This document shows positions 1-64,000 of a stretch of 64,000 nt of DNA, in pieces. A program made the position numbers and the translations under genes. The stretch comes from Natrinema pellirubrum DSM 15624 (GTDB taxonomy: Archaea > Halobacteriota > Halobacteria > Halobacteriales > Natrialbaceae): positions 1,550,001-1,614,000 of the forward strand of contig NC_019962.1 in NCBI RefSeq assembly GCF_000230735.2, written 5' to 3'. The notes under the pieces are model-generated. The model was not told where the DNA came from. It made no database searches and saw only the letters and a program-made list of their open reading frames with translations. Positions within the stretch are counted from its first letter, which is position 1, and the number at the start of each line of letters is the position of its first letter.

Positions 1-286
1 CGCGACGCCCGGCCTCATTCAGGCCGCGGAAGCCCGCGGCTTCGAAGTGATCGTCACCAGCGGCGACGTCGACGTCAAACTCGCGGTCGACGCGACCGCG
101 CTGGCCGGCGATGCTACGATCGACCGGCTCGCGATCGCCTCACGCGATACCGACTTTAAACCCGTCCTCGAGCACGCGGGCACTCTCGGCGTGAAAACGT
201 ACGCGATCGCGCCGGGATCGTACGGCCGCTCGGATGCACTGCGAAACGCGGCCGACGAGGCCGTCACGCTCGAGCCGGACGGTTAG
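1..286 (+). CDS. NYN-domain (LabA/DUF88-like) protein, C-terminal part
   Basis: The gene enters from the left edge, so only the last ~94 residues are visible. They read as the second half of a NYN/PIN-like Rossmann nuclease domain: an ExxGFEVIVTSGDVDVKLAVD stretch (acidic residues that would bind metal), then LAIASRDTDFKPVLEHA, the conserved 'S-x-D-x-D-F' segment of the family, and a closing GxxxYAIAPG strand. NYN proteins are predicted RNA- or DNA-processing nucleases in the cytoplasm. The start codon and N-terminal catalytic Asp lie outside the window. The stop codon overlaps the stop codon of the convergent small gene by 3 nt. The family call is fairly secure; the substrate is unknown. Confidence 0.75.
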   Translation, partial: ATPGLIQAAEARGFEVIVTSGDVDVKLAVDATALAGDATIDRLAIASRDTDFKPVLEHAGTLGVKTYAIAPGSYGRSDALRNAADEAVTLEPDG

Positions 287-555
287 CCGCTGTACGAGCT
301 TTCGCCGACGACCTCGACGAGGTCGCCCTCGCCTGTTGCCGTGGTCTCGTCGAAGTCGGTCACGCGAACACGGACTTGCTTCTCGACGGTCTCGGGTCCG
401 GCTCCCTCGACGAGCAGTTCGGTGTCGCCGATGTAGGCCCGTCCCGCCGAGCCGTTGGTCTCGGAGATGAAGACGTCTATTTCGCTCCCTACCTCGAGGG
501 AGGGTCGGTTCGCCCGGAACGTCCAGCCTGTGAGGTATTTGTCGAAGATGCTCAT
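283..555 (-). CDS. small TRAM/OB-like protein (90 aa)
   Basis: A 90-residue acidic protein. The central pattern, a hydrophobic strand followed by S-E-T-N-G-S-A-G-R-A-Y-I-G-D-T-E-L-L-V-E-G-A-G and then EKQVRVRVTDFDETTATGEGDLVEV, resembles a TRAM-type small beta-barrel that binds RNA, which is common in haloarchaea. The start used is the ATG whose first bases overlap the stop of the upstream antiporter gene (ATGA overlap). The longer open frame upstream is only a shadow of that antiporter gene. Co-translation with the antiporter is likely, but a functional link is not evident. The TRAM relationship is inferred from pattern alone. Confidence 0.6.
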   Translation of the reverse strand: MSIFDKYLTGWTFRANRPSLEVGSEIDVFISETNGSAGRAYIGDTELLVEGAGPETVEKQVRVRVTDFDETTATGEGDLVEVVGESSYSG

Positions 556-2105
556 ACGCGTGCCACCTCCTCGCTCTCGCGGTCGATCAGGTATTCGCGG
601 CCGAAGCCGGTCAGCGCTGCGACGATGAACACCGCCACCAGCAGCCAGCCCTGGAAGACGTAGGGAACGACGTCGATCGGCGTGACGACCATCGACTGCT
701 CGAACCAGTCGTAATCGCCGGGCAGTTGCTGCATCGCCGAGTAGCCGGCCAGCACCCCGCCCGACCACGGGAAGATGTAGCCCATGGCCGCGGTCTGGCC
801 GTCTAAGATGTTCGCCCGGCGGTAGCCGTTCAGGTTGAACCGCTCGCCGATCTTCGAGATGTAAGGGCCGATCGCGACCTCGGCCGCGGTGTTGATCGTG
901 ATGATCGCGTTGATCAACGCCGCGGTCCCGACCATCGTCAACTCGGCGTTGCGGACGTTCGTCGCGAGGTTCTCGATCGACCACTCGAGCAACACGTCGA
1001 AGGCCCCGCCACGGATCATGATCTGGGCCGCGCCGATGATCAGCAAGACGAGGATCGAGAGTTCGAGGAAGCCGGCGACGCCGTTCATCAGGCTGCCGCC
1101 GACGCCGACCGCATCGGGGTTCTCGACGATCGTCAGGATCGGCAGGGACTCGAGCGGACCGGCCAGCGGCGCATCCTGTGGGGCGTTGAACATGACGATG
1201 TCACCGGGGCTCGCGAGGCCGAAGACGAGGTTGAAGGCGACGGCGACGACGATCCCCCACGAGATCGCCTCGACGATGTGTCGGCCGGCGATAGCCGTCC
1301 CGATCACGGCGGCCATCGAGATGACGTGAACCAGCCCGATCGCGTCGCTCTCCTCGAGGAAGATCTCCTGGGCCTGTGCGCCGACCTCGATGCCGTCCAT
1401 CGCACCGCCGGCGACGACGTAGCCGAGGAAGGCGAGGACGGCAGCGATGATGACGTATTTGAACCGGGAGGCGACGACGCCCCCGATGTCGGCGTCCTGG
1501 GTGACAGCGCTAACGATCGTGGTGTCACTGACGGGCGCTAAGTTGTCACCGAAGATCGCCCCCGAGAGGATCGCACCGAACAGGAGGACGGGGTTCGCAC
1601 CGAGCAACACGCCGGCCGGGAAAAAGAGACCGACGAACGCGATGCTTGCACCGTAGCCGGTCCCGATCCCCGTCGTGAAGACGGCCGCGAGGACGAACGT
1701 GATCGCGGGGAACAGCGCCGCGCCGACGCCGGCAGTGTCGGCTAACCAGACGAGTCCGCCGACGAAGCCGCCGTCCTGCAGGAGCTGGGCGAACATACCG
1801 GCCCAGATCCACGCGACGATCGCCGTCACCGCGACGGGCTGGGTCATCCCCTCGAAGATCGTGTTGGCGTAGTGCTTCCAGTCGCCTCGGGCGAAGAACA
1901 TCCCGACGATGAGCCCGACCAGGATGCCCACGATGAGTCCGCCGGTATCGCCGATCCGCCAGAGGGCAGTCTGGACGATGGCCCAGACGATGAAGAAGGC
2001 GATCGGGAACGCACTCATCCCGCGGCCGCCGTAGAACTCGACTGTGGGGCCGCCGCTGTCGGGCTGTGTGAACTGGTCGGTCGGTTCGTCGCCAGCCTCA
2101 CTCAT
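552..2105 (-). CDS. Na+/H+ antiporter NhaC family protein
   Basis: A 517-residue polytopic membrane protein with about 11-13 hydrophobic segments. Features typical of the NhaC/ArsB-NhaD superfamily are visible: GTGYGASIAFVGLFFPAGVLLGANPVLLFGAILSGAIFGDNLAPVSDTT, where the 'GAxxFGDNxSPxSDTT' signature is diagnostic of NhaC, and a late ANILDGQTAAMGYIFPW segment. It should exchange Na+ for H+ (or malate/lactate, as in some NhaC relatives) across the cytoplasmic membrane. The N-terminus MSEAGDEP is hydrophilic and acidic. The gene is followed, with a 4-nt overlap, by a small TRAM-like protein. The upstream spacer has a GTGATCAC palindrome close to the start. Confidence 0.9.
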   Translation of the reverse strand: MSEAGDEPTDQFTQPDSGGPTVEFYGGRGMSAFPIAFFIVWAIVQTALWRIGDTGGLIVGILVGLIVGMFFARGDWKHYANTIFEGMTQPVAVTAIVAWIWAGMFAQLLQDGGFVGGLVWLADTAGVGAALFPAITFVLAAVFTTGIGTGYGASIAFVGLFFPAGVLLGANPVLLFGAILSGAIFGDNLAPVSDTTIVSAVTQDADIGGVVASRFKYVIIAAVLAFLGYVVAGGAMDGIEVGAQAQEIFLEESDAIGLVHVISMAAVIGTAIAGRHIVEAISWGIVVAVAFNLVFGLASPGDIVMFNAPQDAPLAGPLESLPILTIVENPDAVGVGGSLMNGVAGFLELSILVLLIIGAAQIMIRGGAFDVLLEWSIENLATNVRNAELTMVGTAALINAIITINTAAEVAIGPYISKIGERFNLNGYRRANILDGQTAAMGYIFPWSGGVLAGYSAMQQLPGDYDWFEQSMVVTPIDVVPYVFQGWLLVAVFIVAALTGFGREYLIDRESEEVARV

Positions 2106-2403
2106 ATGTGATCACTCATATTGCCACGCGGTCGTAGTATTGACATCAGTCATAATAACTATTTCTGACAGTATTGGATTCGTGGTTCTCGTCGGTCGCT
2201 ATCGATCCTTCTGGCAGTACGCGCGAGGTCTATCATTTAGCTATCGGTTCCCGACGACGGCGTCGGGGATGGAGCTGGCCGGCAAACTCCCGGTCATAGG
2301 CCCAGAGCGGCCGATGACGGTCGATACGGGTTGATAATGACAGTCCACGTTCGGGCGGTCCGAACCCGGTGACTTTTCGGGCGCGGCCCGCCCAGCCACG
2401 CGT
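2106..2403. other. divergent intergenic region, nhaC / TatD-like
   Basis: A promoter-bearing spacer between two divergent genes. It is AT-richer than its surroundings near 2140-2180. A GTGATCAC palindrome sits just upstream of the nhaC start (2107-2114), where a regulator could act. No open frame here has haloarchaeal coding character. Confidence 0.4.
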
Positions 2404-3246
2404 ATGATCGACGACCGGCCGGTGCTGGACGACCACCTCCACCTCGACCCGGACAACAATCGGGGCATCGACGCCGTCCGCGACTTCGCCCGCGTCGGCG
2501 GCACCCACCTGCTCGTGGTGAACAAACCCTCCTGGCATCTCGGCGTCGAGGCCGAGACTGGTGCGGACTTCCGCGAGGTCTTCGAACGCACCATCGACAT
2601 CGTCGAGGCGGCCTCGAGCGAACTCGAGGGGCGGGCCTGGCCCGTCCTCGGGGTCCACCCGGGCCTGATCACCCGGCTGGTCGACGAACGGGACTTCTCG
2701 CCCGACGAGGCCCGCGATCTCATGCAGGCCGGCATCGACGTCGCAGCGGAGTACGTCGAGGCGGGCGACGCGCTGGCGCTGAAGTCCGGTCGCCCCCACT
2801 ACGAGGTCGACGACGACGTCTGGGCGGCCTCGAACGCCGTCATGCGCCGGGCGTTCGACCACGGTGCCGACCTCGAGTGTGCGGTCCAGCTCCACGCCGA
2901 GGCTAGCGAGGACATGACCGAGGTGGCCAACTGGGCCGAGGCGGCCGGGATGGAGCCCCACCGTGTCGTCAAACACTACGCGAGCGGCCGCCTCGAGGGA
3001 CCGACGCCGAGCGTAATGAGCGACAAGGAGCGGCTCGAGACCGCCGCCGAGCGAGGCGAGCCGTTCCTGATGGAGACCGATTACATCGACGACCCCGACC
3101 GGCCGGGCGCAGTGTTGGGTCCCAAGACGGTCCCCCGGCGGGTCCGCTGGCTGCTCGAGAACGGGTACGACGAGGCGGTCGAGATCGCACACGTCGAGAC
3201 GCCGAAGGCTGTCTACGGGATCGATACCGAAGCGACGCTCGAGTGA
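2404..3246 (+). CDS. TatD-related metal-dependent hydrolase
   Basis: A 280-residue protein of the archaeal TatD-related group, amidohydrolase-fold TIM barrels that act as metal-dependent hydrolases and putative DNases. The N-terminus carries the metal-binding D-D-H-L-H-L pair (His11 and His13). Downstream are a VLGVHPG segment (third His region), QLHAEAS, KHYASG and a C-terminal METDYIDDP stretch supplying the last Asp ligand. The length matches the family. A stop-free approach and a spacer of about 160 bp separate it from nhaC, so it is probably monocistronic. The physiological substrate is not indicated by the neighbours. Confidence 0.8.
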   Translation: MIDDRPVLDDHLHLDPDNNRGIDAVRDFARVGGTHLLVVNKPSWHLGVEAETGADFREVFERTIDIVEAASSELEGRAWPVLGVHPGLITRLVDERDFSPDEARDLMQAGIDVAAEYVEAGDALALKSGRPHYEVDDDVWAASNAVMRRAFDHGADLECAVQLHAEASEDMTEVANWAEAAGMEPHRVVKHYASGRLEGPTPSVMSDKERLETAAERGEPFLMETDYIDDPDRPGAVLGPKTVPRRVRWLLENGYDEAVEIAHVETPKAVYGIDTEATLE

Positions 3247-3424
3247 GAACGGGTAATTCCTTCTTACCGTCGAACGCCCGCTCTATCCGACGAGCTGAAA
3301 CGGCACCTGCCTTCTCATGAGCGGCTGTAAAAGCGTTTTAGCCGATCATCAAGCCGGTCCAAACATTCACTTTCGACGGCTAGTGTAGAGAAAGGCATTT
3401 CAAGCGGCCGGTGTAGGTGTCTGT

Positions 3425-4003
3425 ATGAGCAATCCCCCGACCGAGTTCTACTCGGAGGAACGCTGGCAGAACTGGATCGGTCGCATCAAAGACGAAGACA
3501 TCGATCCGGAAGACGAAGACTCGGCTCGACTCCTGCTCAACCTGCAGGACGACACCGCGATCGCGATCGCGAAGATCGTCGCCGCCTACGACGACGGCGA
3601 ACTCGAGGGGGAAGAGGCCCTCGCGGAGATCGAGGACGTCCGCGAGATCGTCCTCGGCGAGGTCGACATCGAGGACGAGGAGAAACTGATCCTGGTCGAC
3701 GGCGTCCAGACGAGCCTGGTCTGTGTCTTCTTCGCGGCCGAGGAGTACGTCGCCAACGGGCCGGCCGAGGACAGCAGCGTCGGGGACTATCTGGGTGCGG
3801 CGGCCGACGCCGAGGCCGAGGAGGACCTGGACGCGGCGCTTGGCTACGCCGCCCAGGCAGGGACGCTCATCATCGACGGCGAGGAACTCGACATGGGGGT
3901 CGCGGAAGACCTCGAGTACGGCCTCGTCACGGAGTGGATCAACGGCCTCGACAGCCTCCAGAGCGCGATGAGCGATCCGGAAGTCGTCGAGGAAGACGAG
4001 TAG
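3425..4003 (+). CDS. DUF2150 family protein
   Basis: A 192-residue, extremely acidic soluble protein that matches the euryarchaeal DUF2150 family. It opens with FYSEERWQNWIGRI, has a long helical acidic middle (LLLNLQDDTAIAIAKIVAAY), a DGVQTSLVCVFFAAEEYV core and a C-terminal helix ending in EDE. Its function is unknown. It is not obviously co-transcribed with neighbours: 178 bp separate it from the upstream gene, including an imperfect hairpin around 3323-3344. Confidence 0.8.
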   Translation: MSNPPTEFYSEERWQNWIGRIKDEDIDPEDEDSARLLLNLQDDTAIAIAKIVAAYDDGELEGEEALAEIEDVREIVLGEVDIEDEEKLILVDGVQTSLVCVFFAAEEYVANGPAEDSSVGDYLGAAADAEAEEDLDAALGYAAQAGTLIIDGEELDMGVAEDLEYGLVTEWINGLDSLQSAMSDPEVVEEDE

Positions 4004-4068
4004 GACGGGGTCTCGTTTTCGCCGCGTCGGGCCACCAGACGTTTAACCGACGGTGACTATCCATCGTT

Positions 4069-4163
4069 ATGAGACGGCGGTACGGCGAGCGCGCGGTGAC
4101 GGTGCAGATCGGAGCCATACTCTTGCTCGCGATCGTTTTCACTGCGCTCGCGCTCTATCAGGT
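4069..4163 (+). pseudogene. 5' fragment of pilin-like surface protein gene, cut by IS
   Basis: This fragment encodes the first 31 residues of a secreted protein. It starts MRRRYGERAVTVQ and continues into one hydrophobic helix (IGAILLLAIVFTALALY), the N-terminal arrangement seen in haloarchaeal type IV pilin-like and DUF7289-like surface proteins. A TATA-like GTTTAACC lies about 25 nt before the ATG, so the message is probably leaderless. The frame runs into the left end of an IS66-type element directly after the codons for Tyr-Gln. Joining it across one copy of the duplicated target ctatcagg restores the frame exactly to the 3' fragment (5820-7733), giving a protein of about 668 residues. 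Confidence 0.85.
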
Positions 4164-5812
4164 GTACGTGTTTACCCCGAGGTCTCAACAACCGGCACAG
4201 TCTGCTCTCGTGAGATCATTTCGTTGTCGTGGACAACCCGCGTAAGTTCCTCGTATGGGTTGCGTCCCTGCTGGCGCCACGTCGCCAGCAGGGACAAGAT
4301 CGTCTCGTGAACGAACATGCCACGGTCGTTCCGGAGTGTTCCGATGATTTTCCGGAGAACAACAGGTTCACGAAGGGCGTTTTCTGCGGCATTGTTCGTC
4401 GGGGAGACCGCTGGCTCACCGACGAAGGTGAGCCAGTGGTCGAGTCCACCTTCGATCTTCCCGAGGAGTGTTGCCACTGGTTCGTCGGTCACTGACCGCT
4501 CAACGAGCGATCTGAGGCCGTCCTGACACGCTCGATGCATCTGTGCTCTCGCACGAGGATCTGGGTCGGTCTCCAGCCACGACTGGAGACCGACGAACAT
4601 CTGCTTGAGATACCGGTACACCGGTTCTGCCTCCTCGTGGTCACTAGCAACGTCTTCAGCCTCCCGGAGAAGATGTGCCCAGCACCGCTGAAGCGTACTG
4701 CTGAACGCTGGATACGCCGTCCACCCATCACAGATGACCGTTCCCGCGAAGTCCTCGCCAAGGACTTCCGCGGGAACATCACTCCCACGACTCTCTCTGA
4801 CCGCGTACAGCGTATGCTCGTCCGTCCGAAACGTCCAGATCCACGCTTGGTCACCGTCACGCTTGATGCCGGTTTCGTCAACGTGGACGATTTCAGCCTC
4901 CTGAATCTCTCGACGGATCTGCTCGTACTCACAGCGACCGGCGCGCGCAGCGCGCTCGGTCGCGTGCCACGCGGATGCACCTGAGAGTTCGAGTCCGTGA
5001 AGTTGCTCGAAGCGGTCCGTGATTTTCCGGTAGGGAAGGCGGTGATCGTACCGTGACAGGGCAGATTGCGCGATGACGTTCACCCCGAACTGCCCCTCAT
5101 CGGGGCAGTCGGGGTGAGTCGCAACCGTCTCAGTTCCACAGGAGTCGCATTGGTAGCGGTGTCGGTTGTACTGGGTGACTTCTGGTGGCTGTGGATCCGG
5201 GACTTCCTCGACGAGTCGGGGGCTGACGCCCACCGACTCGTCGAAGTGGTCGCCACACTCGGGACAACAGTCAGAGGTGACCTCGATTTCTTCATCAGGA
5301 TCGGGCGGAGAGCGCCACTCCGGGTTGTGACCGTCCTTTCGACCGGGAGTACCACCATCAGTTCGGACATCGTCGTCTTCGTCGTCCTGCGAGGTCGGGG
5401 ACTCGTCGGTCCCCGACCGTCGCTTACTGGGTGGAGTGTGTGGATTCTCGTACTTCCGGAGACGTGTTTCGAGTTCTTCGATCCGCTCTTGCTGCTCTTC
5501 GATCCGCTCTTGCTGCTCTTCGATCCGTTCGTTCTGTTCCTCGATCCGCTTGTCCTTCTGGGCAATCTTCTCTTCCAGCTCGTCGATTCGCTCCTCCATC
5601 TGGAGAAACCGCGAGAGGAGTTCGTCCTTGGAGAGATCGTCCCAGCTCATCGATTCCACCTCGAAACGACGACAGCAGGGCCGACGGGATGGTCTCCGGG
5701 CAGCGGAGACCATCCCTGAGAATGTAGACTGACTCCCTGCTGACAGACCATGTATCTGTCACAGGCCACCACCTACGAGACAGTGACGAAATCAGACGGG
5801 GCTAAACACGTA
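4163..5812 (-). mobile_element. IS66-family insertion sequence (ISH10-like)
   Basis: An element of about 1.65 kb carrying one long transposase gene. The ends are inverted repeats: tacgtgttta(g)ccccg reads inward from both ends, at 4165 and, reversed, at 5812. The flanks carry a direct repeat ctatcagg (4155-4162 and 5813-5820; a 9th base t also matches). Eight bases is the usual target duplication of IS66 elements. Removing the element plus one repeat rejoins a split gene in frame. The intact ends, intact transposase and perfect duplication point to a recent insertion. Confidence 0.9.
4172..5650 (-). CDS. IS66-family transposase (TnpC-like)
   Basis: A 492-residue DDE transposase. The start chosen is the ATG of MSWDDLSKDELL, because the 21 residues before it are Arg-rich and unlike the family. 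Order of parts: an N-terminal coiled coil with heptad repeats (EERIEEQQ repeated), a Pro/Lys linker with PPSKRR, a zinc-ribbon C-P-E-C-G...C-D-S-C-G, and then the catalytic core with VHVDETGIK (first Asp), CDGWTAY (second Asp) and NNAAENALRE (Glu). No tnpA/tnpB accessory ORFs are present, as in haloarchaeal ISH10 elements. The stop codon lies inside the left terminal repeat region. Confidence 0.92.
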   Translation of the reverse strand: MSWDDLSKDELLSRFLQMEERIDELEEKIAQKDKRIEEQNERIEEQQERIEEQQERIEELETRLRKYENPHTPPSKRRSGTDESPTSQDDEDDDVRTDGGTPGRKDGHNPEWRSPPDPDEEIEVTSDCCPECGDHFDESVGVSPRLVEEVPDPQPPEVTQYNRHRYQCDSCGTETVATHPDCPDEGQFGVNVIAQSALSRYDHRLPYRKITDRFEQLHGLELSGASAWHATERAARAGRCEYEQIRREIQEAEIVHVDETGIKRDGDQAWIWTFRTDEHTLYAVRESRGSDVPAEVLGEDFAGTVICDGWTAYPAFSSTLQRCWAHLLREAEDVASDHEEAEPVYRYLKQMFVGLQSWLETDPDPRARAQMHRACQDGLRSLVERSVTDEPVATLLGKIEGGLDHWLTFVGEPAVSPTNNAAENALREPVVLRKIIGTLRNDRGMFVHETILSLLATWRQQGRNPYEELTRVVHDNEMISREQTVPVVETSG

Positions 5813-5819
5813 CTATCAG

Positions 5820-7733
5820 GTCAACGCCGTGCCGGCGGAGAACCAGGCGGTCGAAATAGACCACAACCGGCAGGTCCACGGCGAGATGCAAGAACTCCGA
5901 AACGCGATCAAAAACGCCGGGACTACGGGTGGTACAACCTCGATTTCGGTAACCCTCGGGACCCAGTATCCGACCCGAACCTTTCTGACGAATCCACCGG
6001 ACCCGACGGGGACGCTTCGAACGAGTGAGACCGGAGCCGTCGGTATCGACAACGCCGAATTCAACGGCAGATACACAACGACTGCAGACGAGTTTCTGGA
6101 GGAGGACTTCGAGACGCGGACGCTCAGCTACGAGCCGTCGTACAACGAGTACCGTGACGCACCGACGACCCGGATCGAACACGGATTCGCGTTCAACGAA
6201 TTCACCGGCACGTCGGTCGCGCTCACCGAACAGCCCCTGGTCGACGGCAACCGGCTCACGATCGTCCTCGTCGAGGGCAACCTGTCGACGTCCTCGAGAG
6301 GCTCGACAGCCGTCGATACCAGGATCCTGAGTGGACCTACTGATCCGATCTCTCTCGAAGACGACGGCGACAATATTACGATCACGGTTCCGACATCGTC
6401 GCCGAACGCGTGGAACGAATCGATCGGGACTGAGTTCGGGGCAGGCTCCGGGGCGGAACACGCGAGGGTCACCGGCTACGCAGACGGTCAGCTAAGAGTC
6501 GAACTCGAGGGTGACATGGAGTACGAACTCCGGATGGCTCGCGTCGGAGTCGGCGACGGACGCGACGACGGGCCCGATGAGTTCGATATCAGCCGAGTGA
6601 CTGCTGAGGACACCAATTCGAGCGGTGCGTACGACGTTCGGTGGGACACGGATCGAATCAACGACGAGGAACACGCTTCTTGCACGGACGAGAGCTGTAC
6701 GTTCACTGCGGCCACTGCGGGAGACACGATACAAGCGTCTGTCGAGACCGCACCGGCCGTCGACGATGCAGACGTGGAGTACGCCGTCGGGAACAACGAG
6801 ATCGCCGGACTCGTTCCGGGACGTGGGACGATTCAGGATGGCGTCCACGAGACTGCCCTCGAAGCGCGGTCGAACGGGACCACAACGCTGTTCGCCTCGA
6901 GCGGCGGTGCGGGTGACGCGCTCGACGTGACCGTCGCGGTCGAGTCGGCGGAGGCTTCCCTCCCCGAAGGGAGCGTCGCCTACCACGACCGGAACGACGA
7001 CGGCGTCTACAACGATGGCGAACCGACGTACACGGAATCCGACCTCGAAAGCGTCGACGTGCCCGGATCGTTGATCGTCGTTGGCGACGCGTTCTCGGCG
7101 AACGGGATGGATCTCACCGCAGAACAGCTCACCGTCGAGGAGGATGCGACGTTGGAGACGCGGAACGGCGGGATTCGAATGACGACGAACAGCGGCGAGT
7201 TAGCGGTTGCGGGCACGCTCGATACGACCGCAGGAACCGGACAGAGCGTCACGCTGGATGCGACCGGCGAGACGGATCTCTCGAGCGGAACGGTTCGTTC
7301 CAGCGGCGGGATCGACGTGGATGCTTCCGGTTCGATCACCGCCGACGACGCAACGCTCGATGCGACCGACGCGAGCTACGGATCGATCACTGTCTCCGGC
7401 GATGGCAGTGTCGCGCTTCGCCGTGCGATCGTGCAGACAGAGGGTACGGTATCGATCACGGCAGGCGCAACGCTCGACGCGACGGCTGCCGATCTCGAAT
7501 CGACTAGAATCGGCCAGGGGGTCGCCCTCGAGTCGAACGGTGATATGACGATTGAACGGATTTCGATCGATGTCGATCGATTCAGCACAATGTCGGGAGA
7601 ACTCAATGGCGGCTCGAACACGCTCTTCGTCGACGGGGCGGAGTTCCGGCGCGGTGACGATCCGGGAGCGTTCGACTTCTCGCCAAACGGTGTCGACGTG
7701 CGTGGGACGCCTGCGGTTGGATGGACCTGGTGA
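5820..7733 (+). pseudogene. 3' fragment of pilin-like surface protein gene
   Basis: This fragment encodes about 637 residues of an extracellular, Asp/Thr/Ser-rich protein that continues the interrupted N-terminal fragment (…YQ|VNAVPAENQAVEIDHN). The first ~200 residues hold an NxT-rich region of the DUF7289-like kind. Near residue 240 is a Cys pair (SCTDESCTF). The last third is a repetitive stretch of short beta strands with ATLDATDA-like and SITADDA-like units, suggesting a beta-helix stalk. A GTG at 5829 could in principle restart translation, but it would yield a product without a signal/pilin helix, so export should be lost. The call is a surface or pilin-like protein inactivated by the IS. 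Confidence 0.8.
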
Positions 7734-7760
7734 TCGATGACATCGAAATGCCAGCCCTGA

Positions 7761-7780
7761 CGTCTCGCGGTTCCGAGACG
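7761..7780 (+). terminator. hairpin after split surface gene
   Basis: A perfect 7-bp stem, cgtctcg / cgagacg, with a 6-nt loop, followed by an AT-rich gttattatg run. It lies between the end of the split surface-protein gene and the start of HMG-CoA synthase. It could end the upstream transcript or act as an operator for the downstream gene; the sequence does not distinguish these. Confidence 0.35.
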
Positions 7781-7880
7781 GTTATTATGTGGAAAGATAC
7801 CACGGAACATAGCAGTTGGTTCGACAATCGTCGAAACGACGAACGACAATATCTTGTACCGTCACCTACATTGAGAAAGT

Positions 7881-9218
7881 ATGACTGCAGTCGGCATCGA
7901 CGCCGTCGAGATCTGGACGGGTAACCTCAAACTCGACCTTCCGGGCACGTTCGCCCCTGAGAAGGGCGAAGATCCGGAAAAGTACACGAAAGGACTCGGA
8001 CTGAACGCCAGTTCCTTCCCCGACAGTTACGAGGACATCGTCACGATGGGGGCCAACGCCGCTCACCGGCTAATGGAGCGCAAAGGCCTCGAGCCCGACG
8101 ATATCGGCCGCATCGACGTCGCGACCGAGAGCGCGTTCGATAACTCGAAGCCGGTTTCGACGTACGTCGCTGGCTGCCTCGAGCAGGTCTACGAAGGCGA
8201 CTTCCACCACGCGAACAAGGGCGAGCGGAAGTTCGCCTGTATCGCGGGGACCCAGAGCCTGGACGACGCGTACAACTGGATCCGAGCGGGCCGCAACCGC
8301 GGCCGTTCGGCGCTTGTCATCGCGACCGACACCGCGCTGTACGCCCGCGGCGACGACGGCGAGGCGACCCAGGGTGCCGGTGCCGTCGCGATGCTCATCA
8401 GCGAGGATCCGAACCTCGTCGAACTCTCCGCCGAGCAGGGCTACGGCTCGGCCGACGAGACCGACTTCTTAAAGCCCAACCAGCAGTTCCCGAGCGTCGA
8501 CGGCAAACGCTCCGTGCAGGTCTATCTCGCGCGGATGCGCGAGGCCCTCGAGGACTTCGAGAGCGTCGCCGGCGAGGTCCACGAGGAGGACTTCGCCTAC
8601 GCGCCGTTCCACACCCCCTTCCCGGGCATGGTCCGGAAGGCCGCCCTGCTCGCGTTCCGTCACGTCACGCGGAACACGGCGGTCGAGGACGAACTGGCCG
8701 AGGAGATCGGTCGCCAGCCCCGTCCCGAGGCGTTCGACTCCGACGACGAGTACCGTGACGCGCTCCGGGAGTACATGGACGCCCTGAAAGACACCGACCG
8801 CTACGCGACGTGGTACGACGCCACGATCGATCCGACGCTGACGATCTCCCGCGAGGTCGGCAACTGGTACACCGGCTCGGTCCACGTCGCCCGCGCGAGC
8901 GCGCTCAAACATGCGCTCGAGAACGACCGCGAGATGGTCGGCGAGAAGTTGCTCATCGGGTCCTACGGCAGCGGTGCGCAGGCGGAGATCCACTCCGAGA
9001 CGGTCCGTGACGGCTGGGTCGAAGAGATCGAGGCCCTCAACATCGACGAACAGCTCTCCGACCGCTACGAGATGTCGTGGGACGACTACGAGGAGATCCA
9101 CGACGCCCACAACCACGAAATGGACGTCGACGTCGAGGAGTTCACCACCCCCGACGAGGAGTTCGTCTTCGACGGCTGGGGTCGCATGGGCGAGCGGAAG
9201 TACCGGTACGTCGAGTAG
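7881..9218 (+). CDS. hmgB: hydroxymethylglutaryl-CoA synthase
   Basis: A 445-residue enzyme that condenses acetyl-CoA with acetoacetyl-CoA to HMG-CoA, the entry step of the mevalonate pathway that supplies archaeal lipid isoprenoids. The catalytic Cys is Cys120 in KFACIAGTQS. The general base region RIDVATES lies at ~78-84, and GNWYTGSVHVA with IGSYGSGAQ holds the C-terminal active-site His/Ser segments of the thiolase fold. Its length and acidic character match halophilic HMGS. It is monocistronic with its own promoter region; the next mevalonate-pathway genes are not adjacent. Confidence 0.95.
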   Translation: MTAVGIDAVEIWTGNLKLDLPGTFAPEKGEDPEKYTKGLGLNASSFPDSYEDIVTMGANAAHRLMERKGLEPDDIGRIDVATESAFDNSKPVSTYVAGCLEQVYEGDFHHANKGERKFACIAGTQSLDDAYNWIRAGRNRGRSALVIATDTALYARGDDGEATQGAGAVAMLISEDPNLVELSAEQGYGSADETDFLKPNQQFPSVDGKRSVQVYLARMREALEDFESVAGEVHEEDFAYAPFHTPFPGMVRKAALLAFRHVTRNTAVEDELAEEIGRQPRPEAFDSDDEYRDALREYMDALKDTDRYATWYDATIDPTLTISREVGNWYTGSVHVARASALKHALENDREMVGEKLLIGSYGSGAQAEIHSETVRDGWVEEIEALNIDEQLSDRYEMSWDDYEEIHDAHNHEMDVDVEEFTTPDEEFVFDGWGRMGERKYRYVE

Positions 9219-9291
9219 CGACGCCGGTTTCGGCCTGTCGCTCGGATGTCGTATCAGCAGACTAATTTGACGGGCTGTCGCACACGCGTAT

Positions 9292-10407
9292 ATGCCCGAC
9301 AGTCCCGACCCCCCAGGATGGCTCGTCGAGCGGCCGGGATTGACCGCGCTCGCACTGGCGAGTGTCCTCCTCGCACTGTTCGTTCTGCTGCCGTATCTCC
9401 AGTACGTCCTCTTCGGCGTCGTCCTCGCGTACATCCTGTTGCCGGTTCAGCGACGCCTCGAGGCCTACGTCAGGCCGACGATCGCGGCGCTTGCGGTCGT
9501 GGCGGCGACCCTGCTCGTCGTGTTGTTGCCCCTGATCTACGTCCTCTCGCTCGCTGTCGGCCAGTCGCTCCGACTCGTCCGGTCGATCAGGCAAGGAGAG
9601 ATCGACGTCGAGATGATCGAGTCCATGCTCGAGAGCAATGGGTATGCCGTCGATCTCGTCGCGCTGTACGAGTCGAACCAAGACCGAATCGCGACGGCCG
9701 TTCAGGAGGTCACGAACGGGGCGATCGCACTCTTGGGCAGTCTGCCGAGTATGTTCATCGGACTGACTGTCACGCTGTTCGTTCTCTTTGCCCTGTTGCG
9801 TGACGGGGATCGGCTTGTCTCGTGGCTCCGGTGGGTGTTGCCGATCGAGGACGACGTCCTCGACGAACTCGAGACCGGGCTGGACCGGCTGATGTGGGCG
9901 TCGGTCGTCGGAAACGTCGCCGTCGCAGCCGTTCAGGCGGTGATGCTCGGCGTCGGACTGCTGATCGCCGGCGTTCCGGCCGTTATCTTCCTGACCGTCG
10001 CGACGTTCATCCTGACGCTGCTTCCGTTGGTCGGAGCCTTCGGGATCTGGATCCCGGCGACCATCTACCTGGTCGCGACGGGGCGACTGAGCGCCGGCGT
10101 CGCGATGTTCGTCTACGGGCTGGTCGTCACGTTCTCGGATTCGTACCTCCGGCCCGCGCTGATCGGCCGGTCAAGTGCCTTCAACTCCGCGATCGTGGTC
10201 GTCGGCATCTTCGGCGGCCTCATCGTCTTCGGTGCCGTGGGCCTTTTCATCGGACCCGTCGTCCTCGGCGGGGCGAAACTCACCCTCGACTGTTTCGCGC
10301 GAGCCCGAACGGACGACCCCATCGACGGGGCCGCACCCGACGCCGGCGGGCTAGTCACCGACTCCGAGGGGGAAGCCGACTCGAGCGGCACGGACGATGA
10401 TTCCTGA
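9292..10407 (+). CDS. AI-2E family transporter (PerM-like)
   Basis: A 371-residue membrane protein of the AI-2E/PerM family. Two hydrophobic segments follow the N-terminus (ALALASVLLALFVLLPYLQY and IAALAVVAATLLVVLLPLIY). Then come a soluble helical domain of ~100 residues, a cluster of four to five C-terminal segments, and the family-typical ending where VVVGIFGGLIVFGAVGLFIGPVVLGG is the conserved 'GxxGxxxGP' motif. The family exports or exchanges small solutes and some members are Na+/H+ antiporters; the name does not prove autoinducer transport here. The tail after residue ~340 is an acidic disordered extension. Confidence 0.88.
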   Translation: MPDSPDPPGWLVERPGLTALALASVLLALFVLLPYLQYVLFGVVLAYILLPVQRRLEAYVRPTIAALAVVAATLLVVLLPLIYVLSLAVGQSLRLVRSIRQGEIDVEMIESMLESNGYAVDLVALYESNQDRIATAVQEVTNGAIALLGSLPSMFIGLTVTLFVLFALLRDGDRLVSWLRWVLPIEDDVLDELETGLDRLMWASVVGNVAVAAVQAVMLGVGLLIAGVPAVIFLTVATFILTLLPLVGAFGIWIPATIYLVATGRLSAGVAMFVYGLVVTFSDSYLRPALIGRSSAFNSAIVVVGIFGGLIVFGAVGLFIGPVVLGGAKLTLDCFARARTDDPIDGAAPDAGGLVTDSEGEADSSGTDDDS

Positions 10408-10423
10408 TCGGTCGGCGGCCGAT

Positions 10424-11137
10424 TCAGTCGTTCTTCCAGTCGCCCGGTTCGACGCCGTGGATCTCGCCTTTCGCCTCCCGGTCGTTGGGCCACAGGGCGA
10501 TCGCGAACACGGCCGCGAAAAACAGGACGAGGGCGGCCGCGACGAGCGCGCCGTGGACCCCCGGCAGTTCGGCGGCTTCCGTCCACTGCTGTTCCGGGGT
10601 GAACAGCGTGATTTTGAAGACCCATCCGATCCCGGCGACGGTAAACAGGAGCCCGTATACGCGCCGAATGCGACGGGACAGGGTCTCTCGAACCGAGACC
10701 TTGAACGTCGGGTTTCGGAGGTCGTCGCTCAGTTCCTCACGCCAGGCCGGGTGTTCGACCCCGGTCGGCTCTAGGGCGTTCGCGAATACGTTCTCCTGAA
10801 CGAACCGAACGCGGGCGCGCCAGTGGTCGTAGAACCGGTACCGGCGCACCTCGAAGAACAGGAAGATCGACAGGACGAAGATCCCGATCAGGAGCAGGAA
10901 CGCGGGCATATTCCGGCTCGAGAAGACGATCGAAAGGACGGCGGCGAGCAGCGTGATCGCCCAGTCTGTCGTCCGGTCGATCCGGTCCTGCGCGCTGTTG
11001 GCCTGACTGACTTCGCCGCGGTAGAAGTGCGGCAGGACGTCGAGCAGGAACTCGGATTCGTTCGCGACCGCCGCGCCGATCTCCTGGTCGTCGCGGTCGA
11101 GCGGGCCGCCTCCGTCGGCATCGTCGCTGTCGGTCAT
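10424..11137 (-). CDS. DUF2270 domain-containing membrane protein
   Basis: A 237-residue protein, convergent with the AI-2E gene. The start MTDSDDADG was preferred over an upstream ATG because it lacks basic residues and fits the acidic family N-terminus. Family hallmarks are [17 protein letters not shown], two transmembrane helices around residues 60-100 ([16 protein letters not shown] and [20 protein letters not shown]), the [20 protein letters not shown] stretch, and two more helices near the C-terminus. The function of DUF2270 is unknown; a membrane-bound role is inferred. Confidence 0.85.
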
Positions 11138-11351
11138 GGCACCTCTCGACAGCACCGCCGCGTATAGTCGCCCGTGTGGCGACTGCAGGGGCCGGGACGG
11201 CGAGCGCGGCCGCGATCACCGTCGATCGCACCGAAACGGGTGCGTTCATTATGCCCCCTCCGCTAGAGACCAGTATCGTGTCTCGGATCGAACGCCGCCG
11301 GCGCTGCAGGGAGCGACCGATCGGGTCGATCGACCGGGACCACGGCTAGCT

Positions 11352-12689
11352 ATGCACGGATCACACGCTACGGGGAGCCCCTACGCTCCCCACACGGAGG
11401 AGGACCGCACGGCGATGCTCGAGGCGGTCGGCGCGGACTCCGTCGAGGACCTCTTCGACGTTCCGGACGAGGTCGCGTTTGACGGGCGCTTCGACATCGA
11501 CGCGCGATCGGAACGGGAAACGCGGCGGCTGGTACGCTCGCTGCTGGCCCGCAACGACGAGGTGACCGAACTGCTCGGACGGGGCCACTACGGCTACTAC
11601 GTGCCGTCGCTGGTCGATCACCTCGCGGACCGCTCGGAGTTTCTGACCTCCTACACGCAGTACCAGCCGGAGGTCTCTCAGGGGTTTCTGCAGGCCCTGT
11701 TCGAGTACCAGTCGCTGTTGGTCGAGCTGACCGGGCTCCCGATCGCGAACTGTTCGATGTACGACGCCGCGACGGCGCTGGGCGAGGCCGCGACGCTGGC
11801 CGACCGCATCCGCGACACCACGGGCCACCGTGTCCTCGTCCCCGAACTGCTCCGCGAGGAGCGCCGAAGCACCCTCGAGAACTACGTCGCCGGTACCGAT
11901 CTCGTGGTCGAGTCCTACCCCGTCGAGGACGGGACCGTCGACCTCGCTGGGCTCGAGGCCGCCGCCGACGAGGAGGTCGTCATGATCTACGCCGAGAACC
12001 CCACGGTACGGGGAACGATCGAGGAACGGCTCGAGGCCGTCGGCGACCTCGCCGAGTCCACCGACGCCCTCTTCGTCCTGGGCTCGGACCCGATCGCGCT
12101 CTCCCTGCTCGAGCGCCCCGCCGACGTCGGCGCGGACGTCGTCATCGGCGACGCCAGCGTCCTGGGGCTCCCGACGAGCTACGGGATGGGACTGGGCCTG
12201 TTCGCAACGCGGGAGGACTACCTCCGGCAAGTTCCCGGTCGGCTGGTCGGGGCCAGCGAGGACGCGACCGACCGTCGGGCGTACACGCTGACGCTCCAGA
12301 CCCGCGAACAGCACATCCGTCGGGAGCGAGCCACGAGCAACATCTGTACGAATCAGGCCTGGGTCGCGCTCCGGACCGCGATGCACGCTGCCGTCCTCGG
12401 CCCGAGCGGCATGGTCGACCTCGCGGAGCGCGACGTCCGACGCGCGCGTGATCTCGCGGCCCGACTCGACGAGATCGTCGGCGTCAAAGCGCCGGTCCAC
12501 GACCGCCACCACCTCCGGGAGTTCGTCGCCCGTGTCGACCAGCCCGCCCGCGCCGTCGCATCGGACCTCGAGAAACGGGGCTTTGCGGTCCACGTCGTCG
12601 GCGACCACGAGATCCAGGTCTGTGTCGCCGGCGTCCCCGACGAGCGACTGGATCGCTTCGTCGCGGCGCTCGAGGGGGTGGTTCGATGA
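11352..12689 (+). CDS. gcvPA: glycine dehydrogenase (decarboxylating) subunit 1
   Basis: A 445-residue N-terminal half of the glycine-cleavage P protein, which decarboxylates glycine and passes the aminomethyl group to lipoyl-GcvH. Visible family features are [55 protein letters not shown] and a C-terminal [15 protein letters not shown]. The ATG at 11352 was chosen because [15 protein letters not shown] immediately precedes the conserved body; the ~70 residues of open frame before it are low-quality, Arg-rich sequence. Its last 4 bases overlap gcvPB, so the two subunits are co-translated. gcvT and gcvH are not in view. Confidence 0.94.
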
Positions 12690-14188
12690 GCGACGAGCGA
12701 CCGGCCGACGAACAGGTCCGGTACGATCAGGCCCGCTACGTCGAGAACGGCGAGTACGAGCCGCTGCTCTCGGCAAAGGACCTGACGCGGGTCGAGATCG
12801 GCGGCGGTGATGGCGACAGCGGCACCGGGGACGGCTCGCCGCTGCCCGACGACCTCACCCGTAACTCCCTCGAGCTACCGGAACTCTCCGAACCCGAACT
12901 GGCGCGTCACTACACGCGGCTCTCCCAGATGATCTACGGGATCGACAGCGGTCCCTACCCGCTTGGCTCGTGTACGATGAAGTACAACCCGAAATTCACC
13001 GAGGACGTGGCCGCGCTGCCGTCGGCCGCGGTTCATCCCGACCGCTCCGAGGGGTCGGTACAGGGCAATCTGGAACTGCTCTATCGCCTGCAGGACTACC
13101 TCGGCCGGATCGGCGGCATGGACGCGGTGACGCTGCAGCCGCCCGCCGGGGCCGCCGGCGAGTTCGTCGGCATTCGCGTCGCGGCGGCCTACCACGAACA
13201 CAACGGCGAGGGCCACCGCGACGAGGTCATCGTCCCCGAGAGCGCCCACGGCACCAACTTCGCGACCGCCGCCCTAGGCGGCTACGACGTCGTTTCCCTG
13301 CCCAGCGACGACGAAGGGCGGGTCGACCTCGAGGCGCTCGAGGCCGCCCTCTCGGAGAACACGGCGGCGCTCATGCTCACGAACCCCAACACGCTCGGGC
13401 TGTTCGAGCGCGACATCACCGAGATCGCCGAGCTGGTCCACGACGCGGGCGGACTGCTCTACTACGACGGGGCGAACCTGAACGCCCTGCTCGGCCGTGC
13501 GCGGCCGGGCGACATGGGCTTTGACGTGATGCACTACAATGTCCACAAGACGTTCGCGACGCCCCACGGCGGCGGCGGGCCGGGTGCGGGGCCGGTCGGC
13601 GTCGTCGACGACCTCGCGCCGTTCCTGCCCGCGCCCCGCGTCCGACAGTGCGAGGCCGAGTCGACGGGCAGCGAGCCCCGCTATGAACTGTTCGAGCCCG
13701 AACACACCATCGGGAAGGTCCACGGCTTCCACGGCAACTGGCTGGTGTTGCTCAAGGCCTTCGCCTACATCGCGCGGCTGGGCGACGAGGGGCTGGCCGA
13801 CGCCAGCGCCTCGGCCGTACTGAACGCGAACTACCTCGCGGAGCGCATCGAGTACGACGTTCCCTACGGCCCCTTCCACCACGAGTTCGTCGCCAGCGCC
13901 GGCGAGCAGGACGCCGCCGACGTCGCAAAGCGGATGCTCGACTACGGCGTCCACCCGCCGACGACCAAGTGGCCCGAGATCGTCCCTGAGGCCCTGATGA
14001 CCGAACCCACGGAGGTCGAGAGCAAGGACACTCTGGACCGGCTCGCCGCCGCGTTCAACGCCGTCGCCGGCGAGGACGACGCGACGCTCGAGGCCGCGCC
14101 GGAACGCACGACAGCACGCCGGATCGATCAAACGAGTGCCGCGCGGAGCCCGCGGCTGTCGTGGCACCACCTCGAGGACGAGTCCTGA
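12686..14188 (+). CDS. gcvPB: glycine dehydrogenase (decarboxylating) subunit 2
   Basis: A 500-residue PLP-binding half of the P protein. The Schiff-base Lys is ~Lys288 in [19 protein letters not shown]. Other landmarks are [26 protein letters not shown] and [12 protein letters not shown]. It starts with ATG inside the gcvPA stop (ATGA), giving the classic split-P operon of archaea and Gram-positive bacteria. Residues ~38-50 hold a Gly/Asp-rich insert ([12 protein letters not shown]) that looks like a lineage-specific loop. The C-terminal ~30 residues are divergent. Together with GcvPA it makes the heterotetrameric decarboxylase in the cytosol. Confidence 0.95.
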
Positions 14189-14380
14189 GACGAACGGTCC
14201 GTTCGGTGGCCGGTTTTCGATATCGGATGCCGCTCGACCACGGACTGGTATCCGCCACACGACAGTATGACGCGATATTCACACATATCGGAAGTTTATC
14301 TATTCTCTAAGCGTTTTTCGAATAGCAGATTTCTTACTGTATCGAAAAAGGTATACATAGAGTCACGAATCCACTACGGC

Positions 14381-14848
14381 ATGACCTCCCTCTCACTGGA
14401 CTACACGAGAGACGATGCGAAGACGTTGATCAAAGCCGCCTTCGAACGCACGCGGGGGATCGAGAGCTACTTCGACGACGGTCACCGGATCATCGGTAAA
14501 ACCGGGTCACGCGTCACGAGCTACGGCGAAACGGTCATCATCGAGATTCCCGAGAACCAACCGTCGGCCGCCGAGACGATGATCACCGTCCGGGCGGAAA
14601 AGGAGGTTGAGATGAACGTGACCGCCGACCCCGAACAGTACAAGTCGCGGTTCCTCACCGAACTCGAACGGATCCGCGGCGATCCCGTCGACCACGTTCT
14701 CAAGACCTTCGACGAGGAGTACCGAAGCAAGGAGGTACAGCGCCTCGACGACCTGACGAGCGGTCACGACACGCTCAAGGTGGTTCTGACGGTACTGGCC
14801 GTGTTCATGTTCTTCGTGATGATCATGCCGTTCCTCCTCCTTCCGTAA
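14381..14848 (+). CDS. hypothetical protein with C-terminal membrane anchor
   Basis: A 155-residue protein that I do not recognise. The start MTSLSLDYTRDD was chosen because the 38 codons before it lie in an AT-rich promoter region without haloarchaeal codon bias. The soluble part reads as a small alpha/beta domain (INKGAF-like helix, SYGETVIIEIPEN strand, TMITVRAEKEVEMNVTADPEQYKSRF). Residues ~130-155 form one transmembrane helix (TLKVVLTVLAVFMFFVMIMPFLLLP), so it is probably tail-anchored with the domain in the cytoplasm. The next gene starts 2 nt after its stop and is also a small membrane protein, so they are likely one unit. Confidence 0.7.
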   Translation: MTSLSLDYTRDDAKTLIKAAFERTRGIESYFDDGHRIIGKTGSRVTSYGETVIIEIPENQPSAAETMITVRAEKEVEMNVTADPEQYKSRFLTELERIRGDPVDHVLKTFDEEYRSKEVQRLDDLTSGHDTLKVVLTVLAVFMFFVMIMPFLLLP

Positions 14849-14850
14849 CG

Positions 14851-15285
14851 ATGAACGGTACCAAACTCCTCGGCGGTGTCGTCCTCGTCGTCGGACTTCT
14901 CTTCCTTCTCGGGGGCCTCGCTATGCCGAGTACGACGACGACGACGAGTACCAGTTGTTACGACGATCCCATGGGGTACGGGCAGGACTGCGTCGAGTCG
15001 ACGTACGAAACCCCGAACTCGAGCAAGGGCCCGACCATCCTCTTCGGGCTGATCGGCACGGTCGCCGGCGGCTGGTTACTGAGACGGAGCGGTTCGACCG
15101 CCGATCGAGGGCCGGAACCATCGACGGCCGATTCGGACTGGACGGGGGACGACGCCGTGACGAACGGAGCGACCGGGCCGCGATCCGACGCCGAACGACC
15201 GTCAGAGGCCTCTGATCGTCCGACTGACAGCACTGCGGACAAGGGGTTCGCACAGCAGGTGAGAGAGGCGCACGAGGACGATTGA
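14851..15285 (+). CDS. hypothetical two-helix membrane protein
   Basis: A 144-residue protein with two hydrophobic helices (LLGGVVLVVGLLFLLGGLAM and PTILFGLIGTVAGGWLLRR). These flank a short external loop that is Thr-rich and carries a Cys pair (SCYDDPMGYGQDCVES), possibly a disulfide. The last 60 residues are acidic and disordered. It directly follows the tail-anchored protein gene, separated by 2 nt, so a joint membrane role is plausible. No family was recognised. Confidence 0.65.
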   Translation: MNGTKLLGGVVLVVGLLFLLGGLAMPSTTTTTSTSCYDDPMGYGQDCVESTYETPNSSKGPTILFGLIGTVAGGWLLRRSGSTADRGPEPSTADSDWTGDDAVTNGATGPRSDAERPSEASDRPTDSTADKGFAQQVREAHEDD

Positions 15286-15361
15286 CTCGGAGAGTGCGGG
15301 CGTCGGACCCGTTCGGACGGGGCCTCCGGCCGCGAACGACGCTCGGAGAAGCAGGCTGCGT

Positions 15362-15538
15362 CTACGCCGTACTCGAGTCGACGGCGGTGCCGTTGTCGCC
15401 GATCCGGACGAAGCCGTAGTCACAGTCCGGGCAGTGCCACTTGACCTTTTCGCCGAGGTGCAGCGACGTGCTGGCGGCGCGGTAGAAGGTCTTCTCGCCC
15501 CCGCAGTCGGGGCACTCGTGGTCGAGTTCCATAGCCAT
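15362..15538 (-). CDS. small zinc-ribbon protein (58 aa)
   Basis: A short gene reading MAMELDHECPDCGGEKTF..., with two zinc knuckles: C-P-D-C near residue 9 and C-P-D-C near residue 37 (VKWHCPDCDYGFVRIGD). This makes a four-Cys zinc beta-ribbon like the many one-domain zinc-finger proteins of haloarchaea. A second in-frame ATG (MELDHE) lies two codons later, so the exact start is uncertain. Codon bias and acidic composition are fully haloarchaeal. Its role is unknown; such proteins often act in nucleic-acid or regulatory contacts. Confidence 0.75.
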   Translation of the reverse strand: MAMELDHECPDCGGEKTFYRAASTSLHLGEKVKWHCPDCDYGFVRIGDNGTAVDSSTA

Positions 15539-15630
15539 ACGCGGCGATAGCGGATCGAGCGAGTTTAACGTACTGGTTCCGGCGTGCGTTCGACGCGGAA
15601 ATTAAGTGGTGGCCGTCCGTCGGTCCAGTC

Positions 15631-16164
15631 ATGTCGATCTACACCGGCCGCGGTGACGACGGGGAGACAGACCTCCGCGACATGAGCCGCGTCTCGAAGG
15701 CGAGCGCCCGAATCGAGGCCTACGGGACCGTCGACGAACTCAACGCCTTGCTCGGGACGATCCGTCCGACCGACTACGACGACGTCAACGACCACCTGTC
15801 GGCGATCCAGAACCACCTCCACATCGTGCAGGCGGACTTCGCCAATCCCGACCCCGACGAAGACGACCCCGCGATCCGGCCCGACCACGTCGAGACCGTC
15901 GAGGATTGGATCGATGCCTACGACGAGGAACTCGAGCCGCTGACTTCCTTCGTCCTGCCGACCGGCAGCGACGATGGGGCCGCGCTCCATCACGCCCGCA
16001 CGGTCTGTCGGCGCGCCGAGCGCCGCGCGGTCGCGCTCGCTGGCGAGGAACAGATCAACGAGGACGCGGTGCAGTATCTCAACCGGCTCTCGGACGGCCT
16101 GTTCACGATCGCGCGCGTCGTCAACGCCCGCGACGGCGAACCCGAAGAATCGCCGGAGTACTGA
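15631..16164 (+). CDS. cob(I)alamin adenosyltransferase, PduO type
   Basis: A 177-residue ATP:cob(I)alamin adenosyltransferase that makes adenosylcobalamin from ATP. The N-terminus SIYTGRGDDGETDLRDMSRVSK carries the family's ATP-binding TGxGDxGxT motif. The helical bundle includes RIEAYGTVDELNALLG, VLPTGSDDGAALHHARTVCRRAERR and YLNRLSDGLFTIARVVN. The length matches PduO-type trimeric enzymes. It is not clustered with cob/cbi genes; BluB, which makes the lower ligand, is ~43 kb downstream. Confidence 0.93.
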   Translation: MSIYTGRGDDGETDLRDMSRVSKASARIEAYGTVDELNALLGTIRPTDYDDVNDHLSAIQNHLHIVQADFANPDPDEDDPAIRPDHVETVEDWIDAYDEELEPLTSFVLPTGSDDGAALHHARTVCRRAERRAVALAGEEQINEDAVQYLNRLSDGLFTIARVVNARDGEPEESPEY

Positions 16165-16270
16165 CCCGAATCGGTGTTTTCCGTCGCTCGAGGACACGAC
16201 GAGAGCGACCGCCACACGCAGTACTCGAGCGACGGCGCGGGTGCGATCCGTATTACCGGCGGGGTCCGGA

Positions 16271-16459
16271 TTACGGGCCGGCGGCCGATGCCGGGACCTC
16301 GAGGGCGACGGGGTCGTGACCGGTTTCCCGGTGATGATCGGTGCCGAGTCGGGTCGCTTCGGCACGGCCCGTCGCCGACCGCTCGTAGGCACAGCTGTCA
16401 CAGGTCACGAGGAACTGCTTCGTCTCGGCGGCCCCCGCGGTCGTTTCGTTCGTTGCCAT
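16271..16459 (-). CDS. small protein with CxxC knuckle (62 aa)
   Basis: A 62-residue protein, MATNETTAGAAETKQF..., with one C-D-S-C pair and a following His-rich HHRETGHDP segment, so a Cys2-His2-like zinc site is plausible. It shares its plan (CDxC, about 25 residues, HxxxxGH) with the 46-residue protein at 26314-26454, so these appear to be paralogues of a haloarchaeal small zinc-finger family. It is transcribed away from the adenosyltransferase gene. The function is unknown. Confidence 0.6.
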   Translation of the reverse strand: MATNETTAGAAETKQFLVTCDSCAYERSATGRAEATRLGTDHHRETGHDPVALEVPASAAGP

Positions 16460-16613
16460 ACGAGACCGGTCGGCGACGAGCCGCTTGAACCGTTCGCCGA
16501 ACCACGTTGGTGGTCCGGGTCGGACCCCATCGCTCGAGCCGACGACTCAGCGACGAGATCGCGGGCAGTAAGCGGCGCGTACGGCCGCGAATGTCGTTTG
16601 AGGAGAAGCCGAC

Positions 16614-17030
16614 TCAGAGACCGACGTTCAGCGCGTAGCCCCACGGCTGGCTCGCCAGCACCAGCACGAGCAGCGACGCGGCGAACAGTTCGACGTTCTT
16701 GGTGAAGTGGTTCATCTCGTTCTGTCTCTGGTCGTCGGGAACCGCCCAGAAGTCGTGCATGAGCGGCGTCGCGACGAGGAAGAAGACAGCCAGCGCCCCC
16801 GCCGCGACGACGGGGTAGACGCCGAGGACGAGACCGAGACCACCGAGAACGAGGACGACGCCCGAGGCGATGACGCCTAACTTGGGGGCGGGCACGCCCT
16901 TCGCCTCGGCGTAGCCGGCCATCGCGTCCGGTGCGAGGAAGTGGTTGATCCCCTGGTAGATGACCAGCCCGCCGAACAGCAGTCGGCCGACGAGCAACAC
17001 GACGGCAGCGAGGCCGCTCTCGAAGGCCAT
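16614..17030 (-). CDS. DoxX family membrane protein
   Basis: A 138-residue, four-helix membrane protein of the DoxX/quinol-oxidase-like family. The characteristic RLLFGGLVIYQGINHFLAPDAMAGYAEAKGVPAP at the N-terminus (the family's 'R-x-x-x-G-x-x-x-x-x-G-x-x-H' pattern) is followed by GVVLVLGGLGLVLG and ATPLMHDFWAVPD. DoxX proteins are linked to redox and thiosulfate metabolism, but most haloarchaeal members are uncharacterised. No co-transcribed partner is visible. Confidence 0.88.
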   Translation of the reverse strand: MAFESGLAAVVLLVGRLLFGGLVIYQGINHFLAPDAMAGYAEAKGVPAPKLGVIASGVVLVLGGLGLVLGVYPVVAAGALAVFFLVATPLMHDFWAVPDDQRQNEMNHFTKNVELFAASLLVLVLASQPWGYALNVGL

Positions 17031-17265
17031 CAGCGGCTCACCTCCGGGGCCGCGCCAGCCGGTCCGATCGGTCGTGAGTCAGTTCGATCCGCGTTCCGCG
17101 TTCGTCGTTGCATGACGATACTCGGTTCGTTCCAGAACCGGTTATATTCTCGCTAACGGGAGTGTTACCGGGTGAAACGCCGGTTATTGGCGGAGTTATG
17201 ATGTTAGATGTGGTCCGAGAACGGGGTCGGTTCGGCCGGTGGGGACCGAAGCGCGATCGCGCGGC

Positions 17266-19035
17266 TCAGTCGTCGGTGTTCGTCGCCGGCTCGAGGCCGA
17301 CGACGGACTGACCCAACACGTCGGCGTAGCCCGACGCCGTGAGCTTCAGCGTCGGAACGCCGGGGAACGTCAGCGTTTGCGCGGTCAACAGCGGCCGGTC
17401 GATGTCGACGCCGGCCCCGCGGAGGGCGTCCTCGAGTGCCTCGAACTCCGCGGCGAACTGCTCGGGCGGGAGGTCGGCGGCGGCCCCGGCGACCGGCATG
17501 GCGAGGTCGGCGACCACCTCGCCGTCGCGGGCGATTGCGATCCCGCCGCCCATCGAGGCGACGCGGTCGGCGGCGACGACGGCGTCATCGGTATCCGCGG
17601 CGACGGTCACTAGCCCGGTCGCCTCCCAGACGGCCGAGGTAGCGAGCGCGCCCGACTCGAGGCCGAAGCCCGTGAGGAAGCCGGTAAAGTCCCGCTCCTC
17701 GGTCGCCGGGTCGCGATCGATGATCGTCGCGGTGAGGACGTCGGTGGCGGGGTCGGGACCGAGCCGGCGGCTCGAGCCGTCCGGTCCGTCGACGACGGCG
17801 GCATCGGCGGTCGTTTCGGTCGTCACGAGCCCGCGGTCGACCGCCATCGCGCGGACACGGCCCTCGGGCGCGGCCTCGAGCGGCGCGGTGAAGCGCTCGG
17901 CCGAGACATCGACCGAGATCGTGTCGTAGACGTAGTCGGGATAGGGATCGGTCCTGGCCTCGACGAGCGGGTCACCATCGGCGACGACGACCTCGCCCTC
18001 GGAGAGGACCGTCTCGACGGCCATCGACTCGAGGTCGTCGACGACGAGGAGGTCGGCGACGGCACCCGGTTCGACGACGCCCCGGTCCGCGAGTCCGAAG
18101 TGGGCCGCGGTGTTCCGGCTCGCGGCGTCGATCGCGTCGGCGGGTTCGATCCCGGCGTCGATCAGCCGGCGGACGATTTCGGCCATGCCAAAGCCCTCGA
18201 GCAGGTCGCCGGGCCAGACGCCGTCGGTCGACAGCGAGACGCTCCGCGAGTCGAGGTCCGGGACGGCCTCGATCAGCGCCGGCAGGTCGTCCCGGATCGA
18301 GCCGGAGCGGCCGACGACGTGGATCCCGTTGGCGGCGCGCTCGCGGATCCCGTCGGCCGAAATCGCCTCGTGGTCGTTGTCGACGACGGTCGCGAACGCC
18401 CGCAGCGACGCGCCCCGACAGCCCGCGCCGTGGCCGACGATCGGGAGATCGCGCTCGCGGGTGCGCTCGTAGAGGTCCTCGAGCGGCGCGTCGCGGCCGA
18501 CGACGTGGATCCAGTCGATCTCGCCGACGCCGACGACCCGCTCGTGATCCAGCAGATCCGAGAGTGCCTCGAGTTCGGCCGGCGTCCCCGTCGCGGGTTC
18601 GAAGGTGTCGACGAAGTCCTGTGGCGGCAGGGAGACGTAGGCCGAGACCGGGGCATCGGCAGTCCGCTCGAGGAAGGTTTCGACGCCGCGGCTGCCAAAG
18701 AGCAGCCCGAGGCCGGAACTCTCGGTGACGATCGAGGTGGTTCCCGACGCGAGCAGGTAGGGCACTTCGCGGTCGAACAGCAACTGGATGTCGGCGTGGG
18801 TGTGGGCGTCGATCAGCCCCGGGAGGACGACGCTGTCGGCCGCCGAGACGACCGTCGTCTCCGGGCCGGTGACCGACTCGGCGTCCGCGAGCAGGGCGGC
18901 GATCCTGTCGCCGACGATCGCGACATCGCGGTCGAGAAATTCGCGGCGGTTCGAGCAGTACACCTGCCCGCCCTCGACGATCAGGTCGGCGGTCGCCCCC
19001 TCGCGCTCGAGCGCGACCGACTGGAACTCGTTCAT
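17266..19035 (-). CDS. ade: adenine deaminase
   Basis: A 589-residue amidohydrolase converting adenine to hypoxanthine in purine salvage. The first metal site is the H-T-H of GLIDAHTHAD (His78 and His80). The Ade family's two-domain plan is present: an N-terminal beta-sandwich/TIM barrel to ~residue 360 with IVGHGAGCRG and SLSTDGVWPGDL, and a C-terminal ~230-residue domain with SMGGGIAIARDGEVVADLAMP, the motif that separates Ade from other amidohydrolases. Length is typical. It is divergent from the DUF7553 gene at 19171, with the start 135 bp away. Confidence 0.88.
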   Translation of the reverse strand: MNEFQSVALEREGATADLIVEGGQVYCSNRREFLDRDVAIVGDRIAALLADAESVTGPETTVVSAADSVVLPGLIDAHTHADIQLLFDREVPYLLASGTTSIVTESSGLGLLFGSRGVETFLERTADAPVSAYVSLPPQDFVDTFEPATGTPAELEALSDLLDHERVVGVGEIDWIHVVGRDAPLEDLYERTRERDLPIVGHGAGCRGASLRAFATVVDNDHEAISADGIRERAANGIHVVGRSGSIRDDLPALIEAVPDLDSRSVSLSTDGVWPGDLLEGFGMAEIVRRLIDAGIEPADAIDAASRNTAAHFGLADRGVVEPGAVADLLVVDDLESMAVETVLSEGEVVVADGDPLVEARTDPYPDYVYDTISVDVSAERFTAPLEAAPEGRVRAMAVDRGLVTTETTADAAVVDGPDGSSRRLGPDPATDVLTATIIDRDPATEERDFTGFLTGFGLESGALATSAVWEATGLVTVAADTDDAVVAADRVASMGGGIAIARDGEVVADLAMPVAGAAADLPPEQFAAEFEALEDALRGAGVDIDRPLLTAQTLTFPGVPTLKLTASGYADVLGQSVVGLEPATNTDD

Positions 19036-19170
19036 AGCCGGGAATTCTCACGGAGTGACGTATGTCAATCGATCGCGTGTTAGGTCGCAATCGCCCGCGG
19101 GAGCGGCGTTGAAATTCGTCCTCTACGATAGGACTATATACTCAGCTAACCTTTCTACAAAAGAGAACCA

Positions 19171-19446
19171 ATGAACAACCACTTCCACGACAGCCGGTAT
19201 TACCTCGCTCGCGCCGCCGAACACGCCCGTCTGGGCGTTGCGGAAACGCTCGGCCCCCACGTCGATCGCGTCCGATCACGACTCGGGCTCGCGGTCGAAG
19301 ACGAGCCCGAGCCGAGCCGGCTCGAGGCGGTGCAGGCGGATGCGCTCGGCCTCGAGCGGCGTGCGGCCCATCGGGTTCGTGGGGTCGCTGGTGACGTGCG
19401 TGGGCGCGTTGGTGGGGGTCGCTCGAGCGACGCCGACGACCGCTGA
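19171..19446 (+). CDS. DUF7553-like helical protein (91 aa)
   Basis: A 91-residue, mostly helical protein starting MNNHFHDSRYYLARAAEHARLG, which fits a small haloarchaeal family often found beside housekeeping genes. It has no membrane helix and no Cys. A TATA-like gactatata lies ~35 nt upstream of the ATG (19131-19139). Its function is unknown. The gene ends 40 bp before the tRNA-Val gene. Confidence 0.65.
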   Translation: MNNHFHDSRYYLARAAEHARLGVAETLGPHVDRVRSRLGLAVEDEPEPSRLEAVQADALGLERRAAHRVRGVAGDVRGRVGGGRSSDADDR

Positions 19447-19486
19447 AAGGAAGTCTTAAGTCAGACGCACGGGAAGGGCCTCGTGC

Positions 19487-19560
19487 GGGTTGGTGATCTA
19501 GTCCGGTTATGATACCTCCTTCACACGGAGGAAGCCGGCGGTTCAAATCCGCCCCAACCC
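19487..19560 (+). tRNA. tRNA-Val (CAC anticodon)
   Basis: A complete 74-nt cloverleaf. The acceptor stem is GGGTTGG / CCAACCC. The anticodon stem is CCTCC / GGAGG around loop TTCACAC, giving anticodon CAC for Val GTG codons. The T arm is GGCGG TTCAAAT CCGCC. No intron and no encoded CCA. The 3' half is duplicated 110 bp downstream, so the gene has served as an integration site. Confidence 0.95.
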
Positions 19561-19671
19561 ACTACTTTTGCGCCGAACAACTCGTGAGGCGCAAAGTCGT
19601 GACGTTTGGCGGATTTGAATCAGGGAGTGGAGCGAAGCGGAACGACCGTGGTTCAAATCCGCCCCAACCCA
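19540..19671 (+). repeat. att-like direct repeat of the tRNA-Val 3' end
   Basis: A 22-bp perfect direct repeat starting ggttcaaatccgccc and ending in aaccca occurs at 19540-19561, within and just past the tRNA, and again at 19650-19671. The offset is exactly 110 bp. Tyrosine-recombinase elements leave such copies of the tRNA 3' end. No integrase gene lies between the two copies, so this is a scar, a tandem attachment site or the remnant of a small element. Confidence 0.75.
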
Positions 19672-19926
19672 TTTTCCGACGCGGACTCGTCGCTATGCTC
19701 CTCGTCGTTGCGTCGGAAAAATTGGCACGAATGGATTTGAGCCCAGAGGACAAGCGAAGCGAGTTCTCACGATTCAAATCCATTCATTGAATGGATATTT
19801 TATCATCTCAGATTGTATTTAAAAATCATTCATAATGTGGATTTCTGTACCAGACTAAATATTTGTCTGAATTTATTTCATTCTTAGTGATTACGTTCAA
19901 TGTTACTGTTCCCTCTTTCTCGATCT
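19561..19926. repeat. two tandem hairpin modules after tRNA-Val, then AT-rich DNA
   Basis: Four large inverted repeats follow one another: tttgcgcc / ggcgcaaa (19567-19595), ggcggatttgaa / ttcaaatccgcc (19608-19663), ttttccgacgc / gcgtcggaaaa (19672-19720) and gaatggatttga / tcaaatccattc (19729-19785). The second and fourth have loops that share an agcgaagcg core, so the unit is a pair of hairpins repeated once with a period of about 115 bp. Open frames here only read through the palindromes and are not credible genes. After 19790 the DNA becomes AT-rich. Confidence 0.75.
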
Positions 19927-20484
19927 CTAGTCGAATTCCTTTTCATCAGATGAAAATGGATAGAACACTGATACTGTGAATTCGTCTATTGCAATATAGC
20001 TTGCTTTTAGACCTTTTGTTGCAACGAAAGTTCCAGATTCTGTTGGGGTTTCATAATGTAGGCTCGAGCCATCTAATTCTGCATTAGAACATTTGAAATC
20101 CTCACAAAATATCATATCTTCCACTTTGGATAGAACAAAGTTTTCAACCGGTATTGTCCTAGAAATATTATCTCCAGAACCTTTCCAAGGACTAGAGACA
20201 TCAACTTTTACTGCATCATATTGGTCGCCATTATCATATTTTTGTTCCTTTTTCTCTTTCAATCCAGATCCATGGTATGCAAAAAGTATCTTTTTGAGAC
20301 TTTCTAATATTGGGGCGCCGCGTTGAGTAGTTGAAAATGTGACTTCTCTTTTTTCAGTATTCATCTCTAAGGTTGGATTCTGATCAAGATCACGTTCCCA
20401 ATATACCACATATGGGAGTTGAGATAGGAACTCTAGTATCCGTTCCTCTCTCCAGTATCTCAATCTCTGGTATAAAGAACTTTG
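19927..20484 (-). pseudogene. 3' part of AT-rich membrane-protein gene, split by IS
   Basis: This fragment encodes the last ~185 residues of a protein whose 5' part lies beyond the IS at 20493-21769. It is a soluble, Lys-rich alpha/beta region (VVYWERDLDQNPTLEMN, EVTFSTTQRGAPILES) with two Cys (FCEDFKCSNAELD). The gene is strongly AT-rich and Lys/Ile/Asn-rich, unlike its haloarchaeal neighbours, so it was acquired. A TTG at 20463 is a possible restart but is not a convincing natural start. No family was recognised. Confidence 0.75.
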
Positions 20485-20492
20485 ATTACGAC

Positions 20493-21769
20493 CTCAGCTT
20501 TGCACGCTAGCCTCGGTTGTTGAGTGAACGAAGAGATGATCGATCTCGGTCATAAGGTCATCAACACCGCGGTCATCATTGTCTCGAACCCACGAGAGAA
20601 GGTTGTAGACGGCTTCCTTCAGGGAGTGTTCGAGGTTCGCTCGAAGCGATGACGCCTTCGAGCGAACCGTTCCCAAGGCGCTCGAATCGGGATCAAGACG
20701 AACGAGACTGTAGGCAGCCATCAGGAGGTGCCAGTGGCGACTGGCACCTCCGTCAGTCTGCAGCTCGCAGTCTCCCAAGCCGAGATCCTGCTTCGAGTCC
20801 TCGAAGAACGTCTCGATGCGCCAGCGCATCCCGTAGGAGCGAATGATGTGGGCGGTTGGTGCGTCGGTCTTGTTCGTAGCGAGGTACTTGATCGGGTTAT
20901 CTTCGTCTCCGTCGGTCTCTTTCTCTGCGATGACCAGCTTCACGTCTCCCAACTGGGAGACGGGAAGCTTCTTCGTCCAGATGTGATAGGTTTCGTCGTC
21001 AATATCGCGCTCAACCGTGTCGATGCGCTCTTCCAGCGCATCGACGCGGAGCTCTTTGCCGGCGTAAGTCACCTGTCGATTGCTCCGGAGCGGGCCGATC
21101 CAGTCCTTGCCGTAGGATTCGATGTGTTCAGGAAGGCCAGAATCGTGAGCGAACCACGAGTCGAAGAGGTAGGTGTTCGCAGGCACACCTACCTCTTCTT
21201 CGAGTTCGGTGATGATCTCGCGGGCGAGGTCGTACTTGGTGTCGTGGTCTTGGTCATCCTCGTCTTGCTTTTCGTAGAGGCGGAAGGTGAGCGGGTAAGC
21301 GGTTTTGTCGTCAGCGTAGAAGGCGTAGATGAGGTCTTGCCCCCAGACAGTGTCACCTTCGGCGTGATCGTAGAAGTGGCCGACGCCGGGGACTTCGTCC
21401 CCGGCTTTCTCGGTGATCGTGTCGTCGAGGATAATGTAGCCATCCGTTGACCAGCGTGTTTCACCGTGTTTCTGGAGTTCTTCAAGGCGTTCGTGGTTGA
21501 ACTGCTGTTCGTCCCAGTCGTACTCGGTGAGGAACTTGTTGAGAGCGCGTTTGCTGTTGGCTGGAAGGACTTCGCGTGCGATGCCCGCCACGGTCTTGTT
21601 GCTGGCCGCAACAAGACCTGTGGCGTAGGTTTTGGCGTGATGACGTTGTGCTGGAGACAGCGACTCGAACTCGTCGAACGCACGCGTACACGACAAGAAG
21701 TCCGTAATCGGCATCATCCGTCTTTGCCACCGCCTACGTCACGCTCCTACTTCAACGTGCAAAGCTGAG
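20493..21769 (-). mobile_element. IS element (IS4/IS701-like), 1277 bp
   Basis: The ends are a 14-bp perfect inverted repeat ctcagctttgcacg / cgtgcaaagctgag, flanked by an 8-bp direct repeat attacgac (20485-20492 and 21770-21777). One transposase gene fills the element. Removing the IS plus one repeat restores a single reading frame across the split gene. Its higher GC differs from the AT-rich host gene, marking it as a later arrival. Confidence 0.92.
20494..21717 (-). CDS. DDE transposase of IS4/IS701-like element
   Basis: A 407-residue transposase. Catalytic landmarks are YIILDDTITEKAGDEVPGVG (first Asp), NTYLFDSWFAHDSGLP (second Asp) and RWRIETFFEDSKQDLGLGDC (the Y-x2-R-W-x-I-E-x-F signature with the catalytic Glu). 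The N-terminal helical domain starts MMPITDFLSCTRAFDEF. The stop TGA overlaps the terminal inverted repeat, so the element is compact. The reading frame is intact, so the element could be active. I could not decide between the IS4 and IS701 families by eye; the 8-bp target repeat argues against the usual 4-bp IS701 pattern. Confidence 0.9.
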   Translation of the reverse strand: MMPITDFLSCTRAFDEFESLSPAQRHHAKTYATGLVAASNKTVAGIAREVLPANSKRALNKFLTEYDWDEQQFNHERLEELQKHGETRWSTDGYIILDDTITEKAGDEVPGVGHFYDHAEGDTVWGQDLIYAFYADDKTAYPLTFRLYEKQDEDDQDHDTKYDLAREIITELEEEVGVPANTYLFDSWFAHDSGLPEHIESYGKDWIGPLRSNRQVTYAGKELRVDALEERIDTVERDIDDETYHIWTKKLPVSQLGDVKLVIAEKETDGDEDNPIKYLATNKTDAPTAHIIRSYGMRWRIETFFEDSKQDLGLGDCELQTDGGASRHWHLLMAAYSLVRLDPDSSALGTVRSKASSLRANLEHSLKEAVYNLLSWVRDNDDRGVDDLMTEIDHLFVHSTTEASVQS

Positions 21770-22726
21770 ATTACGACTATATTTCAACCTACATATTATT
21801 CTCTCACCACCGGCTATTGTTTTTTGTTGTTTAGTAGAACTTAGCAGTGCCTTAGATACTTTGGTTGTATAGAAACCTATATGTCCAGAATTGATAGAAT
21901 CAACAACAACTATGGCCGTGTTATTTTCAATTAATGCTTCTAACGCCCAATCATATGGCCACAGTTCCTTTTGGAATTGTCCATCATCAAAGTACAGATC
22001 CTCAGGAAGAGAAAAAGTGAGAGTTGCTTTCCCTGAAAAATGCCCCTGTGGTAAGTATTTCTTCTTCCCCTCGACAAGTATGTATGAGAATTCATATTCA
22101 AATTCATTACCGTCAGTATTTAGCGAAATATTGTCGTTCTTAAAACGATTATTCAATCCTTCTTCAATATCCCACTTGCTTGGTATTGCGGCTTCCCTCC
22201 AGCCTAAGTATGAAAATACTACTGTTCCTACCGTCAGTATTATGCTGAGAATTGTTATTTCATTATCTAATGACCATCCGGCTATAACTACAAGAGTAGA
22301 AATAAAGACATCAAACTGTGTGTTCCATACATATATAAATCCAAGACTGAGGGATGAAATCATTGATATTTGGTAGCTTTTCGGGTGGATTCTTCCCTCC
22401 ATTCTTTGTTTGCTTATATACAGCAAGAATATTATTATCGATAATGAGTTCGATATATAAAAGTTGAAAAGGAGGCTGATAACACCATATATCAAACATA
22501 GTATCAATCCAGACACTATTGCTGCGATTATATTTTTCTTGATTATCTCTTTTAGATCTTTGATCTTTCCTCCACCACCAAATATAAAATATAAGATTAG
22601 CAATAGTAGAATGGTAGAGAATATAATGGGTGAATCTGCTATTTCACTCCTAGAAGCGAGAGATATATCGGTGATAGTAGAGAAGTTGATTTGACCGGTT
22701 CTACCGACGTTATACGTTAACCTCAT
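21770..22726 (-). pseudogene. 5' part of AT-rich polytopic membrane-protein gene, split by IS
   Basis: This fragment encodes 319 residues before the insertion. Five to six hydrophobic helices occupy the N-terminal ~190 residues (IIFSTILLLLILYFIFGGGG, IIAAIVSGLILCLIYGVISLLFNFY, ISMISSLSLGFIYVW, VFISTLVVIAGW, ITILSIILTVGTVVFSYLGW). A cytoplasmic region follows, with strands such as EYEFSYILVEGKKKYLPQ and TAIVVVDSINSGHIGF. Joined across one attacgac copy it runs into the fragment at 19927-20484, giving 504 residues (…RLKYSRN|QSSLYQRLRY). The reading frame extends ~6 codons into the IS. The family is unknown; AT-rich codon use marks acquired DNA. Confidence 0.8.
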
Positions 22727-22843
22727 CTATCAAAAATCAACTAGCCTGTTTATCACTAATCCTTTTCGTTCCAGTAGATATAAATTAGTTGAGTGTATTA
22801 CATGATGACTATTCATCTGATAAGCTAGCTAGATTGGTTGATG

Positions 22844-22990
22844 CTATGAATCAACCTTATTCGCTACCACTGCAGACGGCTGACGACACCCACAGGGCCA
22901 CGCATAGCATTCCCCGGGGCCGAGACAGTGGGTGATCAGTACGTCGCGGCCACAGCGTGAACACGTCCCGAGCGTGCCGTCGGAACTCAT
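22844..22990 (-). CDS. small zinc-knuckle protein (48 aa), island-edge
   Basis: A 48-residue protein starting MSSDGTLGTCSRCGRDVLITHCLG. It has a C-S-R-C pair and later Cys residues (GECYAWPCGC), five Cys in all, consistent with a zinc ribbon. An alternative ATG 20 codons upstream is less likely because that stretch is Arg-rich. Its last codons fall where GC content drops into the AT-rich island, so the C-terminus may have been altered at an island junction. The function is unknown. Confidence 0.5.
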   Translation of the reverse strand: MSSDGTLGTCSRCGRDVLITHCLGPGECYAWPCGCRQPSAVVANKVDS

Positions 22991-23110
22991 CTCCCGCCAC
23001 CTCGAGTGCCGCAGTTCTTGGACGGCGATTTCGGGCGGCGCTGGCCGCATCGCTCGAGCCCGCTCGAGCCAAACCCAACCGAATACCGACGCGCTACGGA
23101 TCGTGCGAGA

Positions 23111-23118
23111 CTTTTATG
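23111..23118 (+). promoter_or_regulatory. TATA-like box for the candidate ncRNA
   Basis: The octamer cttttatg lies in GC-rich DNA about 37 nt before the first hairpin of the structured region. This is the position expected for an archaeal TATA box driving a transcript from about 23138. Confidence 0.4.
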
Positions 23119-23136
23119 CCTCGTGAGTAGGTACGG

Positions 23137-23262
23137 AATCATGCTTGCAAACCGCTGGGGTTTGGAAGCGCGTCTCGGGTGCTGGTACACCCGGGACTTT
23201 CGTGCAGTCCCTAGGAGAGCGCTTCCGTTCTCTGATATTGTCGTGACAAACTTATAATTATT
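23137..23262 (+). ncRNA. candidate structured ncRNA with three-way junction
   Basis: No protein gene fits here, but strong base pairing is visible. Hairpin 1 is caaacc-gctgg-ggtttg (23148-23164). A long closing stem, ggaagcgc(g)tctc with gagagcgcttcc (23164-23176 / 23215-23226), pairs 12 bp with one bulge. Inside it are gggtg-ctggta-caccc (23177-23192) and gggact-ttcgtgc-agtccc (23193-23211), abutting as in a three-way junction. A TATA-like cttttatg at 23111-23118 predicts a start near 23137-23140. AT-rich DNA follows. The 3' end is a guess. It does not match tRNA, 5S, SRP or RNase P RNA as I know them. Confidence 0.6.
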
Positions 23263-23311
23263 AGAGGCTGCGTGAATAGATGGGCTGCGACGGCCGCCGA
23301 CCGGGAATCGC

Positions 23312-23599
23312 TCACCCCTCGGAGACCGACTCCGTCGTAACGTAGTACGGCCCGTCCCACTCGCGCACCCAGTCCGGGGCCGCGGGGTGGGCCTGCAACT
23401 GATTCGCCTCGTAGGACTCGTCCGGGTAGACGGTGCCGTCCTCGTCGGTGCCGTCCTCGAGCGGGACGACGTAGGTGACCGGGTCCCGCCCTTCGGCGGG
23501 GAGCAACTGTTTCCGGTCCCAATCGTGTGCCGCGCCCGCCGAATCGGTCCACGTCTGGGGGTGGAACGTGACGGCGACGCCGGATTCGTGATCAGTCAT
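23312..23599 (-). CDS. hypothetical haloarchaeal protein (95 aa)
   Basis: A 95-residue acidic soluble protein starting MTDHESGVAVTFHPQTWTDS. It has haloarchaeal codon bias and Trp/Tyr-rich strands (DWDRKQLLPAEG, PVTYVVPLEDG, WVREWDGPYYVTTES). No Cys, no membrane helix and no recognised domain. It stands alone between the candidate ncRNA and a regulator gene. Confidence 0.6.
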   Translation of the reverse strand: MTDHESGVAVTFHPQTWTDSAGAAHDWDRKQLLPAEGRDPVTYVVPLEDGTDEDGTVYPDESYEANQLQAHPAAPDWVREWDGPYYVTTESVSEG

Positions 23600-23987
23600 C
23601 GGTCGTTCTCACACGCGGACCGCGGATAGGGACTCTGACGAATCGATCCGGATCGTCGTTTAAATACGCGCTCGCCGCTCGCGGTCGAACGGGTCGTCCC
23701 ACACTCGAGGGCCGGCCACGGCTATCGACGGGCTGTCGCTCCTCGAGTCGGGCGTCGATTTCGCGGGACTCGAGTCGCCCGCTCGTTCGAACACGGCCGT
23801 TCGGTACTACCGCGAACATCGCCGATATGGTGGGTCCGACCGAGCCGACGACCCCGCCATACGACTGGGGTATTTACGTGAGCGACGAACATATCCGCGC
23901 CAACCTATTCTTAGGTGTGCCTAAAACAGTGGGGTAGCTCGAGTCCGACCGGTGTCGCACCGACGCCGATCGCGACCGCCCCACATC
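23600..23987. other. intergenic region upstream of Bat-like regulator
   Basis: Open frames across this 388-bp spacer are Arg-rich shadows without start signals. The only distinct element is the inverted repeat at 23911-23924, next to an AT-rich tattctta that could be the promoter of the downstream regulator. Confidence 0.45.
23911..23924 (+). promoter_or_regulatory. DtxR/IdeR-type operator
   Basis: A perfect inverted repeat, ttagg-tgtg-cctaa, matching the TTAGG...CCTAA half-sites used by metal-dependent DtxR/IdeR/Idr repressors. It overlaps the probable promoter (tattctta just upstream) of the HTH regulator gene starting 64 bp downstream. A DtxR-family gene lies 1.7 kb away. Confidence 0.6.
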
Positions 23988-24650
23988 ATGCCCTACGTCG
24001 AACTCACCGTCACGATTCCAACGGACGCATGGATCGGCCGAATATCACGCGACTACCCCGACGCCCGGTTTCGGGTCCTCGCGGCGACGGCCACCGACGG
24101 GACGGGAGCCGCCCGGCTCGAGGTCCTCGGGTCGTCGGCCGACCGGATCTGCGAAGCTTTCCGGGCCGACGACTCGGTGACTGACGTGACGGTCCTCGAG
24201 ACGGCCTGTCACCGGCGGCGTCTCCAACTCGAGACGACGACGCCGGTGGTGTTGACCGCGATCCAGTCGTCGGGCGTGCCGCTTCGGACCCCCTTCGAGA
24301 TCAGCGACGGCCGGATGGCCCTGGAGACGACGATTCCCCAGGAGCAACTCTCGCGGCTCGGCGAGAGCCTGACCGACTCCGGCATCACGTATTCGCTCGA
24401 GCGGGTGCAACCGGAGGCCGACTCCGAGTCGCTGCTCACCGACCGACAGCAGTGGCTCCTCTACGAAGCGATCGACCGCGGCTACTACGACACGCCGCGC
24501 CGGATCACGCTGGTCGAACTCGCGGACGAACTCGACATCGCCAAGTCGACGTGTAGCGAGACGCTCCACCGGTTGGAGGAGCGTGTCCTGAAACAGTTCG
24601 TGACCGGGGACTGCGAACACCAGCCCGATATCTCCATTCGCGCCGATTGA
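23988..24650 (+). CDS. Bat-like HTH-10 family transcriptional regulator
   Basis: A 220-residue regulator. The ATG of MPYVELTVTIPTDAW was chosen because the N-terminal sensor region of this family normally begins with such a strand; the codons before it lie beyond the operator. Residues ~1-150 form the variable N-terminal domain. The C-terminal HTH-10 begins at LLTDRQQWLLYEAIDRGYYDTPRRITLVELADELDIAKSTCSETLHRLEERVL, the diagnostic region of bacterio-opsin-activator-type regulators. The gene is preceded by a DtxR-type box, so expression may depend on iron or manganese. The target genes are unknown. Confidence 0.85.
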   Translation: MPYVELTVTIPTDAWIGRISRDYPDARFRVLAATATDGTGAARLEVLGSSADRICEAFRADDSVTDVTVLETACHRRRLQLETTTPVVLTAIQSSGVPLRTPFEISDGRMALETTIPQEQLSRLGESLTDSGITYSLERVQPEADSESLLTDRQQWLLYEAIDRGYYDTPRRITLVELADELDIAKSTCSETLHRLEERVLKQFVTGDCEHQPDISIRAD

Positions 24651-24808
24651 ACGGTCCCGCGTCTCGCGACCGGAAACAGCCTCGGAACCCGATGCCCGCA
24701 GCCGACGGCCCTGCCGCCTCGAGACCGCGTGTCGGACCCCCTAAGTCGAGCCGGGGAAGGTATTCGAGACGGTTACTATCCGGGTCGCGGCCGTCTCCCG
24801 AACCGGCT

Positions 24809-25159
24809 ATGACGAAACACGCGTTCATCCTCCTCTCGCATCCGGAGCGACCGGGCAAGTTCGCGAACTCCTTGACCTACGCCGCGCAGTTGGACGCGGC
24901 GGGCCACGAGGCGCGGGTCTACTTCGATGGGGCCGCGACGTACTGGTTCGAAGATATCGAGGACCGGCCCGCGCCGGCACGAGCGGCCTACGAACGGGCG
25001 AAAGACGAGGACCTCGTTGCCGGAGTCTGTGACCACTGTGCGACGTTCAAAGGCGTCGCGGCGGCCGTCGAGGCCGAGGGGTTCGAGATCGACGGGACCG
25101 AACACGCACCGGACGTCGCGGCCCTCGCGGACGAGGGCTACGAGATCCACACGGTCTGA
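24809..25159 (+). CDS. DsrE family protein
   Basis: A 116-residue, single-domain alpha/beta protein of the DsrE/DsrF sulfur-relay fold. It starts MTKHAFILLSHPERPGKFANSLTYAAQLDAAGHEARVYFDGAATYW, a strand-helix-strand pattern typical of the family, and holds a C-D-H-C pair (GVCDHCATF) where DsrE proteins often keep reactive Cys. It was chosen over an upstream ATG because that region overlaps the preceding gene's end and is Arg-rich. A possible operon partner is the small membrane protein gene downstream. Confidence 0.75.
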   Translation: MTKHAFILLSHPERPGKFANSLTYAAQLDAAGHEARVYFDGAATYWFEDIEDRPAPARAAYERAKDEDLVAGVCDHCATFKGVAAAVEAEGFEIDGTEHAPDVAALADEGYEIHTV

Positions 25160-25309
25160 CCGACCGCGACTCGGAGACGAGGCGATTGGATCGACCCGGC
25201 CGAGCATCGCTGATCTCGAGCGGTCGCTCGACGACGGACAACTGGTGACGAACATGTTCACCACCAACCTTTGGCGGTTTCGGGCCCAACATATGACGGG
25301 AACCAAACT

Positions 25310-25519
25310 ATGCGACTTTCCAAGGGTGCGCTTCTCGTCGTCATCGCCGTCCTCATCCCGTTCGTCGTCGAGTTCCGGACGGCCCTCTCGTGGTTCGGTA
25401 TCACGCTGTCCGTCCTCGAGACGGGTATCGTCGGGCTAGCGGTCGTCATCGCCCTCCTGGCCTGGGCGATGTGGCCACAGGAGGACGGTGCGGCGATGGA
25501 ATCACACCGATCCGACTAA
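25310..25519 (+). CDS. CbaC-like small membrane protein
   Basis: A 69-residue protein with two hydrophobic helices: MRLSKGALLVVIAVLIPFVVEFRTALSWFG and VLETGIVGLAVVIALLAWAMW. The N-terminal pattern resembles CbaC, a small subunit of haloarchaeal ba3-type oxidases. No oxidase genes are adjacent, so the resemblance may reflect only a shared small-membrane-protein plan. The ATG at 25310 was chosen because the codons before it read into the promoter region. Confidence 0.55.
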   Translation: MRLSKGALLVVIAVLIPFVVEFRTALSWFGITLSVLETGIVGLAVVIALLAWAMWPQEDGAAMESHRSD

Positions 25520-25635
25520 CGACGTTTCGAAGGGCACGAACTCGGCTGACGACCGTCCGGTCCCGGTCGTCGCTGTCGATTCGCCGGCCGGGCCAAGCGC
25601 CCGCCATCGGTGATCGGGACTGAAAGGAGGTCCCG

Positions 25636-26121
25636 CTAGCCCTCGGCGTGAGCCTCAACGAGACAGCCGTCGGACCCCTCGCCGATGCGTCGGCAGGCAT
25701 CGACACGGGGATCGTCGATCCGCTCTTGCAGTCGGTGGACGCCGGCTTCGGGAATCGTATATCCGATCCGATAGGCGGTGTAGTCGTCGATATCGTACGC
25801 TAGGACGCGATCGAAAAAGGACGTGACCACGCACTGTCGCCACGCGAGCGACTCGGCGATCGCCGCTCCGCGGGGCGTCAGCTCGACGCCGGCGTACTTC
25901 TCGTACTCGAGGACGGCGTCCTCGGCGAGTCGTCCGACCATCTCGGTGACGCTTGCGGGGCTGGTGTCCAGTCGCTCGGCGAGGTCACCGGTTCCGACCC
26001 GTCCCGTTCCCCGAGCGGCGAGCCGGGAGACGGTGAGGAGGTACCACCCTGCGGTCGGGCTGCGTAACGTACACGGTCCGGCCGTCTCGGCGGCATCCAT
26101 CGCCGCGTCTGCGGAGGTCAT
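25636..26121 (-). CDS. DtxR family metal-dependent transcriptional regulator
   Basis: A 161-residue repressor. The winged helix spans residues ~20-75: AGWYLLTVSRLAARGTGRVGTGDLAERLDTSPASVTEMVGRLAEDAVLEYEKYAGVELTPRG, with the recognition helix DTSPASVTEMV. The second half carries the metal-binding/dimerization region (VTSFFDRVLAYDIDDYTAYRIGYTIPEAGVHRL and DACRRIGEG), with Cys, His and Glu ligands expected for Fe(II)/Mn(II). The ATG of MTSADAAMD was chosen over an upstream one. A TTAGG...CCTAA operator lies 1.7 kb to the left, a plausible target. Confidence 0.88.
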   Translation of the reverse strand: MTSADAAMDAAETAGPCTLRSPTAGWYLLTVSRLAARGTGRVGTGDLAERLDTSPASVTEMVGRLAEDAVLEYEKYAGVELTPRGAAIAESLAWRQCVVTSFFDRVLAYDIDDYTAYRIGYTIPEAGVHRLQERIDDPRVDACRRIGEGSDGCLVEAHAEG

Positions 26122-26313
26122 CGTTCGATACACCGTACCACGGGAACCCACGAGTCATGACCCCCGAATATGTTCCTCAATTCAATTACAGACGAACGTG
26201 TGTTCCGAGGGTTCGGACGTGTATCGGCGAATCGAACGGTATCGAACCGTCGAGAACTCCGACCGGAGATAGTAGCGACGAAACTTAACTCACCTCGAGT
26301 GGTAGCTCATCGC

Positions 26314-26454
26314 ATGGTGTACCAGTTGCGGTGTGACGGCTGTGACTTCGAGCGGGAACACGCGGACTGGGCGGACGCAAACAGGGATGCCAGGGATCAC
26401 GAGGCGGAACACGGCGATCACTGGGTGCGTATCGTCGACCTGCAGGAAGCCTGA
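26314..26454 (+). CDS. small zinc-finger-like protein (46 aa)
   Basis: A 46-residue protein starting MVYQLRCDGCDFEREHADWADA. The C-D-G-C pair is followed by a His-rich helix (RDHEAEHGDHWVRIV), giving a likely Cys2-His2 zinc site. It shares this layout with the protein at 16271-16459. It is short but has haloarchaeal codon use and a TATA-like acttaact ~25 nt before the ATG. It is divergent from the DtxR gene. Confidence 0.6.
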   Translation: MVYQLRCDGCDFEREHADWADANRDARDHEAEHGDHWVRIVDLQEA

Positions 26455-26463
26455 GCGGACGGC

Positions 26464-26877
26464 TCACTCTTCGGGGCCGTCGACCCCCTCGAGCGCCGCT
26501 GCCAGGATCGCGGTGTGGACCGTTCGGCTGTCGGTCTCCTGAATCGTGGCCGCCGCCTGGAACCGCTCGCGGGCGCGGGCCACCGTCTCCGGCTCGGCGG
26601 CGAGTTGCGCGAGTTCGAACGCCTCGGGGTCGACGGCGCGAGCAGCCCCGAAGTCCGCCGCATCGTACAGGTCGGCGAAGTCCGCGACGAGGTCGGCGAC
26701 CAGCTGGGCGGTCGCGTCCGCACCCGGATCGCCGACCGGCACCGTCGAGCCGGTCGGCTCGAAGTAGTTCGCGTAGTCGACGACGCCCGCCTCCTCGTAG
26801 AGAATCGTCTCGAGCGCGTCGAAGACCGGCGGCGAGACGTAGACGCCGAACAGTTTGTATCGATCGTCGCTGGTCAT
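26464..26877 (-). CDS. hypothetical acidic protein (137 aa)
   Basis: A 137-residue helical protein beginning MTSDDRYKLFGVYVSPPVFDALETILYEEAGVVDYANYFEP and rich in Ala/Glu in its second half. The start was moved from an upstream ATG to the one followed by this conserved-looking N-terminus. No membrane helix, no Cys. No family was recognised. It converges with the small zinc-finger gene. Confidence 0.6.
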   Translation of the reverse strand: MTSDDRYKLFGVYVSPPVFDALETILYEEAGVVDYANYFEPTGSTVPVGDPGADATAQLVADLVADFADLYDAADFGAARAVDPEAFELAQLAAEPETVARARERFQAAATIQETDSRTVHTAILAAALEGVDGPEE

Positions 26878-27032
26878 CGGTTCAGGTCGACTCGATCCGA
26901 CGCGCTCGAGTCGGATAAATCCGACCACCGGTCGGCTGGGAACACCGTCACTGCGGGGTCGATTCGAACGATCGTCCATGAGAAACGAAGGCAGTATAAA
27001 GCGTTTTAGCGTCGAATCACGAACCGCGAGGC

Positions 27033-28502
27033 GTGGTTTCTCGAGTGCCGAATCCGCTCCGGTGGCTCCTGCTATCGATCGGGTTCCTGCTCGCGCGGGC
27101 CGGCGTCGTCGACCGGGAGCGCGTCGTGCGGACGACGGACCTCGCGTGGCCGCGGATCGTCACGGGGATCGCCCGGATGTCGAAGTCGGCGGCCGACGTG
27201 GCGATGGTCGGGATCGCCCTGGGACCGGCGGCGATCGCCGGCGTCGGCTTCGCGACGCCGTTCTGGGCGCTCGCGTTCGGGATCGGCGGCGGAGTCGCCG
27301 GCGCGACGATCGGGCTGGTCTCCCAGCGGTTCAGCGCGGGCGCAACGGAGGACCTCTCGCTGGCGGTGACGACCAGCGCGCTCGTTGTCGTCGCGATCAC
27401 CGTGCCGCTCGCGGCCCTGTTCTGGCTCGTTCCCGCGGAACTGATCGGACTCGTCGGCGACGACGCCGCGTCGGTTTCCTACGGTGCCGACTACCTCCGG
27501 GTCGTTTCCCTCGGGGTTCCCGTCGCCGCCCTGAACCTGATCGGCAGCCGTACCCTCGTCGGGGCCGACGACGCCTGGACGCCGATGGCGTTGCGCGCCG
27601 GCGGTGCCGTCGTCAACGTCGCGGTCAACGCCGTCTTGCTGTTCGTCCTCGAGTTGGGTGTCGTCGGGGCGGCAATCGGCACGGTACTGGCCAACGTCCT
27701 CGTGCTGGCGGCGTTCGTCGGGGGGTTCGCGTTCGGCCGGCTCCCGGTGATCGGCGAGTTCCCGGTCAGGATCGACGTCTCGCGGCCGTACACGACCCTC
27801 GAGGACGTTCGAAACGTGATCGAGATCGGAACGCCGCTCGTCTTCACCAACGTCGCCCGCCGGGGCGCGCAGTTTCCCATGCTCGCGATCGTCGCCCTGT
27901 TCGGGCCGAACGTGGTGGCCGCCTACGTCGTCGCGCGCCGCGTTCGGGATCTGATGGACACGCCCGGCTGGGGGTTCTCGCTGGCCTCGAGCAGCCTCGT
28001 CGGGCAGGAACTCGGCACCGGCGACGAGGGCGACGCCGACACCTACGGCTGGGAGGTGCTGTGGTTCGGCACCGCCGTCTACTGCTGTAGCGCGGCACTG
28101 GTTCTCGTCTCCGCCGAGCGGGTCGGCCAGCTCTTCGTCGACGATCCCGATATCCTCCCACTCGTGACGACGTTCATCGTCGTCGCCTGCGTGAGCGTCG
28201 TCTTCCGCGGAATCAGCGGCGGCGCGACCGGCCCGCTGCGTGCCAGCGGCGACACCCGCTGGCCGTTCTACGGGCAGGTACTCGGGCTATACGCGTTCGC
28301 GCTTCCCGTCGCTGCCCTCGGTGCCGTTGCCGTCCCCCTGCCGGGTCTCGAGGCCGTGACGCCGCTGGGAATCGGGGCGCTGTACGCCGCGTTGATCCTC
28401 GAGACGCTCGTCCCGGCCGCCGTCACCTACTACCGGTTCGCCGCCGGCCACTGGAAGGCCATCAGCCGCGGCTACCGACCCGACTCCTCGCCCGGCGACT
28501 GA
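27033..28502 (+). CDS. MATE family efflux transporter
   Basis: A 489-residue, 12-helix exporter of the MATE/NorM family, which expels cationic drugs in exchange for Na+ or H+. Two homologous halves can be read: half one with MSKSAADVAMVGIALGPAAIAGVGFATPFWALAFGIGGGVAGA and half two with VARRGAQFPMLAIVALFGPNVVAAYVVARRVRDLMDTPGWGFSLASSSLVGQELG, both typical of the family. The start is a GTG at 27033 (MVSRVPNPLRW); another GTG lies four codons later. A TATA-like gtataaag is at 26993-27000, about 33 nt upstream. Confidence 0.92.
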   Translation: MVSRVPNPLRWLLLSIGFLLARAGVVDRERVVRTTDLAWPRIVTGIARMSKSAADVAMVGIALGPAAIAGVGFATPFWALAFGIGGGVAGATIGLVSQRFSAGATEDLSLAVTTSALVVVAITVPLAALFWLVPAELIGLVGDDAASVSYGADYLRVVSLGVPVAALNLIGSRTLVGADDAWTPMALRAGGAVVNVAVNAVLLFVLELGVVGAAIGTVLANVLVLAAFVGGFAFGRLPVIGEFPVRIDVSRPYTTLEDVRNVIEIGTPLVFTNVARRGAQFPMLAIVALFGPNVVAAYVVARRVRDLMDTPGWGFSLASSSLVGQELGTGDEGDADTYGWEVLWFGTAVYCCSAALVLVSAERVGQLFVDDPDILPLVTTFIVVACVSVVFRGISGGATGPLRASGDTRWPFYGQVLGLYAFALPVAALGAVAVPLPGLEAVTPLGIGALYAALILETLVPAAVTYYRFAAGHWKAISRGYRPDSSPGD

Positions 28503-28925
28503 CCGAAATACCAGTCTTATTACTATCGTTCGATTCTGGTACGATTTCGGTCGAACTAGCAGGCAAGGGTTCACTTGATGCCGTCAGTATCGCTCGAGCG
28601 AATCGCCGACGATCACTCAGACGGGCTTAGAGCCGATATCGCCGGCCACGGCTGCATTAGGAACTGGCTGACTTCATCGTGTGTATAGTCCCGGTCGAGC
28701 TGAATCATACCCCAGAGGGACGGTCCCTGTCCGTCGGTTCCGTCGATTTTCCGTCTCGGACTGATGGCCGGCGCCGACGAACCGGCCGGGGAACCGGTCG
28801 ATCGAAATTCGTGTATGAATACCGAAAGGACATCGAAAAGTTTCGAGGTCTGATGGATAAAGGCCGGTCGATCGATATCGGTCGGAAGGTGGCGACGGAA
28901 CGAGGACGTCGGCGATCGCCGAGCG
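28503..28925. other. intergenic region between MATE and SMC-like genes
   Basis: Convergent spacer of 423 bp. AT-richer patches at 28515-28550 and 28800-28860. A leftward frame ending near 28613 reads MIQLDRDYTHDEVSQFLMQPWPA, which has protein-like composition but no matching upstream part or clear start signal. It may be a remnant of a lost gene. Nothing else could be supported. Confidence 0.35.
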
Positions 28926-30881
28926 CTAGATCTCCTCGACGTACGTGTACGACTCCGACAGTGCCTCGGCGTCCTCTCGGAGCAGGGCAACGACGAGACA
29001 GTCGACGTACTCCTCGAAGTAGGCCACGAGGTCGGCGATCCGGTTCGAGTCGATCGCCTCGAGCGAGTCCAGCAGCATGAACGGGACGATCTCGTAGACG
29101 TCGTGGACCAGGTAGCCAGCCAGCGCGAAGACGAGCCCGGTGACCTCGCGTTCGCTCTCCGAGAGGTGGTCGACGGTGTCCTCGTAGGTGCGGCCGTCCT
29201 CGGTCGTCCGGACGATGTGGAGGTCGAAGGCCGTCCGCGAGACCTTCCGTCGGCCCTCCCGGACCGTCCGCTCGCGGCGTTCGATCCAAATCCGGTCGAT
29301 GTTGCGGTACTCGAGGATCGAGAGGATCGAGTCCATGTGGTCGTTAAAGGCGTCGACGGCGTTCTCCTCGATCCGGTCGACCCGTGTTCGAAGGTCCGTC
29401 AGTTCGTCCTCGACCGTCTCGCGACGCTCCTCGAGGTCACTTCGCTCCTCGATCTTCTCCTCGATCTCCGCGATTCGCGCTTCGACCTCGTCGCGTTCGG
29501 CCTCGAGGTCCTCCAGTTCGAGTTCGAGCCGGTTCAGGTCGCGGTGGGTATCGATAACCTCGCCGTACTCGGCGTTCTCGTAGGTTTCGGCGTCCGATTC
29601 GAGGTCTTCGACGCGTGCCCGCTGCTCTTCGAGGTCGGCCTCGAGGGCCTCGATACGGTCCGTGCGGCGCTCGAGTTCGTCCTCGACGGCCTCGAGTCGC
29701 GTTTCGATCTCCCCGCGCTTTTGGCGTTGCTCGCGCAGTTCCTTTCGCCGGTCGGAGAGGTCGTCGATCTGCTCTTGGAGATCGCTGCGCTCGTCGAGTT
29801 TCCGCTGGCGGAGCGAGCGCAGTCGGTCGAGCGTCGCCTCGATCCGGTCGCGGTCGACCCGGGAGCCACACGTCCAACAGACGACGTCGTCCGAGTCCGC
29901 CAGCAGCTGGTCGGTCACGTCGCCGTCGTCGTCCGCGGCCGCTCCGTCGTCGACCTCGAGATCGACGTCGAAGCCGTCCTCCGCGAGCCGTTCCTCGTTG
30001 AACCGGATCACGCTCTGGAGTTCGCTGACGGTCGTATCGAGCGACCGCTTTCGGTCCCGCAGCTCCTGGACACGGCCTTCGAGGCGATCCGGCGACTCGG
30101 GGTCGTCGTCGAACGCCTCGAGTTCCGCCGTGAGGTCGTCGCGTTCGGCCTCGAGTTCGGCGCGGCTCTCGCGTTCGGTCTCGAGATCGTACTCGATCGA
30201 CTCGAGTTCGGTCCGGGCCTCCTGGAGGTCCGTGAAGGCCGACTCGATCGCGTCCTTTCGTTCGCGGCTCGCCTCGACGTCGAGGTCGAACGCCTCGAGT
30301 TCGGCCTCGAGATCGGCGATCCGCTCTTCGGTCGCCTCGATCTCGTTCGCGAGCGCGACGCGGTCGGACTCGAGGTCGGGCAGTTCGTTGTCGAGTTGGG
30401 CGAGTTCCTCGAGCCGGCCGTCGAGGTCGCGCTTTTCGGCCTCGAGGCGGTCGATCTCCGCCTCGATCTCGTCGGTGTCGATCGGCCGCATGATGATCTC
30501 ACGGAGATCGTCACCGCTCCTGACCGCACGGCGGGCCTCGTTGGACTCGAGCAGGAAGGCGAACAGATCCGCCAGTTCCGGCTCGTCGAGATATGGGTCA
30601 CCGTCGAAGACGACCTCGCCGTTGCGCCGCGTCAGCGAGCGCATGTATCGCTCGTCGTCGAAGGTCAGTTCGACGCGGCCGTCGTCCGCATCTCCTTTCA
30701 GGGACGACCGACGGCTGCCGAGCGCCGCCATGATCGTCTGCAGGAACGACGTGCGGTTCGTCGCGTTTCGTCCGGTCAGGACGTTCACGCCGGGCGCGAG
30801 CGTGACCTCGGTGCTATCGATTCCGCCGATATTCTCCGCCGCGACGGTAATCGACGAGGTGACTGACTCTTGAGATGACAC
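28926..30881 (-). CDS. archaea-specific SMC/Rad50-related coiled-coil ATPase
   Basis: A 651-residue SMC-like protein. The N-terminal ATPase half has APGVNVLTGRNATNRTSFLQTIMAAL, a Walker A variant (G-R-N-A-T-N-R-T-S) in which the usual Lys is Arg, and a conserved ITVAAENIGG start. A long coiled coil of ~250 residues follows (repeated EERIADLEAEL-like heptads), broken by a zinc-hook-like C-W-T-C at ~residue 320 and a second coil. The C-terminal lobe carries LSESEREVTGLVFALAGYLVHDVY, the signature/Walker B region, then LLDSLEAID. It follows rdfA by 61 bp in the same direction, so it is very likely co-transcribed. A cell-shape or chromosome-associated role is inferred. Confidence 0.85.
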   Translation of the reverse strand: MSSQESVTSSITVAAENIGGIDSTEVTLAPGVNVLTGRNATNRTSFLQTIMAALGSRRSSLKGDADDGRVELTFDDERYMRSLTRRNGEVVFDGDPYLDEPELADLFAFLLESNEARRAVRSGDDLREIIMRPIDTDEIEAEIDRLEAEKRDLDGRLEELAQLDNELPDLESDRVALANEIEATEERIADLEAELEAFDLDVEASRERKDAIESAFTDLQEARTELESIEYDLETERESRAELEAERDDLTAELEAFDDDPESPDRLEGRVQELRDRKRSLDTTVSELQSVIRFNEERLAEDGFDVDLEVDDGAAADDDGDVTDQLLADSDDVVCWTCGSRVDRDRIEATLDRLRSLRQRKLDERSDLQEQIDDLSDRRKELREQRQKRGEIETRLEAVEDELERRTDRIEALEADLEEQRARVEDLESDAETYENAEYGEVIDTHRDLNRLELELEDLEAERDEVEARIAEIEEKIEERSDLEERRETVEDELTDLRTRVDRIEENAVDAFNDHMDSILSILEYRNIDRIWIERRERTVREGRRKVSRTAFDLHIVRTTEDGRTYEDTVDHLSESEREVTGLVFALAGYLVHDVYEIVPFMLLDSLEAIDSNRIADLVAYFEEYVDCLVVALLREDAEALSESYTYVEEI

Positions 30882-30942
30882 GAGCGCCCTTTCACGCCGC
30901 TAAAGTAAATGCTATGTGGTTACGGCCGGTTTCGCATCGGCG

Positions 30943-31569
30943 TCACGCGGCGTCGGGCGCGTCGCAGTCACAGCCGCCCCGCTCGAGCAACTCCGCGATT
31001 CCGTAGTCGGCACCGCAGTTCCCACAGATCGTCCGGACATCGACGAACACCTCGTACTCCCGGTCGGTTATTTCGTCGGCGTTCCCCAGTTCCTCGAGCG
31101 TCGACTCCGTGATGACCTGCGTCCGCCCGGCGAGCCGTTGGACGGTTTCTTTCTTCCGCTCGATGCGATCCTCGGTGTCCTCCTCGGGGAGGGAGGCGTC
31201 GCGGACGTTCGTGAGATAGGAGTAAATCGTCTGGTGGGTAACGAAGTCCGACTCGACCGCGTCGACGTCGACGCCCGCCCGCTCGAGTTCGCGCCGTCGC
31301 CGAACCGCGACGGATCGCGATGCATCGTCGTCGGTCAGCGTTCGATAGAGCGACCCGACGTCCGTATCGAGGGCCGAACCACCTGCCTCGCGCACAGCGG
31401 CACGGAGGACGGCCTCGTTGAACTCGGTCGCGAGGTCCCGAAGGCTCGTTCGGTCCGTGCCGTCGCCGATCCACTCCGCCTCCAGGCGCTCCCCCCACTC
31501 CTCGAGGCCGTACTGGTCCATCACTCGCTCGACTTTCGTTCGCCGCCCACCACGCGAGTCGTCTGCCAT
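30943..31569 (-). CDS. rdfA: rod-determining factor RdfA
   Basis: A 208-residue protein matching the haloarchaeal RdfA family, whose Haloferax member is needed for rod-shaped cells. Features are a basic N-terminus (MADDSRGGRRTKVERVMDQYGLEEWGERLEAEWIG), a helical body with TDVGSLYRTLTDDDASRSVAVRRRRELERAGVDVD, and a C-terminal zinc-binding tail with C-G-N-C and GGCDCDAPD. The start MADDS was chosen; the upstream codons read into the divergent promoter region. The SMC-related gene 61 bp downstream is the conserved neighbour, suggesting a shared complex or pathway. Confidence 0.85.
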   Translation of the reverse strand: MADDSRGGRRTKVERVMDQYGLEEWGERLEAEWIGDGTDRTSLRDLATEFNEAVLRAAVREAGGSALDTDVGSLYRTLTDDDASRSVAVRRRRELERAGVDVDAVESDFVTHQTIYSYLTNVRDASLPEEDTEDRIERKKETVQRLAGRTQVITESTLEELGNADEITDREYEVFVDVRTICGNCGADYGIAELLERGGCDCDAPDAA

Positions 31570-32093
31570 ACCGGATGGCACCGCGGCCTCTCCTACAAAT
31601 GTTGTGGTCGTCACCGGTTTGGCTGGGGGCGGCGGCCACCGAACGAACCACCGCCGCTGACCGGCCGGTCGCGGCCGGAACTATCCCCATTCGTTCACGA
31701 GACGTAACGATCGGCTGCCACCTCGAGGACGTCGACACCGTCGGAGCCGAAATCCCACGGATGGAGACCAGTTCGGTAGGAGTGAACCGAACTGAAACCG
31801 ACCGAAATGTCTGATAACAGTAACGCAGTTTTTTGTTTATCGATCAATTCAGGGAGGGTATCGGTGAGCGGTCCGACGAGTGGGCGACCGAGCCCGATCG
31901 TAGCGCTTCCTATTACACGAATATGCCTGTAAGGACTGTCGATCGATCGGCCGGGGTCTCGTTTTCCAGTGGGCAACGGCCGTGTGTCTCTCTCGTAGCC
32001 GCTGAAACGATTGATACACTGATCGAATCTCGAGGCGGCGAGTGCCACAGCCGTACACTTTTGTCGGTCCGGCAAAGACACTCGATCACAACA
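31570..32093. other. divergent intergenic region rdfA / maeB
   Basis: A 524-bp spacer with AT-rich patches at 31810-31860 and 31905-31930. The open frame that leads into maeB from 31833 is low quality and has no start context, so it is treated as untranslated. Promoters for both divergent genes are expected here, but no element stood out. Confidence 0.4.
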
Positions 32094-34349
32094 ATGGACG
32101 AAGACGCGCTCGAGTATCACCGGACGGATCCACCGGGCAAGATCGAGATTTCGACGACCAAGCCGACGAACACCCAGCGTGACCTCTCGCTGGCGTACTC
32201 GCCGGGCGTTGCCGCGCCGTGTCTCGAGATCGACGAGGACGAGACCGACGCCTACCAGTACACGACCAAGGGCAACCTCGTCGGCGTCGTCTCGAACGGC
32301 TCGGCGGTCCTCGGATTGGGTGACATCGGCGCACAGGCTTCCAAACCCGTCATGGAGGGTAAGGGCGTGCTGTTCAAGCGCTTTGCCGACATCGACGTCT
32401 TCGACATCGAACTCGAGCTGGACGATACGGACGCGTTCGTCGAGGCGGTCGCGGCCATGGAGCCGACCTTCGGCGGGATCAATCTCGAGGACATCGCCGC
32501 GCCGGAGTGTTTCGAGATCGAGGAGCGACTCCGCGAGCGACTCTCGATTCCGGTCTTTCACGACGACCAGCACGGCACCGCCATCATCACCGGCGCGGCG
32601 CTGCTCAACGCCGTCGAGATCTCGGGCAAGGACCTCGCCGACCTCGAGGTCACCGTCGCCGGTGCGGGCGCGGCCGCGGTCGCGACGGCGCGCTTTTACG
32701 TCTCGCTGGGCGTCCGCCGGGAGAACATCACCATGGTCGACATCGACGGCATCCTGACGACCGAGCGGGCCGAGGCCGGCGATCTCAACGAGTACAACCG
32801 CCAATTCGCAAGCGACGTGCCCGAGGGCGAACTCGCGGACGCCATGGTTGGCGCGGACGCGTTCGTCGGGCTCTCGACCGGCGGCATCGTCTCCCAGGAG
32901 ATGGTCCGCTCGATGGCCGAGGACCCGATTATCTTCGCGATGGCGAACCCCGAGCCCGAGATCGACTACGAGTCCGCCAAGGCGGCCCGCGACGACACCG
33001 TCATCATGGCCACCGGCCGCTCGGACTACCCGAACCAGGTCAACAACGTCCTCGGGTTCCCGTTCCTGTTCCGCGGCGCGCTCGACGTGCGCGCGACCGA
33101 GATCAACGAGGCGATGAAGGTCGCGGCGGCCCACGCCCTAGCCGAGCTGGCCAAACAGGACGTCCCCGATGCGGTCGTCAAGGCCTACGGCGACCAGCCG
33201 CTGCAGTTCGGCCCGGACTACATCATCCCGAAACCGCTCGATACGCGGGTGCTGTTCGAGGTCGCGCCCGCAGTCGCGCGGGCGGCTATCGACTCGGGCG
33301 CAGCCCGTGTCGAGTTCGACGTCGACGCGTACGTCGAACGCCTCGAGGCCCGACTGGGCAAGTCCCGCGAGATGATGCGCGTGGTGCTGAACAAGGCCAA
33401 GTCCGACCCCAAGCGGATCGCGCTGGCGGAGGGGACCGACGAGACGATCGTCCGCGCGGCGGCCCAGATGGCCGACCGGGGCGTCGCGGAGCCGGTCCTG
33501 ATCGGCGATGCGGCCGAGATCGAGCGGACGGTCGCAGACCTCGCCCTCGAGTTCGACCCGGACGTGGTCGATCCCGGGAGCGGCGACTACGGCGAGTACG
33601 TCGACCACCTCTACGAGCGCCGTCGGCGCAACGGCGTGACCCGCCGCGAGGCCGAGACGATGATCCGCGACGACACGAACTACTTCGGCAGCGTGATGGT
33701 CGATCGCGGCGACGCCGACGCGATGCTCACCGGGCTGACGAACCACTACCCCTCGGCACTGCGGCCGCCGTTGCAGGTGATCGGGACAGCCGACGACGCC
33801 GACTACGCGGCCGGCGTCTACATGCTGACGTTCAAGAACCGCGTGGTCTTCGTCGCCGACGCGACGGTCAATCAGGCCCCCGACGCCGACGTCCTCGAGG
33901 AAGTCACGCGCCACACTGCAGATCTGGCCCGCCGGTTCGACGTCGACCCCCGTGCCGCCCTGCTATCCTATTCGGACTTCGGCAGCGTCGACAACGAGGG
34001 CACCCGAAAGCCCCGCGAGGCGGCCCAGCGGCTCCGCGACGACCCCGCCGTTGCGTTCCCCGTCGACGGCGAGATGCAGGCCGACACCGCCGTCGTCGAG
34101 GAGATGCTGACCGGGACCTACGAGTTCACCGACCTCGAGAAGCCCGCGAACGTCTTGGTCTTCCCGAACCTCGAGGCGGGTAACATCGGCTACAAGCTGC
34201 TCCAGCGGCTGGGCGGGGCCGAGGCGATCGGCCCGATGCTGGTCGGCATGGACGAACCGGTCCACGTCCTCCAGCGCGGCGACGAGGTCAAAGACATCGT
34301 GAACCTCGCGGCCGTCGCGACGGTCGACGCGCAAGGCGACGAGTCCTGA
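32094..34349 (+). CDS. maeB: NADP-dependent malic enzyme, MaeB type
   Basis: A 751-residue enzyme converting malate to pyruvate, CO2 and NAD(P)H. The malic-enzyme part (1-~430) shows the start [62 protein letters not shown] and the NAD(P) fold around [21 protein letters not shown]. The C-terminal ~310 residues form the phosphotransacetylase-like domain ([36 protein letters not shown]) that regulates MaeB by acetyl-CoA. The ATG was chosen because the upstream ~87 codons lack conservation and overlap the rdfA promoter region. Confidence 0.93.
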
Positions 34350-35042
34350 TCGGCTCCCCCGGCCGTCCGTTGGGCCGGCACGCGTCGCGTTCAGTTCGAT
34401 CGCCCCGTCTCGGGCCGTCGATACGTGCAGCACCTCGAAACGTTGTACGTCTGCCGGCCCGGGTCGGACGACGAACGCTCGAGACAGCGTGAGCCTCTCG
34501 ATCCTGATTACAGACATAAGCGTGTAACGAGGTATTCAAGCTCGGCTTTCGGAGAAACCCTCGGTAACCAACACATACGGATACCCAAATGGTGTGTGAT
34601 ATGGCACATGTTGATTCACAGCTGCGGAACGGGTTCAATTCCGTGTAGCAGTACAGATATGCGTATTTTGAAAGGTATCCCATAACCGATCGGTACGGTG
34701 GTTGATACAGTGGTCTCCCCGTACCTGCCCACCAGCGTCCCACTCAGTTTCTATCCAGCCACCGGTCGACGAAAGGCGACTTCCGGGCCGTACCGACCGC
34801 GACTTCGGCATTCTTCCGATACTGAACGCGCTAGATCGATACTCGAGCATCTACTCGCCTAACCTCGTCCGCCAGTACATATTTTTATTGCCATTTCAAG
34901 AGTTCTCTCGGATTTAGTTACCTTTCGAGACGCTCGAGAGACCAGCTGTCAGAGTCGGCGGGCGAGTCCGACCTAGGTAGGTTGAAGACCGCGTGTTCGA
35001 AACGGGAGGGCGTATGGACGAACTGGGTGATCGGCGGCGACG
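34350..35042. other. intergenic region maeB / MFS
   Basis: A 693-bp spacer without a convincing gene. Open frames on both strands lack haloarchaeal coding bias. AT-rich segments are at 34560-34680 and 34878-34920. An acctaggt palindrome with an adjacent aggt half-site (34970-34982) sits ~70 bp before the MFS start and could be an operator. Confidence 0.4.
34359..34378 (+). terminator. hairpin just after maeB
   Basis: A 6-bp perfect stem ccggcc / ggccgg around gtccgttg, starting 10 bp past the maeB stop. No T-run follows, so it may terminate or protect the 3' end of the message. Confidence 0.35.
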
Positions 35043-36350
35043 ATGAGTGAGGCGTCGACGGAGGAGACCGCGTACACAGCCGGCGAGATCCGGACGATCG
35101 CGCTCGCGGTCATCGCCGGCATCTTCTTCGGTGGGGTGGCGACCGGGGTCGCGTTCCCGACGCTGCCCTTACTCGACAAGAAACTCGTCATCTCCGCGGT
35201 CATGCTGAGTTTCATCCTGTCGGCCAACCGCATCGCCCGCCTGTTGATGAACACGCCCGCCGGAACGATTATCGACCGCTACGGCGCGCGGAAACCGATG
35301 ATCTTCGGGCTCTTCACGCAGGCGCTCGCGCCCTTTGGCTACATCCTCGGCCTGAACGCGCCGGCGACGGTCCTCGGCTCCGTTCCGGGGCTCGGCGAGG
35401 TGTCGCTGCCCGGTCTCGTCTTCGTCCTCTCGAGACTGTTTTGGGGTGTCGGCAGCGCCTTCGTCTTCATCGGTGCCTTCGCGACCATCACCTACGTGAC
35501 GACCGCGGACAACCGTGGCCGCTGGATCGGCTACATGCGCGGCGGCCAGTCGCTTGGCTTCCCGACCGGGCTCATCGTCGGCGGGGTCCTGACCGACCTC
35601 GCCACAATGGAGACCGCCTTCCTCGCTGCGGGCGTCCTCGCGCTGATCGCCGGCACGATCGCGACGCTCGTCCTCCCCAACGTCCACAGCGGCACCGACA
35701 CCCGATCGGCAGGCCTGCGCGAACTGCCGTCGCTGCTTGCCGGTCGCCCCACCGTCCTCCTGATCGGCTTCGGCAACTTCACCGTCCAATTCCTCTGGGG
35801 CGGGATCATCCTCTCGACGCTGGCCCGGTACGCGAACGTCTACGACCTCGAGATCGCACTGCTTGGCGCAGCGGGCGTAAGCGGCGTGGTCATGGCCGTC
35901 GGCGTCCTCACCTCGGGGGCGACGACGCTCGGCACGAGCTGGATCTCCGACCGGATGAACGACCGGACGCTGTTGACGGTGCCGGCGTTTTGCTCGATGG
36001 CCGCGGGGTTTCTGCTCATCGGCTACGTCCCGACGATCGAGGCATTGCTGGTCGCGATCGCGCTCGTCGGCGGTGGAATGGGCGTCGCCGCACCCGCGCT
36101 GATGGCCATTCTCGGGGACCTCACGCCCGGCGACGAACTCGGGCGGATGGGCGGCGTCTACAACGTGATGGGCGACATCGGACTCAGTCTCGGGCCGCTC
36201 GTGGCGATCCCCGCCGTCGACAACTGGTTCGGGTATCAGTGGACGTACGTCCTCTGTGCGGCCCTCGTCACGAGCTGTCTGCTGGTCGTCTCAGCGCCGC
36301 TGCTTCGCAATCCTGACGTTTCGACGACGGGGGCCCTCGAGGCGGACTGA
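35043..36350 (+). CDS. MFS transporter
   Basis: A 435-residue, 12-helix major facilitator. The loop 2-3 signature is NTPAGTIIDRYGARKPMIFGLF, the canonical G-x3-D-R-x-G-R/A-R/K motif. Additional helices follow in two six-helix halves with a central charged loop (PNVHSGTDTRSAGLRELPSL). The first helix begins EIRTIALAVIAGIFFGG. The substrate cannot be read from sequence. The start ATG overlaps a 10-residue upstream frame (MDELGDRRRR) by ATGA, so a leader peptide is possible but unproven. Confidence 0.9.
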   Translation: MSEASTEETAYTAGEIRTIALAVIAGIFFGGVATGVAFPTLPLLDKKLVISAVMLSFILSANRIARLLMNTPAGTIIDRYGARKPMIFGLFTQALAPFGYILGLNAPATVLGSVPGLGEVSLPGLVFVLSRLFWGVGSAFVFIGAFATITYVTTADNRGRWIGYMRGGQSLGFPTGLIVGGVLTDLATMETAFLAAGVLALIAGTIATLVLPNVHSGTDTRSAGLRELPSLLAGRPTVLLIGFGNFTVQFLWGGIILSTLARYANVYDLEIALLGAAGVSGVVMAVGVLTSGATTLGTSWISDRMNDRTLLTVPAFCSMAAGFLLIGYVPTIEALLVAIALVGGGMGVAAPALMAILGDLTPGDELGRMGGVYNVMGDIGLSLGPLVAIPAVDNWFGYQWTYVLCAALVTSCLLVVSAPLLRNPDVSTTGALEAD

Positions 36351-36983
36351 ACCGGCGTCGTGTGGCCGCTGTGTTCAGCCCGGTACGGCCGGGTCGTCTC
36401 GAGAACACCTGCAGCCGGTCAAAAATAACACATATCCAATATTTCCATCATTATATAACAAACCCATTATATTTGTCCGAAACTCCGAATACACCGTCCG
36501 TCGGTACCACTCGAAAACTGATCCGAAGTATAGCCGGTTACTCAGCGTTTTGGAGGGGGATTTGTTCCGCAGCGTTCGGTTTCCGATCGGAACGCGAGTT
36601 CGTCGCAGTTCGTAATCGCACATCGCGTCACGAATGGCTGTACCGTGGTTTCGGTGGCGAGCTATCGTTCCGGGCCGCGATCTCCGAGTCGGTTGGACGG
36701 TTGACGATCGGACAATAATATACTATTTTCGAGTAGTAGTTTGAATTGGTATATCTGCAGTCGATGACTCTACCGAGGGCGCTCGAGTCGGCAGCTCGCC
36801 CTGACGGTCACTGGCCGTCGACGGGCAATACGATACAGTGTACCACGACACATATTCGTCGAGCCGAATACATCGGGCGTCGGTTGTCACTCTCCGACCG
36901 TCGTCCCCGTTCGCGGTCGAAGCGAGCGCGGCCGTTCCGCGGATCGACTCGACGAAAAACGGCAGGAAACTCAATACGGGTTT

Positions 36984-36999
36984 GTGACATATCGGTCAC
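36984..36999 (+). promoter_or_regulatory. operator-like inverted repeat (upstream copy)
   Basis: A perfect inverted repeat gtgac-atatcg-gtcac. Its TGAC-N6-GTCA core is the form recognised by many TetR-type repressors. It lies 13 bp before the TATA-like element of the dehydrogenase gene. Confidence 0.5.
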
Positions 37000-37011
37000 G
37001 TACCGCACACA

Positions 37012-37019
37012 CTTTTGTA
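37012..37019 (+). promoter_or_regulatory. TATA-like element of the dehydrogenase gene
   Basis: cttttgta lies ~27 nt before the ATG, as expected for a leaderless archaeal transcript, and sits between the two operator-like palindromes. Confidence 0.4.
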
Positions 37020-37023
37020 CTCG

Positions 37024-37039
37024 CTGACCGAACAGTCAG
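37024..37039 (+). promoter_or_regulatory. operator-like inverted repeat (at start of gene)
   Basis: A perfect inverted repeat ctgac-cgaaca-gtcag with the same TGAC-N6-GTCA core as the upstream copy. Its centre is exactly 40 bp from that of the first. It ends 3 bp before the start codon, so a bound repressor would block initiation. Confidence 0.55.
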
Positions 37040-37042
37040 GAC

Positions 37043-38104
37043 ATGCGAGCAGCCGTACTCGAAGAACATGGGGAACCGCTCGCGGTCAAAGACGTCGACT
37101 ATCCCGAACCGGAACCGGATCAGGTCGTCGTCGAGACCGAGGCGTGTGGGGTCTGTCGCAGTGACTGGCATGCCTGGCAGGGCGACTGGAACTGGATCGG
37201 GGCCGGCGTCCCGGAGGGCCAGATCCTCGGCCACGAGCCCGCTGGCGTCGTCTCCGAGGTCGGCTCGGAGGTCGAAACCCTCGAGGCGGGCGACCGCGTC
37301 GCGGTCCCGTTCCACCTCGGGGACGGCACCTGTCCGCACTGTCGTGAGGGGCGGGCCAACAACTGCGAGACGGTGTTGCCGCTGGGGCTGTCGGAGTTCT
37401 CCCAGGGCGCGTTCGCGGAGGCGTTTGCCGTCCGGGAAGCCGACTTCAACTGCGTCAAACTCCCCGACGAAGTCGATTACGACGAGATGGCCGGCCTCGG
37501 CTGCCGGTTCATGACGGCCTACCACGCGCTGGCCGACCGCGCCGACCTCCGGCCGGGCGACTGGGTCGCCGTCCACGGCTGTGGCGGCGTCGGCCTCTCG
37601 GCGATCCACATCGCGGACGCGCTGGGAGCCCACCCGATCGCGATCGACCTCGTCGGCGACAAACTCGAGCGCGCCGAGGAACTCGGCGCCCGCGAGACGG
37701 TCAACGTGACCGAGGTCGACAGCTCGGCCCAGGCAGTCCAGGAGATTACTGACGGCGGTGCCGACGTCTCCATCGACGCGCTGGGCGTCGCCGACACCTG
37801 CAAGAACTCGGTCAACAGCCTCGGCACGCGGGGCAGCCACGTCCAGGTCGGGCTGACGACCGGCGAGGAGGAAGGCCAGATCGAACTCCCCGTCGACGTC
37901 ATGACGATGCAGGAGATCGACTTCCACGGCTCCTTCGGGATGCCGCTGGTCCGCTACGAGGAACTGTTCAAGCTGATCGCACAGGGCACCCTCGAGCCGA
38001 GCAAGATCATCGGCGAGCGACTCTCGCTCGACGAGTTGCCGGAGACGCTGGCCTCGATGGACGACTACGAGACGGTCGGCATTCCGGTCGTCACGGAGTT
38101 CTAA
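37043..38104 (+). CDS. zinc-dependent alcohol dehydrogenase
   Basis: A 353-residue medium-chain dehydrogenase. Catalytic zinc residues are Cys in TEACGVCRSDWHAWQGDW and His-Glu in GHEPAGVV. The structural-zinc loop reads D-G-T-C-P-H-C-R-E-G-R-A-N-N-C: the last three Cys are present but the first ligand is Asp. The Rossmann part has GDWVAVHGCGGVGLSAIHIADALGA and an acidic residue after the second strand (IAIDLVG), which favours NAD+. The substrate is unknown. It stands alone, with two operators around its promoter suggesting substrate-induced expression. Confidence 0.9.
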   Translation: MRAAVLEEHGEPLAVKDVDYPEPEPDQVVVETEACGVCRSDWHAWQGDWNWIGAGVPEGQILGHEPAGVVSEVGSEVETLEAGDRVAVPFHLGDGTCPHCREGRANNCETVLPLGLSEFSQGAFAEAFAVREADFNCVKLPDEVDYDEMAGLGCRFMTAYHALADRADLRPGDWVAVHGCGGVGLSAIHIADALGAHPIAIDLVGDKLERAEELGARETVNVTEVDSSAQAVQEITDGGADVSIDALGVADTCKNSVNSLGTRGSHVQVGLTTGEEEGQIELPVDVMTMQEIDFHGSFGMPLVRYEELFKLIAQGTLEPSKIIGERLSLDELPETLASMDDYETVGIPVVTEF

Positions 38105-38496
38105 CCGGCGATAGGTAGCCGCCGCTGGCGGCTCGAGCGTCGGAAACCCCGGGCGGGGCGGGAACCGCCCTGGGCGTGAGAGACATGAGCGTACTCGAAG
38201 CGGGGCGAGTCCACATCCGAGCGATCCGGGCACGAACGCACGCAATCGGCTGATGAGCGCGTCGCCGTTGACCGAACACGTACCCGGCGGGGCCTTTCCT
38301 CCCCGCAGGCCGGACAATGCAGGCAGTGGCCATTGTTATGCAGCCACTTGGTTACCGGTAGCCACCTCGAAGCAGACGCAGGCGGCGTCTAACGTCGGCG
38401 TAGCCGGCTACTACGGCCCGGTTCCCCTACCGGGTCGAGTCCGGGCTTGCCTGCGACGGTTCCAAAGGGATGGCACTTGACGCCGTGTTGGTCCCC
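38105..38496. other. hairpin-rich intergenic/leader region
   Basis: A 392-bp spacer. From 38281 it contains consecutive inverted repeats: gcgggg / ccccgc (38287-38306), acaatg / cattgt (38314-38336) and agtggc / gccact (38325-38348), the last two overlapping and mutually exclusive, then gtagccggctac and a cccggt / accggg hairpin. The open frame across it is Pro/Arg-rich and unlikely to be translated. It may be a structured 5' leader of the oxidoreductase gene or a small RNA. Confidence 0.35.
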
Positions 38497-39513
38497 ATGA
38501 GCGACGCCATCGACTCCGGACCGGTCCGGATCGGCATCGTCGGGCTGGGCTACATCGGCAGGACCGTCGGCGGACAGTTCCACCGCCACGCGGACGCGAC
38601 CGTCGGCGCGATCTGTGACCTCGAGCCCTCAGTCCGCGAGGCGGTCGGCGACCGGTTCGGGGTGTCCCCGGACCGCCGGTTCGTCGAGTACGAGACGATG
38701 CTCGACGAGGCGGCCCTCGATGCTGTCCTCGTGGGGACGCCGCACACCCTTCACTACGGACAGGTCGTCGCCGCCCTCGAGCGGGGCTGTCACGTCTACT
38801 GTGACAAGCCGCTCACGACCGATCTCGAGCGGGCCCGGGGCCTCGCCGACCGCGTCGAGGGGAGCGACCGAACAGTGATGGTCGGCTACCAGCGCCACCT
38901 TCAGACGGCGTTTCGACGGGCCCGAGAGCGGTTCGCCGACCCCGATCGCGACCCCGAGTGGGTGACCGCCTCGATCACGCAGGACTGGATCGACGATGCC
39001 CGCGGCACCTGGCGGCTCGACCCCGATCTCTCGGGCGGCGGCTTTCTCTACGACACCGGGAGTCACGTCCTCGACGGCGTTCTCTGGACGACCGGGCTCG
39101 AGCCCGCCTCGGTCGCCGCTAGCATGGACTTCCACGACGAGGCCGGCCGGGTCGACCGCCGCGCTCATCTCGACGTCGTGTTCGAGAACGGCGCGACCGG
39201 GACGTTTTCCTTCCACGGCGACGCGCCGTCTGTCCGGGAACACGTCCACCTCTGGGACGATGCGGGCGCGGTCTACCTCGAAGGGACCCAGTGGGGCCCC
39301 CGCGAGGTCCGCGAGATCGACGCCGACGCCGGCGAGTACGCGCCCTACGTCGATCCCCGAGGCGAGCAGTCCCGGGCCGACGCCTTCCTCGAGAGCGTCC
39401 GTGAGGGGACCGAGCCGCCGGCGACGGTCCGGGATGCCCTCCGGGTGACGGCGCTGACCGAAGCAGCCTACGAGGCAGCGAGGACAGGGACGCGAGTCCC
39501 CGTCGGCGACTGA
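38497..39513 (+). CDS. Gfo/Idh/MocA family oxidoreductase
   Basis: A 338-residue NAD(P)-dependent sugar or cyclitol oxidoreductase. The N-terminal Rossmann motif is RIGIVGLGYIGRTVGGQFHRH; DAVLVGTPHTLHYGQVVAALERGCHVYCDKPLTTD holds the family's E/D-K-P motif with the active-site Lys. The C-terminal domain has GGGFLYDTGSHVLDGVLW, the catalytic D-x3-H. The start MSDAIDSG was preferred to an ATG nine codons upstream. No operon partner that would name the sugar is visible. Confidence 0.9.
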   Translation: MSDAIDSGPVRIGIVGLGYIGRTVGGQFHRHADATVGAICDLEPSVREAVGDRFGVSPDRRFVEYETMLDEAALDAVLVGTPHTLHYGQVVAALERGCHVYCDKPLTTDLERARGLADRVEGSDRTVMVGYQRHLQTAFRRARERFADPDRDPEWVTASITQDWIDDARGTWRLDPDLSGGGFLYDTGSHVLDGVLWTTGLEPASVAASMDFHDEAGRVDRRAHLDVVFENGATGTFSFHGDAPSVREHVHLWDDAGAVYLEGTQWGPREVREIDADAGEYAPYVDPRGEQSRADAFLESVREGTEPPATVRDALRVTALTEAAYEAARTGTRVPVGD

Positions 39514-39912
39514 TACGGTTTGCTGTACCGATGGACCGGTACGATCGCGACACAGCCTATGGTCGCACCGGAAATGACGTACAGCAGACCGTCTGAGTTC
39601 CCCAGGTCGCGCCGACACCTCGAGCCCGGATCGACATCGGATGGAAGCCGCCGAATCGGTGCCCAGTAATTGCAGTATTTCGTCAGGAAAGACGAGTTTT
39701 CGTCCGTCGAACAGCCACGGACTCATCGTTCGACGTTCCCGCTTCTGTCCAGTGATTACGGAGTTATTACCCGGCCGTGCGGGAGCCGGAGCATCGGCGG
39801 CATCGCCACGGTGGACCTCGAGCGCCCGAGACCGGGGTAAGAGGGCGATAGCTTCCCGTCGCTTTCGGTTACAAGCCGGATAACTACAACCGGTCGTGGC
39901 TATCGAACGGGT
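39514..39912. other. intergenic region
   Basis: A 399-bp spacer with no supportable gene; the open frames are Arg/Ser-rich shadows. An ataactac element at 39881-39888, about 27 nt before the next ATG, could be its TATA box. Confidence 0.4.
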
Positions 39913-40128
39913 ATGATCACCTGCACTAACTGCGAGACCGCCCAGTTCCTGCAGATCACGCAGAGCCGCGTCTACTTCGAGGACGGCGAGATGATCAACG
40001 AAATCTCCGAGACCTACGAGTGTACGCTCTGTGGCGCGACCGGGAAGTACGTCTACGACGAGGACCGCGACGAGGAGACCGTCACCGGCGAGGTCGAACA
40101 CACGACCGAGCGCCCGAAGTACGCCTGA
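39913..40128 (+). CDS. zinc-ribbon protein (71 aa)
   Basis: A 71-residue protein with two Cys pairs, C-T-N-C (MITCTNCETAQF) and C-T-L-C (YECTLCGATGKYVYD), spaced ~32 residues apart, making a complete four-Cys zinc ribbon. A middle acidic stretch (EDGEMINEISE) and an acidic C-terminal tail follow. It is conserved-looking, with a probable leaderless start. It converges with gvpM. Confidence 0.75.
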   Translation: MITCTNCETAQFLQITQSRVYFEDGEMINEISETYECTLCGATGKYVYDEDRDEETVTGEVEHTTERPKYA

Positions 40129-40210
40129 CCCATCGCCCCCGTTTGGGGGCGTCCGACCGCGAAACGACCGATCTCGCCGACCGAGAGTGCAGACCCCGTT
40201 CGGTTCCCGC

Positions 40211-40564
40211 TCAGTCTCTCCCGGTGCCGTTCTCCGTCTCGTCGACGCCGGCGTGTGAACTGCCGATCCCGAGTTCCTCGAGCCCTTCGAGGGCCGCGTC
40301 CGGTTCGGTATCCTCCCGTTCCGCGTTCGGATCGTCGTAGTGAGTGCGGCGACCGGCGGCCGCCATCCGACGGTGGGCGTCCCAGTCCTCGAAGAGCCCG
40401 TACTCGTTCATCGTCTCCATGCCGGCGATCGCCGCCGTGAGCTTGATGCCGACCAGCGGGATCTCGGCGATCGAGACGATCACGTCCGCGCGGAGGATTG
40501 CCCCGTCCCGCAGCAACACGTCGAGAACGTCGACGAGGCTCTCGTCGTCCTTTCGCGGTCTCAT
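40211..40564 (-). CDS. gvpM: gas vesicle protein GvpM
   Basis: A 117-residue GvpA-family minor protein. The core LVDVLDVLLRDGAILRADVIVSIAEIPLVGIKLTAAIAGMETMNEYG matches the GvpA/J/M helix-strand-strand-helix fold. Residues ~65-117 form an acidic tail. It is last in the leftward operon and starts with ATGA overlapping the gvpL stop. In Halobacterium GvpM is essential and helps start vesicle formation with GvpF-L. Confidence 0.85.
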   Translation of the reverse strand: MRPRKDDESLVDVLDVLLRDGAILRADVIVSIAEIPLVGIKLTAAIAGMETMNEYGLFEDWDAHRRMAAAGRRTHYDDPNAEREDTEPDAALEGLEELGIGSSHAGVDETENGTGRD

Positions 40565-41505
40565 GGGTTCGGGTTCGCGTGTTCGCCGTCGGTTCCGTCG
40601 CCGTTGCCCCCAAGCTCGGGTGCGAACGTATACGGCGGCCACGGCCCCGTGAACCTGACCTCGAGGCCGTCGGTCGCGGCCACGTCGTCGAGGATCGCGC
40701 CGATCGAGCCCTCGTCGTCCTCGTGGGCCAGCAGGGTGAGCCGTGCGAGGGTCTCGCCGTCGTCCGTTTCACCAGCCGACGCTTCCGCACCGCTGCCGGC
40801 CACGTCGTCCGACAGTTGCGCGCTCGGCGACCGCTCGAGCGCGTGGACCTCCCTGGCTTCCGCGGCCAGTCGCTCCTGCAGGTCGGCGGTCACCGACTCC
40901 CGTCGAGCCGCCCGGAGTTCGGTCAACCGCTGGTCGAACTGCTTCTCGAGCAGGAACGCGGTCCCCTCCTCGGCGTCGGCGATCCGCTCGTCGAGGTCTC
41001 GCAGGCGGTCGTCGCGCTCGATCAGCGCCGCGTCGTCGACGGGGTCGATCTCGACGACCTCGACGCGGTACTCCCAGTGGCCAGCGAGGCCGGAGAGGGC
41101 CTGCTCTAAGACCCCCCGCTCCTCGCGGAGCCACTCGCGCAGGCCGTCGTCGTCGCCCCGGAGGATCGTATCGAACTGGAAGGGGATCGGCGTGCCGAAG
41201 GCCTGGCCCGCCTCGTCGACCACCGTCTGATGGCGGACGAGCCAGCGGCGGATCTGGGCGAGGTCCCCCGAGTCGTAGATGCCGTCGCAGGCGTGGACGA
41301 CCGCACCGATGCCGTCCTCGACGACGACCGAGACCGGCTCGCCGTCGACGCCGGTCGTCTCGAGCGTGGCGTCCCCGTCGGCCCGAACGAGACAGTAGAG
41401 GTACCGCCCCTCGTCGATCGAGGGAACGTCGGCGGGCTCCGCGGTCCCCGCCCCGTCGATCGTCTCGAGCCGGTCGGCGGGGTCCTCGAGGTCGTGGTCG
41501 CTCAT
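40561..41505 (-). CDS. gvpL: gas vesicle protein GvpL (GvpF/L family)
   Basis: A 314-residue accessory protein. It has the GvpF/L pattern [13 protein letters not shown] at ~33, [36 protein letters not shown] (family 'PxxFGT' segment), a coiled-coil middle ([26 protein letters not shown]) and the closing [16 protein letters not shown]. It is longer than its paralogue GvpF through an acidic N-terminal extension and a Gly/Asp-rich tail. GvpL is thought to be the interaction hub of the accessory Gvp proteins. Confidence 0.88.
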
Positions 41506-41846
41506 TCGGACTCACCACCGAAGACGGAGTGGCCGGGTTTCGTCGTCGCCGTTGGTTCGCCGTGGAGTTGTTCGATCGCGTCGTTGACCAGCCCGTCAAG
41601 ATCGCTTCGGAGATCGTCGACGCCGTCCTCGATCTCCTCGTCGTCTTTGAGCCGCTCGATCTCGGTCTCGATCTTGGCGAGCTGGCCGCCCAGCCGCTCG
41701 ATCTCCTCGTCGGTGAGGTTCCCCGACTCCATGCGCCGGACCGCCTCGCGCTCGAGGGCGTCGATCAGGATCTCGACGACCGCGATGACCAAGGTCATCA
41801 GCCCGTCCCGTGCGTCCTCGCCGTCGCCGACGTCGATCGCCGTCAC
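41502..41846 (-). CDS. gvpK: gas vesicle protein GvpK
   Basis: A 114-residue helical protein. [54 protein letters not shown] is the complete GvpK core. It overlaps both neighbours by ATGA. GvpK is required for vesicle formation in haloarchaea; it is a soluble cytoplasmic accessory protein. Confidence 0.88.
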
Positions 41847-42430
41847 GGTTCCTCACCTCCCGTTTCTTCCTCCGTCTCGGGTGCGGCCGCATCGCCCTCG
41901 GAGTCCTCGTTGCTCGAGTCGGTGTCGCCGCTTGAATCGGCATCGCTCGAGTCCGCCTCGTCGTCACTGAGCAGATCGAACCCGCCGCTGGTGGGCCGCT
42001 CGGGGTCGGGTCTGGCACCGAGCCGTTCGCTGACCTGTTCCGCGTCGCCGACGGCCAACTCGCTCTCGGTCGATTCGCCGCCTCGCCCGTCGTCCGCCGA
42101 GGCCGCCTCACCGTCGGCGTCGTCCTCGGCTGTGACGTTGACGCCGCGGGTCGGATCGATCACCGGGTTCGGGCGGTCCTGCTCCGCGATCGCGGGGTCG
42201 TCGACCGCCTCTGCGACCCGGCGCATGTCGGTTCCCTCGGGGAACTCGAGGCCGTACTTCGCCGCGGTCTCGAAGGAGGCGATGGCGGCCCGGACCTGGA
42301 CGCCGAGTAGCTGGGTGTCGCCGATCGAGACGGCGATGTCGGCGTTGATGACGATCCCCTTGTCGAGCAGCATCTCGACGACCTCGGCCAAGTCGGCCTT
42401 CTGGCGGCTGGGCTGGAAGTCATCGGGCAC
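41843..42430 (-). CDS. gvpJ: gas vesicle protein GvpJ (extended)
   Basis: A 195-residue GvpA-family minor protein. The start chosen is the GTG at 42430 because a perfect Shine-Dalgarno ggaggtgat (42435-42443 on the complement) precedes it by 4 nt; an in-frame GTG three codons earlier lies inside that SD. The core [47 protein letters not shown] is canonical GvpJ. The tail of ~125 residues, very rich in Asp/Glu/Ser, is far longer than in GvpJ proteins I know (about 115 residues in total). It ends with ATGA overlapping gvpK. Confidence 0.85.
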
Positions 42431-42521
42431 TGCGATCACCTCCGGAACGGGTCACCGCGGCGCAGTCGGTCGTCGCACTCACCTCGCTGTCGGTCGGTCG
42501 GCGGAGTGGTGGGTCTGTCAT
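42420..42521 (-). CDS. 33-codon frame linking gvpI-position gene and gvpJ
   Basis: A short frame, MTDPPLRRPTDSEVSATTDC..., starts in an ATGA overlap with an 8-codon frame that itself starts in an ATGA overlap with the stop of the preceding gene. It ends inside gvpJ. It may be a translational coupling device or the remnant of a small gene. The composition is not strongly coding, so this is weak. Confidence 0.2.
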   Translation of the reverse strand: MTDPPLRRPTDSEVSATTDCAAVTRSGGDRSAR

Positions 42522-42540
42522 CGTTGGGTCTCCTGTCGGC

Positions 42541-43473
42541 TCATCGCTGGCTCTCCTGTCGTTCGTTCTGTCGCTGCCGTTCGCGCTCGAGTTCGAACCG
42601 GCGGCCGTAGATCCGCTTGCGACTGGGTGCCGTCGAGAGCTTCACGTCCTGGGGCACCGTCGAGTAGCGGGCCCCGCCGCCGAGATCGCGCCGGTCGACG
42701 GGCATCGTCGAGGACGCCGTCGGGTTCCGCGAGTTCGTCCCCCTGTCCTGCCGGCGCATCTTCTCGCGGTTGAACTCGTACAACTGCTCGAACTTCTCGT
42801 GGGTCTCGAGCAAGGCGGCCCGGAAGGCGTCGATACCTCGCATCGCCTGCTGCTGGATGGCGACCTGGTAGGCCTCCGGGTCCTCGGCGACGTCGATGTC
42901 GCCCAGCGCTTCCTTGGCCGCCGCGCCGGCGTCCATGCCGCTGTCGAGGACGCTGTCCCCCTCGTCACTGAGCAGGCCCTCACCGTCGTCCCCGCCGTTC
43001 GCGACGTCCGAGACCGCGTCCTCGAGCATCCCCGCGTCGTCGCCGCTCTCGAGGTCCCCGAGCGCGTCGTCGAGTTCGCGTTTGTTCTCCCAGACGTCGG
43101 TCAGGTCCGCGGCGTTCCAGGCGTTCAGGAGATCGATCGCGTCAAGGAGGGCCGTGAAATCGACGAGGTCGGTTGCGCCCGTCTCCTCGTCGATCACCGC
43201 GTCGGGGATCTCCCCGAGTTCGATCGCGTCGAGAAGTTCGTCCCCGTCGACCGCGTCGGGCAGTTCACTGACGTCGATCGCCTCGAGCAGTTCGGCGGCC
43301 TCCTCGGCGACCCGAACGAGGGTATCGAGGTCGCCAACGACCGTCTCGAGGGTGTCGTCGTCGAGGTCGTCGATCGTCTCGCTGTCCGCGAGCGTCCCCT
43401 CGAGTCGGCCGATGCTCTCGATCGCGTCGTCGACCAGCGCCTCGAGACGCTCCTCGGACTCGGCGTCGCTCAT
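42541..43473 (-). CDS. acidic protein at the gvpI position (310 aa)
   Basis: A 310-residue protein between gvpH and gvpJ, where other haloarchaea keep gvpI. Residues 1-~200 are acidic and helical, with repeated LLDAIDxxELPDAVD-like units (AIDVSELPDAVDGDELLDAIELGEIPDAVID). Then come EAYQVAIQQQAMRGIDAFRAALLETHEKFEQLYEFNREKMRRQ and a strongly basic tail with STVPQDVKLSTAPSRKRIYG and RRFELERERQRQ. GvpI is usually small and basic, so the basic tail may correspond to it, fused to an acidic domain. This assignment is by position only. It overlaps gvpH by ATGA. Confidence 0.7.
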   Translation of the reverse strand: MSDAESEERLEALVDDAIESIGRLEGTLADSETIDDLDDDTLETVVGDLDTLVRVAEEAAELLEAIDVSELPDAVDGDELLDAIELGEIPDAVIDEETGATDLVDFTALLDAIDLLNAWNAADLTDVWENKRELDDALGDLESGDDAGMLEDAVSDVANGGDDGEGLLSDEGDSVLDSGMDAGAAAKEALGDIDVAEDPEAYQVAIQQQAMRGIDAFRAALLETHEKFEQLYEFNREKMRRQDRGTNSRNPTASSTMPVDRRDLGGGARYSTVPQDVKLSTAPSRKRIYGRRFELERERQRQNERQESQR

Positions 43474-44069
43474 GTGTCGCCTCCGCCGTCCGTCCCATCG
43501 TCGGCGGCCGTCCCGTCGTCAGTCGCAGCGTCGTCCGCTTGCGCTCGGACGTGAACCGTCAGTACGCCGTTTCTCATCTCGGCCTCGGCGGTCCGCTCCT
43601 CCCACGGAACCTCGACCCGATCGAGTTCGGTCCCGTCGACGGCGACGACGAGCATCGAGTCGTCGAACCCGACCGTGACGTCCGCCGGATCGACCCCGGC
43701 GATGTCCGCCGTGACGAGCAGTTCGTCCTCGTGTTCCCGGGTGGCGACGTGATGATCGCTCGAGGGGCTCGTGGACCGAACGCGGCGTTTTCGCGATCGA
43801 TCGCGGCCGGCCGTCCCCTCGCCCGGCCACCCGCCGAACGAACGCCGTTCCGACGGCGATGGGTCGTCGGTAAGATCGTCGCCGGACCGGATCGAGATGT
43901 CGTAATCGAAGACCGCCCGGTCGCTCCGGCGACGGCCCGAGGTCGACGCCGCGTCGCCCTCCAGAGACTCCAGTGCGGACAGCAGGCTCGAGAGCCAGGT
44001 GTCGCTCTCGTAGTCGCTGTCGTCGGCCGATTCGTCCCGGTCACGGTCGTCGGGGGTGCTGTCGGTCAT
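43470..44069 (-). CDS. gvpH: gas vesicle protein GvpH (Hsp20-like)
   Basis: A 199-residue protein with a C-terminal alpha-crystallin-like domain: VATREHEDELLVTADIAGVDPADVTVGFDDSMLVVAVDGTELDRVEVPWEERTAEAEMRNGVLTVHVRA, the classic sHsp beta-sandwich ending in G-V-L-T-V. The N-terminal ~100 residues are disordered and acidic, starting DSTPDDRDRDESADD, and include LSSLLSALESLEGD. GvpH is thought to chaperone accessory proteins. It starts in a 1-nt stop/start overlap with gvpG (TAATG). Confidence 0.88.
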   Translation of the reverse strand: MTDSTPDDRDRDESADDSDYESDTWLSSLLSALESLEGDAASTSGRRRSDRAVFDYDISIRSGDDLTDDPSPSERRSFGGWPGEGTAGRDRSRKRRVRSTSPSSDHHVATREHEDELLVTADIAGVDPADVTVGFDDSMLVVAVDGTELDRVEVPWEERTAEAEMRNGVLTVHVRAQADDAATDDGTAADDGTDGGGDT

Positions 44070-44323
44070 TATCGTTTCACCTCTACGCGGCCGCTCGAGA
44101 GCCGCTCGTGAACGTCGCGGGCGACATCGAGGTCCGCCTCGAGTCGCTCCTTGCGACGCCGGTACTCGTCCTCGTCGCGCTCGCCGAGTTCGTACAGCAG
44201 CTGGTTTTCCTTGAGGTCGGCCTCGAGGGCCTCGACATCGTACAGCTCGTCGAGCGCGATCGAGTGGAGGGCGTTGACGATGCCGACGAACGGTCGGAAC
44301 AGGAGGTCGTCGAGGATGAACAT
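44069..44323 (-). CDS. gvpG: gas vesicle protein GvpG
   Basis: An 84-residue helical protein. MFILDDLLFRPFVGIVNALHSIALDELYDVEALEADLKENQLLYELGERDEDEYRRRKERLEADL is the standard GvpG body, with the E-R-D/E-E-Y-R-R-R motif. It lies 2 nt after gvpF. It is an essential accessory protein in haloarchaeal vesicle formation. Confidence 0.9.
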   Translation of the reverse strand: MFILDDLLFRPFVGIVNALHSIALDELYDVEALEADLKENQLLYELGERDEDEYRRRKERLEADLDVARDVHERLSSGRVEVKR

Positions 44324-44325
44324 GG

Positions 44326-44949
44326 TTACTGTTGAGCGCCGATTTTCACGTCGACGAAGCTGTACGGTGCGAACGGCCCGGTGTACCTGACCATGAGTTC
44401 GTCGTGATCGTCCTCGAAGCGAGCGATCTCGTCGTCGAACGCCGCCCGGTCCTCCTCGGCGACGAGGTACGAGCGGTTGAAGACGAGCCGGTCGCTAAAC
44501 AGGTCGTTCTCGACCGCCTGTGCGGCGATCGGATCGAGGCGGTCCGCGACCTCGGCCTCGATCGCCTCGCGATCGACGTCGGCCCCGTCCTCGCTGACGA
44601 GTTTGAGCCCGAGTTCGACCGTGCCCTCGATGTCGCCCATCGCGCGCCGGAACGCGGGTCGCGCACCACGCAAGACGTTCTTCAGTGCCCGGTCGCTCTC
44701 GAAGGCCATGCCGAACTGCATCGGGACGACGGTCGTGCCGCCGTCGTAGTCCATGATCTCGCGGAGGACCTCGTCGTGGCGCTGTGCGTCCTCGTCGGTC
44801 TCCTCGGGGTCGGTGGTGTCGATGTCCGACACGACCGCTCCGAGCCGGCGATGCGAGACGGTGTAGACCCGCTCAGCACCGGCGACGGCCTCGGTCTCGA
44901 ACTCGACGGTGTCGGCTTCGACGACGCCGTAGACGTATCGATTACTCAT
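44326..44949 (-). CDS. gvpF: gas vesicle protein GvpF
   Basis: A 207-residue GvpF/L family protein. The start MSNRYVYGVVEADTVEF was chosen; the open frame 65 codons upstream, with two CDCK motifs, reads through the promoter repeats. Features are RLGAVVSDIDTTDPEE, the TTVVPMQFGMAFESDRALKNVL segment and the final LMVRYTGPFAPYSFVDVKI. GvpF binds GvpA and is needed for assembly. It opens the leftward operon. Confidence 0.9.
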   Translation of the reverse strand: MSNRYVYGVVEADTVEFETEAVAGAERVYTVSHRRLGAVVSDIDTTDPEETDEDAQRHDEVLREIMDYDGGTTVVPMQFGMAFESDRALKNVLRGARPAFRRAMGDIEGTVELGLKLVSEDGADVDREAIEAEVADRLDPIAAQAVENDLFSDRLVFNRSYLVAEEDRAAFDDEIARFEDDHDELMVRYTGPFAPYSFVDVKIGAQQ

Positions 44950-45178
44950 CGTTTCAGTGGGGGCGATAGCGGTACTCGTCCGAACGCTGGGCGGGAGTAC
45001 GCGAGTATCGTCGTCGGGGCTACACCACCGCCCCGGGTTACCGTGGTGCTTGCAGTCGCAGCCCTCATCGCTCTCCTGCCGGTGAGTCCACCCGGGTCGC
45101 GGCGGCAAGGGATCCGCTCCCCCTGGCTTGCAGTCGCAGTCCAAGCCGTGTTACGAACTCCCGCTGAAGAGGTGGTGT
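44950..45178. promoter_or_regulatory. bidirectional gvpF / gvpA promoter region
   Basis: A 229-bp GC-rich spacer between the divergent operons. No clear TATA box was seen for either direction. A 14-bp direct repeat, gcttgcagtcgcag, occurs at 45048-45061 and 45126-45139 (78 bp apart). Genes for the usual activator GvpE and repressor GvpD are absent from the window, so another regulator may use these repeats. Confidence 0.5.
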
Positions 45179-45463
45179 ATGGCACAACCACAACGCAGAC
45201 CCGACTCCTCGAGCCTCGCGGAGGTACTGGACCGCGTCCTCGACAAGGGCGTCGTCATCGACGTCTGGGCGCGGATTTCGGTCGTCGGGATCGAACTCCT
45301 GACCATCGAGGCCCGCGTCGTGGTCGCCTCGGTCGACACCTTCCTGCACTACGCGGAGGAGATCGCAAAAATTGAGCAGGCCACGGCGGAGGGCGACCTC
45401 GACGAGCTGGAGGAACTCGAGGTCGAGCCCCGCCCAGAGTCGTCGCCGAAGTCGGCGGAGTAA
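45179..45463 (+). CDS. gvpA: major gas vesicle structural protein GvpA
   Basis: A 94-residue form of the main gas-vesicle wall protein. The core [55 protein letters not shown] is near-canonical. It differs from the ~76-residue Halobacterium protein by a Q-R-R-P insertion after MAQP and an acidic C-terminal extension ([19 protein letters not shown]…). The ATG is preceded by gaggtgg, an SD-like element. gvpN follows after 6 nt with no gvpC between them. Confidence 0.93.
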
Positions 45464-45469
45464 CTCCCC

Positions 45470-46495
45470 ATGGCCGACGACACGTCGCGCAAGCGAACGG
45501 TCCGCGGCACGAAGATCCGTGCCAGTCGCGAGCAGAAGGAAGGTCGTAAAGCGAAGAAAAAGCTCGCGCGAACGGCATCGAGCGTCGGCGAACGCAACGG
45601 CGACAGTCCCCTTTCCGACCCCGAAGACGTCGTCCCCGAGCCGTTCGTCGAGACCGACGCGGTCCGGTCGCTGCGCGATCGGATCAACGGCTGGCTCGAG
45701 GCGGACCAGCCGGTCCACCTGATCGGGCCGACCGGCTGCGGGAAGACGGCGCTTGCCCTGTCGGCCGCCGCCGAGCGCGGCCGCCCGGTCGTCTGGCTCA
45801 ACGGCGACGAGTCGGTCGACACCGCCGCGCTGGTCGGCTCCCACGCCGGCGGCGAGCGCTACGAGGAACACGACCGGTACGTCAGCGGCGTCGACAAGAA
45901 GACCCAGATCGTCCGCGAGCGCTGGGTCGACAACCCCCTCTCCGTGGCCGTCCGGGAGGGTGCGACGCTCGTCTACAACGAGTTCTCCCGCAGCGACCCC
46001 GCCGCCCACAACGTCTTGCTCTCGGTCTTCGAGGAAGGCGTTCTCGAGCGGCCGGGCAAGCGCGGCGAGGACCGGACGATCGACGTCCACCCCGAGTTCC
46101 GGGCGATCCTCACCTCGAACGACGTGGAGTACGCGGGCGTCCACGAACAGCAAGACGCCCTGCTCGATCGGTTCATCGGCGTCCATGTCGACTACTACGA
46201 CGACGAGACCGAACGCGAGATCGTCGGCGCACACGTCGATCTCTCCGCGGACGATATCGCGGCCATCGTCGCGAAGACGCGGGCGCTCCGGGACGAACTC
46301 GAGATCGTCGTCGGCACTCGAGCGGCGATCACCGCCGCGCGGGGGCTGACCGTCTTCGACGGCCACGACGGGGACGGCGAGTTCGACGACGAGACGCTGA
46401 CCCACGTCTTCACGGACGTCCTCGCGCCGAAGGTCGCCGGCGGGAACGGCGGCGACATCGAGGAACTACGATCGAAAATCGCCGAGACGGTCTGA
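45470..46495 (+). CDS. gvpN: gas vesicle protein GvpN (MoxR-like AAA ATPase)
   Basis: A 341-residue ATPase. Walker A is HLIGPTGCGKTALALS (residues ~83-93) and Walker B is ATLVYNEFSRSDPAAHN; sensor-like AILTSNDVEYAGV follows. The N-terminal ~55 residues form a basic extension (KIRASREQKEGRKAKKKLAR) not seen in all GvpN proteins. The C-terminal lid holds IAAIVAKTRALRDELEIVVGTRAAITAARGL. GvpN promotes vesicle growth, using ATP. It is the second gene of the rightward operon. Confidence 0.92.
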   Translation: MADDTSRKRTVRGTKIRASREQKEGRKAKKKLARTASSVGERNGDSPLSDPEDVVPEPFVETDAVRSLRDRINGWLEADQPVHLIGPTGCGKTALALSAAAERGRPVVWLNGDESVDTAALVGSHAGGERYEEHDRYVSGVDKKTQIVRERWVDNPLSVAVREGATLVYNEFSRSDPAAHNVLLSVFEEGVLERPGKRGEDRTIDVHPEFRAILTSNDVEYAGVHEQQDALLDRFIGVHVDYYDDETEREIVGAHVDLSADDIAAIVAKTRALRDELEIVVGTRAAITAARGLTVFDGHDGDGEFDDETLTHVFTDVLAPKVAGGNGGDIEELRSKIAETV

Positions 46496-46534
46496 GCCGC
46501 AGGGCGGCGATCGAACGAACACCGACGACAAACC

Positions 46535-47068
46535 ATGGCCGAAGCCGACACGCAATCACGAGCGCAGTGCAAGGCCCGCACCGAGGACGGCGAGCGCTGC
46601 TCGCGGCCGGCCGGCGAGGACGGCTTCTGCTACCAACACGACGAGAGTGATCCAACAGTGAGCGATAGCCAAGCGAGTCAGGAGGAGGAACAGGGCGAGA
46701 GCGACGAGATCGAGGAGCCCCGCTCCCGCGGCACGACCCACATGACCGCCGACGAGATGACCGACCCCGACGAGGTCGAAAAGGAGGTCGACGTCGAGCA
46801 GGAGGAGATCGCGGGCATCCTCGCGGTTCGCGAGACGGTCCAGTCGACCGCCGGCCAACTCATCGGCCACGAGTTCGACGGCGTCAGCGAGATCTCGCCG
46901 ACCGACGACGGCTGGCGCGCCGTCGTCGAGGTCGTCGAACGCAGAGCCGTCCCCGACACCCAGGACATCATCGGCCGCTACGAGATCGAACTCGATCCCG
47001 GCGCGACCGTCCACGGCTACCGCCGGGTCGACCGCTACCGGCGCGGCGACACCGCCCAGTTCGAGTGA
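46535..47068 (+). CDS. gvpO: gas vesicle protein GvpO with N-terminal zinc motif
   Basis: A 177-residue protein. The C-terminal ~85 residues are the GvpO domain: AGQLIGHEFDGVSEISPTDDGWRAVVEVVERRAVPDTQDIIGRYEIELD and YRRVDRYRRGD. The N-terminus carries C-K-A-R-T-E-D-G-E-R-C and then GFCYQHDE, a C-x6-7-C...C-x2-H zinc knuckle not present in the Halobacterium GvpO as I know it. A long acidic linker joins the two. It closes the rightward gvp operon; 39 nt separate it from gvpN. Confidence 0.88.
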   Translation: MAEADTQSRAQCKARTEDGERCSRPAGEDGFCYQHDESDPTVSDSQASQEEEQGESDEIEEPRSRGTTHMTADEMTDPDEVEKEVDVEQEEIAGILAVRETVQSTAGQLIGHEFDGVSEISPTDDGWRAVVEVVERRAVPDTQDIIGRYEIELDPGATVHGYRRVDRYRRGDTAQFE

Positions 47069-47370
47069 CTAAATCGTGTTCGAGGGTGGAGTCGAGCCGG
47101 CTCGAGTGACAACGCCGTCGCTGGATCATCTCGTCGTCGTACACACGTCGCGCTATTCTTCGGGTTTTCGGATTGCTCGACCGATATTGGGTATAAACAC
47201 CGTCAGGAAACTCAGTACAACGACCGGAGAGCAGGAGATTCTAGGATCGATGTATACACGCTGTCCAATAGCTCGTGTGCATATTGGGGAATCGGATTTT
47301 GCCGATGTGCAACCTCAGAGGGGGAAATGAGATGAATAAGGAATACGGGAAATACCGACTGTTTTCTTAT
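47069..47370. other. intergenic transition into AT-rich patch
   Basis: A spacer in which GC content falls after ~47150. No supportable gene; the small rightward frame at 47076-47330 has no family features and its codon use does not match either side. Confidence 0.4.
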
Positions 47371-48150
47371 TTAAACAACTTGGACCAAGAGCGAGATTAT
47401 AGATATAATGATGATGCCTGCTGGTAGCCACCAGTATCGTTCCGTTCTATTTCGGACATGTACGTTCACAGATCCATTACTGAGTTCTACTGACCCATCA
47501 TCACCATAGAGAAAAGTCACATTAATCGGGTAGTCACCGCTATATGAATTCCTACTTAGCACTGACGCACTCTTCGTATTAATTCTTAACTGAAGTGGCG
47601 GGTAATCATCTACGAACGATTCAAGAATCGGAATTGGGTAACCCTCTACCCCACTTGGGTCCCTATATGAGACTCCATTTTTTATACCTGGGTCATCAGC
47701 AAATCCTACTTTCGGGATAAAGAGTCTCACCTCAGGACCTAAAAAGCTAACATTCTTTAACAATCCAAGCCGGGAAGCGGGCTCTCCTCGTAAGAGTCGT
47801 GGTATTTCATAATCATCGGTCATTTCCCCTATGAAGCCGGATTGTAACTCAGCGGGAAATTGTTCTTCTGCAAGAATATTATCTAAAGAATGGTGAATTG
47901 AAAGTCTGTTTATATCGGGCACCCCATATCCGGCTACGTAGATATCAAGTACTATTTCATCACCTGGATCGATTTTCGGTGTTTTCAAAATAGGCTGTAT
48001 TTGGTAATTTGGCTCAACATTCGGGTACTTTACTGCATCATCTGTTGATACTGAATATTTATCAGCTACCTTTCCAATTACTTCGTCAGCAAGTAGGTCG
48101 ATATTGATATCAGCTATTTCCTCAGCAGATTCAACAGGTCTAATTGCCAT
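47371..48150 (-). CDS. AT-rich orphan, tail-anchored protein (259 aa)
   Basis: A 259-residue protein that I do not recognise. It begins MAIRPVESAEEIADINIDLLADEVIGKVADKY. The middle is beta-rich (PGDEIVLDIYVAGYG, PLQLRINTKSASVLSRNSYSGDYPINVTFLYGDDG) and resembles an Ig- or CARDB-like fold. A single C-terminal helix, YWWLPAGIIIISIISLLVQVV, would anchor it in the membrane. The gene is strikingly AT-rich with many Ile/Asn/Tyr codons, unlike the gvp genes and mutS around it, so it was probably acquired. It is flanked by a frameshifted remnant. Confidence 0.75.
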   Translation of the reverse strand: MAIRPVESAEEIADINIDLLADEVIGKVADKYSVSTDDAVKYPNVEPNYQIQPILKTPKIDPGDEIVLDIYVAGYGVPDINRLSIHHSLDNILAEEQFPAELQSGFIGEMTDDYEIPRLLRGEPASRLGLLKNVSFLGPEVRLFIPKVGFADDPGIKNGVSYRDPSGVEGYPIPILESFVDDYPPLQLRINTKSASVLSRNSYSGDYPINVTFLYGDDGSVELSNGSVNVHVRNRTERYWWLPAGIIIISIISLLVQVV

Positions 48151-48326
48151 TTCAGTAACTCAATATCTCCTATAGATCCTTTCATCAAAAATATCTAGGA
48201 TACGGAACACGCTACTCAACCCGATCAGTCAATCGAACACAATTTATGGGATTCCCATCATTTCCGTATCAGTTCTGGCGGGATGAAGGTGAGGCGGTTA
48301 GTTTGTACCCTTGCTCTTAGCCGCAA

Positions 48327-48562
48327 CTACTTGAGTTGACGAATTGCGTCGGTTACTGCGAGTCCATGCTGATCCACGATCTCGGCTGCAAGGCTCAGGG
48401 CCCAGTCTTCTTTTTTGTTCCCTTCTGCTCCTGAGCGAGTCGTGACAGTGCGTAGACGATCTGTAGGCCATCTTGTGGGTGTCGCATCCGCTCACGTATG
48501 GCCGCGGCTTTACTGATAAACTCTCGTAGGCATATTCGGCAATCACGGTCATCGGGGTACCT
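48327..48562 (-). pseudogene. frameshifted remnant of a small zinc-knuckle gene
   Basis: Two overlapping frames read as one protein. The first reads RYPDDRDCRICLREFISKAAAIRERMRHPQDGLQIVYALSRLAQEQKGTK; the second continues EDWALSLAAEIVDQHGLAVTDAIRQLK and then stops. The frame switch falls at the A6 run of acaaaaaagaagac, consistent with a 1-nt indel. There is a C-R-I-C pair. An in-frame stop precedes the fragment and there is no start codon, so the 5' end is lost. An acccta-ttag-tagggt palindrome (48567-48582) lies at that break. Confidence 0.5.
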
Positions 48563-48778
48563 CTACACCCTATTAGTAGGGTATCCCTGCTATTACGTCC
48601 GATATCGGCCGATCAATTTTTCGCGAGCGTGGCGCGCAGAGCGTGCGCCGCGCAATTGCCTTGCCCGCTTAGGGGCACTCGAGCCCCAGTCACTCCCCAG
48701 ACCAACGAAACCCCAAACCCAACCACCAATCTGGCCGCCACCACAACACCGAAGCAGCCGCCGGCCCTCGAGCCACGC

Positions 48779-49126
48779 GTGCAATCGATCGGTGACCACA
48801 CGGTCCGCGGCGTCGATGTCGGTCCGGAAACGCGGTGTGCCCACTACGATACCGACCGCGACGTGGTCGCGTTCAGGTTCGCCTGCTGCGAGGACTTCGT
48901 CCCCTGTTTTCGCTGTCACGAGGCGGTGACGGATCACGAGGCCGTCCCGTGGCCACGCGCCCGGTTCGACGAGCCATCCGTCCTCTGTGGGGCCTGTGGA
49001 ACCGCGCTCACCGTGCCCGACTACCTCGAGTCGGACTACCGCTGTCCGGCCTGCGACGCGGCCTTTAACCCCGGCTGTGCGAACCACGCCGAACTGTACT
49101 TCGAGACGGGGTCGACGGACTCGTAG
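48779..49126 (+). CDS. CHY-type zinc finger protein
   Basis: A ~115-residue protein of the CHY zinc-finger family: C-A-H-Y near residue 18, [31 protein letters not shown] and [21 protein letters not shown] supply many Cys/His ligands for several zinc ions. The GTG start at 48779 ([20 protein letters not shown]) was preferred to an ATG 50 codons earlier because the intervening stretch is Pro/Thr-rich and not conserved. It sits just upstream of mutS, separated by 79 bp. Confidence 0.8.
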
Positions 49127-49205
49127 CGCTCCGCTCGCGTCCGTACCCCGACTCGGGACGGCCGATCCAGCAAGGTATTTCAGCGTCGGGCGGCCGGGTT
49201 CGGGT

Positions 49206-51938
49206 ATGGATCCGGCGCTTGGCCCGCCCGAGGCGATGGCCGAGAAACGCGACGAGCTGACGCCGATGATGCGGCAGTATCACGATCTCTGTGCGCGCTA
49301 TGACGACGCGATCGTTCTCTTTCAGGTGGGGGACTTCTACGAGACCTTCTGCGGAGCCGCGGAACGCACCGCGCGATTGCTCGAGGTCGCACTGACCAGC
49401 CGCGAGGACTCGACCGGCGAGTATCCGATGTCGGGCATCCCGATCGACAACGCCGAGTCGTACATCGAGGAGTTGCTCGAGGCCGGCTACCGGGTCGCGG
49501 TGGCCGATCAGATCGAAGAGCCCGGCGAGTCGCCGGGTGTCGTCGAGCGGGCGGTCACGCGGGTGATCACGCCCGGGACGCTCACCGAGGACGAACTGCT
49601 GGCGGGCGACGACAACAACTTCGTGGCCGCGATCGCCCGCGGCGCTGGGACCGAGGGCGATACCGCCGAGATCGCGCTGGCCCTGCTCGACGTCTCGACG
49701 GGCGATTTCCTCGCGACCAGCTCGAGTTCCTGCGAAGCGATCGCCGACGAGGTGAGTCGGTTCGACCCCGCCGAGGCAGTCGTCGGGCCGGACGCGCCCA
49801 CTGACCTCCTCCCCGAGAACTGCATGGTCACGCCCTACGACGAGACCGCCTTCGACCGCGACCGAGCGGGAGCGAAGCTCTCGGCGTACTTCCGGAACCC
49901 CGATGCCCTGCTCGCCAGCGACGCCGAGATTCGGGCCTGCGGCGCGCTCCTCTCCTACGCGGAGTACGTCCGCGGCGGGGCACACGAGGGCGAACGCGGC
50001 GAGACCGCCGACAAGGCGGAGACCGAGGGCGACGCACCCGACGACGAGGACCACCACCTCGAGTATCTCACCCACCTCACGCGGTACGACCCTCGCGAGT
50101 ACCTCCTGCTCGACGCCGTCGCCCTGCGGAGCCTCGAGCTGTTCGAACCCCGGACGGTTCACGGCCGCGACGATGCGACGCTGGTCGGCGTCTTGGACGA
50201 GACCGCGAGTGCGCTGGGCGGCCGGAAACTGCGGGACTGGCTTCGGCGACCGCTGCTCGAGCCCGACCGGATCGAGGCCCGTCTCGACGCCGTCGAGGAA
50301 CTGATGGGCGCGGTACAGACTCGGGAACGACTGCACGAGCTGCTGCGGGACGTCTACGACCTCGAGCGCCTGATCGGGCGTATCTCCCGCGAGCGGGCGA
50401 ACGCACGGGACCTGCGGTCGTTGCGGGACACGCTGGCCGTCGTCCCCGAGGTGCGCGAGGAACTCGCCGACGCCGACTGCGGCCGGCTCCGGCGGCTGCA
50501 CGACGCCCTCGATCCGCTGGCCGACGTCCGGGAGCTGATCGACGACGCCGTCGTCGCCGACCCGCCGATCGAGATCACCGAGGGCGGGGTCATCGCCGAG
50601 GGCTACGACGCGGACTTAGACGACCTCCGGGGAACCGCCCGTGACGGCAAACAGTGGATCGACGACCTGGAGGAGCGCGAACGCGAGCGGACCGGGATCG
50701 ACTCGCTGAAGGTCGGCTACAACTCGGTGCATGGCTACTACATCGAGGTGACGAACCCCAACCTCGAGTCGGTGCCCGAGAACTACCAGCGCCGCCAGAC
50801 GCTGAAGAACTCCGAGCGGTTCGTCACGCCCGAACTCAAAGAGCGAGAGGACGAAATCGTCGGCGCGGAGGAGCGGGCCGACGAACGCGAGTACGAACTC
50901 TTCTGCGAGGTGCGTCGCGAGGTCGCCGCCGAGGTCGAGCGCGTCCAGCGGCTAGCCGAGGCCCTCGCCACGCTGGACGCGCTGGTCTCGCTCGCGACGG
51001 CCGCGGCGCAGTACGACTACTGCCGGCCCGAGATCATAGAGCGCGGGGGCGGTGCGGACAGCGACGGCCGCGTCCTCGAGATCGAGGGCGGTCGCCACCC
51101 CGTCGTCGAGCGGACCCAAGAGTCGTTCGTCCCGAACGACGCCGACTTCACCGACGACCGCCGACTGGCGGTGATCACAGGGCCGAACATGTCGGGGAAG
51201 TCGACCTATATGCGACAGGTCGCCCAGATCGTCCTGCTGGCACAGGTCGGCAGTTTCGTGCCCGCCAGCGCCGCCCGACTCACGCCGGTCGATCGGATCT
51301 TCACTCGCGTCGGGGCCAGCGACGACATCGCGGGCGGACGCTCGACGTTCATGGTCGAGATGGACGAACTCGCGACGATCCTGCGGGAGGCCGACGAGAA
51401 CGCGCTGGTCCTGCTAGACGAGGTCGGTCGGGGTACTTCGACGGCCGACGGGATGGCAATCGCACAGGCGATCACCGAACACCTCCACGATCGGGTCGGC
51501 GCGACGACGCTTTTCGCGACCCACCACCACCCGCTGACCGAACTCGCCGACGACCTCGCGGCCGCCTTCACGCTGCATTTCGAGGTCGAACAGGTCGACG
51601 GCGAGGTCGTCTTCCACCACGAGATCGCACCCGGCGCGGCGACGGGATCCTACGGCGTCGAGGTCGCCACCGCGGCCGGCGTCCCCGATTCGGTCGTCGA
51701 CCGCGCGCGGGAGCTGGTCGCGGCGGCCGACGCGGACACTGAGCCGGGGGACGAGGCGACCGACACCGCCACTGCCTCGAGCGACGCTCCGGCCGCCGAG
51801 ACGGCAGCTGCGACCGCCGATGGAGGAGACGTGCCGACGGACGTGGCTGCGGAACTGCGCGCGCTCGATCTGGCCCACCTGACCCCCGTCGAGGCGCTGA
51901 CGGAACTCGACCGGCTGAAGCGGTTGCTCGAGGAGTGA
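49206..51938 (+). CDS. mutS: DNA mismatch repair protein MutS
   Basis: A 910-residue MutS1-type ATPase that recognises mispairs. The N-terminal mismatch-binding domain has [16 protein letters not shown] with the F-Y-E wedge; the clamp/lever domains follow. The ATPase domain holds [17 protein letters not shown] (Walker A, ~residue 660), [32 protein letters not shown] (Walker B and signature) and [12 protein letters not shown]. The start [11 protein letters not shown] matches the normal N-terminus. The C-terminal ~80 residues are an acidic extension before the final helices. No mutL follows, but nucS is 400 bp downstream on the other strand. Confidence 0.95.
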
Positions 51939-52046
51939 GTGTCCTCTCGGGACGATACGACCGCTGCTTGCGTCCCGTCCGGGCGGGACACCCATCTTGC
52001 AGCCTCCGGCACAACGCCCAACCCGCTCCCCCTACTGATTGACAGC

Positions 52047-52190
52047 ATGACATATCGAACGACGATCGGCTGGTCGCTCATCACCTCGGGTATCGTGACG
52101 CTGTTGCTGGCGTATCTCCCGGGGAAGTCGTGGTGGTGGGGTGTCGGTCTCCTGGTCCTCGGAGTCGTGATCTTCACCGTTCGCCGGTAG
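52047..52190 (+). CDS. small two-helix membrane protein (47 aa)
   Basis: A 47-residue hydrophobic protein: MTYRTTIGWSLITSGIVTLLLAYLPGKSWWWGVGLLVLGVVIFTVRR. Two membrane helices are joined by a PGKSWWW turn, with a basic C-terminus facing the cytoplasm. It is too short for family assignment. Codon bias and a clear ATG support a real gene. It lies in the mutS direction, 108 bp after its stop. Confidence 0.6.
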   Translation: MTYRTTIGWSLITSGIVTLLLAYLPGKSWWWGVGLLVLGVVIFTVRR

Positions 52191-52337
52191 CCGGCCGTCG
52201 ATATCGAACAGTTCGAACGCGCGATCCGTTCTCCGCAATTCCGGACGGCCCGGCGGACGGTCGCAAAACCGCCGCTCGAGGACGACCGCGAGGGGAGATG
52301 GGAACGAAGTGGAGTCGTCCGAACGCGGCCCGTCGGA

Positions 52338-53081
52338 TCACTCGGCCGGCGGCTCGAGCGAGACGAACTCGAGGCCGTGTTCGGTCAACAGCCGGCCGGC
52401 GCGGTCGGTCACCGAGGGGGCGACCAGGATGCCCCGGACGGCCGCGTCGGCGTGGAGGTCGCGCTCTAAGGCATCGACGTACCGCCGAAGCTGGCTCACC
52501 GCGTCAGGCCCGACCCGACGGCGCTTCAGTTCGACGACGACCGTTCGGCCCGCCTCGTCCTCGCCGTAGATGTCGACGGCTCCCGCCGGCGTGTCGCGTT
52601 CGGTCGCCAGCGGTGTGAACCCACTCTCGAGCAGGGCGGGCTCCTCGAGGATGCGCTGACGGAGGTCCTCCTCGGTCCCGGTCAGTGCGAGGTCCGTCTC
52701 GTCGGTCCCAGAAAAGGCCGAGACCTGCAGGACCTCGCTGAACCGGACGGCGAGCCGTTCGTCGGGCGTCGACCGCAGGCTCTCGACGACGAGTTCGCCG
52801 TCCGCACAGCTGACGGCGTGGTCACAGCCCGGCGGCTGCCAGTTGACCGGCTGTTGGCCCTCGTCGGTGTGGACCAGCGCCGCCCCATCGGGCTTGAGCA
52901 TGAGGTGACGATCCCCCGCCTCGAGGTAACTCGTCGCTCGGCCGTCGTAGTCGACGGTACAGCGGCCGTAGACGGTCACGATCGCCTCCCGGTCGATCCC
53001 GCGGGCGACGGCGTCGCGGGCGACCGGCGGTGTCGGCTCCTGGAGCGTTTCCGTCCGTCGGCGGGGCGCTGCGTCGGTCAC
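52338..53081 (-). CDS. nucS: endonuclease NucS (EndoMS)
   Basis: A 247-residue nuclease of the NucS/EndoMS family, which cuts both strands at mismatched or branched DNA. The N-terminal DNA-binding half includes YGRCTVDYDGRATSYLEAGDRHLMLKPDGAALVHTDEGQQPVNWQPPG. The C-terminal catalytic half has AGAVDIYGEDEAGRTVVVELKRRRVGPDAVSQLRRYVDAL, the RecB-like D...E-x-K motif (D-I-Y, E-L-K). It is transcribed toward mutS from the other side. EndoMS provides MutS/L-independent mismatch repair in archaea. Confidence 0.92.
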   Translation of the reverse strand: MTDAAPRRRTETLQEPTPPVARDAVARGIDREAIVTVYGRCTVDYDGRATSYLEAGDRHLMLKPDGAALVHTDEGQQPVNWQPPGCDHAVSCADGELVVESLRSTPDERLAVRFSEVLQVSAFSGTDETDLALTGTEEDLRQRILEEPALLESGFTPLATERDTPAGAVDIYGEDEAGRTVVVELKRRRVGPDAVSQLRRYVDALERDLHADAAVRGILVAPSVTDRAGRLLTEHGLEFVSLEPPAE

Positions 53082-53201
53082 TGGCTCGAGGTAGCGCCGC
53101 GACGACCAAAAGGGACGCGTCCTCGGCCGACCGCCGACGCCACGCGCTCGAGTCGGGCCGACGCAGAAGGTATATCCGCATCGCCCCCCGCCGACGACAC
53201 G

Positions 53202-53795
53202 ATGTCGAACCTACCGACCCGCCGCGGGTTCCTCGCACTGTCCGGCACCGGCGCTGCCACGGGACTGGCCGGCTGTTCCGCCCTCGAGTCGTTGACACAG
53301 GACGACTCGGGAAGCGCCGACGGACCCCTGACGGTGACGGTCACCCCCGATCAGGAGCAGCTGCGGAGCCTCCAGCAGGAGCTTCGTCAGTCGATCGAGA
53401 ACGGCAACATCAGCGAACAGGAAGCCGGCCAGCGCTATCAGGAGAAACAGCGCGAACTGACCGAGGAGGCCGCCACTGCGGTCGAGGACCTGGCAGACGC
53501 GAACGGCGACGTCTCGATCGAGAAGTCCTCGCCCGCGTACGGCTTCTTCCTCGTCGACGGGCCCGCCGAGACGATCGTCGCCGCCCTGCAGAACGGCGAC
53601 ATCAGCGCGATCTACCCCGGGGACAGCTACGAGCAGTTCGCCATGCAACAGGCCCAGCTCGAGCAACAGCAGGGAGCGATCGACGAGCAAGGCGACGGCA
53701 CGGGCAACGAGTCCGGAACCGGGAACGAGTCTACCGGAGGCAACGAGTCGACCGACGGGAACGGCTCGACGAACGAGTCCGAGACGGACGGCTAG
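53202..53795 (+). CDS. Tat-exported lipoprotein (197 aa)
   Basis: A 197-residue secreted protein. The N-terminus has a twin-Arg signal and lipobox: SNLPTRRGFLALSGTGAATGLAGC, so Cys25 should be lipidated outside the membrane. The mature part has a Glu/Gln-rich helix (LRSLQQELRQSIENGNISEQEAGQRY), a small alpha/beta region ending FFLVDGPAETIVAALQNGD, and a Gly/Asn/Ser/Thr tail of GNEST-type repeats. The function is unknown. It is convergent with the next gene and overlaps it by 4 nt. Confidence 0.8.
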   Translation: MSNLPTRRGFLALSGTGAATGLAGCSALESLTQDDSGSADGPLTVTVTPDQEQLRSLQQELRQSIENGNISEQEAGQRYQEKQRELTEEAATAVEDLADANGDVSIEKSSPAYGFFLVDGPAETIVAALQNGDISAIYPGDSYEQFAMQQAQLEQQQGAIDEQGDGTGNESGTGNESTGGNESTDGNGSTNESETDG

Positions 53796-54274
53796 CGGAC
53801 GCCGAACGGGCTCTCCCGCTCGGTCCAGTTCCAGCCGGGCAGTCGCTCCTGAAAGCCGGCGGCCAGTGCCGCCTCGCAGTCGTCGACGCCCGCGTTCTCG
53901 CTCGCGTCGCCGTGGACGTGGAGGTCGGCGTAGTGAAAGGTCGCTTCGCCCAGCGTCCGAAGGGGTTGGCGGCCGGCGATCGTCGCGGCCAGCTCCCGGC
54001 CGAGCAGTTCGTCGACGACGAAACCGGGGTAATCGCCCTCGACGTCTAACTCCCGAAGGATCGCGACCATCGCGGCGACGTTGACGGCCAGATCGCCGTC
54101 GGCGAAGACGACGTCGACTTCCGTGCGGTACTGGTCGGTCGTGATCGAGTCGACCTCGGTATCGAAGATTTCGCCGAGATCGTCGCGAACGTCGTTGATG
54201 ATCGGAACGACTGTCTCGGCCCGGTCACGGACCCAGTCTCGCTCCTCGACGACCCGTGTCGGTGTGATCTGCAT
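53792..54274 (-). CDS. hypothetical protein (160 aa)
   Basis: A 160-residue soluble protein beginning MQITPTRVVEERDWVRDRAETVVPIINDVRDDLGEIFDTEVDSITTDQYRTEVDVVFADGD. It is conserved-looking, acidic, with no Cys pairs beyond one. No family was recognised. It ends within the stop region of the lipoprotein gene on the other strand. The upstream promoter contains a cttttatac TATA-like element at 54317-54325. Confidence 0.65.
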   Translation of the reverse strand: MQITPTRVVEERDWVRDRAETVVPIINDVRDDLGEIFDTEVDSITTDQYRTEVDVVFADGDLAVNVAAMVAILRELDVEGDYPGFVVDELLGRELAATIAGRQPLRTLGEATFHYADLHVHGDASENAGVDDCEAALAAGFQERLPGWNWTERESPFGVR

Positions 54275-54572
54275 GGATCGACAACTACCGTCCGGAGTGC
54301 CCTGGGTTTTGCGAAGGCTTTTATACTCCGCAAAGAATAGCCTCGAGTAAGCGGGTTCTCCCTGGAATTTCCCGCACGAACCAGGATAACCGATCCGGGA
54401 GCGTGTTCGTCAGGCGTGGTGTCGAAACGATGATTCGGGAGACGAAACAGCACGCGAATCGTCGTCCGCCGCGGGCGCTCGGTTCCGACACCCCGATCCC
54501 GATCTCCCCCACCCATCTGACGTCACACTCGGTTCTGGACGGCGAGTTCACGCAATCCACATTCGGCGACCT
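54275..54572. other. divergent intergenic region upstream of aCPSF1
   Basis: A 298-bp spacer between divergent genes; the only clear element is the cttttatac TATA-like sequence at 54317-54325, which could serve the leftward gene. No credible open frame. Confidence 0.4.
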
Positions 54573-56507
54573 ATGAGTACTGTAGAGCAGCAACTCGACG
54601 ATCTCAAAGCACAGATCACGAGCGAGTTACCGAGCGATATCTCGGTCTCCTCAGTGAAATACGAAGGCCCAGAACTGGTGGTCTACACTCGCGATCCGAA
54701 GAAGTTCGCCCAGCAGGGCGACCTCATTCGGCAACTGGCGAGCAAGCTTCGCAAGCGGATCACCGTTCGTCCCGATCCGAGCGTCCTCTCGCGGCCAGAA
54801 CAGGCCCGCGAGGAGATCATGAACGTGATCCCCGACGACGCCGGAGTCACGGATCTCGACTTCCACGCCGACACCGGCGAAGTCGTCATCGAGGCCGAAA
54901 AGCCCGGCATGGTCATCGGCCGTCACGGGTCGACGCTCCGGGAAATCACGAAAAACGTCGGCTGGACGCCCGAAGTTGTCCGCACGCCGCCGATCGAGTC
55001 CTCGACCGTCTCGAACGTTCGGAGCTTCCTCAAGCAGGAACGCGACGAGCGCCGGGACATTCTGGAGAAGGTCGGCCGACAGATCCACCGCGAGGAGATG
55101 TCCGACGACGAGTACGTCCGCATCACCACGCTGGGCTGCTGTCGCGAGGTCGGTCGCGCCTCCTTCATCCTCTCGACGCCCGAGACGCGGATCCTCATCG
55201 ACTGCGGGGACAAGCCCGGCGCGGAAGGCGAAGTGCCGTACCTCCACGCGCCCGAGGCGCTCGGCGCGGGCCCACAGACCATCGACGCGGTCGTGCTGAC
55301 CCACGCTCACCTCGACCACTCCGCACTGATCCCGCTCCTGTTCAAGTACGGCTACGACGGCCCGATCTACTGTACCGAGCCCACCCGGGACATGATGGGG
55401 CTGCTGACGCTCGACTACCTCGACGTCGCGGCCAAGGAGGGCCGCAGCCCGCCCTACGAGAGCGAGCAGGTCCGCGAGGCGATCAAACACTGCATCCCGC
55501 TCGAGTACGGCGACGTCACCGACATCGCGCCCGACGTCAAGCTCACGTTCCACAACGCGGGCCACATTCTCGGCTCGGCCGTCTCGCACTTCCACATCGG
55601 TGACGGCCTCTACAACGTCGCCTTCTCCGGCGACATCCACTACGACGACACCCGCCTGTTCAACGGCGCAGTCAACGACTTCCCCCGCGTCGAGACGCTC
55701 GTCCTCGAGTCGACTTACGGCGGTCGCAACGACTACCAGACCGATCAGGAAGACTCCGAGCGCAACCTCAAGGAGGTCATCAACGAGACCTACGAGCGCG
55801 ACGGCAAGGTCGTCATCCCCGCCTTCGCCGTGGGGCGATCACAGGAGATCATGCTCGTCTTAGAGGAGGCGATGCGCAACGGCGATATTCCGTCGATGCC
55901 GGTCCATCTCGACGGGATGATCTGGGAGGCGACTGCGATCCACACGACCTACCCCGAGTACCTCCGGGACGACCTGCGCGACCGGATCTTCCACGAAGAC
56001 GAGAACCCGTTCCTCGCCGACGAGTTCAACCACATCGACGGCGGCGAGGAAGAACGGCAGGACGTCGCCGACGGCGAGCCCTGTATCATCCTCTCGACCT
56101 CGGGGATGGTCACCGGCGGTCCGATCATGTCCTGGCTCTCCCACATCGGCCCCGATCCGGACTCCTCGCTCGTCTTCGTTGGCTACCAGGCTCAGGGAAC
56201 GCTTGGTCGTCGCATCCAGAACGGCTGGGACGAGATCCCCACCAGCGAGGTCGGTGCCATGGGCAACGGCGGCGGCCGCGGCACCCTCTCGCTGAACATG
56301 AACGTCGAAACCGTCGACGGCTTCTCCGGCCATGCCGACCGCGCCGGCCTCGAGAACTTCGTCAAGACGATGAACCCCCGTCCGGAGAAGGTGCTGTGTG
56401 TTCACGGCGACGAACGCTCCACGCAGGACCTCTCGTCGGCACTCTACCACGAGTACGATATGCGGACCTTCGCGCCGAAGAACTTGGAGACCTTCCGCTT
56501 CCTCTGA
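54573..56507 (+). CDS. beta-CASP ribonuclease aCPSF1 / FttA
   Basis: A 644-residue archaeal CPSF1, the factor that ends transcription by cutting nascent RNA. Residues ~1-150 hold two KH-type domains (IRQLASKLRKRITVRPDPSVL and PGMVIGRHGSTLREIT with its GxxG). The metallo-beta-lactamase core has VVLTHAHLDHSALIPLLF (H-x-H-x-D-H), AGHILGSAVSHFHIG and GDIHYDD, and the beta-CASP domain has STYGGR, FAVGRSQEIM and FSGHADRAGLENFV. Near-perfect conservation and typical length. It has its own promoter. Confidence 0.96.
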   Translation: MSTVEQQLDDLKAQITSELPSDISVSSVKYEGPELVVYTRDPKKFAQQGDLIRQLASKLRKRITVRPDPSVLSRPEQAREEIMNVIPDDAGVTDLDFHADTGEVVIEAEKPGMVIGRHGSTLREITKNVGWTPEVVRTPPIESSTVSNVRSFLKQERDERRDILEKVGRQIHREEMSDDEYVRITTLGCCREVGRASFILSTPETRILIDCGDKPGAEGEVPYLHAPEALGAGPQTIDAVVLTHAHLDHSALIPLLFKYGYDGPIYCTEPTRDMMGLLTLDYLDVAAKEGRSPPYESEQVREAIKHCIPLEYGDVTDIAPDVKLTFHNAGHILGSAVSHFHIGDGLYNVAFSGDIHYDDTRLFNGAVNDFPRVETLVLESTYGGRNDYQTDQEDSERNLKEVINETYERDGKVVIPAFAVGRSQEIMLVLEEAMRNGDIPSMPVHLDGMIWEATAIHTTYPEYLRDDLRDRIFHEDENPFLADEFNHIDGGEEERQDVADGEPCIILSTSGMVTGGPIMSWLSHIGPDPDSSLVFVGYQAQGTLGRRIQNGWDEIPTSEVGAMGNGGGRGTLSLNMNVETVDGFSGHADRAGLENFVKTMNPRPEKVLCVHGDERSTQDLSSALYHEYDMRTFAPKNLETFRFL

Positions 56508-56624
56508 TCGGCTTCGAAAACAGAAATCACGTCGCGATTTTCGGGGCCGCGCGTGTTCGCTCCGTGATTGTGCCGCCTTTCCCGGGGCAGTACCCGCTCG
56601 AGTCCGTGACACGACCGTCGCCGG

Positions 56625-58322
56625 TCAGTCCCCGAGCGGCGCTGGACGCTCCCGTCGAGCCTCGACTTTCGGGAGTTCCACGACGAACGCCGCGCCACCC
56701 TCCTCGGCAGTTTCGACCCACACGTCGCCGCCGTAGCCTTCGACGAGGGTATCGACCAGATAGAGACCGATTCCGGTGCCCTCGCTCTCGAGGCCTTTCT
56801 GACCGCGCCCGAAGATTTCGTCGCGTTGTTCCTCGGGAACACCGGGGCCGTTGTCCGCGACGCGGATCGCGACGGTTTCGTCCCGGTCCGTGATCGAAAG
56901 CACCACGCGTGGGTCGTCCGCGTCGTTGTGTAGCACAGCGTTGTTGAGGAGGTTCGTGAACACGGACGACAACATCTCGTTGGCCCGTACCGTCACGTCG
57001 GCCGGCGGTTCGTCATCGAGACGGAACGACGCGTCGGGGTAGCTGGTTCGTGCTTTCTCGAGTTGATTCGAGACGACGGGCAGCAGGTGAACGGGTTCGA
57101 GGTCCAGATCGCCGTCAGTCGTTAGCGTTTCAACGAGATCACCGATGACCTGCGTGAGGTCGACGACATGATCGCTACTCTCGAGCATCAACTCGAGGTG
57201 TTCCTCGCCGTCGGGGTCGACGTAATCGGCGAGGAGGTCGCCACGACCGATGATAACGTTCATTTCGTTTCGAATATCGTGGCGAACGATCCGATTGAGG
57301 ACGGTCAGTTCCCGTTCCCGGTTTTTCAGTTGCGTGATGTCTCGGAGGACGATCAACTGGCCGGTCTGGTTCCCTCGGGAGTCCGTGAGCGGCGACAGTT
57401 GGATGGCGAAGTGTCGCGTCTCACCGTCGGTTTCGAACGCCCATTCCGTTCGGGCGTCGGCGGTGTCGGTACACTCGGCAAACGGGGCCGAGGGAAACGC
57501 CGCCGCGAGCGAGTCACCGATCGAGATCTCGGTGTCGGCGAGTCGTTTGGCCGAGGGGTTCGCATCGACGATCCGATTCGCCGCGTTGACGACGAGGACG
57601 GCGTCCTGCATGTTGTCGATCACTTTCGTCCGCGCAACGGGAACGATATCGAGGAGTTGCAAGCGATCCACTGCGACGTAGAAGCCGACGACCTTCACCG
57701 TACTCGTCAGGGCAAGCGTATCGACGGGGACGTACCCGAGCCACCAGACGAGCAGCCCGACCGTAACGAACAGGATCGTCGCAATGAGGACGCCCGCTTG
57801 CTTTTCGAACCCCGGAAGCGAGCGGAGCAGTCGGATCAGCAGGTAGACTGCGAGCCCGAGATACGCCAACATCGTCACGGCGTAGATCCAGTACAGCGGT
57901 TCGAACGTGGGCACGAGGAGTCCGGTCGCCGGGTCGATCGACGCGGTGTACACCCACTCGTGACGATAGTTCGTCCACGCCGCAAACTGGATCAAGACCG
58001 GAACGACGGCGAGTACGGCCCCGTTTCGATACGTTATGTACTCCTCGTTGTTGGTGTACTCGATCGCCATGAGCAGATAGCCGATCCCCATGAACGACCC
58101 CGCGACGAACCGCCAGTTCCACCAGAAGAGCTTCGTCGACTCCGCCGTCGCGAACAACTGCAACGACACCGTCACGGAGAGGATGATCACGCCAGCGATG
58201 TCCAACAGGAACCCTTTGGCTCCCCGCCGGTCGCGGCGTTGCCAGATCGTACTCAACAGGACGGTACAGACGACCGCCGCGGTGATATACGGGAGCGCTA
58301 TCGGCGTGTATTCGTACGTCAT
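56625..58322 (-). CDS. sensor histidine kinase with N-terminal 7TM domain
   Basis: A 565-residue membrane kinase. Seven hydrophobic segments in residues 1-~220 form the histidine-kinase N-terminal 7TM region (YITAAVVCTVLLSTIW, LLDIAGVIILSVTVSLQLFA...). Then a PAS domain of ~110 residues precedes the H-box LNRIVRHDIRNEMNVIIGRGD, with the phosphoacceptor His followed by D-I-R-N. The ATPase has the N-box NLLNNAVLHND, DNGPGVPEEQRDEIFGRGQKG and GTGIGLYLV. No response regulator is adjacent, so it is an orphan kinase. Confidence 0.9.
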   Translation of the reverse strand: MTYEYTPIALPYITAAVVCTVLLSTIWQRRDRRGAKGFLLDIAGVIILSVTVSLQLFATAESTKLFWWNWRFVAGSFMGIGYLLMAIEYTNNEEYITYRNGAVLAVVPVLIQFAAWTNYRHEWVYTASIDPATGLLVPTFEPLYWIYAVTMLAYLGLAVYLLIRLLRSLPGFEKQAGVLIATILFVTVGLLVWWLGYVPVDTLALTSTVKVVGFYVAVDRLQLLDIVPVARTKVIDNMQDAVLVVNAANRIVDANPSAKRLADTEISIGDSLAAAFPSAPFAECTDTADARTEWAFETDGETRHFAIQLSPLTDSRGNQTGQLIVLRDITQLKNRERELTVLNRIVRHDIRNEMNVIIGRGDLLADYVDPDGEEHLELMLESSDHVVDLTQVIGDLVETLTTDGDLDLEPVHLLPVVSNQLEKARTSYPDASFRLDDEPPADVTVRANEMLSSVFTNLLNNAVLHNDADDPRVVLSITDRDETVAIRVADNGPGVPEEQRDEIFGRGQKGLESEGTGIGLYLVDTLVEGYGGDVWVETAEEGGAAFVVELPKVEARRERPAPLGD

Positions 58323-58628
58323 ATTTCGGTAGCGGACCTGTATTGGTCAGTTTCGTCTCCTCGAGGGGGCGACAGCTGTCGCGCGTTTCCGTCGGTCGGG
58401 TGACAGCACTGGCGGTTCGGACGCGGACATCCTCGCGGTGGACCGGCCGAAAGCGGAAACGTAAAACACGGTGTTTTTCGTTTGACACCGAGTATCAACC
58501 GTCGAGTTGCATTAACGTTGTGGCAATGATGGAGTCGCACCGCCGCTCGTAGGGGATCGTTCTCGACTGTCGTCACACGTCGGCGTCCCAGCGAGTACTC
58601 TCGGCCGCCATCCACTGCCGGACGGCGG
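58323..58628. other. intergenic region between kinase and bluB
   Basis: A 306-bp spacer on the leftward strand between bluB and the kinase start. It contains a perfect 15-bp palindrome, aaaacac-g-gtgtttt (58463-58477), with a related gtttgacacc next to it. This could be an operator for the kinase gene. Open frames are not credible. Confidence 0.4.
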
Positions 58629-59363
58629 CTACCGTGGCTGCGGTTCGGAGCGAGAACGCGGCTCGTGGCCGCGATCGCTGTCAGTGCCATGCTCGCGGGC
58701 AGCGTTGGTCGCCCGATCCGGGTTCCACCCTCCCTCGTGGACGAGCGTCTCCACGTCGAGTCGCTCGCGCCAGCCTTCCTGCTGGAGGACGGGTTCGTCG
58801 GGGAACCCGTCCTCGGGATAGCCCAGACAGAGATACGCGATCGGCTTGACGTGGGCCGGAATGTCGAGAGCCTCCCGGACCTCGTGAGGGTAGAGGACGC
58901 TTACCCAGCCGACGCCGATCCCCTCCGCACGGGCGGCCAGCCAGAGGTTCTGCACGGCGAGACAGGTCGAGTATACGTCGGTCCGCCGCATCGAACTTCG
59001 CCCCAACACGTGGGGTGCGCCCCGGGTCGGATCGCAGGTCACGCAGACGTTGACCGGCGACTCGCGGATTCCCTCGAGTTTCAGCTCGGCGAACTCGCTT
59101 CGCCGCGGTTCCTTGTACCCCTCGCGGGCGGCCGCGATAGCGCGATCGGCGATCTCGGCGATCTCGGCTTTCGTCTCCGTCTCACGGACCACGACGAGGT
59201 CCCACGGCTGGGAGAAACCGACGCTCGGGGCGTGATGGGCGGCCTCGAGGAGTCGCTCGAGGACGCCGTCGGGAATCGGGTCGTCGCGGAATCGCCGGAT
59301 ATCCCGCCGTGTGAAGATCGCCTTGTACACTGCGTCCCGTTCCGCGTCGCTGAACGCAACCAT
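58629..59363 (-). CDS. bluB: 5,6-dimethylbenzimidazole synthase BluB
   Basis: A 244-residue nitroreductase-fold protein. It begins VAFSDAERDAVYKAIFTRRDIRRFRDDPIPDGVLERLLEAAHHAPSVGFSQPWDLVVVRE, the BluB flavin-binding start. SVLYPHEVREALDIP and AYLCLGYPEDGFPDEPVLQQEGW, with the P-V-L-Q/E-x-x-G-W ending, are BluB-specific and separate it from general nitroreductases. It cleaves FMNH2 to the lower ligand of cobalamin. The last ~25 residues are an extra hydrophilic tail. A TATA-like tataaa precedes the start (complement of 59391-59396). Confidence 0.9.
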   Translation of the reverse strand: MVAFSDAERDAVYKAIFTRRDIRRFRDDPIPDGVLERLLEAAHHAPSVGFSQPWDLVVVRETETKAEIAEIADRAIAAAREGYKEPRRSEFAELKLEGIRESPVNVCVTCDPTRGAPHVLGRSSMRRTDVYSTCLAVQNLWLAARAEGIGVGWVSVLYPHEVREALDIPAHVKPIAYLCLGYPEDGFPDEPVLQQEGWRERLDVETLVHEGGWNPDRATNAAREHGTDSDRGHEPRSRSEPQPR

Positions 59364-59462
59364 TGTTTCACGAATGAAAGTTCGATTGTATAAAGGCGCT
59401 GACTGCCGGTTACGTCATCGACTCGAGCGAGACGGGTCGGGACCGTGTCGTGGCCGGGTCCG

Positions 59463-60281
59463 TCACTCCGCCTCGGGGGCCTCGGCCGGGTCGACGACCT
59501 CGCCCGTTTCCGGATAGACGCCGACCTGATCGCAGCGGTCCGCCATGGGACAGGCGTCGGGGTCCTCGAGGCAGGCCGGCGTGCGCGCCCGGCAGTACTC
59601 GCGGCCGAACTGGATCGTCGCCGTATGTCCGAAGCCACACTTGGCTGCGGGCACGTCGCGCTCGAGAACCTCGCGGACGGCCTCGTGGTCGGCATCCGGC
59701 GGCGCGATCCCCATGCGCCGATAGATCCGGTGGACATGGGTATCGACGGGGAAGACGCCGCCGCGACCGCCGGCGAAAAGCAGGACGCAATCGGCGGTCT
59801 TCGGCCCCACGCCACGGACCTCGAGCAGCGTCTCGCGGACCTCGGCCGGTGGCTCGTCCTTGACGAACGCGTCGAACGCCGCGGCGGAGCCGAACTCCTC
59901 GAGGACCCACTCGGCGGTGTCGATGATGGTCTCGGACTTCTGGTTGTACAGGCCCGCGCCGCTGATCGTCTCGGCGAGCGTCGACTGCTCGGCGGCTGCG
60001 AGCGATTCCACGAGGTCGATGTCGTCGCCATCGTAGCGCTCGATCAGCGCGTCGTGGGCCGGCTGACTGGCCTTGTCGCTCGTGTTCTGACTCAGGATCG
60101 TCCGGACGAGACAGGTGAAGGCGTCCCGACCGCCGTACTCCTTTTGCCAGAACAGTTCGCCCAGCCGGTCGACGACCTCCTCGGCACGGGTATCGGCCGT
60201 CGCCGGATCGAACTCGGCGGCGCGGCCGCCGCCGGCCGTCCCGCCGCTGATGTTGACCGCTGGCTCCGAGTCGTCGCTCAT
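59463..60281 (-). CDS. nth: endonuclease III
   Basis: A 272-residue DNA glycosylase/AP lyase that removes oxidised pyrimidines. The helix-hairpin-helix with its catalytic Lys is LLEVRGVGPKTADCVLLF and the catalytic Asp is in FPVDTHVHRIYRRMG. The C-terminal Fe-S loop reads C-x6-C-x6-C-x5-C (CRARTPAC, LEDPDAC, PMADRC), where the bacterial form has x2 in the middle. The start MSDDSEPAVN was chosen; it is followed by a Gly-rich, family-variable extension. A non-canonical longer N-terminus is unlikely. Confidence 0.93.
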   Translation of the reverse strand: MSDDSEPAVNISGGTAGGGRAAEFDPATADTRAEEVVDRLGELFWQKEYGGRDAFTCLVRTILSQNTSDKASQPAHDALIERYDGDDIDLVESLAAAEQSTLAETISGAGLYNQKSETIIDTAEWVLEEFGSAAAFDAFVKDEPPAEVRETLLEVRGVGPKTADCVLLFAGGRGGVFPVDTHVHRIYRRMGIAPPDADHEAVREVLERDVPAAKCGFGHTATIQFGREYCRARTPACLEDPDACPMADRCDQVGVYPETGEVVDPAEAPEAE

Positions 60282-60356
60282 ACTGCCCCGTTCGGACTTC
60301 GACCCCAAAACCGCGGCGGACGGTCGGCGGACCGACGGTTGTGGCCCGGGACCCGC

Positions 60357-60770
60357 CTACTCGACGGTGATCGTCACCGTCGCCTCGGCACCGTCGGAAA
60401 GCGCCGCCACGAGGTCGCGGTCGAACCCCTCGGCTGCGAACTCGGCACTGTTGACGATCGTCCGGTCGTCGACGTAGTCGCTCGTTCGCCCGACCGCGCT
60501 GCGTTCGTTCGTAAACTCGAGGGCGGGATCGCCCCGTCCGGTCACGGACGCCGTGTGGCCGTCGGCCTCGAGCGTGACGGTAATCGTCGCGTTGGAGTCC
60601 TGACAAGCTGCGACGAACTCGGGATCGAAGTCGGCCGGCGCGCGGTCAGCCTCGATCGCGAGGATGCAGTCGCCGGCGGGCGTGAGGTAGTCGTCGGTCG
60701 TCACCTCGAACGTGCTGGCGTGTTCGGCGGTGACGTTCTCGTGGCCGCGAGCGTGAATGACCTCTTCCAT
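60357..60770 (-). CDS. DUF371 family protein
   Basis: A 137-residue archaeal DUF371 protein. The diagnostic N-terminus EEVIHARGHENVTAEHASTFEVTTDDYLTPAGDCILAIEADRAPADF is followed by strands ATITVTLEADGHTASVTGRGD and TIVNSAEFAAEGFDRDLVAALSDG. DUF371 proteins are widespread in archaea and of unknown function; the fold is predicted beta-rich. It lies 75 bp upstream of nth, in the same direction. Confidence 0.88.
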   Translation of the reverse strand: MEEVIHARGHENVTAEHASTFEVTTDDYLTPAGDCILAIEADRAPADFDPEFVAACQDSNATITVTLEADGHTASVTGRGDPALEFTNERSAVGRTSDYVDDRTIVNSAEFAAEGFDRDLVAALSDGAEATVTITVE

Positions 60771-60830
60771 GGACGGCGGTTCGTCGCCGCCGGGAAAACG
60801 GGATCGAATCGGGGCGGGGAAGCGGTGGTC

Positions 60831-61205
60831 TCACTCGCCGGCCGTCGACCGATAGCCGTCGCGAAACTGTCGAACGACTGCCCCGATGGCGTTGCCCAGA
60901 ACGACGAAAAGCAAGATTGCGACGATGCCACCGCTCAGTTCGGCGTTCGGTGAGCCCGTCGCGATCCCGACGATCACTGCGACCACCCCGCCGGCGACGG
61001 CCAGCGCGGCCAGCCCGAGTTGGAGATCGGACCCGGTCCGGCGGGCTAACAGCGACTGCGGGAGGCCGACGCCGACGATCAAGTAAATCGCGATCCCGAT
61101 CGGCGTGATCCCGAGCAGGGCCGGGCTCTCGGTGATCGCGCTCGCGACGGCGGCACACAGCAGCGTCAAGACGAAGCAACCCCCAACGAGGAGTGCGTCC
61201 TTCAT
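60831..61205 (-). CDS. four-helix membrane protein (124 aa)
   Basis: A 124-residue protein with four hydrophobic helices (LLVGGCFVLTLLCAAVASAI, LLGITPIGIAIYLIVGVGLP, LAALAVAGGVVAVIVGIA, GGIVAILLFVVLGNAIGAVVRQF). It is similar in plan to small DUF5518-like haloarchaeal membrane proteins. No motif suggests transport or catalysis. The short C-terminal tail is charged. Confidence 0.7.
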   Translation of the reverse strand: MKDALLVGGCFVLTLLCAAVASAITESPALLGITPIGIAIYLIVGVGLPQSLLARRTGSDLQLGLAALAVAGGVVAVIVGIATGSPNAELSGGIVAILLFVVLGNAIGAVVRQFRDGYRSTAGE

Positions 61206-61268
61206 ACGTTCTGATCATTCCGCGACGAAAATAGCTCTTTCGTCGGTCGTCAATGCGACGAGCCGTGG

Positions 61269-62612
61269 TCAGACGAGGCTCGCGCCGTCGAACTCGCCGC
61301 GGCTGTACTCGAGGTCCAGCAGGTCGAGGATCGTCGGCGTGATATCGAAGAGGTCGGCGTCCTCGATCGTCGCGTCCGGCGAGTCGATGTACAGCGACGT
61401 GTCGTCGAAACTGTGCATCCCGTTGCGCGGGCCGGTGTCGAAGACCTCGCCCTCGCCTTTGAAGCCGGATTTGAGGTCAAAGCCGTTGTTCGGGATCGCG
61501 ACCAAGTCCGGCGCGATGTCGGCGTGATCGCCGCGGAACGCTTCTTCTTTCTCGACGACGCGGTCGACGACCTTGTTGCCGTCGGGGCCCTCGAGCGCCT
61601 CGAGGTCAGCCTTGAGTTGGTCGCGGACCGCGTCGTACTCGTCTTCGGGGACGGCACCGCGGGGCTCTCGTCCCTCGAGGTTGATGTAGAACCGGCCCGG
61701 AATGAACGAGTAGGCCTTGGTATCGTCGGAGATGTCGCCCAGTTCCTCGGGGTCGTCCGTCCCGAAGGAGAGCCACCCCTCCTCCCGAAGCCACTCGTTG
61801 AAGTGGACCTCGTAGTCGAGGCTGGTAAAGCCGTGGTCGGAGGCGACGATTAGCGTGACGTCGTCGGGCAGCGACTCCCGGAGGCGGCCGATGTAGTTGT
61901 CGACTTTCTTGTAGAATTCGATGAACTCGTCTTTGTACTCGCCGTCGCGCTCGTAGTCTTTGAACAGGAAGTGGTTGACCCGGTCGGTCGTCATGAAGAC
62001 GCCGAAGAACAGGTCCCAGTCGTCCTCCTCGATGTAGTGCTGGAAGGCCTCGTACTGGGCGTCGACGGTCGCGTGGGCGTCCTCGATGAACTCGGATTTG
62101 TCGTCCTGATGGCCGAGTTTCGGGTTGACGTCGATCCGGTAATCGAGCGTCTCGAGGTAGTCGCGGACGTCGTCGGGGTAGGCGGCCTTGTCGAGGCCGG
62201 GCGAGAGAAAGCCCGAGACCATCCGCTGGACGTCCCGCTGGGGCGGGAAGGTAACGGGGACGTTCATCACGGTGGCCTTGCGGCCGCTCTCCTGGACGCG
62301 GTCCCAGACGCGGTCGGCCTGGACGTCACGTCCCATCGGAACGTAGGTGTCGTAGGTGCCGTTTTCACGATCCTGGAAGCCGTAGACGCCGGTTTCGCCC
62401 GGGTTCATCCCGGTGGTCAGCGACGGCCAGCAAGCGCTGGATTCCGGCGGGACGATACTCGAGATTTCGCCGGCGGTTCCGTCCGCGGCGATCGCAGCAA
62501 AGTTGGGAAACAGTTCCTCGTTCTCCGAGAGGAGACTATACGGTACGCCGTCGACCCCGATAAACGCGACCCGGGGGTCACCGTCGCCCCGTAATCGGTC
62601 GAACAGACCCAT
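61269..62612 (-). CDS. alkaline-phosphatase-superfamily phosphodiesterase/phosphatase
   Basis: A 447-residue enzyme of the type I phosphodiesterase/nucleotide pyrophosphatase family. The first metal-binding Asp is in RVAFIGVDGVPYSLL. The nucleophile region follows (IVPPESSACWPSLTTGMNPGETGVYGFQDR, Ser/Thr of WPSLTTG). Further metal ligands are FMTTDRVNHFLF and LIVASDHGFTS (D-H-G), with a final HADIAPDLVAIP and NGMHSFDDTSLY. The start MGLFDRLRGDGDP was preferred over one nine codons upstream. Related haloarchaeal proteins are mostly uncharacterised; the substrate is unknown. Confidence 0.9.
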   Translation of the reverse strand: MGLFDRLRGDGDPRVAFIGVDGVPYSLLSENEELFPNFAAIAADGTAGEISSIVPPESSACWPSLTTGMNPGETGVYGFQDRENGTYDTYVPMGRDVQADRVWDRVQESGRKATVMNVPVTFPPQRDVQRMVSGFLSPGLDKAAYPDDVRDYLETLDYRIDVNPKLGHQDDKSEFIEDAHATVDAQYEAFQHYIEEDDWDLFFGVFMTTDRVNHFLFKDYERDGEYKDEFIEFYKKVDNYIGRLRESLPDDVTLIVASDHGFTSLDYEVHFNEWLREEGWLSFGTDDPEELGDISDDTKAYSFIPGRFYINLEGREPRGAVPEDEYDAVRDQLKADLEALEGPDGNKVVDRVVEKEEAFRGDHADIAPDLVAIPNNGFDLKSGFKGEGEVFDTGPRNGMHSFDDTSLYIDSPDATIEDADLFDITPTILDLLDLEYSRGEFDGASLV

Positions 62613-62779
62613 AGACGGACGTAGTTCGACCGCATACAAGAAGGTTCGTTTCGAGACACTGTTTTCCGAACGGCTGAGGCACGAACCGGCGGTACCCGCT
62701 GGGCGAGGACACAGTGGGGTGATACACGCGGTGTCTCCGGAGTGCTAGACGCGGTGTAGACGGGTCGTGGACCGCAGTC

Positions 62780-62914
62780 CTACTCGTCGGTCGCGCTCGA
62801 GTCGTCGGGGTCGAAGTTGGCCGGGACGACCGTGAGATGGGCCATACCGGCGGCGGACTCGTCTGTGCCGTCGGCCGACGATGACGTTCTCGGGGCGGAG
62901 TCGGATGCTGCCAT
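62780..62914 (-). CDS. short acidic protein (44 aa)
   Basis: A 44-codon frame, MAASDSAPRTSSSADGTDESAAGMAHLTVVPANFDPDDSSATDE. The C-terminal half could also be made from an internal ATG (MAHLTVVPANFDP). Codon bias is haloarchaeal. There are no domain features. It lies alone between the phosphatase and pyrophosphatase genes. Confidence 0.45.
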   Translation of the reverse strand: MAASDSAPRTSSSADGTDESAAGMAHLTVVPANFDPDDSSATDE

Positions 62915-63053
62915 ACAGGAACGACTACGGCAGGAACGGGGATAAAATTACCCATGCTCATAACGAATCAGCCGGTCGGCCGCGGATAACTCTCGGGTAT
63001 CCGTTCGCGGCAGCGAGAGAAAACGGTGACGCCGCGAGTGCGGCGGGTCCCGT

Positions 63054-63584
63054 CTAGAAGTTCTCGTCGTAGAGGTCCTGGGCGTGTTCGATCGCGTCGT
63101 AGGCGGCCTGCTTGTCCTCCCAGCCCTGCGTCTCGACTTCCTTGCCCTCCTCGAGGTTCTTGTAGGTCGCGAAGAACTCGTCGATCTCGTCGAGTTGCTG
63201 CTGTGGGATGTCGTCGAGATCCTCGATGTGATCGTAGCGCGGGTCCTCGGAGGGGACGGCGATGACCTTGTCGTCCTGTTCGCCGTCGTCGTCCATCTTC
63301 ATCAGCGCGACCGGTCGGGCCTCGATGACACAGCCGGGGAACGTCTGGTCCTCGACGAGGACGAGAACGTCGAAGGGGTCCTCGTCGTCGTAGTACGACT
63401 GCGGGATGAAGCCGTAGTCGCTCGGGTAGTGGACGTTGCTGTGGAGGACGCGGTCCAGCACGACGCCCGGGACGTCCTTATCGTACTCGTACTTGTTTCG
63501 CTCGCCCTTGAGACACTCCACGACGGCGTAGATCTCTTCCGGCGGGTTCGGTCCGGTCTCGAGGTCTTCCCAGAGGTTGACCAT
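63054..63584 (-). CDS. ppa: inorganic pyrophosphatase
   Basis: A 176-residue family I soluble pyrophosphatase. The active-site signature D-x-D-P-x-D is DDEDPFDVLVLVE; KYEYDKDVPGVVLDRVL and YPSDYGFIPQSYYDD hold the catalytic Tyr/Asp/Lys, and SEDPRYDHIEDLDDIP completes the metal site. Length is standard. It drives biosynthetic reactions by removing PPi in the cytosol. Confidence 0.95.
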   Translation of the reverse strand: MVNLWEDLETGPNPPEEIYAVVECLKGERNKYEYDKDVPGVVLDRVLHSNVHYPSDYGFIPQSYYDDEDPFDVLVLVEDQTFPGCVIEARPVALMKMDDDGEQDDKVIAVPSEDPRYDHIEDLDDIPQQQLDEIDEFFATYKNLEEGKEVETQGWEDKQAAYDAIEHAQDLYDENF

Positions 63585-63758
63585 GTACCGGAGGATCGAC
63601 GGTCGATCAAAAAGTACTTTCGTAATCGAGTGTCACTAGTCAGTTGACGGTTGCCAGCTATGGAACAGACGACGAACGGGCCCGTTTCACCGGCGTCCGG
63701 CCGCATCGCGGCCGTACGGCCCATCCAACCCGCTGAAACGACGGAATGGTTGACAAGT

Positions 63759-63766
63759 CTTAAATA
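63759..63766 (+). promoter_or_regulatory. TATA-like box of the PadR-family gene
   Basis: cttaaata is centred ~26 nt before the ATG at 63789. That is the spacing of a leaderless haloarchaeal transcript. Confidence 0.5.
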
Positions 63767-63788
63767 GTCTGGTGACATTTACATAGCC

Positions 63789-64000
63789 ATGTCAGAGGCA
63801 CAATCAATCACCGACGAGCAGAGTGTTGCGCGCGAACTCACAGCCTTCCAGAATAACATCCTCGTGATCCTCGCCAAGGAGCCGATGTACGGCCTGGCGA
63901 TCAAACGCGAACTCGAGGACTACTACGGGACGGAGGTCAACCACGGTCGACTCTACCCCAACCTCGACGAACTGGTCGATCTGGGGCTGGTCGAAAAGAG
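63789..64000 (+). CDS. PadR family transcriptional regulator, N-terminal part
   Basis: Only the first ~70 residues are in the window. They read MSEAQSITDEQSVARELTAFQNNILVILAKEPMYGLAIKRELEDYYGTEVNHGRLYPNLDELVDLGLVEK, a PadR winged-helix DNA-binding domain with the Y-G-L-x-I-x-x-x-L and G-R-L-Y-P-x-L motifs. The pattern strongly recalls RosR-like haloarchaeal regulators of oxidative stress, but this cannot be confirmed without the rest. A clear TATA box lies 26 nt upstream. Confidence 0.85.
   Translation, partial: MSEAQSITDEQSVARELTAFQNNILVILAKEPMYGLAIKRELEDYYGTEVNHGRLYPNLDELVDLGLVEK

What the first reader, a model, noticed from the sequence alone, without database searches (positions are those of the whole stretch)
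19927..22726. A second IS splits an AT-rich 504-residue membrane protein; joining restores one frame
Seen directly: 14-bp perfect terminal repeats, an 8-bp target repeat attacgac at both edges, and identical reading frame on both sides after removal. The joined protein has 5-6 membrane helices and a long cytoplasmic part, uses Lys/Ile/Asn codons unlike the rest of the window, and is the only sizeable gene in an island next to a tRNA. I found no family match by eye. Annotators would list two unrelated hypotheticals.
Basis: seen in the sequence. Interest (0 to 1): 0.6.

Follow-up and report, generated by a model that had tools for sequence, protein, structure and literature searches.

The report
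Mobile DNA interrupts a provirus-type membrane gene
In a salt-loving archaeon a recently copied insertion sequence has cut in two a foreign membrane-protein gene beside a tRNA, and part of that protein is a distant relative of an unnamed family of membrane-anchored proteins that tends to sit in integrated viruses and plasmids; what it does is still unknown.

Summary
A 1,277-bp IS701-family element (20493-21769; 14-bp perfect terminal repeats, 8-bp target repeat) lies in one 504-codon frame. Stop-free frames in 1,000 shuffles of the island without the IS reach 185 codons at most. Three other identical IS copies are in the genome, so the insertion is recent. The gene is foreign in composition (GC3 0.31 against about 0.9) and lies downstream of tRNA-Val, where a sister genome carries other cargo between the same flanks.

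Residues 155-255 match, distantly, an unnamed haloarchaeal family of 165-200-residue proteins: one membrane helix, then a cytoplasmic domain with a K-Y-x2-G-x3-G pattern. Ten of 16 relatives lie within 10 kb of a phage-type integrase (0.57 expected). Five clearly, and one weakly, have pleolipovirus core genes within about 6 kb. The extra helices and the C-terminal 185 residues have no relative found.

Most likely this was an accessory membrane gene of an integrated virus or plasmid, perhaps one that excludes other viruses, now broken. Function is inference. The IS cut leaves the conserved domain whole in a 324-residue product.

The parts
19487..19562 (+). tRNA-Val (CAC), the site the island adjoins
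   Evidence: ARAGORN; Rfam tRNA
19650..19671 (+). exact second copy of the last 22 bases of the tRNA (first copy 19540-19561): attachment-site-like scar
   Evidence: 0 expected in 100 shuffles
19608..19663 (.). inverted repeat that includes the second tRNA end
   Evidence: DNA folding z -3.7
19729..19785 (.). second inverted repeat with the same AGCGAAGCG loop motif
   Evidence: z -4.0
19790..22860 (.). AT-rich island (1,785 bp and 35% GC without the IS); borders are approximate, set by where similarity to sister genome G025 stops and resumes
21778..22726 (-). 5' part of the split gene: membrane helices plus the family domain; broken product 324 aa ends at 21752
21962..22264 (-). stretch (residues 155-255) matching the small provirus-associated family
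   Evidence: jackknife profile 41.4 bits, best of 1,000 shuffles 7.4
21770..21777 (.). target repeat copy attacgac (right)
20493..21769 (-). IS701-family insertion sequence, 1,277 bp, 14-bp perfect ends
20494..21717 (-). transposase, 407 aa
   Evidence: NF033540; 4 identical copies in the genome
20485..20492 (.). target repeat copy attacgac (left)
19927..20492 (-). 3' part of the split gene (C-terminal about 185 residues plus stop), no relatives found

Best explanation
Shown: an IS701-family element has recently inserted into a 504-codon foreign gene that sits as single cargo in a small island downstream of tRNA-Val. Shown, but distant: residues 155-255 belong to an unnamed haloarchaeal family (one membrane helix, then a cytoplasmic alpha/beta domain with K-Y-x2-G-x3-G) whose members cluster in integrated viruses and plasmids. 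Inferred: the gene came in as an accessory gene of such an element, of which only it and a copy of the tRNA end remain. Inferred and weak: the membrane part anchors, or forms a pore under the control of, the cytoplasmic domain, and the protein acts on the host membrane against competing viruses (superinfection exclusion or single-gene defence). The IS has inactivated or truncated it; the 324-residue remnant keeps all of the conserved domain.
For: IS anatomy and frame. Foreign composition and cargo swap at the same flanks. Duplicated tRNA end; a second 3' end is seen downstream of this tRNA in 9 of 29 same-genus loci, window included. Family: a profile of 11 relatives without the window sequence scores it 41.4 bits, best of 1,000 local shuffles 7.4; the part without any membrane helix scores 21.0. 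With the three closest relatives removed as well it still scores 25.3, against 7.9 for the best shuffle and 11.6 for the best of 1,060 natural ORFs other than the window's own N-terminal half, which is among those ORFs and scores 26.1. Mobile context: 10 of 16 relatives within 10 kb of a PF00589 integrase, 0.57 expected. Pleolipovirus ATPase or spike genes near 6 of 16, one of them weakly, confirmed against isolate genomes for three loci. Neighbouring R-M genes: Eco57I-type in L087 and L085, C5-methylase in L086.
Against: The island holds no integrase or virus core gene (and the integrase positions: nearest 114 kb), so its virus origin is by analogy. Profiles from only four distant relatives do not find the window protein (2.0 and 3.9 bits, inside the noise). 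All relatives were found in a chain that began with the window protein. None of 11 isolate pleolipovirus genomes carries a detectable member. Some relatives are not near an integrase, for example G169, a lone AT-rich gene. No defence model matches. No structure of usable confidence.
Confidence: 0.55

Rival explanations
1. The gene is a structural or assembly protein of a provirus (a membrane protein of the virion) and not a protein acting on competitors.
For: Six of 16 relatives lie near pleolipovirus core genes; pleolipovirus particles are membrane vesicles (abstract start of PMC7547991 in the listing).
Against: None of 11 isolate pleolipovirus genomes encodes a detectable member, and relatives also sit beside R-M genes, on a plasmid and alone.
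Confidence: 0.15
2. The protein is an unrelated orphan membrane protein (for example a host stress or transport accessory); the similarity to the small family is a shared helix-plus-charged-linker pattern.
For: Four-member sub-profiles miss it; identity to single relatives is about 23-30% over short stretches; nothing else matches the other 400 residues.
Against: The helix-free part alone scores 21.0 bits against 7.4 for the best shuffle, and K, Y, G, G of the pattern are kept in all five rows of A1.
Confidence: 0.25
3. Two genes were joined by chance: the IS landed between, or scrambled, two independent genes.
For: The C-terminal half has no relative and the family domain ends before the joint.
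Against: Exact target repeat, one continuous 504-codon frame, no start codon right at the joint in the 3' part (the listed ORF there begins at a TTG, 20463), shuffles reach 185 codons at most.
Confidence: 0.04

Closest known systems
IS701-family insertion sequences ISHti12 (Halorhabdus tiamatea) and ISHala4 (Halobiforma lacisalsi)
   Same: 91% DNA identity over the whole 1,277 bp to the records so annotated; transposase over the NF033540 cut-off
   Different: Target repeats of the four identical copies are 8, 7, 7 and 6 bp; I recall 4 bp for the type element, not checked
Hypothetical protein WP_330633640.1 on plasmid NZ_CP071308.1 of Halocatena (Actinarchaeum) halophila
   Same: Last helix plus a shared F-[AS]-Y-L-x-W ... 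A-A-I-x-S ... R stretch and KYLP with the two glycines; one of the closest relatives
   Different: 167 residues with one helix; lacks the extra N-terminal helices and the C-terminal 185 residues
Betapleolipoviruses and their proviruses (SNJ2, HRPV-3, HHPV-3/4, Harhisp1)
   Same: Core genes of these lie beside several family members; they integrate at tRNA 3' ends (PMC8371274, passages read)
   Different: No core gene in this island; no family member detectable in the 11 isolate pleolipovirus genomes read
Single-gene membrane exclusion or abortive-infection proteins (recalled, for example lambda RexB)
   Same: Membrane anchor plus accessory-gene setting in a mobile element
   Different: No sequence match to any PADLOC model; the resemblance is of setting only

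Membership tests
IS701-family insertion sequence | Transposase over the curated NF033540 cut-off | tested here: met
   261.3 bits against a cut-off of 150
IS701-family insertion sequence | Inverted terminal repeats bounding an element of constant length | tested here: met
   14-bp perfect ends, four identical 1,277-bp copies
IS701-family insertion sequence | Target repeat of fixed length (4 bp recalled, from no call) | tested here: inconclusive
   8, 7, 7 and 6 bp at the four copies
Unnamed haloarchaeal TM + K-Y-x2-G-x3-G family | Scores above decoys against a profile built without it | tested here: met
   41.4 bits against 7.4; 25.3 bits with the three closest relatives removed
Unnamed haloarchaeal TM + K-Y-x2-G-x3-G family | Found by small independent sub-profiles (a check of mine, not a defining feature of the family) | tested here: not met
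   2.0 and 3.9 bits with two four-member profiles, inside the noise; the link runs through L083, L091 and L084
Unnamed haloarchaeal TM + K-Y-x2-G-x3-G family | Same fold of the cytoplasmic domain | tested here: inconclusive
   Models at pLDDT 39.8 and 42.8
Pleolipovirus provirus | Spike, ATPase or ORF6/ORF7-like core genes in the element | tested here: not met
   None in the window or L122 at E 1e-4
Pleolipovirus provirus | Integrase and a matching att pair at a tRNA 3' end | tested here: not met
   tRNA end duplicated 110 bp away, but no copy of 10 or more bases at the right border and nearest integrase 114 kb away
Known anti-phage defence proteins (PADLOC 2.0) | Match to any model | tested here: not met
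   0 families for both halves and the joined protein

The most novel reading that the evidence does not exclude
The 504-residue protein is a single-gene antiviral effector: a cytoplasmic sensor domain, scattered as a one-helix protein through haloarchaeal proviruses, fused to a multi-helix membrane pore and a private C-terminal module. It would be a haloarchaeal counterpart of bacterial exclusion proteins, lost here by IS insertion because it is costly.
Probability: 0.12. Interest if true: 0.55.

Novelty: new variant of a known kind. Interest (0 to 1): 0.33.

Why it matters
The IS insertion itself is ordinary. What is new is the lead: an unnamed, fast-diverging haloarchaeal membrane-anchored family without a Pfam model that is strongly enriched beside integrases, with pleolipovirus core genes or restriction-modification genes near several members. 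Accessory genes in such positions are where archaeal defence and virus-exclusion functions are looked for, and few are known in haloarchaea (general knowledge). Small intact members exist in sequenced genomes and can be tested in a laboratory Haloferax strain.

Tried and rejected
Looked for close relatives of the whole protein: 29 same-genus genomes (only the genome itself), 391 class genomes (five other genomes, all with E above 1e-3), viral contigs, genome contigs, plasmids, phages: none close. Of the weak hits, three were rejected: L012, L014 and L015 align to helices of an unrelated transporter or to nothing (for L012 and L015 the script picked a reading frame other than the matched one, so those two rest on the L014 twin and on the weak E-value). 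L011 and L013 opened the family.

Family scans of viral contigs with single relatives or A4 gave nothing. Relatives of E 7.6e-5 to 6.8e-3 (G062, G264, G267, G068, G069, G045, G222) were dropped before the counts; the 16 relatives counted are the other 15 plus G393. A last family-wide search (125 genomes) found no second long version; its hits to G387, G166 and G264 were not followed.

Structure models of both halves were too poor to compare with any library. A second copy of the domain in the C-terminal half was considered (a strand-helix unit looks alike) and rejected: the C-terminal half scores -1.2 bits. I first called the small integrases near relatives 'SNJ2-like' in a note; only PF00589/PHROG integrase matches were shown for them, so that label is withdrawn. 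Integrases similar to those of pleolipoviruses were found in L084, L089, L117 and L121.

Papers: PMC8371274 and PMC10599561 by passages; others only as search listings. Those searches showed no paper describing this gene or family; they were few and narrow.

Full report
What is there. The window (G000:C1:1550001-1614000) carries tRNA-Val(CAC) at 19487-19562, followed by an AT-rich stretch up to about 22,860. In it lies an insertion sequence, 20493-21769, 1,277 bp, with 14-bp perfect inverted ends and the target repeat attacgac on both sides. Its 407-aa ORF is an IS701-family transposase (NF033540, E 1.5e-77), and the element is 91% identical to records annotated as ISHti12 and ISHala4. The genome holds three further copies identical over all 1,277 bp, with target repeats of 7, 7 and 6 bp, plus divergent remnants. 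The insertion is therefore real and recent.

The split gene. Leaving out the element and one target copy joins 22726-21778 and 20492-19927 into one frame of 504 codons that starts with ATG right behind an in-frame stop. In 1,000 dinucleotide shuffles of the island without the IS (1,785 bp, 35% GC), the longest stop-free frame was 185 codons. Codon positions are those of a foreign gene: GC3 0.31, against 0.90-0.92 in three native genes. The IS leaves a 324-residue ORF on the 5' side (319 native residues plus five from the IS) and a 3' remainder without a start at the joint.

The place. A same-genus genome (G025) has the same flanks, about 92% identical on both sides, but other cargo between them: an Na/Ca-exchanger-like and an Na/Pi-cotransporter-like ORF, named by eye. 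The last 22 bases of the tRNA are repeated exactly 110 bp downstream inside an inverted repeat, and a second inverted repeat follows. A second tRNA 3' end is present downstream in 9 of 29 same-genus loci, window included. No copy of 10 or more bases of the tRNA end is found at the right border, and the nearest integrase gene is 114 kb away. So this is an integration hotspot with the scar of an old event, not an intact element.

Relatives. Pfam, NCBIfam, PHROGs and PADLOC give nothing convincing for the halves or the whole (NCBIfam was asked for the halves only), and neither does the PDB. Close relatives are absent from 28 other same-genus genomes, and from the viral, genome, plasmid and phage collections as searched. 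A 391-genome search of the class gave five weak hits. Two of these, L011 and L013, share with residues 146-216 a last helix, a charged linker and a helix. Searching with L013 gave two more, and a five-row alignment keeps K, Y, G and G of K-Y-x2-G-x3-G in every row (only the second G is kept in all 12 rows of A2). Its profile found more in the class, and a 12-row profile found matches in 23 of 382 genomes at E 0.01 or better. The typical member is 165-200 residues: one helix, positive residues, a helix, then strands (strands by eye). No Pfam model or PDB chain fits the family.

How firm is the link. A profile of 11 relatives without the window sequence gives the joined protein 41.4 bits over residues 155-255. 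The best of 1,000 locally shuffled copies scores 7.4, the part without any membrane helix 21.0, and the C-terminal half alone -1.2. With the three closest relatives (L083, L091, L084) removed from a 15-member set, the window still scores 25.3, against 7.9 for the best shuffle and 11.6 for the best of 1,060 natural ORFs other than the window's own N-terminal half, which is among those ORFs and scores 26.1. Against the link: two four-member sub-profiles score 2.0 and 3.9, inside the noise, and the whole family was found in a chain that began with the window protein. I take the link as likely but distant. The extra N-terminal helices and the C-terminal 185 residues were seen in no relative.

Where the family lives. 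Of 16 relatives taken for counting (weak hits dropped, see Tried and rejected), 8 lie within 5 kb and 10 within 10 kb of a PF00589 integrase, where 0.30 and 0.57 are expected from the integrase density of the same genomes. Six of 16 loci have a pleolipovirus ATPase, spike, VP3, ORF6 or ORF7 match at E 1e-4 or better within about 6 kb: L087, L090, L117, L118 and L119 clearly, L085 weakly. The window, L122 and two other loci (L027, L028) have none. The spikes of L119 and L117 and the ATPase of L118 match isolate pleolipoviruses at 40.7%, 37.5% and 49.5% identity in the top rows. One member lies directly behind an Eco57I-type methylase (L087), one behind a C5-methylase (L086), and L085 has an Eco57I-type gene close by. 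One is on a 99.7-kb plasmid of Halocatena halophila. None of 11 isolate pleolipovirus genomes has a detectable member, so the gene is accessory and not core.

Reading. The order positive residues after the helix, then the domain, suggests a cytoplasmic domain anchored in the membrane (inference). Accessory, fast-diverging membrane proteins of temperate elements often act on competitors, and R-M neighbours fit that, but nothing here tests it. I commit to 'accessory membrane protein of an integrated element, probably excluding or sensing other viruses, now broken by an IS', with the first part likely and the function a guess. The IS leaves the family domain complete in the 324-residue remnant, so partial function is possible.

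Limits. AlphaFold had two sequences at most to work with and gave pLDDT 39.8 and 42.8, too low for any fold comparison. Topology and the number of helices (about four separate hydropathy peaks; six helices in the poor model) remain unproved.

Noticed in passing
window 47371-48150 (-): A second lone AT-rich gene (259 aa, one C-terminal hydrophobic helix) in a GC dip to 0.44; the same style of single foreign membrane gene as the one studied here.
   Followed up: no
L119:5705-5938, L090:5729-5977, L087:1011-1307: TatA-like small ORFs (by eye and by motif) stand directly beside the family member in two pleolipovirus-like loci and nearby in a third; spikes of such elements look Tat-exported by eye. 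No TatA-like motif in the 11 isolate pleolipovirus genomes by the same pattern.
   Followed up: partly
window 19608-19663 and 19729-19785: Hairpins with an AGCGAAGCG loop follow the tRNA, the first containing a copy of its 3' end, and similar ones recur in several same-genus loci. Possibly part of an integrase recognition site.
   Followed up: partly
L001-L004 (G000 copies of the IS): Four sequence-identical IS copies have target repeats of 8, 7, 7 and 6 bp, an unusual spread for one element.
   Followed up: partly
L027 (G025:C59), about 10165-12340: The same tRNA-Val slot in a sister genome holds two ion-transporter-like genes in place of the island.
   Followed up: no
G000:C1:1706470-1710585 (L005, L006): A 2,416-bp stretch with the same IS ends holds a 96%-identical transposase part and a second piece: an older, interrupted copy of the IS.
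   Followed up: no

Follow-up and report, generated by a model that had tools for sequence, protein, structure and literature searches.

Structure of the Locus

The element lies in a 64,000-nucleotide stretch of Natrinema pellirubrum DSM 15624 DNA, which is referred to below as the window. Its main components are a small open reading frame (ORF) for a putative zinc-finger protein on the minus strand, a palindromic TATA box, and a structured element on the plus strand, followed by another TATA-like box.

22844..22990, minus strand: small zinc-finger ORF in divergent orientation, 48 aa when started at the ATG at 22990 or 68 aa if the ATG at 23050 is used: MSSDGTLGTCSRCGRDVLITHCLGPGECYAWPCGCRQPSAVVANKVDS
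23106..23123, no strand assigned: palindrome CGAG...CTCG around TTTATG (23113-23118), probable bidirectional core promoter, kept in about 95 copies
23137..23228, plus strand: structured RNA core, positions 1-100 of covariance model R1, 5' end predicted near A23141
23143..23169, plus strand: alternative extension of P1, which excludes P2; GCTT 23143-23146 pairs with AAGC 23166-23169
23148..23164, plus strand: P1, 5' hairpin of 6 bp, CAAACC 23148-23153 with GGTTTG 23159-23164
23164..23226, plus strand: P2, closing stem of 12 bp with bulged G23172; 5' strand GGAAGCGC 23164-23171 and TCTC 23173-23176
23215..23226, plus strand: 3' strand of P2, GAGA 23215-23218 and GCGCTTCC 23219-23226
23176..23193, plus strand: P3 hairpin with CGGGTG/CACCCG stem of 5-6 bp, (C)GGGTG 23176-23181 with CACCC(G) 23188-23193
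23182..23187, plus strand: P3 loop CTGGTA, hypervariable
23193..23211, plus strand: P4 hairpin of 6 bp, directly abutting P3, GGGACT 23193-23198 with AGTCCC 23206-23211
23251..23265, no strand assigned: right-hand TATA-like box, consensus CTTATATCTACTG (82 copies), 24-25 nt past the closing stem and degenerate in the window copy

The hairpins which had been described by the sequence-only reading, namely a 6-bp 5' hairpin, a 12-bp closing stem with a single bulge, and two abutting inner hairpins of 5 and 6 bp, were all found in place when the sequence was read directly, and the TATA-like box that it had seen at a proper upstream distance is TTTATG, about 26 nt before position 23141. The minimum-energy fold of 23111-23262 has −54.7 kcal/mol and a z score of −2.98 (2 of 200 shuffles equally good) and contains the same P1 and P3, with P3 extended and the P2/P4 region paired otherwise; since this single fold disagrees on some pairs, the case for the three-way junction rests on comparison. 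The structure is common to 52 aligned copies and to 101 copies aligned by model R1, and on this comparative basis the structure of 23137-23228 is not a chance fold.

Distribution of the RNA Family

Homology search with 23085-23320 gave matches in 40 of 100 relatives, typically more than one per genome, and four in the genome of the window. With covariance model R1 matches were obtained in 79 of 121 Natrialbaceae genomes, representing 24 of 29 genera, at 1-31 copies per genome, where the genome of the window has five. The window copy itself scores 75.6 bits against R1 (E 4.3e-14 in 0.85 Mb) and is full-length (positions 1-100), and the R1 matches in six genomes are nearly all above 41 bits, with two weaker exceptions of 32.9 and 28.9. 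The DNA-pattern matches with a name likewise belong to Natrialbaceae (Natrinema, Natrialba, Halovivax, Halostagnicola, Halopiger, and others); a match on a bacterial MAG contig, which is unrelated, was left out. Outside this family two places in one genome (L202 and L211 in G263) resemble true homologs. Copies also occur on plasmids, while one exact pattern of the element gave no match among viral contigs and blastn gave none among phages, so that virus or phage origin was rejected.

At gathering score only tRNA-Val of the window was matched by the 4227 models of Rfam 15, and between 22700 and 23700 nothing was found at E<=5, in agreement with the earlier statement that no known RNA class could be recognized; the literature titles and abstracts that were searched contained no known Natrinema or haloarchaeal RNA of such kind. 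Judged from its relatives, the element belongs to a dispersed family of small structured RNA genes that had not been catalogued before. The original proposal of a new three-way-junction RNA with its own promoter is supported by family conservation, compensatory changes, the lack of an Rfam match, and the lack of a conserved reading frame; it was incomplete in that the element is one of five copies in the genome, has a zinc-finger gene coupled to it in divergent orientation, and has a TATA palindrome that probably serves both.

The window copy is syntenic in two relatives (G004 and G007), and in a third (G005) a deletion starting from the TATA box joins downstream DNA, the RNA being gone and the zinc-finger region kept. 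No neighbouring gene is fixed beside the family: the 142 neighbours flanking the copies fall into 187 Pfam families, none of which is present in more than four, and the strand combinations of the neighbours (++ 19, −− 19, +− 12, −+ 11) are random. As the neighbours are unrelated and their strands random, the element is not the leader of one gene, and a cis-regulatory, riboswitch-like leader was rejected in the absence of both a consistent same-strand downstream gene and a shared neighbour. The location at the edge of a tRNA-Val island, which had been pointed out, is incidental, because copies elsewhere lie among unrelated genes.

The island side of the locus has features of its own. Positions 19487-22877 comprise tRNA-Val (cac) and then the island, which includes a transposase-like ORF at 20494-21717 on the minus strand; three relatives with synteny here either lack this island or have a different one. 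Near 19650-19781 there is a short stretch matching sequence around the tRNA end in the relatives, which is possibly an attachment repeat.

Compensatory Changes and Coding Potential

Covariation was evaluated in the 101 model-aligned copies against 500 shuffle controls. Paired cells amounted to 89.4% versus 35–56% when the partners were slid, and double-change cells over all helices reached 154 versus 51 ± 5 in shuffles (0 of 500 as high), counts which lean in favour of pairing because the alignment was fitted to the model and the copies are related. Taken separately, P1 had 85 double-change cells versus 29 in shuffles, P2 had 24 versus 6.9, and P4 had 45 versus 14.8 (0 of 500 in each case); the apical part of P1 is variable, with compensatory changes. 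The P3 stem CGGGTG/CACCCG is invariant in the 101 copies, most of which were retrieved by a pattern requiring that very sequence, and varies rarely in copies found by the model alone; being invariant, it is uninformative on pairing. Hence the covariance check that had been suggested across relatives was positive for the closing stem and the second inner hairpin and uninformative for the first inner stem. RNAalifold on a MAFFT alignment recovered P2 and P3 alone, because the variable helices were misaligned.

The strand was addressed by the departures from pairing. In P1 they comprise 48 G-U versus 5 A-C cells, as expected if this helix evolves as sense-strand RNA. In P2 the departures on the sense strand are 76 A-C versus 3 G-U, arising mainly through changes of the 3' strand, which fits either an opposite-strand RNA or a less constrained 3' strand. 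A competing pairing of 5' GGCTT with AAGCC covaries too, since copies with CATGG carry or lack AAGCC in a ratio of 69 to 0 and those with CATG in a ratio of 8 to 9 (Fisher p 5e-8, uncorrected for relatedness), and therefore two alternative folds of the 5' end may interchange. The earlier claim that no coding frame explains the stretch is borne out: the spacing from the ATG to each of two fixed anchors is spread over all frames (43/36/18), early stops occur in many copies, and the reading frame is not conserved.

Partner Zinc-Finger Gene

The partner ORF lies on the minus strand about 80–260 nt from the RNA, reads away from it, and follows the pattern CPxCG...GP...PCGC, the ORF of the window matching the family profile at E 9e-19; in Halovivax and some Natrialba a different four-cysteine pattern stands in its place. 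Such a divergent ORF was found beside 58 of 70 RNA copies; the three remaining positions around the RNA gave 1, 0, and 4 of 70, and randomly chosen places 12 of 495. In three genomes (G000, G010, and G027) the coupling is practically one-to-one, with 58 of 59 RNAs paired and four zinc-finger loci without RNA, and two genomes (G002 and G034) have neither the RNA nor the protein. Some partner genes are decayed while the RNA is kept, and in a Halopiger genome (G050) there are 12 RNAs without the usual ORF, so the RNA does not need the protein gene in cis. Nine of these twelve (L229-L237) closely resemble one another except for the P3 loop and flanks, and by this similarity the RNA-only copies are a recent expansion.

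The protein has 48 or 68 aa in the window and about 48–120 aa in relatives. No Pfam or NCBIfam family matched it above cut-off, and no RNase-like or endoribonuclease domain was found in 10 partner proteins. The structure model is a small beta-beta-beta-alpha ribbon of moderate confidence (pLDDT 74), for which the PDB fold search gave nothing at E<=0.001. In Halostagnicola an added N-terminal HalOD1-like domain, just below cut-off, precedes the zinc finger (L087, L089, L101, L117, L119); two of these copies, L117 and L119, appear decayed.

Probable Shared Promoter and Right-Hand Box

The only TATA conserved between the RNA and the zinc-finger gene is the one inside the palindrome, and the zinc-finger ORFs possess a GGAGG-like Shine-Dalgarno sequence and no TATA or AT-rich box at their own −26. 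The palindrome arms covary as DNA, the arm pair −32/−19 being complementary in 88% of 96 copies (50 G-C, 34 A-T). Around the TATA the family has mirrored, outward AATC/GATT initiator-like motifs at a distance of 49 bp, of which the one on the zinc-finger side is degenerate in the window copy, making the symmetry weak there. These features suggest that one palindromic TATA box probably drives both the zinc-finger gene and the RNA.

The right-hand box may be a leftward promoter, a rightward promoter, or an end signal, and in duplicated copies homology stops about 20 nt beyond it. The promoter motif GGGACGTTT (23106-23123) recurs within the RNA after CACCC (23188-23201) in some copies; a promoter-RNA or operator mimicry by this motif was considered and found weak, as mostly 6-7 of 9 positions are identical.

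Hypervariable P3 Loop

Between the invariant arms of P3 there are 6 or 7 nt, which in 86 close copy pairs differ at 0.467 per site, versus 0.05–0.21 elsewhere in the same pairs (5–9% for the neighbouring stems, 12% for the upstream part, and 21% for the spacer); in the closest pair 3 of 6 loop bases differ and 0 of 138 others. Within a genome nearly every loop is distinct (25 of 25 readable in G027 and 22 of 23 in G010), somewhat above random draws. Identical loops were found in 0 of 94 same-genome paralog pairs versus 5 of 15 syntenic orthologs, a contrast which is partly due to the closer ortholog cores (91% versus 83%). A complement of the loop within its own module was not found above shuffles. 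Reverse-complement loops are slightly enriched (14 versus 6.8, p 0.02), and with so weak an enrichment loop inversion was rejected as the only origin of the diversity. This hypervariability could reflect selection for insulation or hairpin-driven mutation.

Proposed Explanation and Alternatives

The near-constant pairing with the zinc-finger gene and the copy-specific loop resemble an RNA-protein module with copy-specific identity. We propose, with confidence evenly divided for and against, a two-gene module consisting of the zinc-finger protein and a trans-acting structured RNA, in which the P3 loop gives each copy its specificity. The palindromic TATA box would be used in both directions, driving the small protein leftward and the RNA rightward; the transcript, roughly 90–115 nt long and starting at or near the invariant CATG, would fold as a 5' hairpin and a three-way junction and work in trans, most likely within an RNP that includes the small protein. 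The loop, exposed and 6-7 nt long, would be the specificity element recognizing its own partner, either a target RNA or a cognate factor, and would keep each copy insulated from its paralogs.

Several properties of the family could also belong to an addiction or toxin-antitoxin-like selfish module, where the loop diversity would prevent cross-neutralization between paralogs: the distribution is patchy with many copies including plasmid ones, neighbours are unrelated, zinc-finger genes decay with the RNA retained, and the genomes tested have both genes or neither. However, small zinc-finger proteins are not known as toxins, the partner has no RNase-like domain, the zinc-finger region survives in G005 after loss of the RNA, and G050 has many RNA-only copies, making this reading rather unlikely. 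Slightly less credence is given to a convergent pair, in which the right-hand TATA would drive a leftward antisense RNA from GGAAGCC and both transcripts would span the structure. The fixed distance of 24-25 nt between this box and the closing stem, the conserved CTACTG side as a possible leftward BRE, and the sense-strand A-C mismatches of P2, which are G-U on the antisense strand, speak in its favour. Against it are a rightward G-A-A-T motif found at promoter spacing on the opposite side of the box, the evolution of P1 as sense-strand RNA, and the degenerate state of the box in the copy of the window.

It is improbable that the zinc-finger gene and RNA form a mobile, MITE-like unit of selfish copies with a structure incidental to mobility. 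The copies are indeed dispersed, with lineage-specific expansions, zinc-finger-less derivatives, and a duplicated unit of fairly constant ends, but inspection of copies showed neither a transposase nor terminal inverted repeats nor target duplications, relatives have the window copy in synteny, and three helices have compensatory changes. A DNA-level site, where the inverted repeats TCTCGGGTG/CACCCGGG flank a variable core of 6-7 bp like tyrosine-recombinase sites with a variable overlap, would explain invariant arms with a variable centre and the slight excess of reverse-complement loops; it is very improbable in view of the single such site per module and of the conserved promoter and P1 G-U pattern, which indicate RNA. 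Least credible of all is a leaderless micro-ORF, whose invariant ATG is exactly at the expected leaderless transcript start, since frames are not kept among copies and early stops are common.

More tentatively, and with some doubt, the two-gene modules may constitute a new archaeal class of paralog-insulated RNA-protein modules, a genome having as many as dozens of them, with the loop diversifying as an identity tag; if so, a single hypervariable loop on an invariant stem would be under diversifying selection in every module. Haloarchaeal small RNAs are numerous; to our knowledge, comparison has defined few of their families, and a dedicated protein partner has seldom been identified. An RNA family of up to 31 copies per genome with a coupled protein and a variable loop provides a testable handle on the roles of small zinc-finger proteins and on the means by which cross-talk between paralogous RNA genes is avoided.

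Comparison with Known Systems

The family shares with those of Rfam a structured non-coding RNA with compensatory changes, and differs in having no matching family there. It is similar to Type III toxin-antitoxin (ToxIN-like) systems as a modular, multi-copy combination of a small structured RNA with an adjoining small protein. In Type III systems the RNA consists of repeats that precede the toxin gene on its own strand, and the toxin is an endoribonuclease, whereas here the partner gene is divergent, each module has one RNA without repeats, and the encoded zinc finger has no similarity to nucleases.

A second multi-copy element was observed in genomes of another family (f17/g54; L193-L222 except L201, L202, and L211), where a TATA palindrome and a three-way junction leader are followed by AAGACCATG, the beginning of a repeated small SWIM-type zinc-finger protein. 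The AAGACC at its start codon could pair with the complementary GGTCTT in the leader stem, which suggests a translational switch. Both elements are multi-copy and have a TATA palindrome, a three-way junction with a GGGTG/CACCC hairpin, and a small zinc-finger protein; in contrast, the SWIM element is a same-strand leader of the protein gene with inner hairpins in the other order. The f17/g54 matches, as a different element preceding SWIM zinc-finger genes, were rejected as distant members of the RNA family, and the two are probably analogous.

The partner protein can be compared with the small C(P)XCG zinc-finger proteins of Haloferax and with Halobacterium Brz, described in the parts consulted as very small proteins with a CxxCG knuckle, some of which regulate genes (Brz) (PMC11241148, PMC6562870, PMC10716476, PMC2253796). 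It resembles them in its length below 70 aa in the window and in the CxxCG first knuckle, and departs from their two C(P)XCG motifs in its second knuckle, PCGC; those parts of the four papers do not mention an RNA partner.

The putative shared promoter of the family resembles the archaeal bidirectional BRE-TATA-BRE promoter with measured starts 49 bp apart (PMC6640164) in its one TATA, symmetric flanks, and 49-bp spacing, which refers to starts there and to motifs here. In that study such a promoter explains antisense transcripts, while in the present family it would join a pair of conserved genes, and this in many copies.
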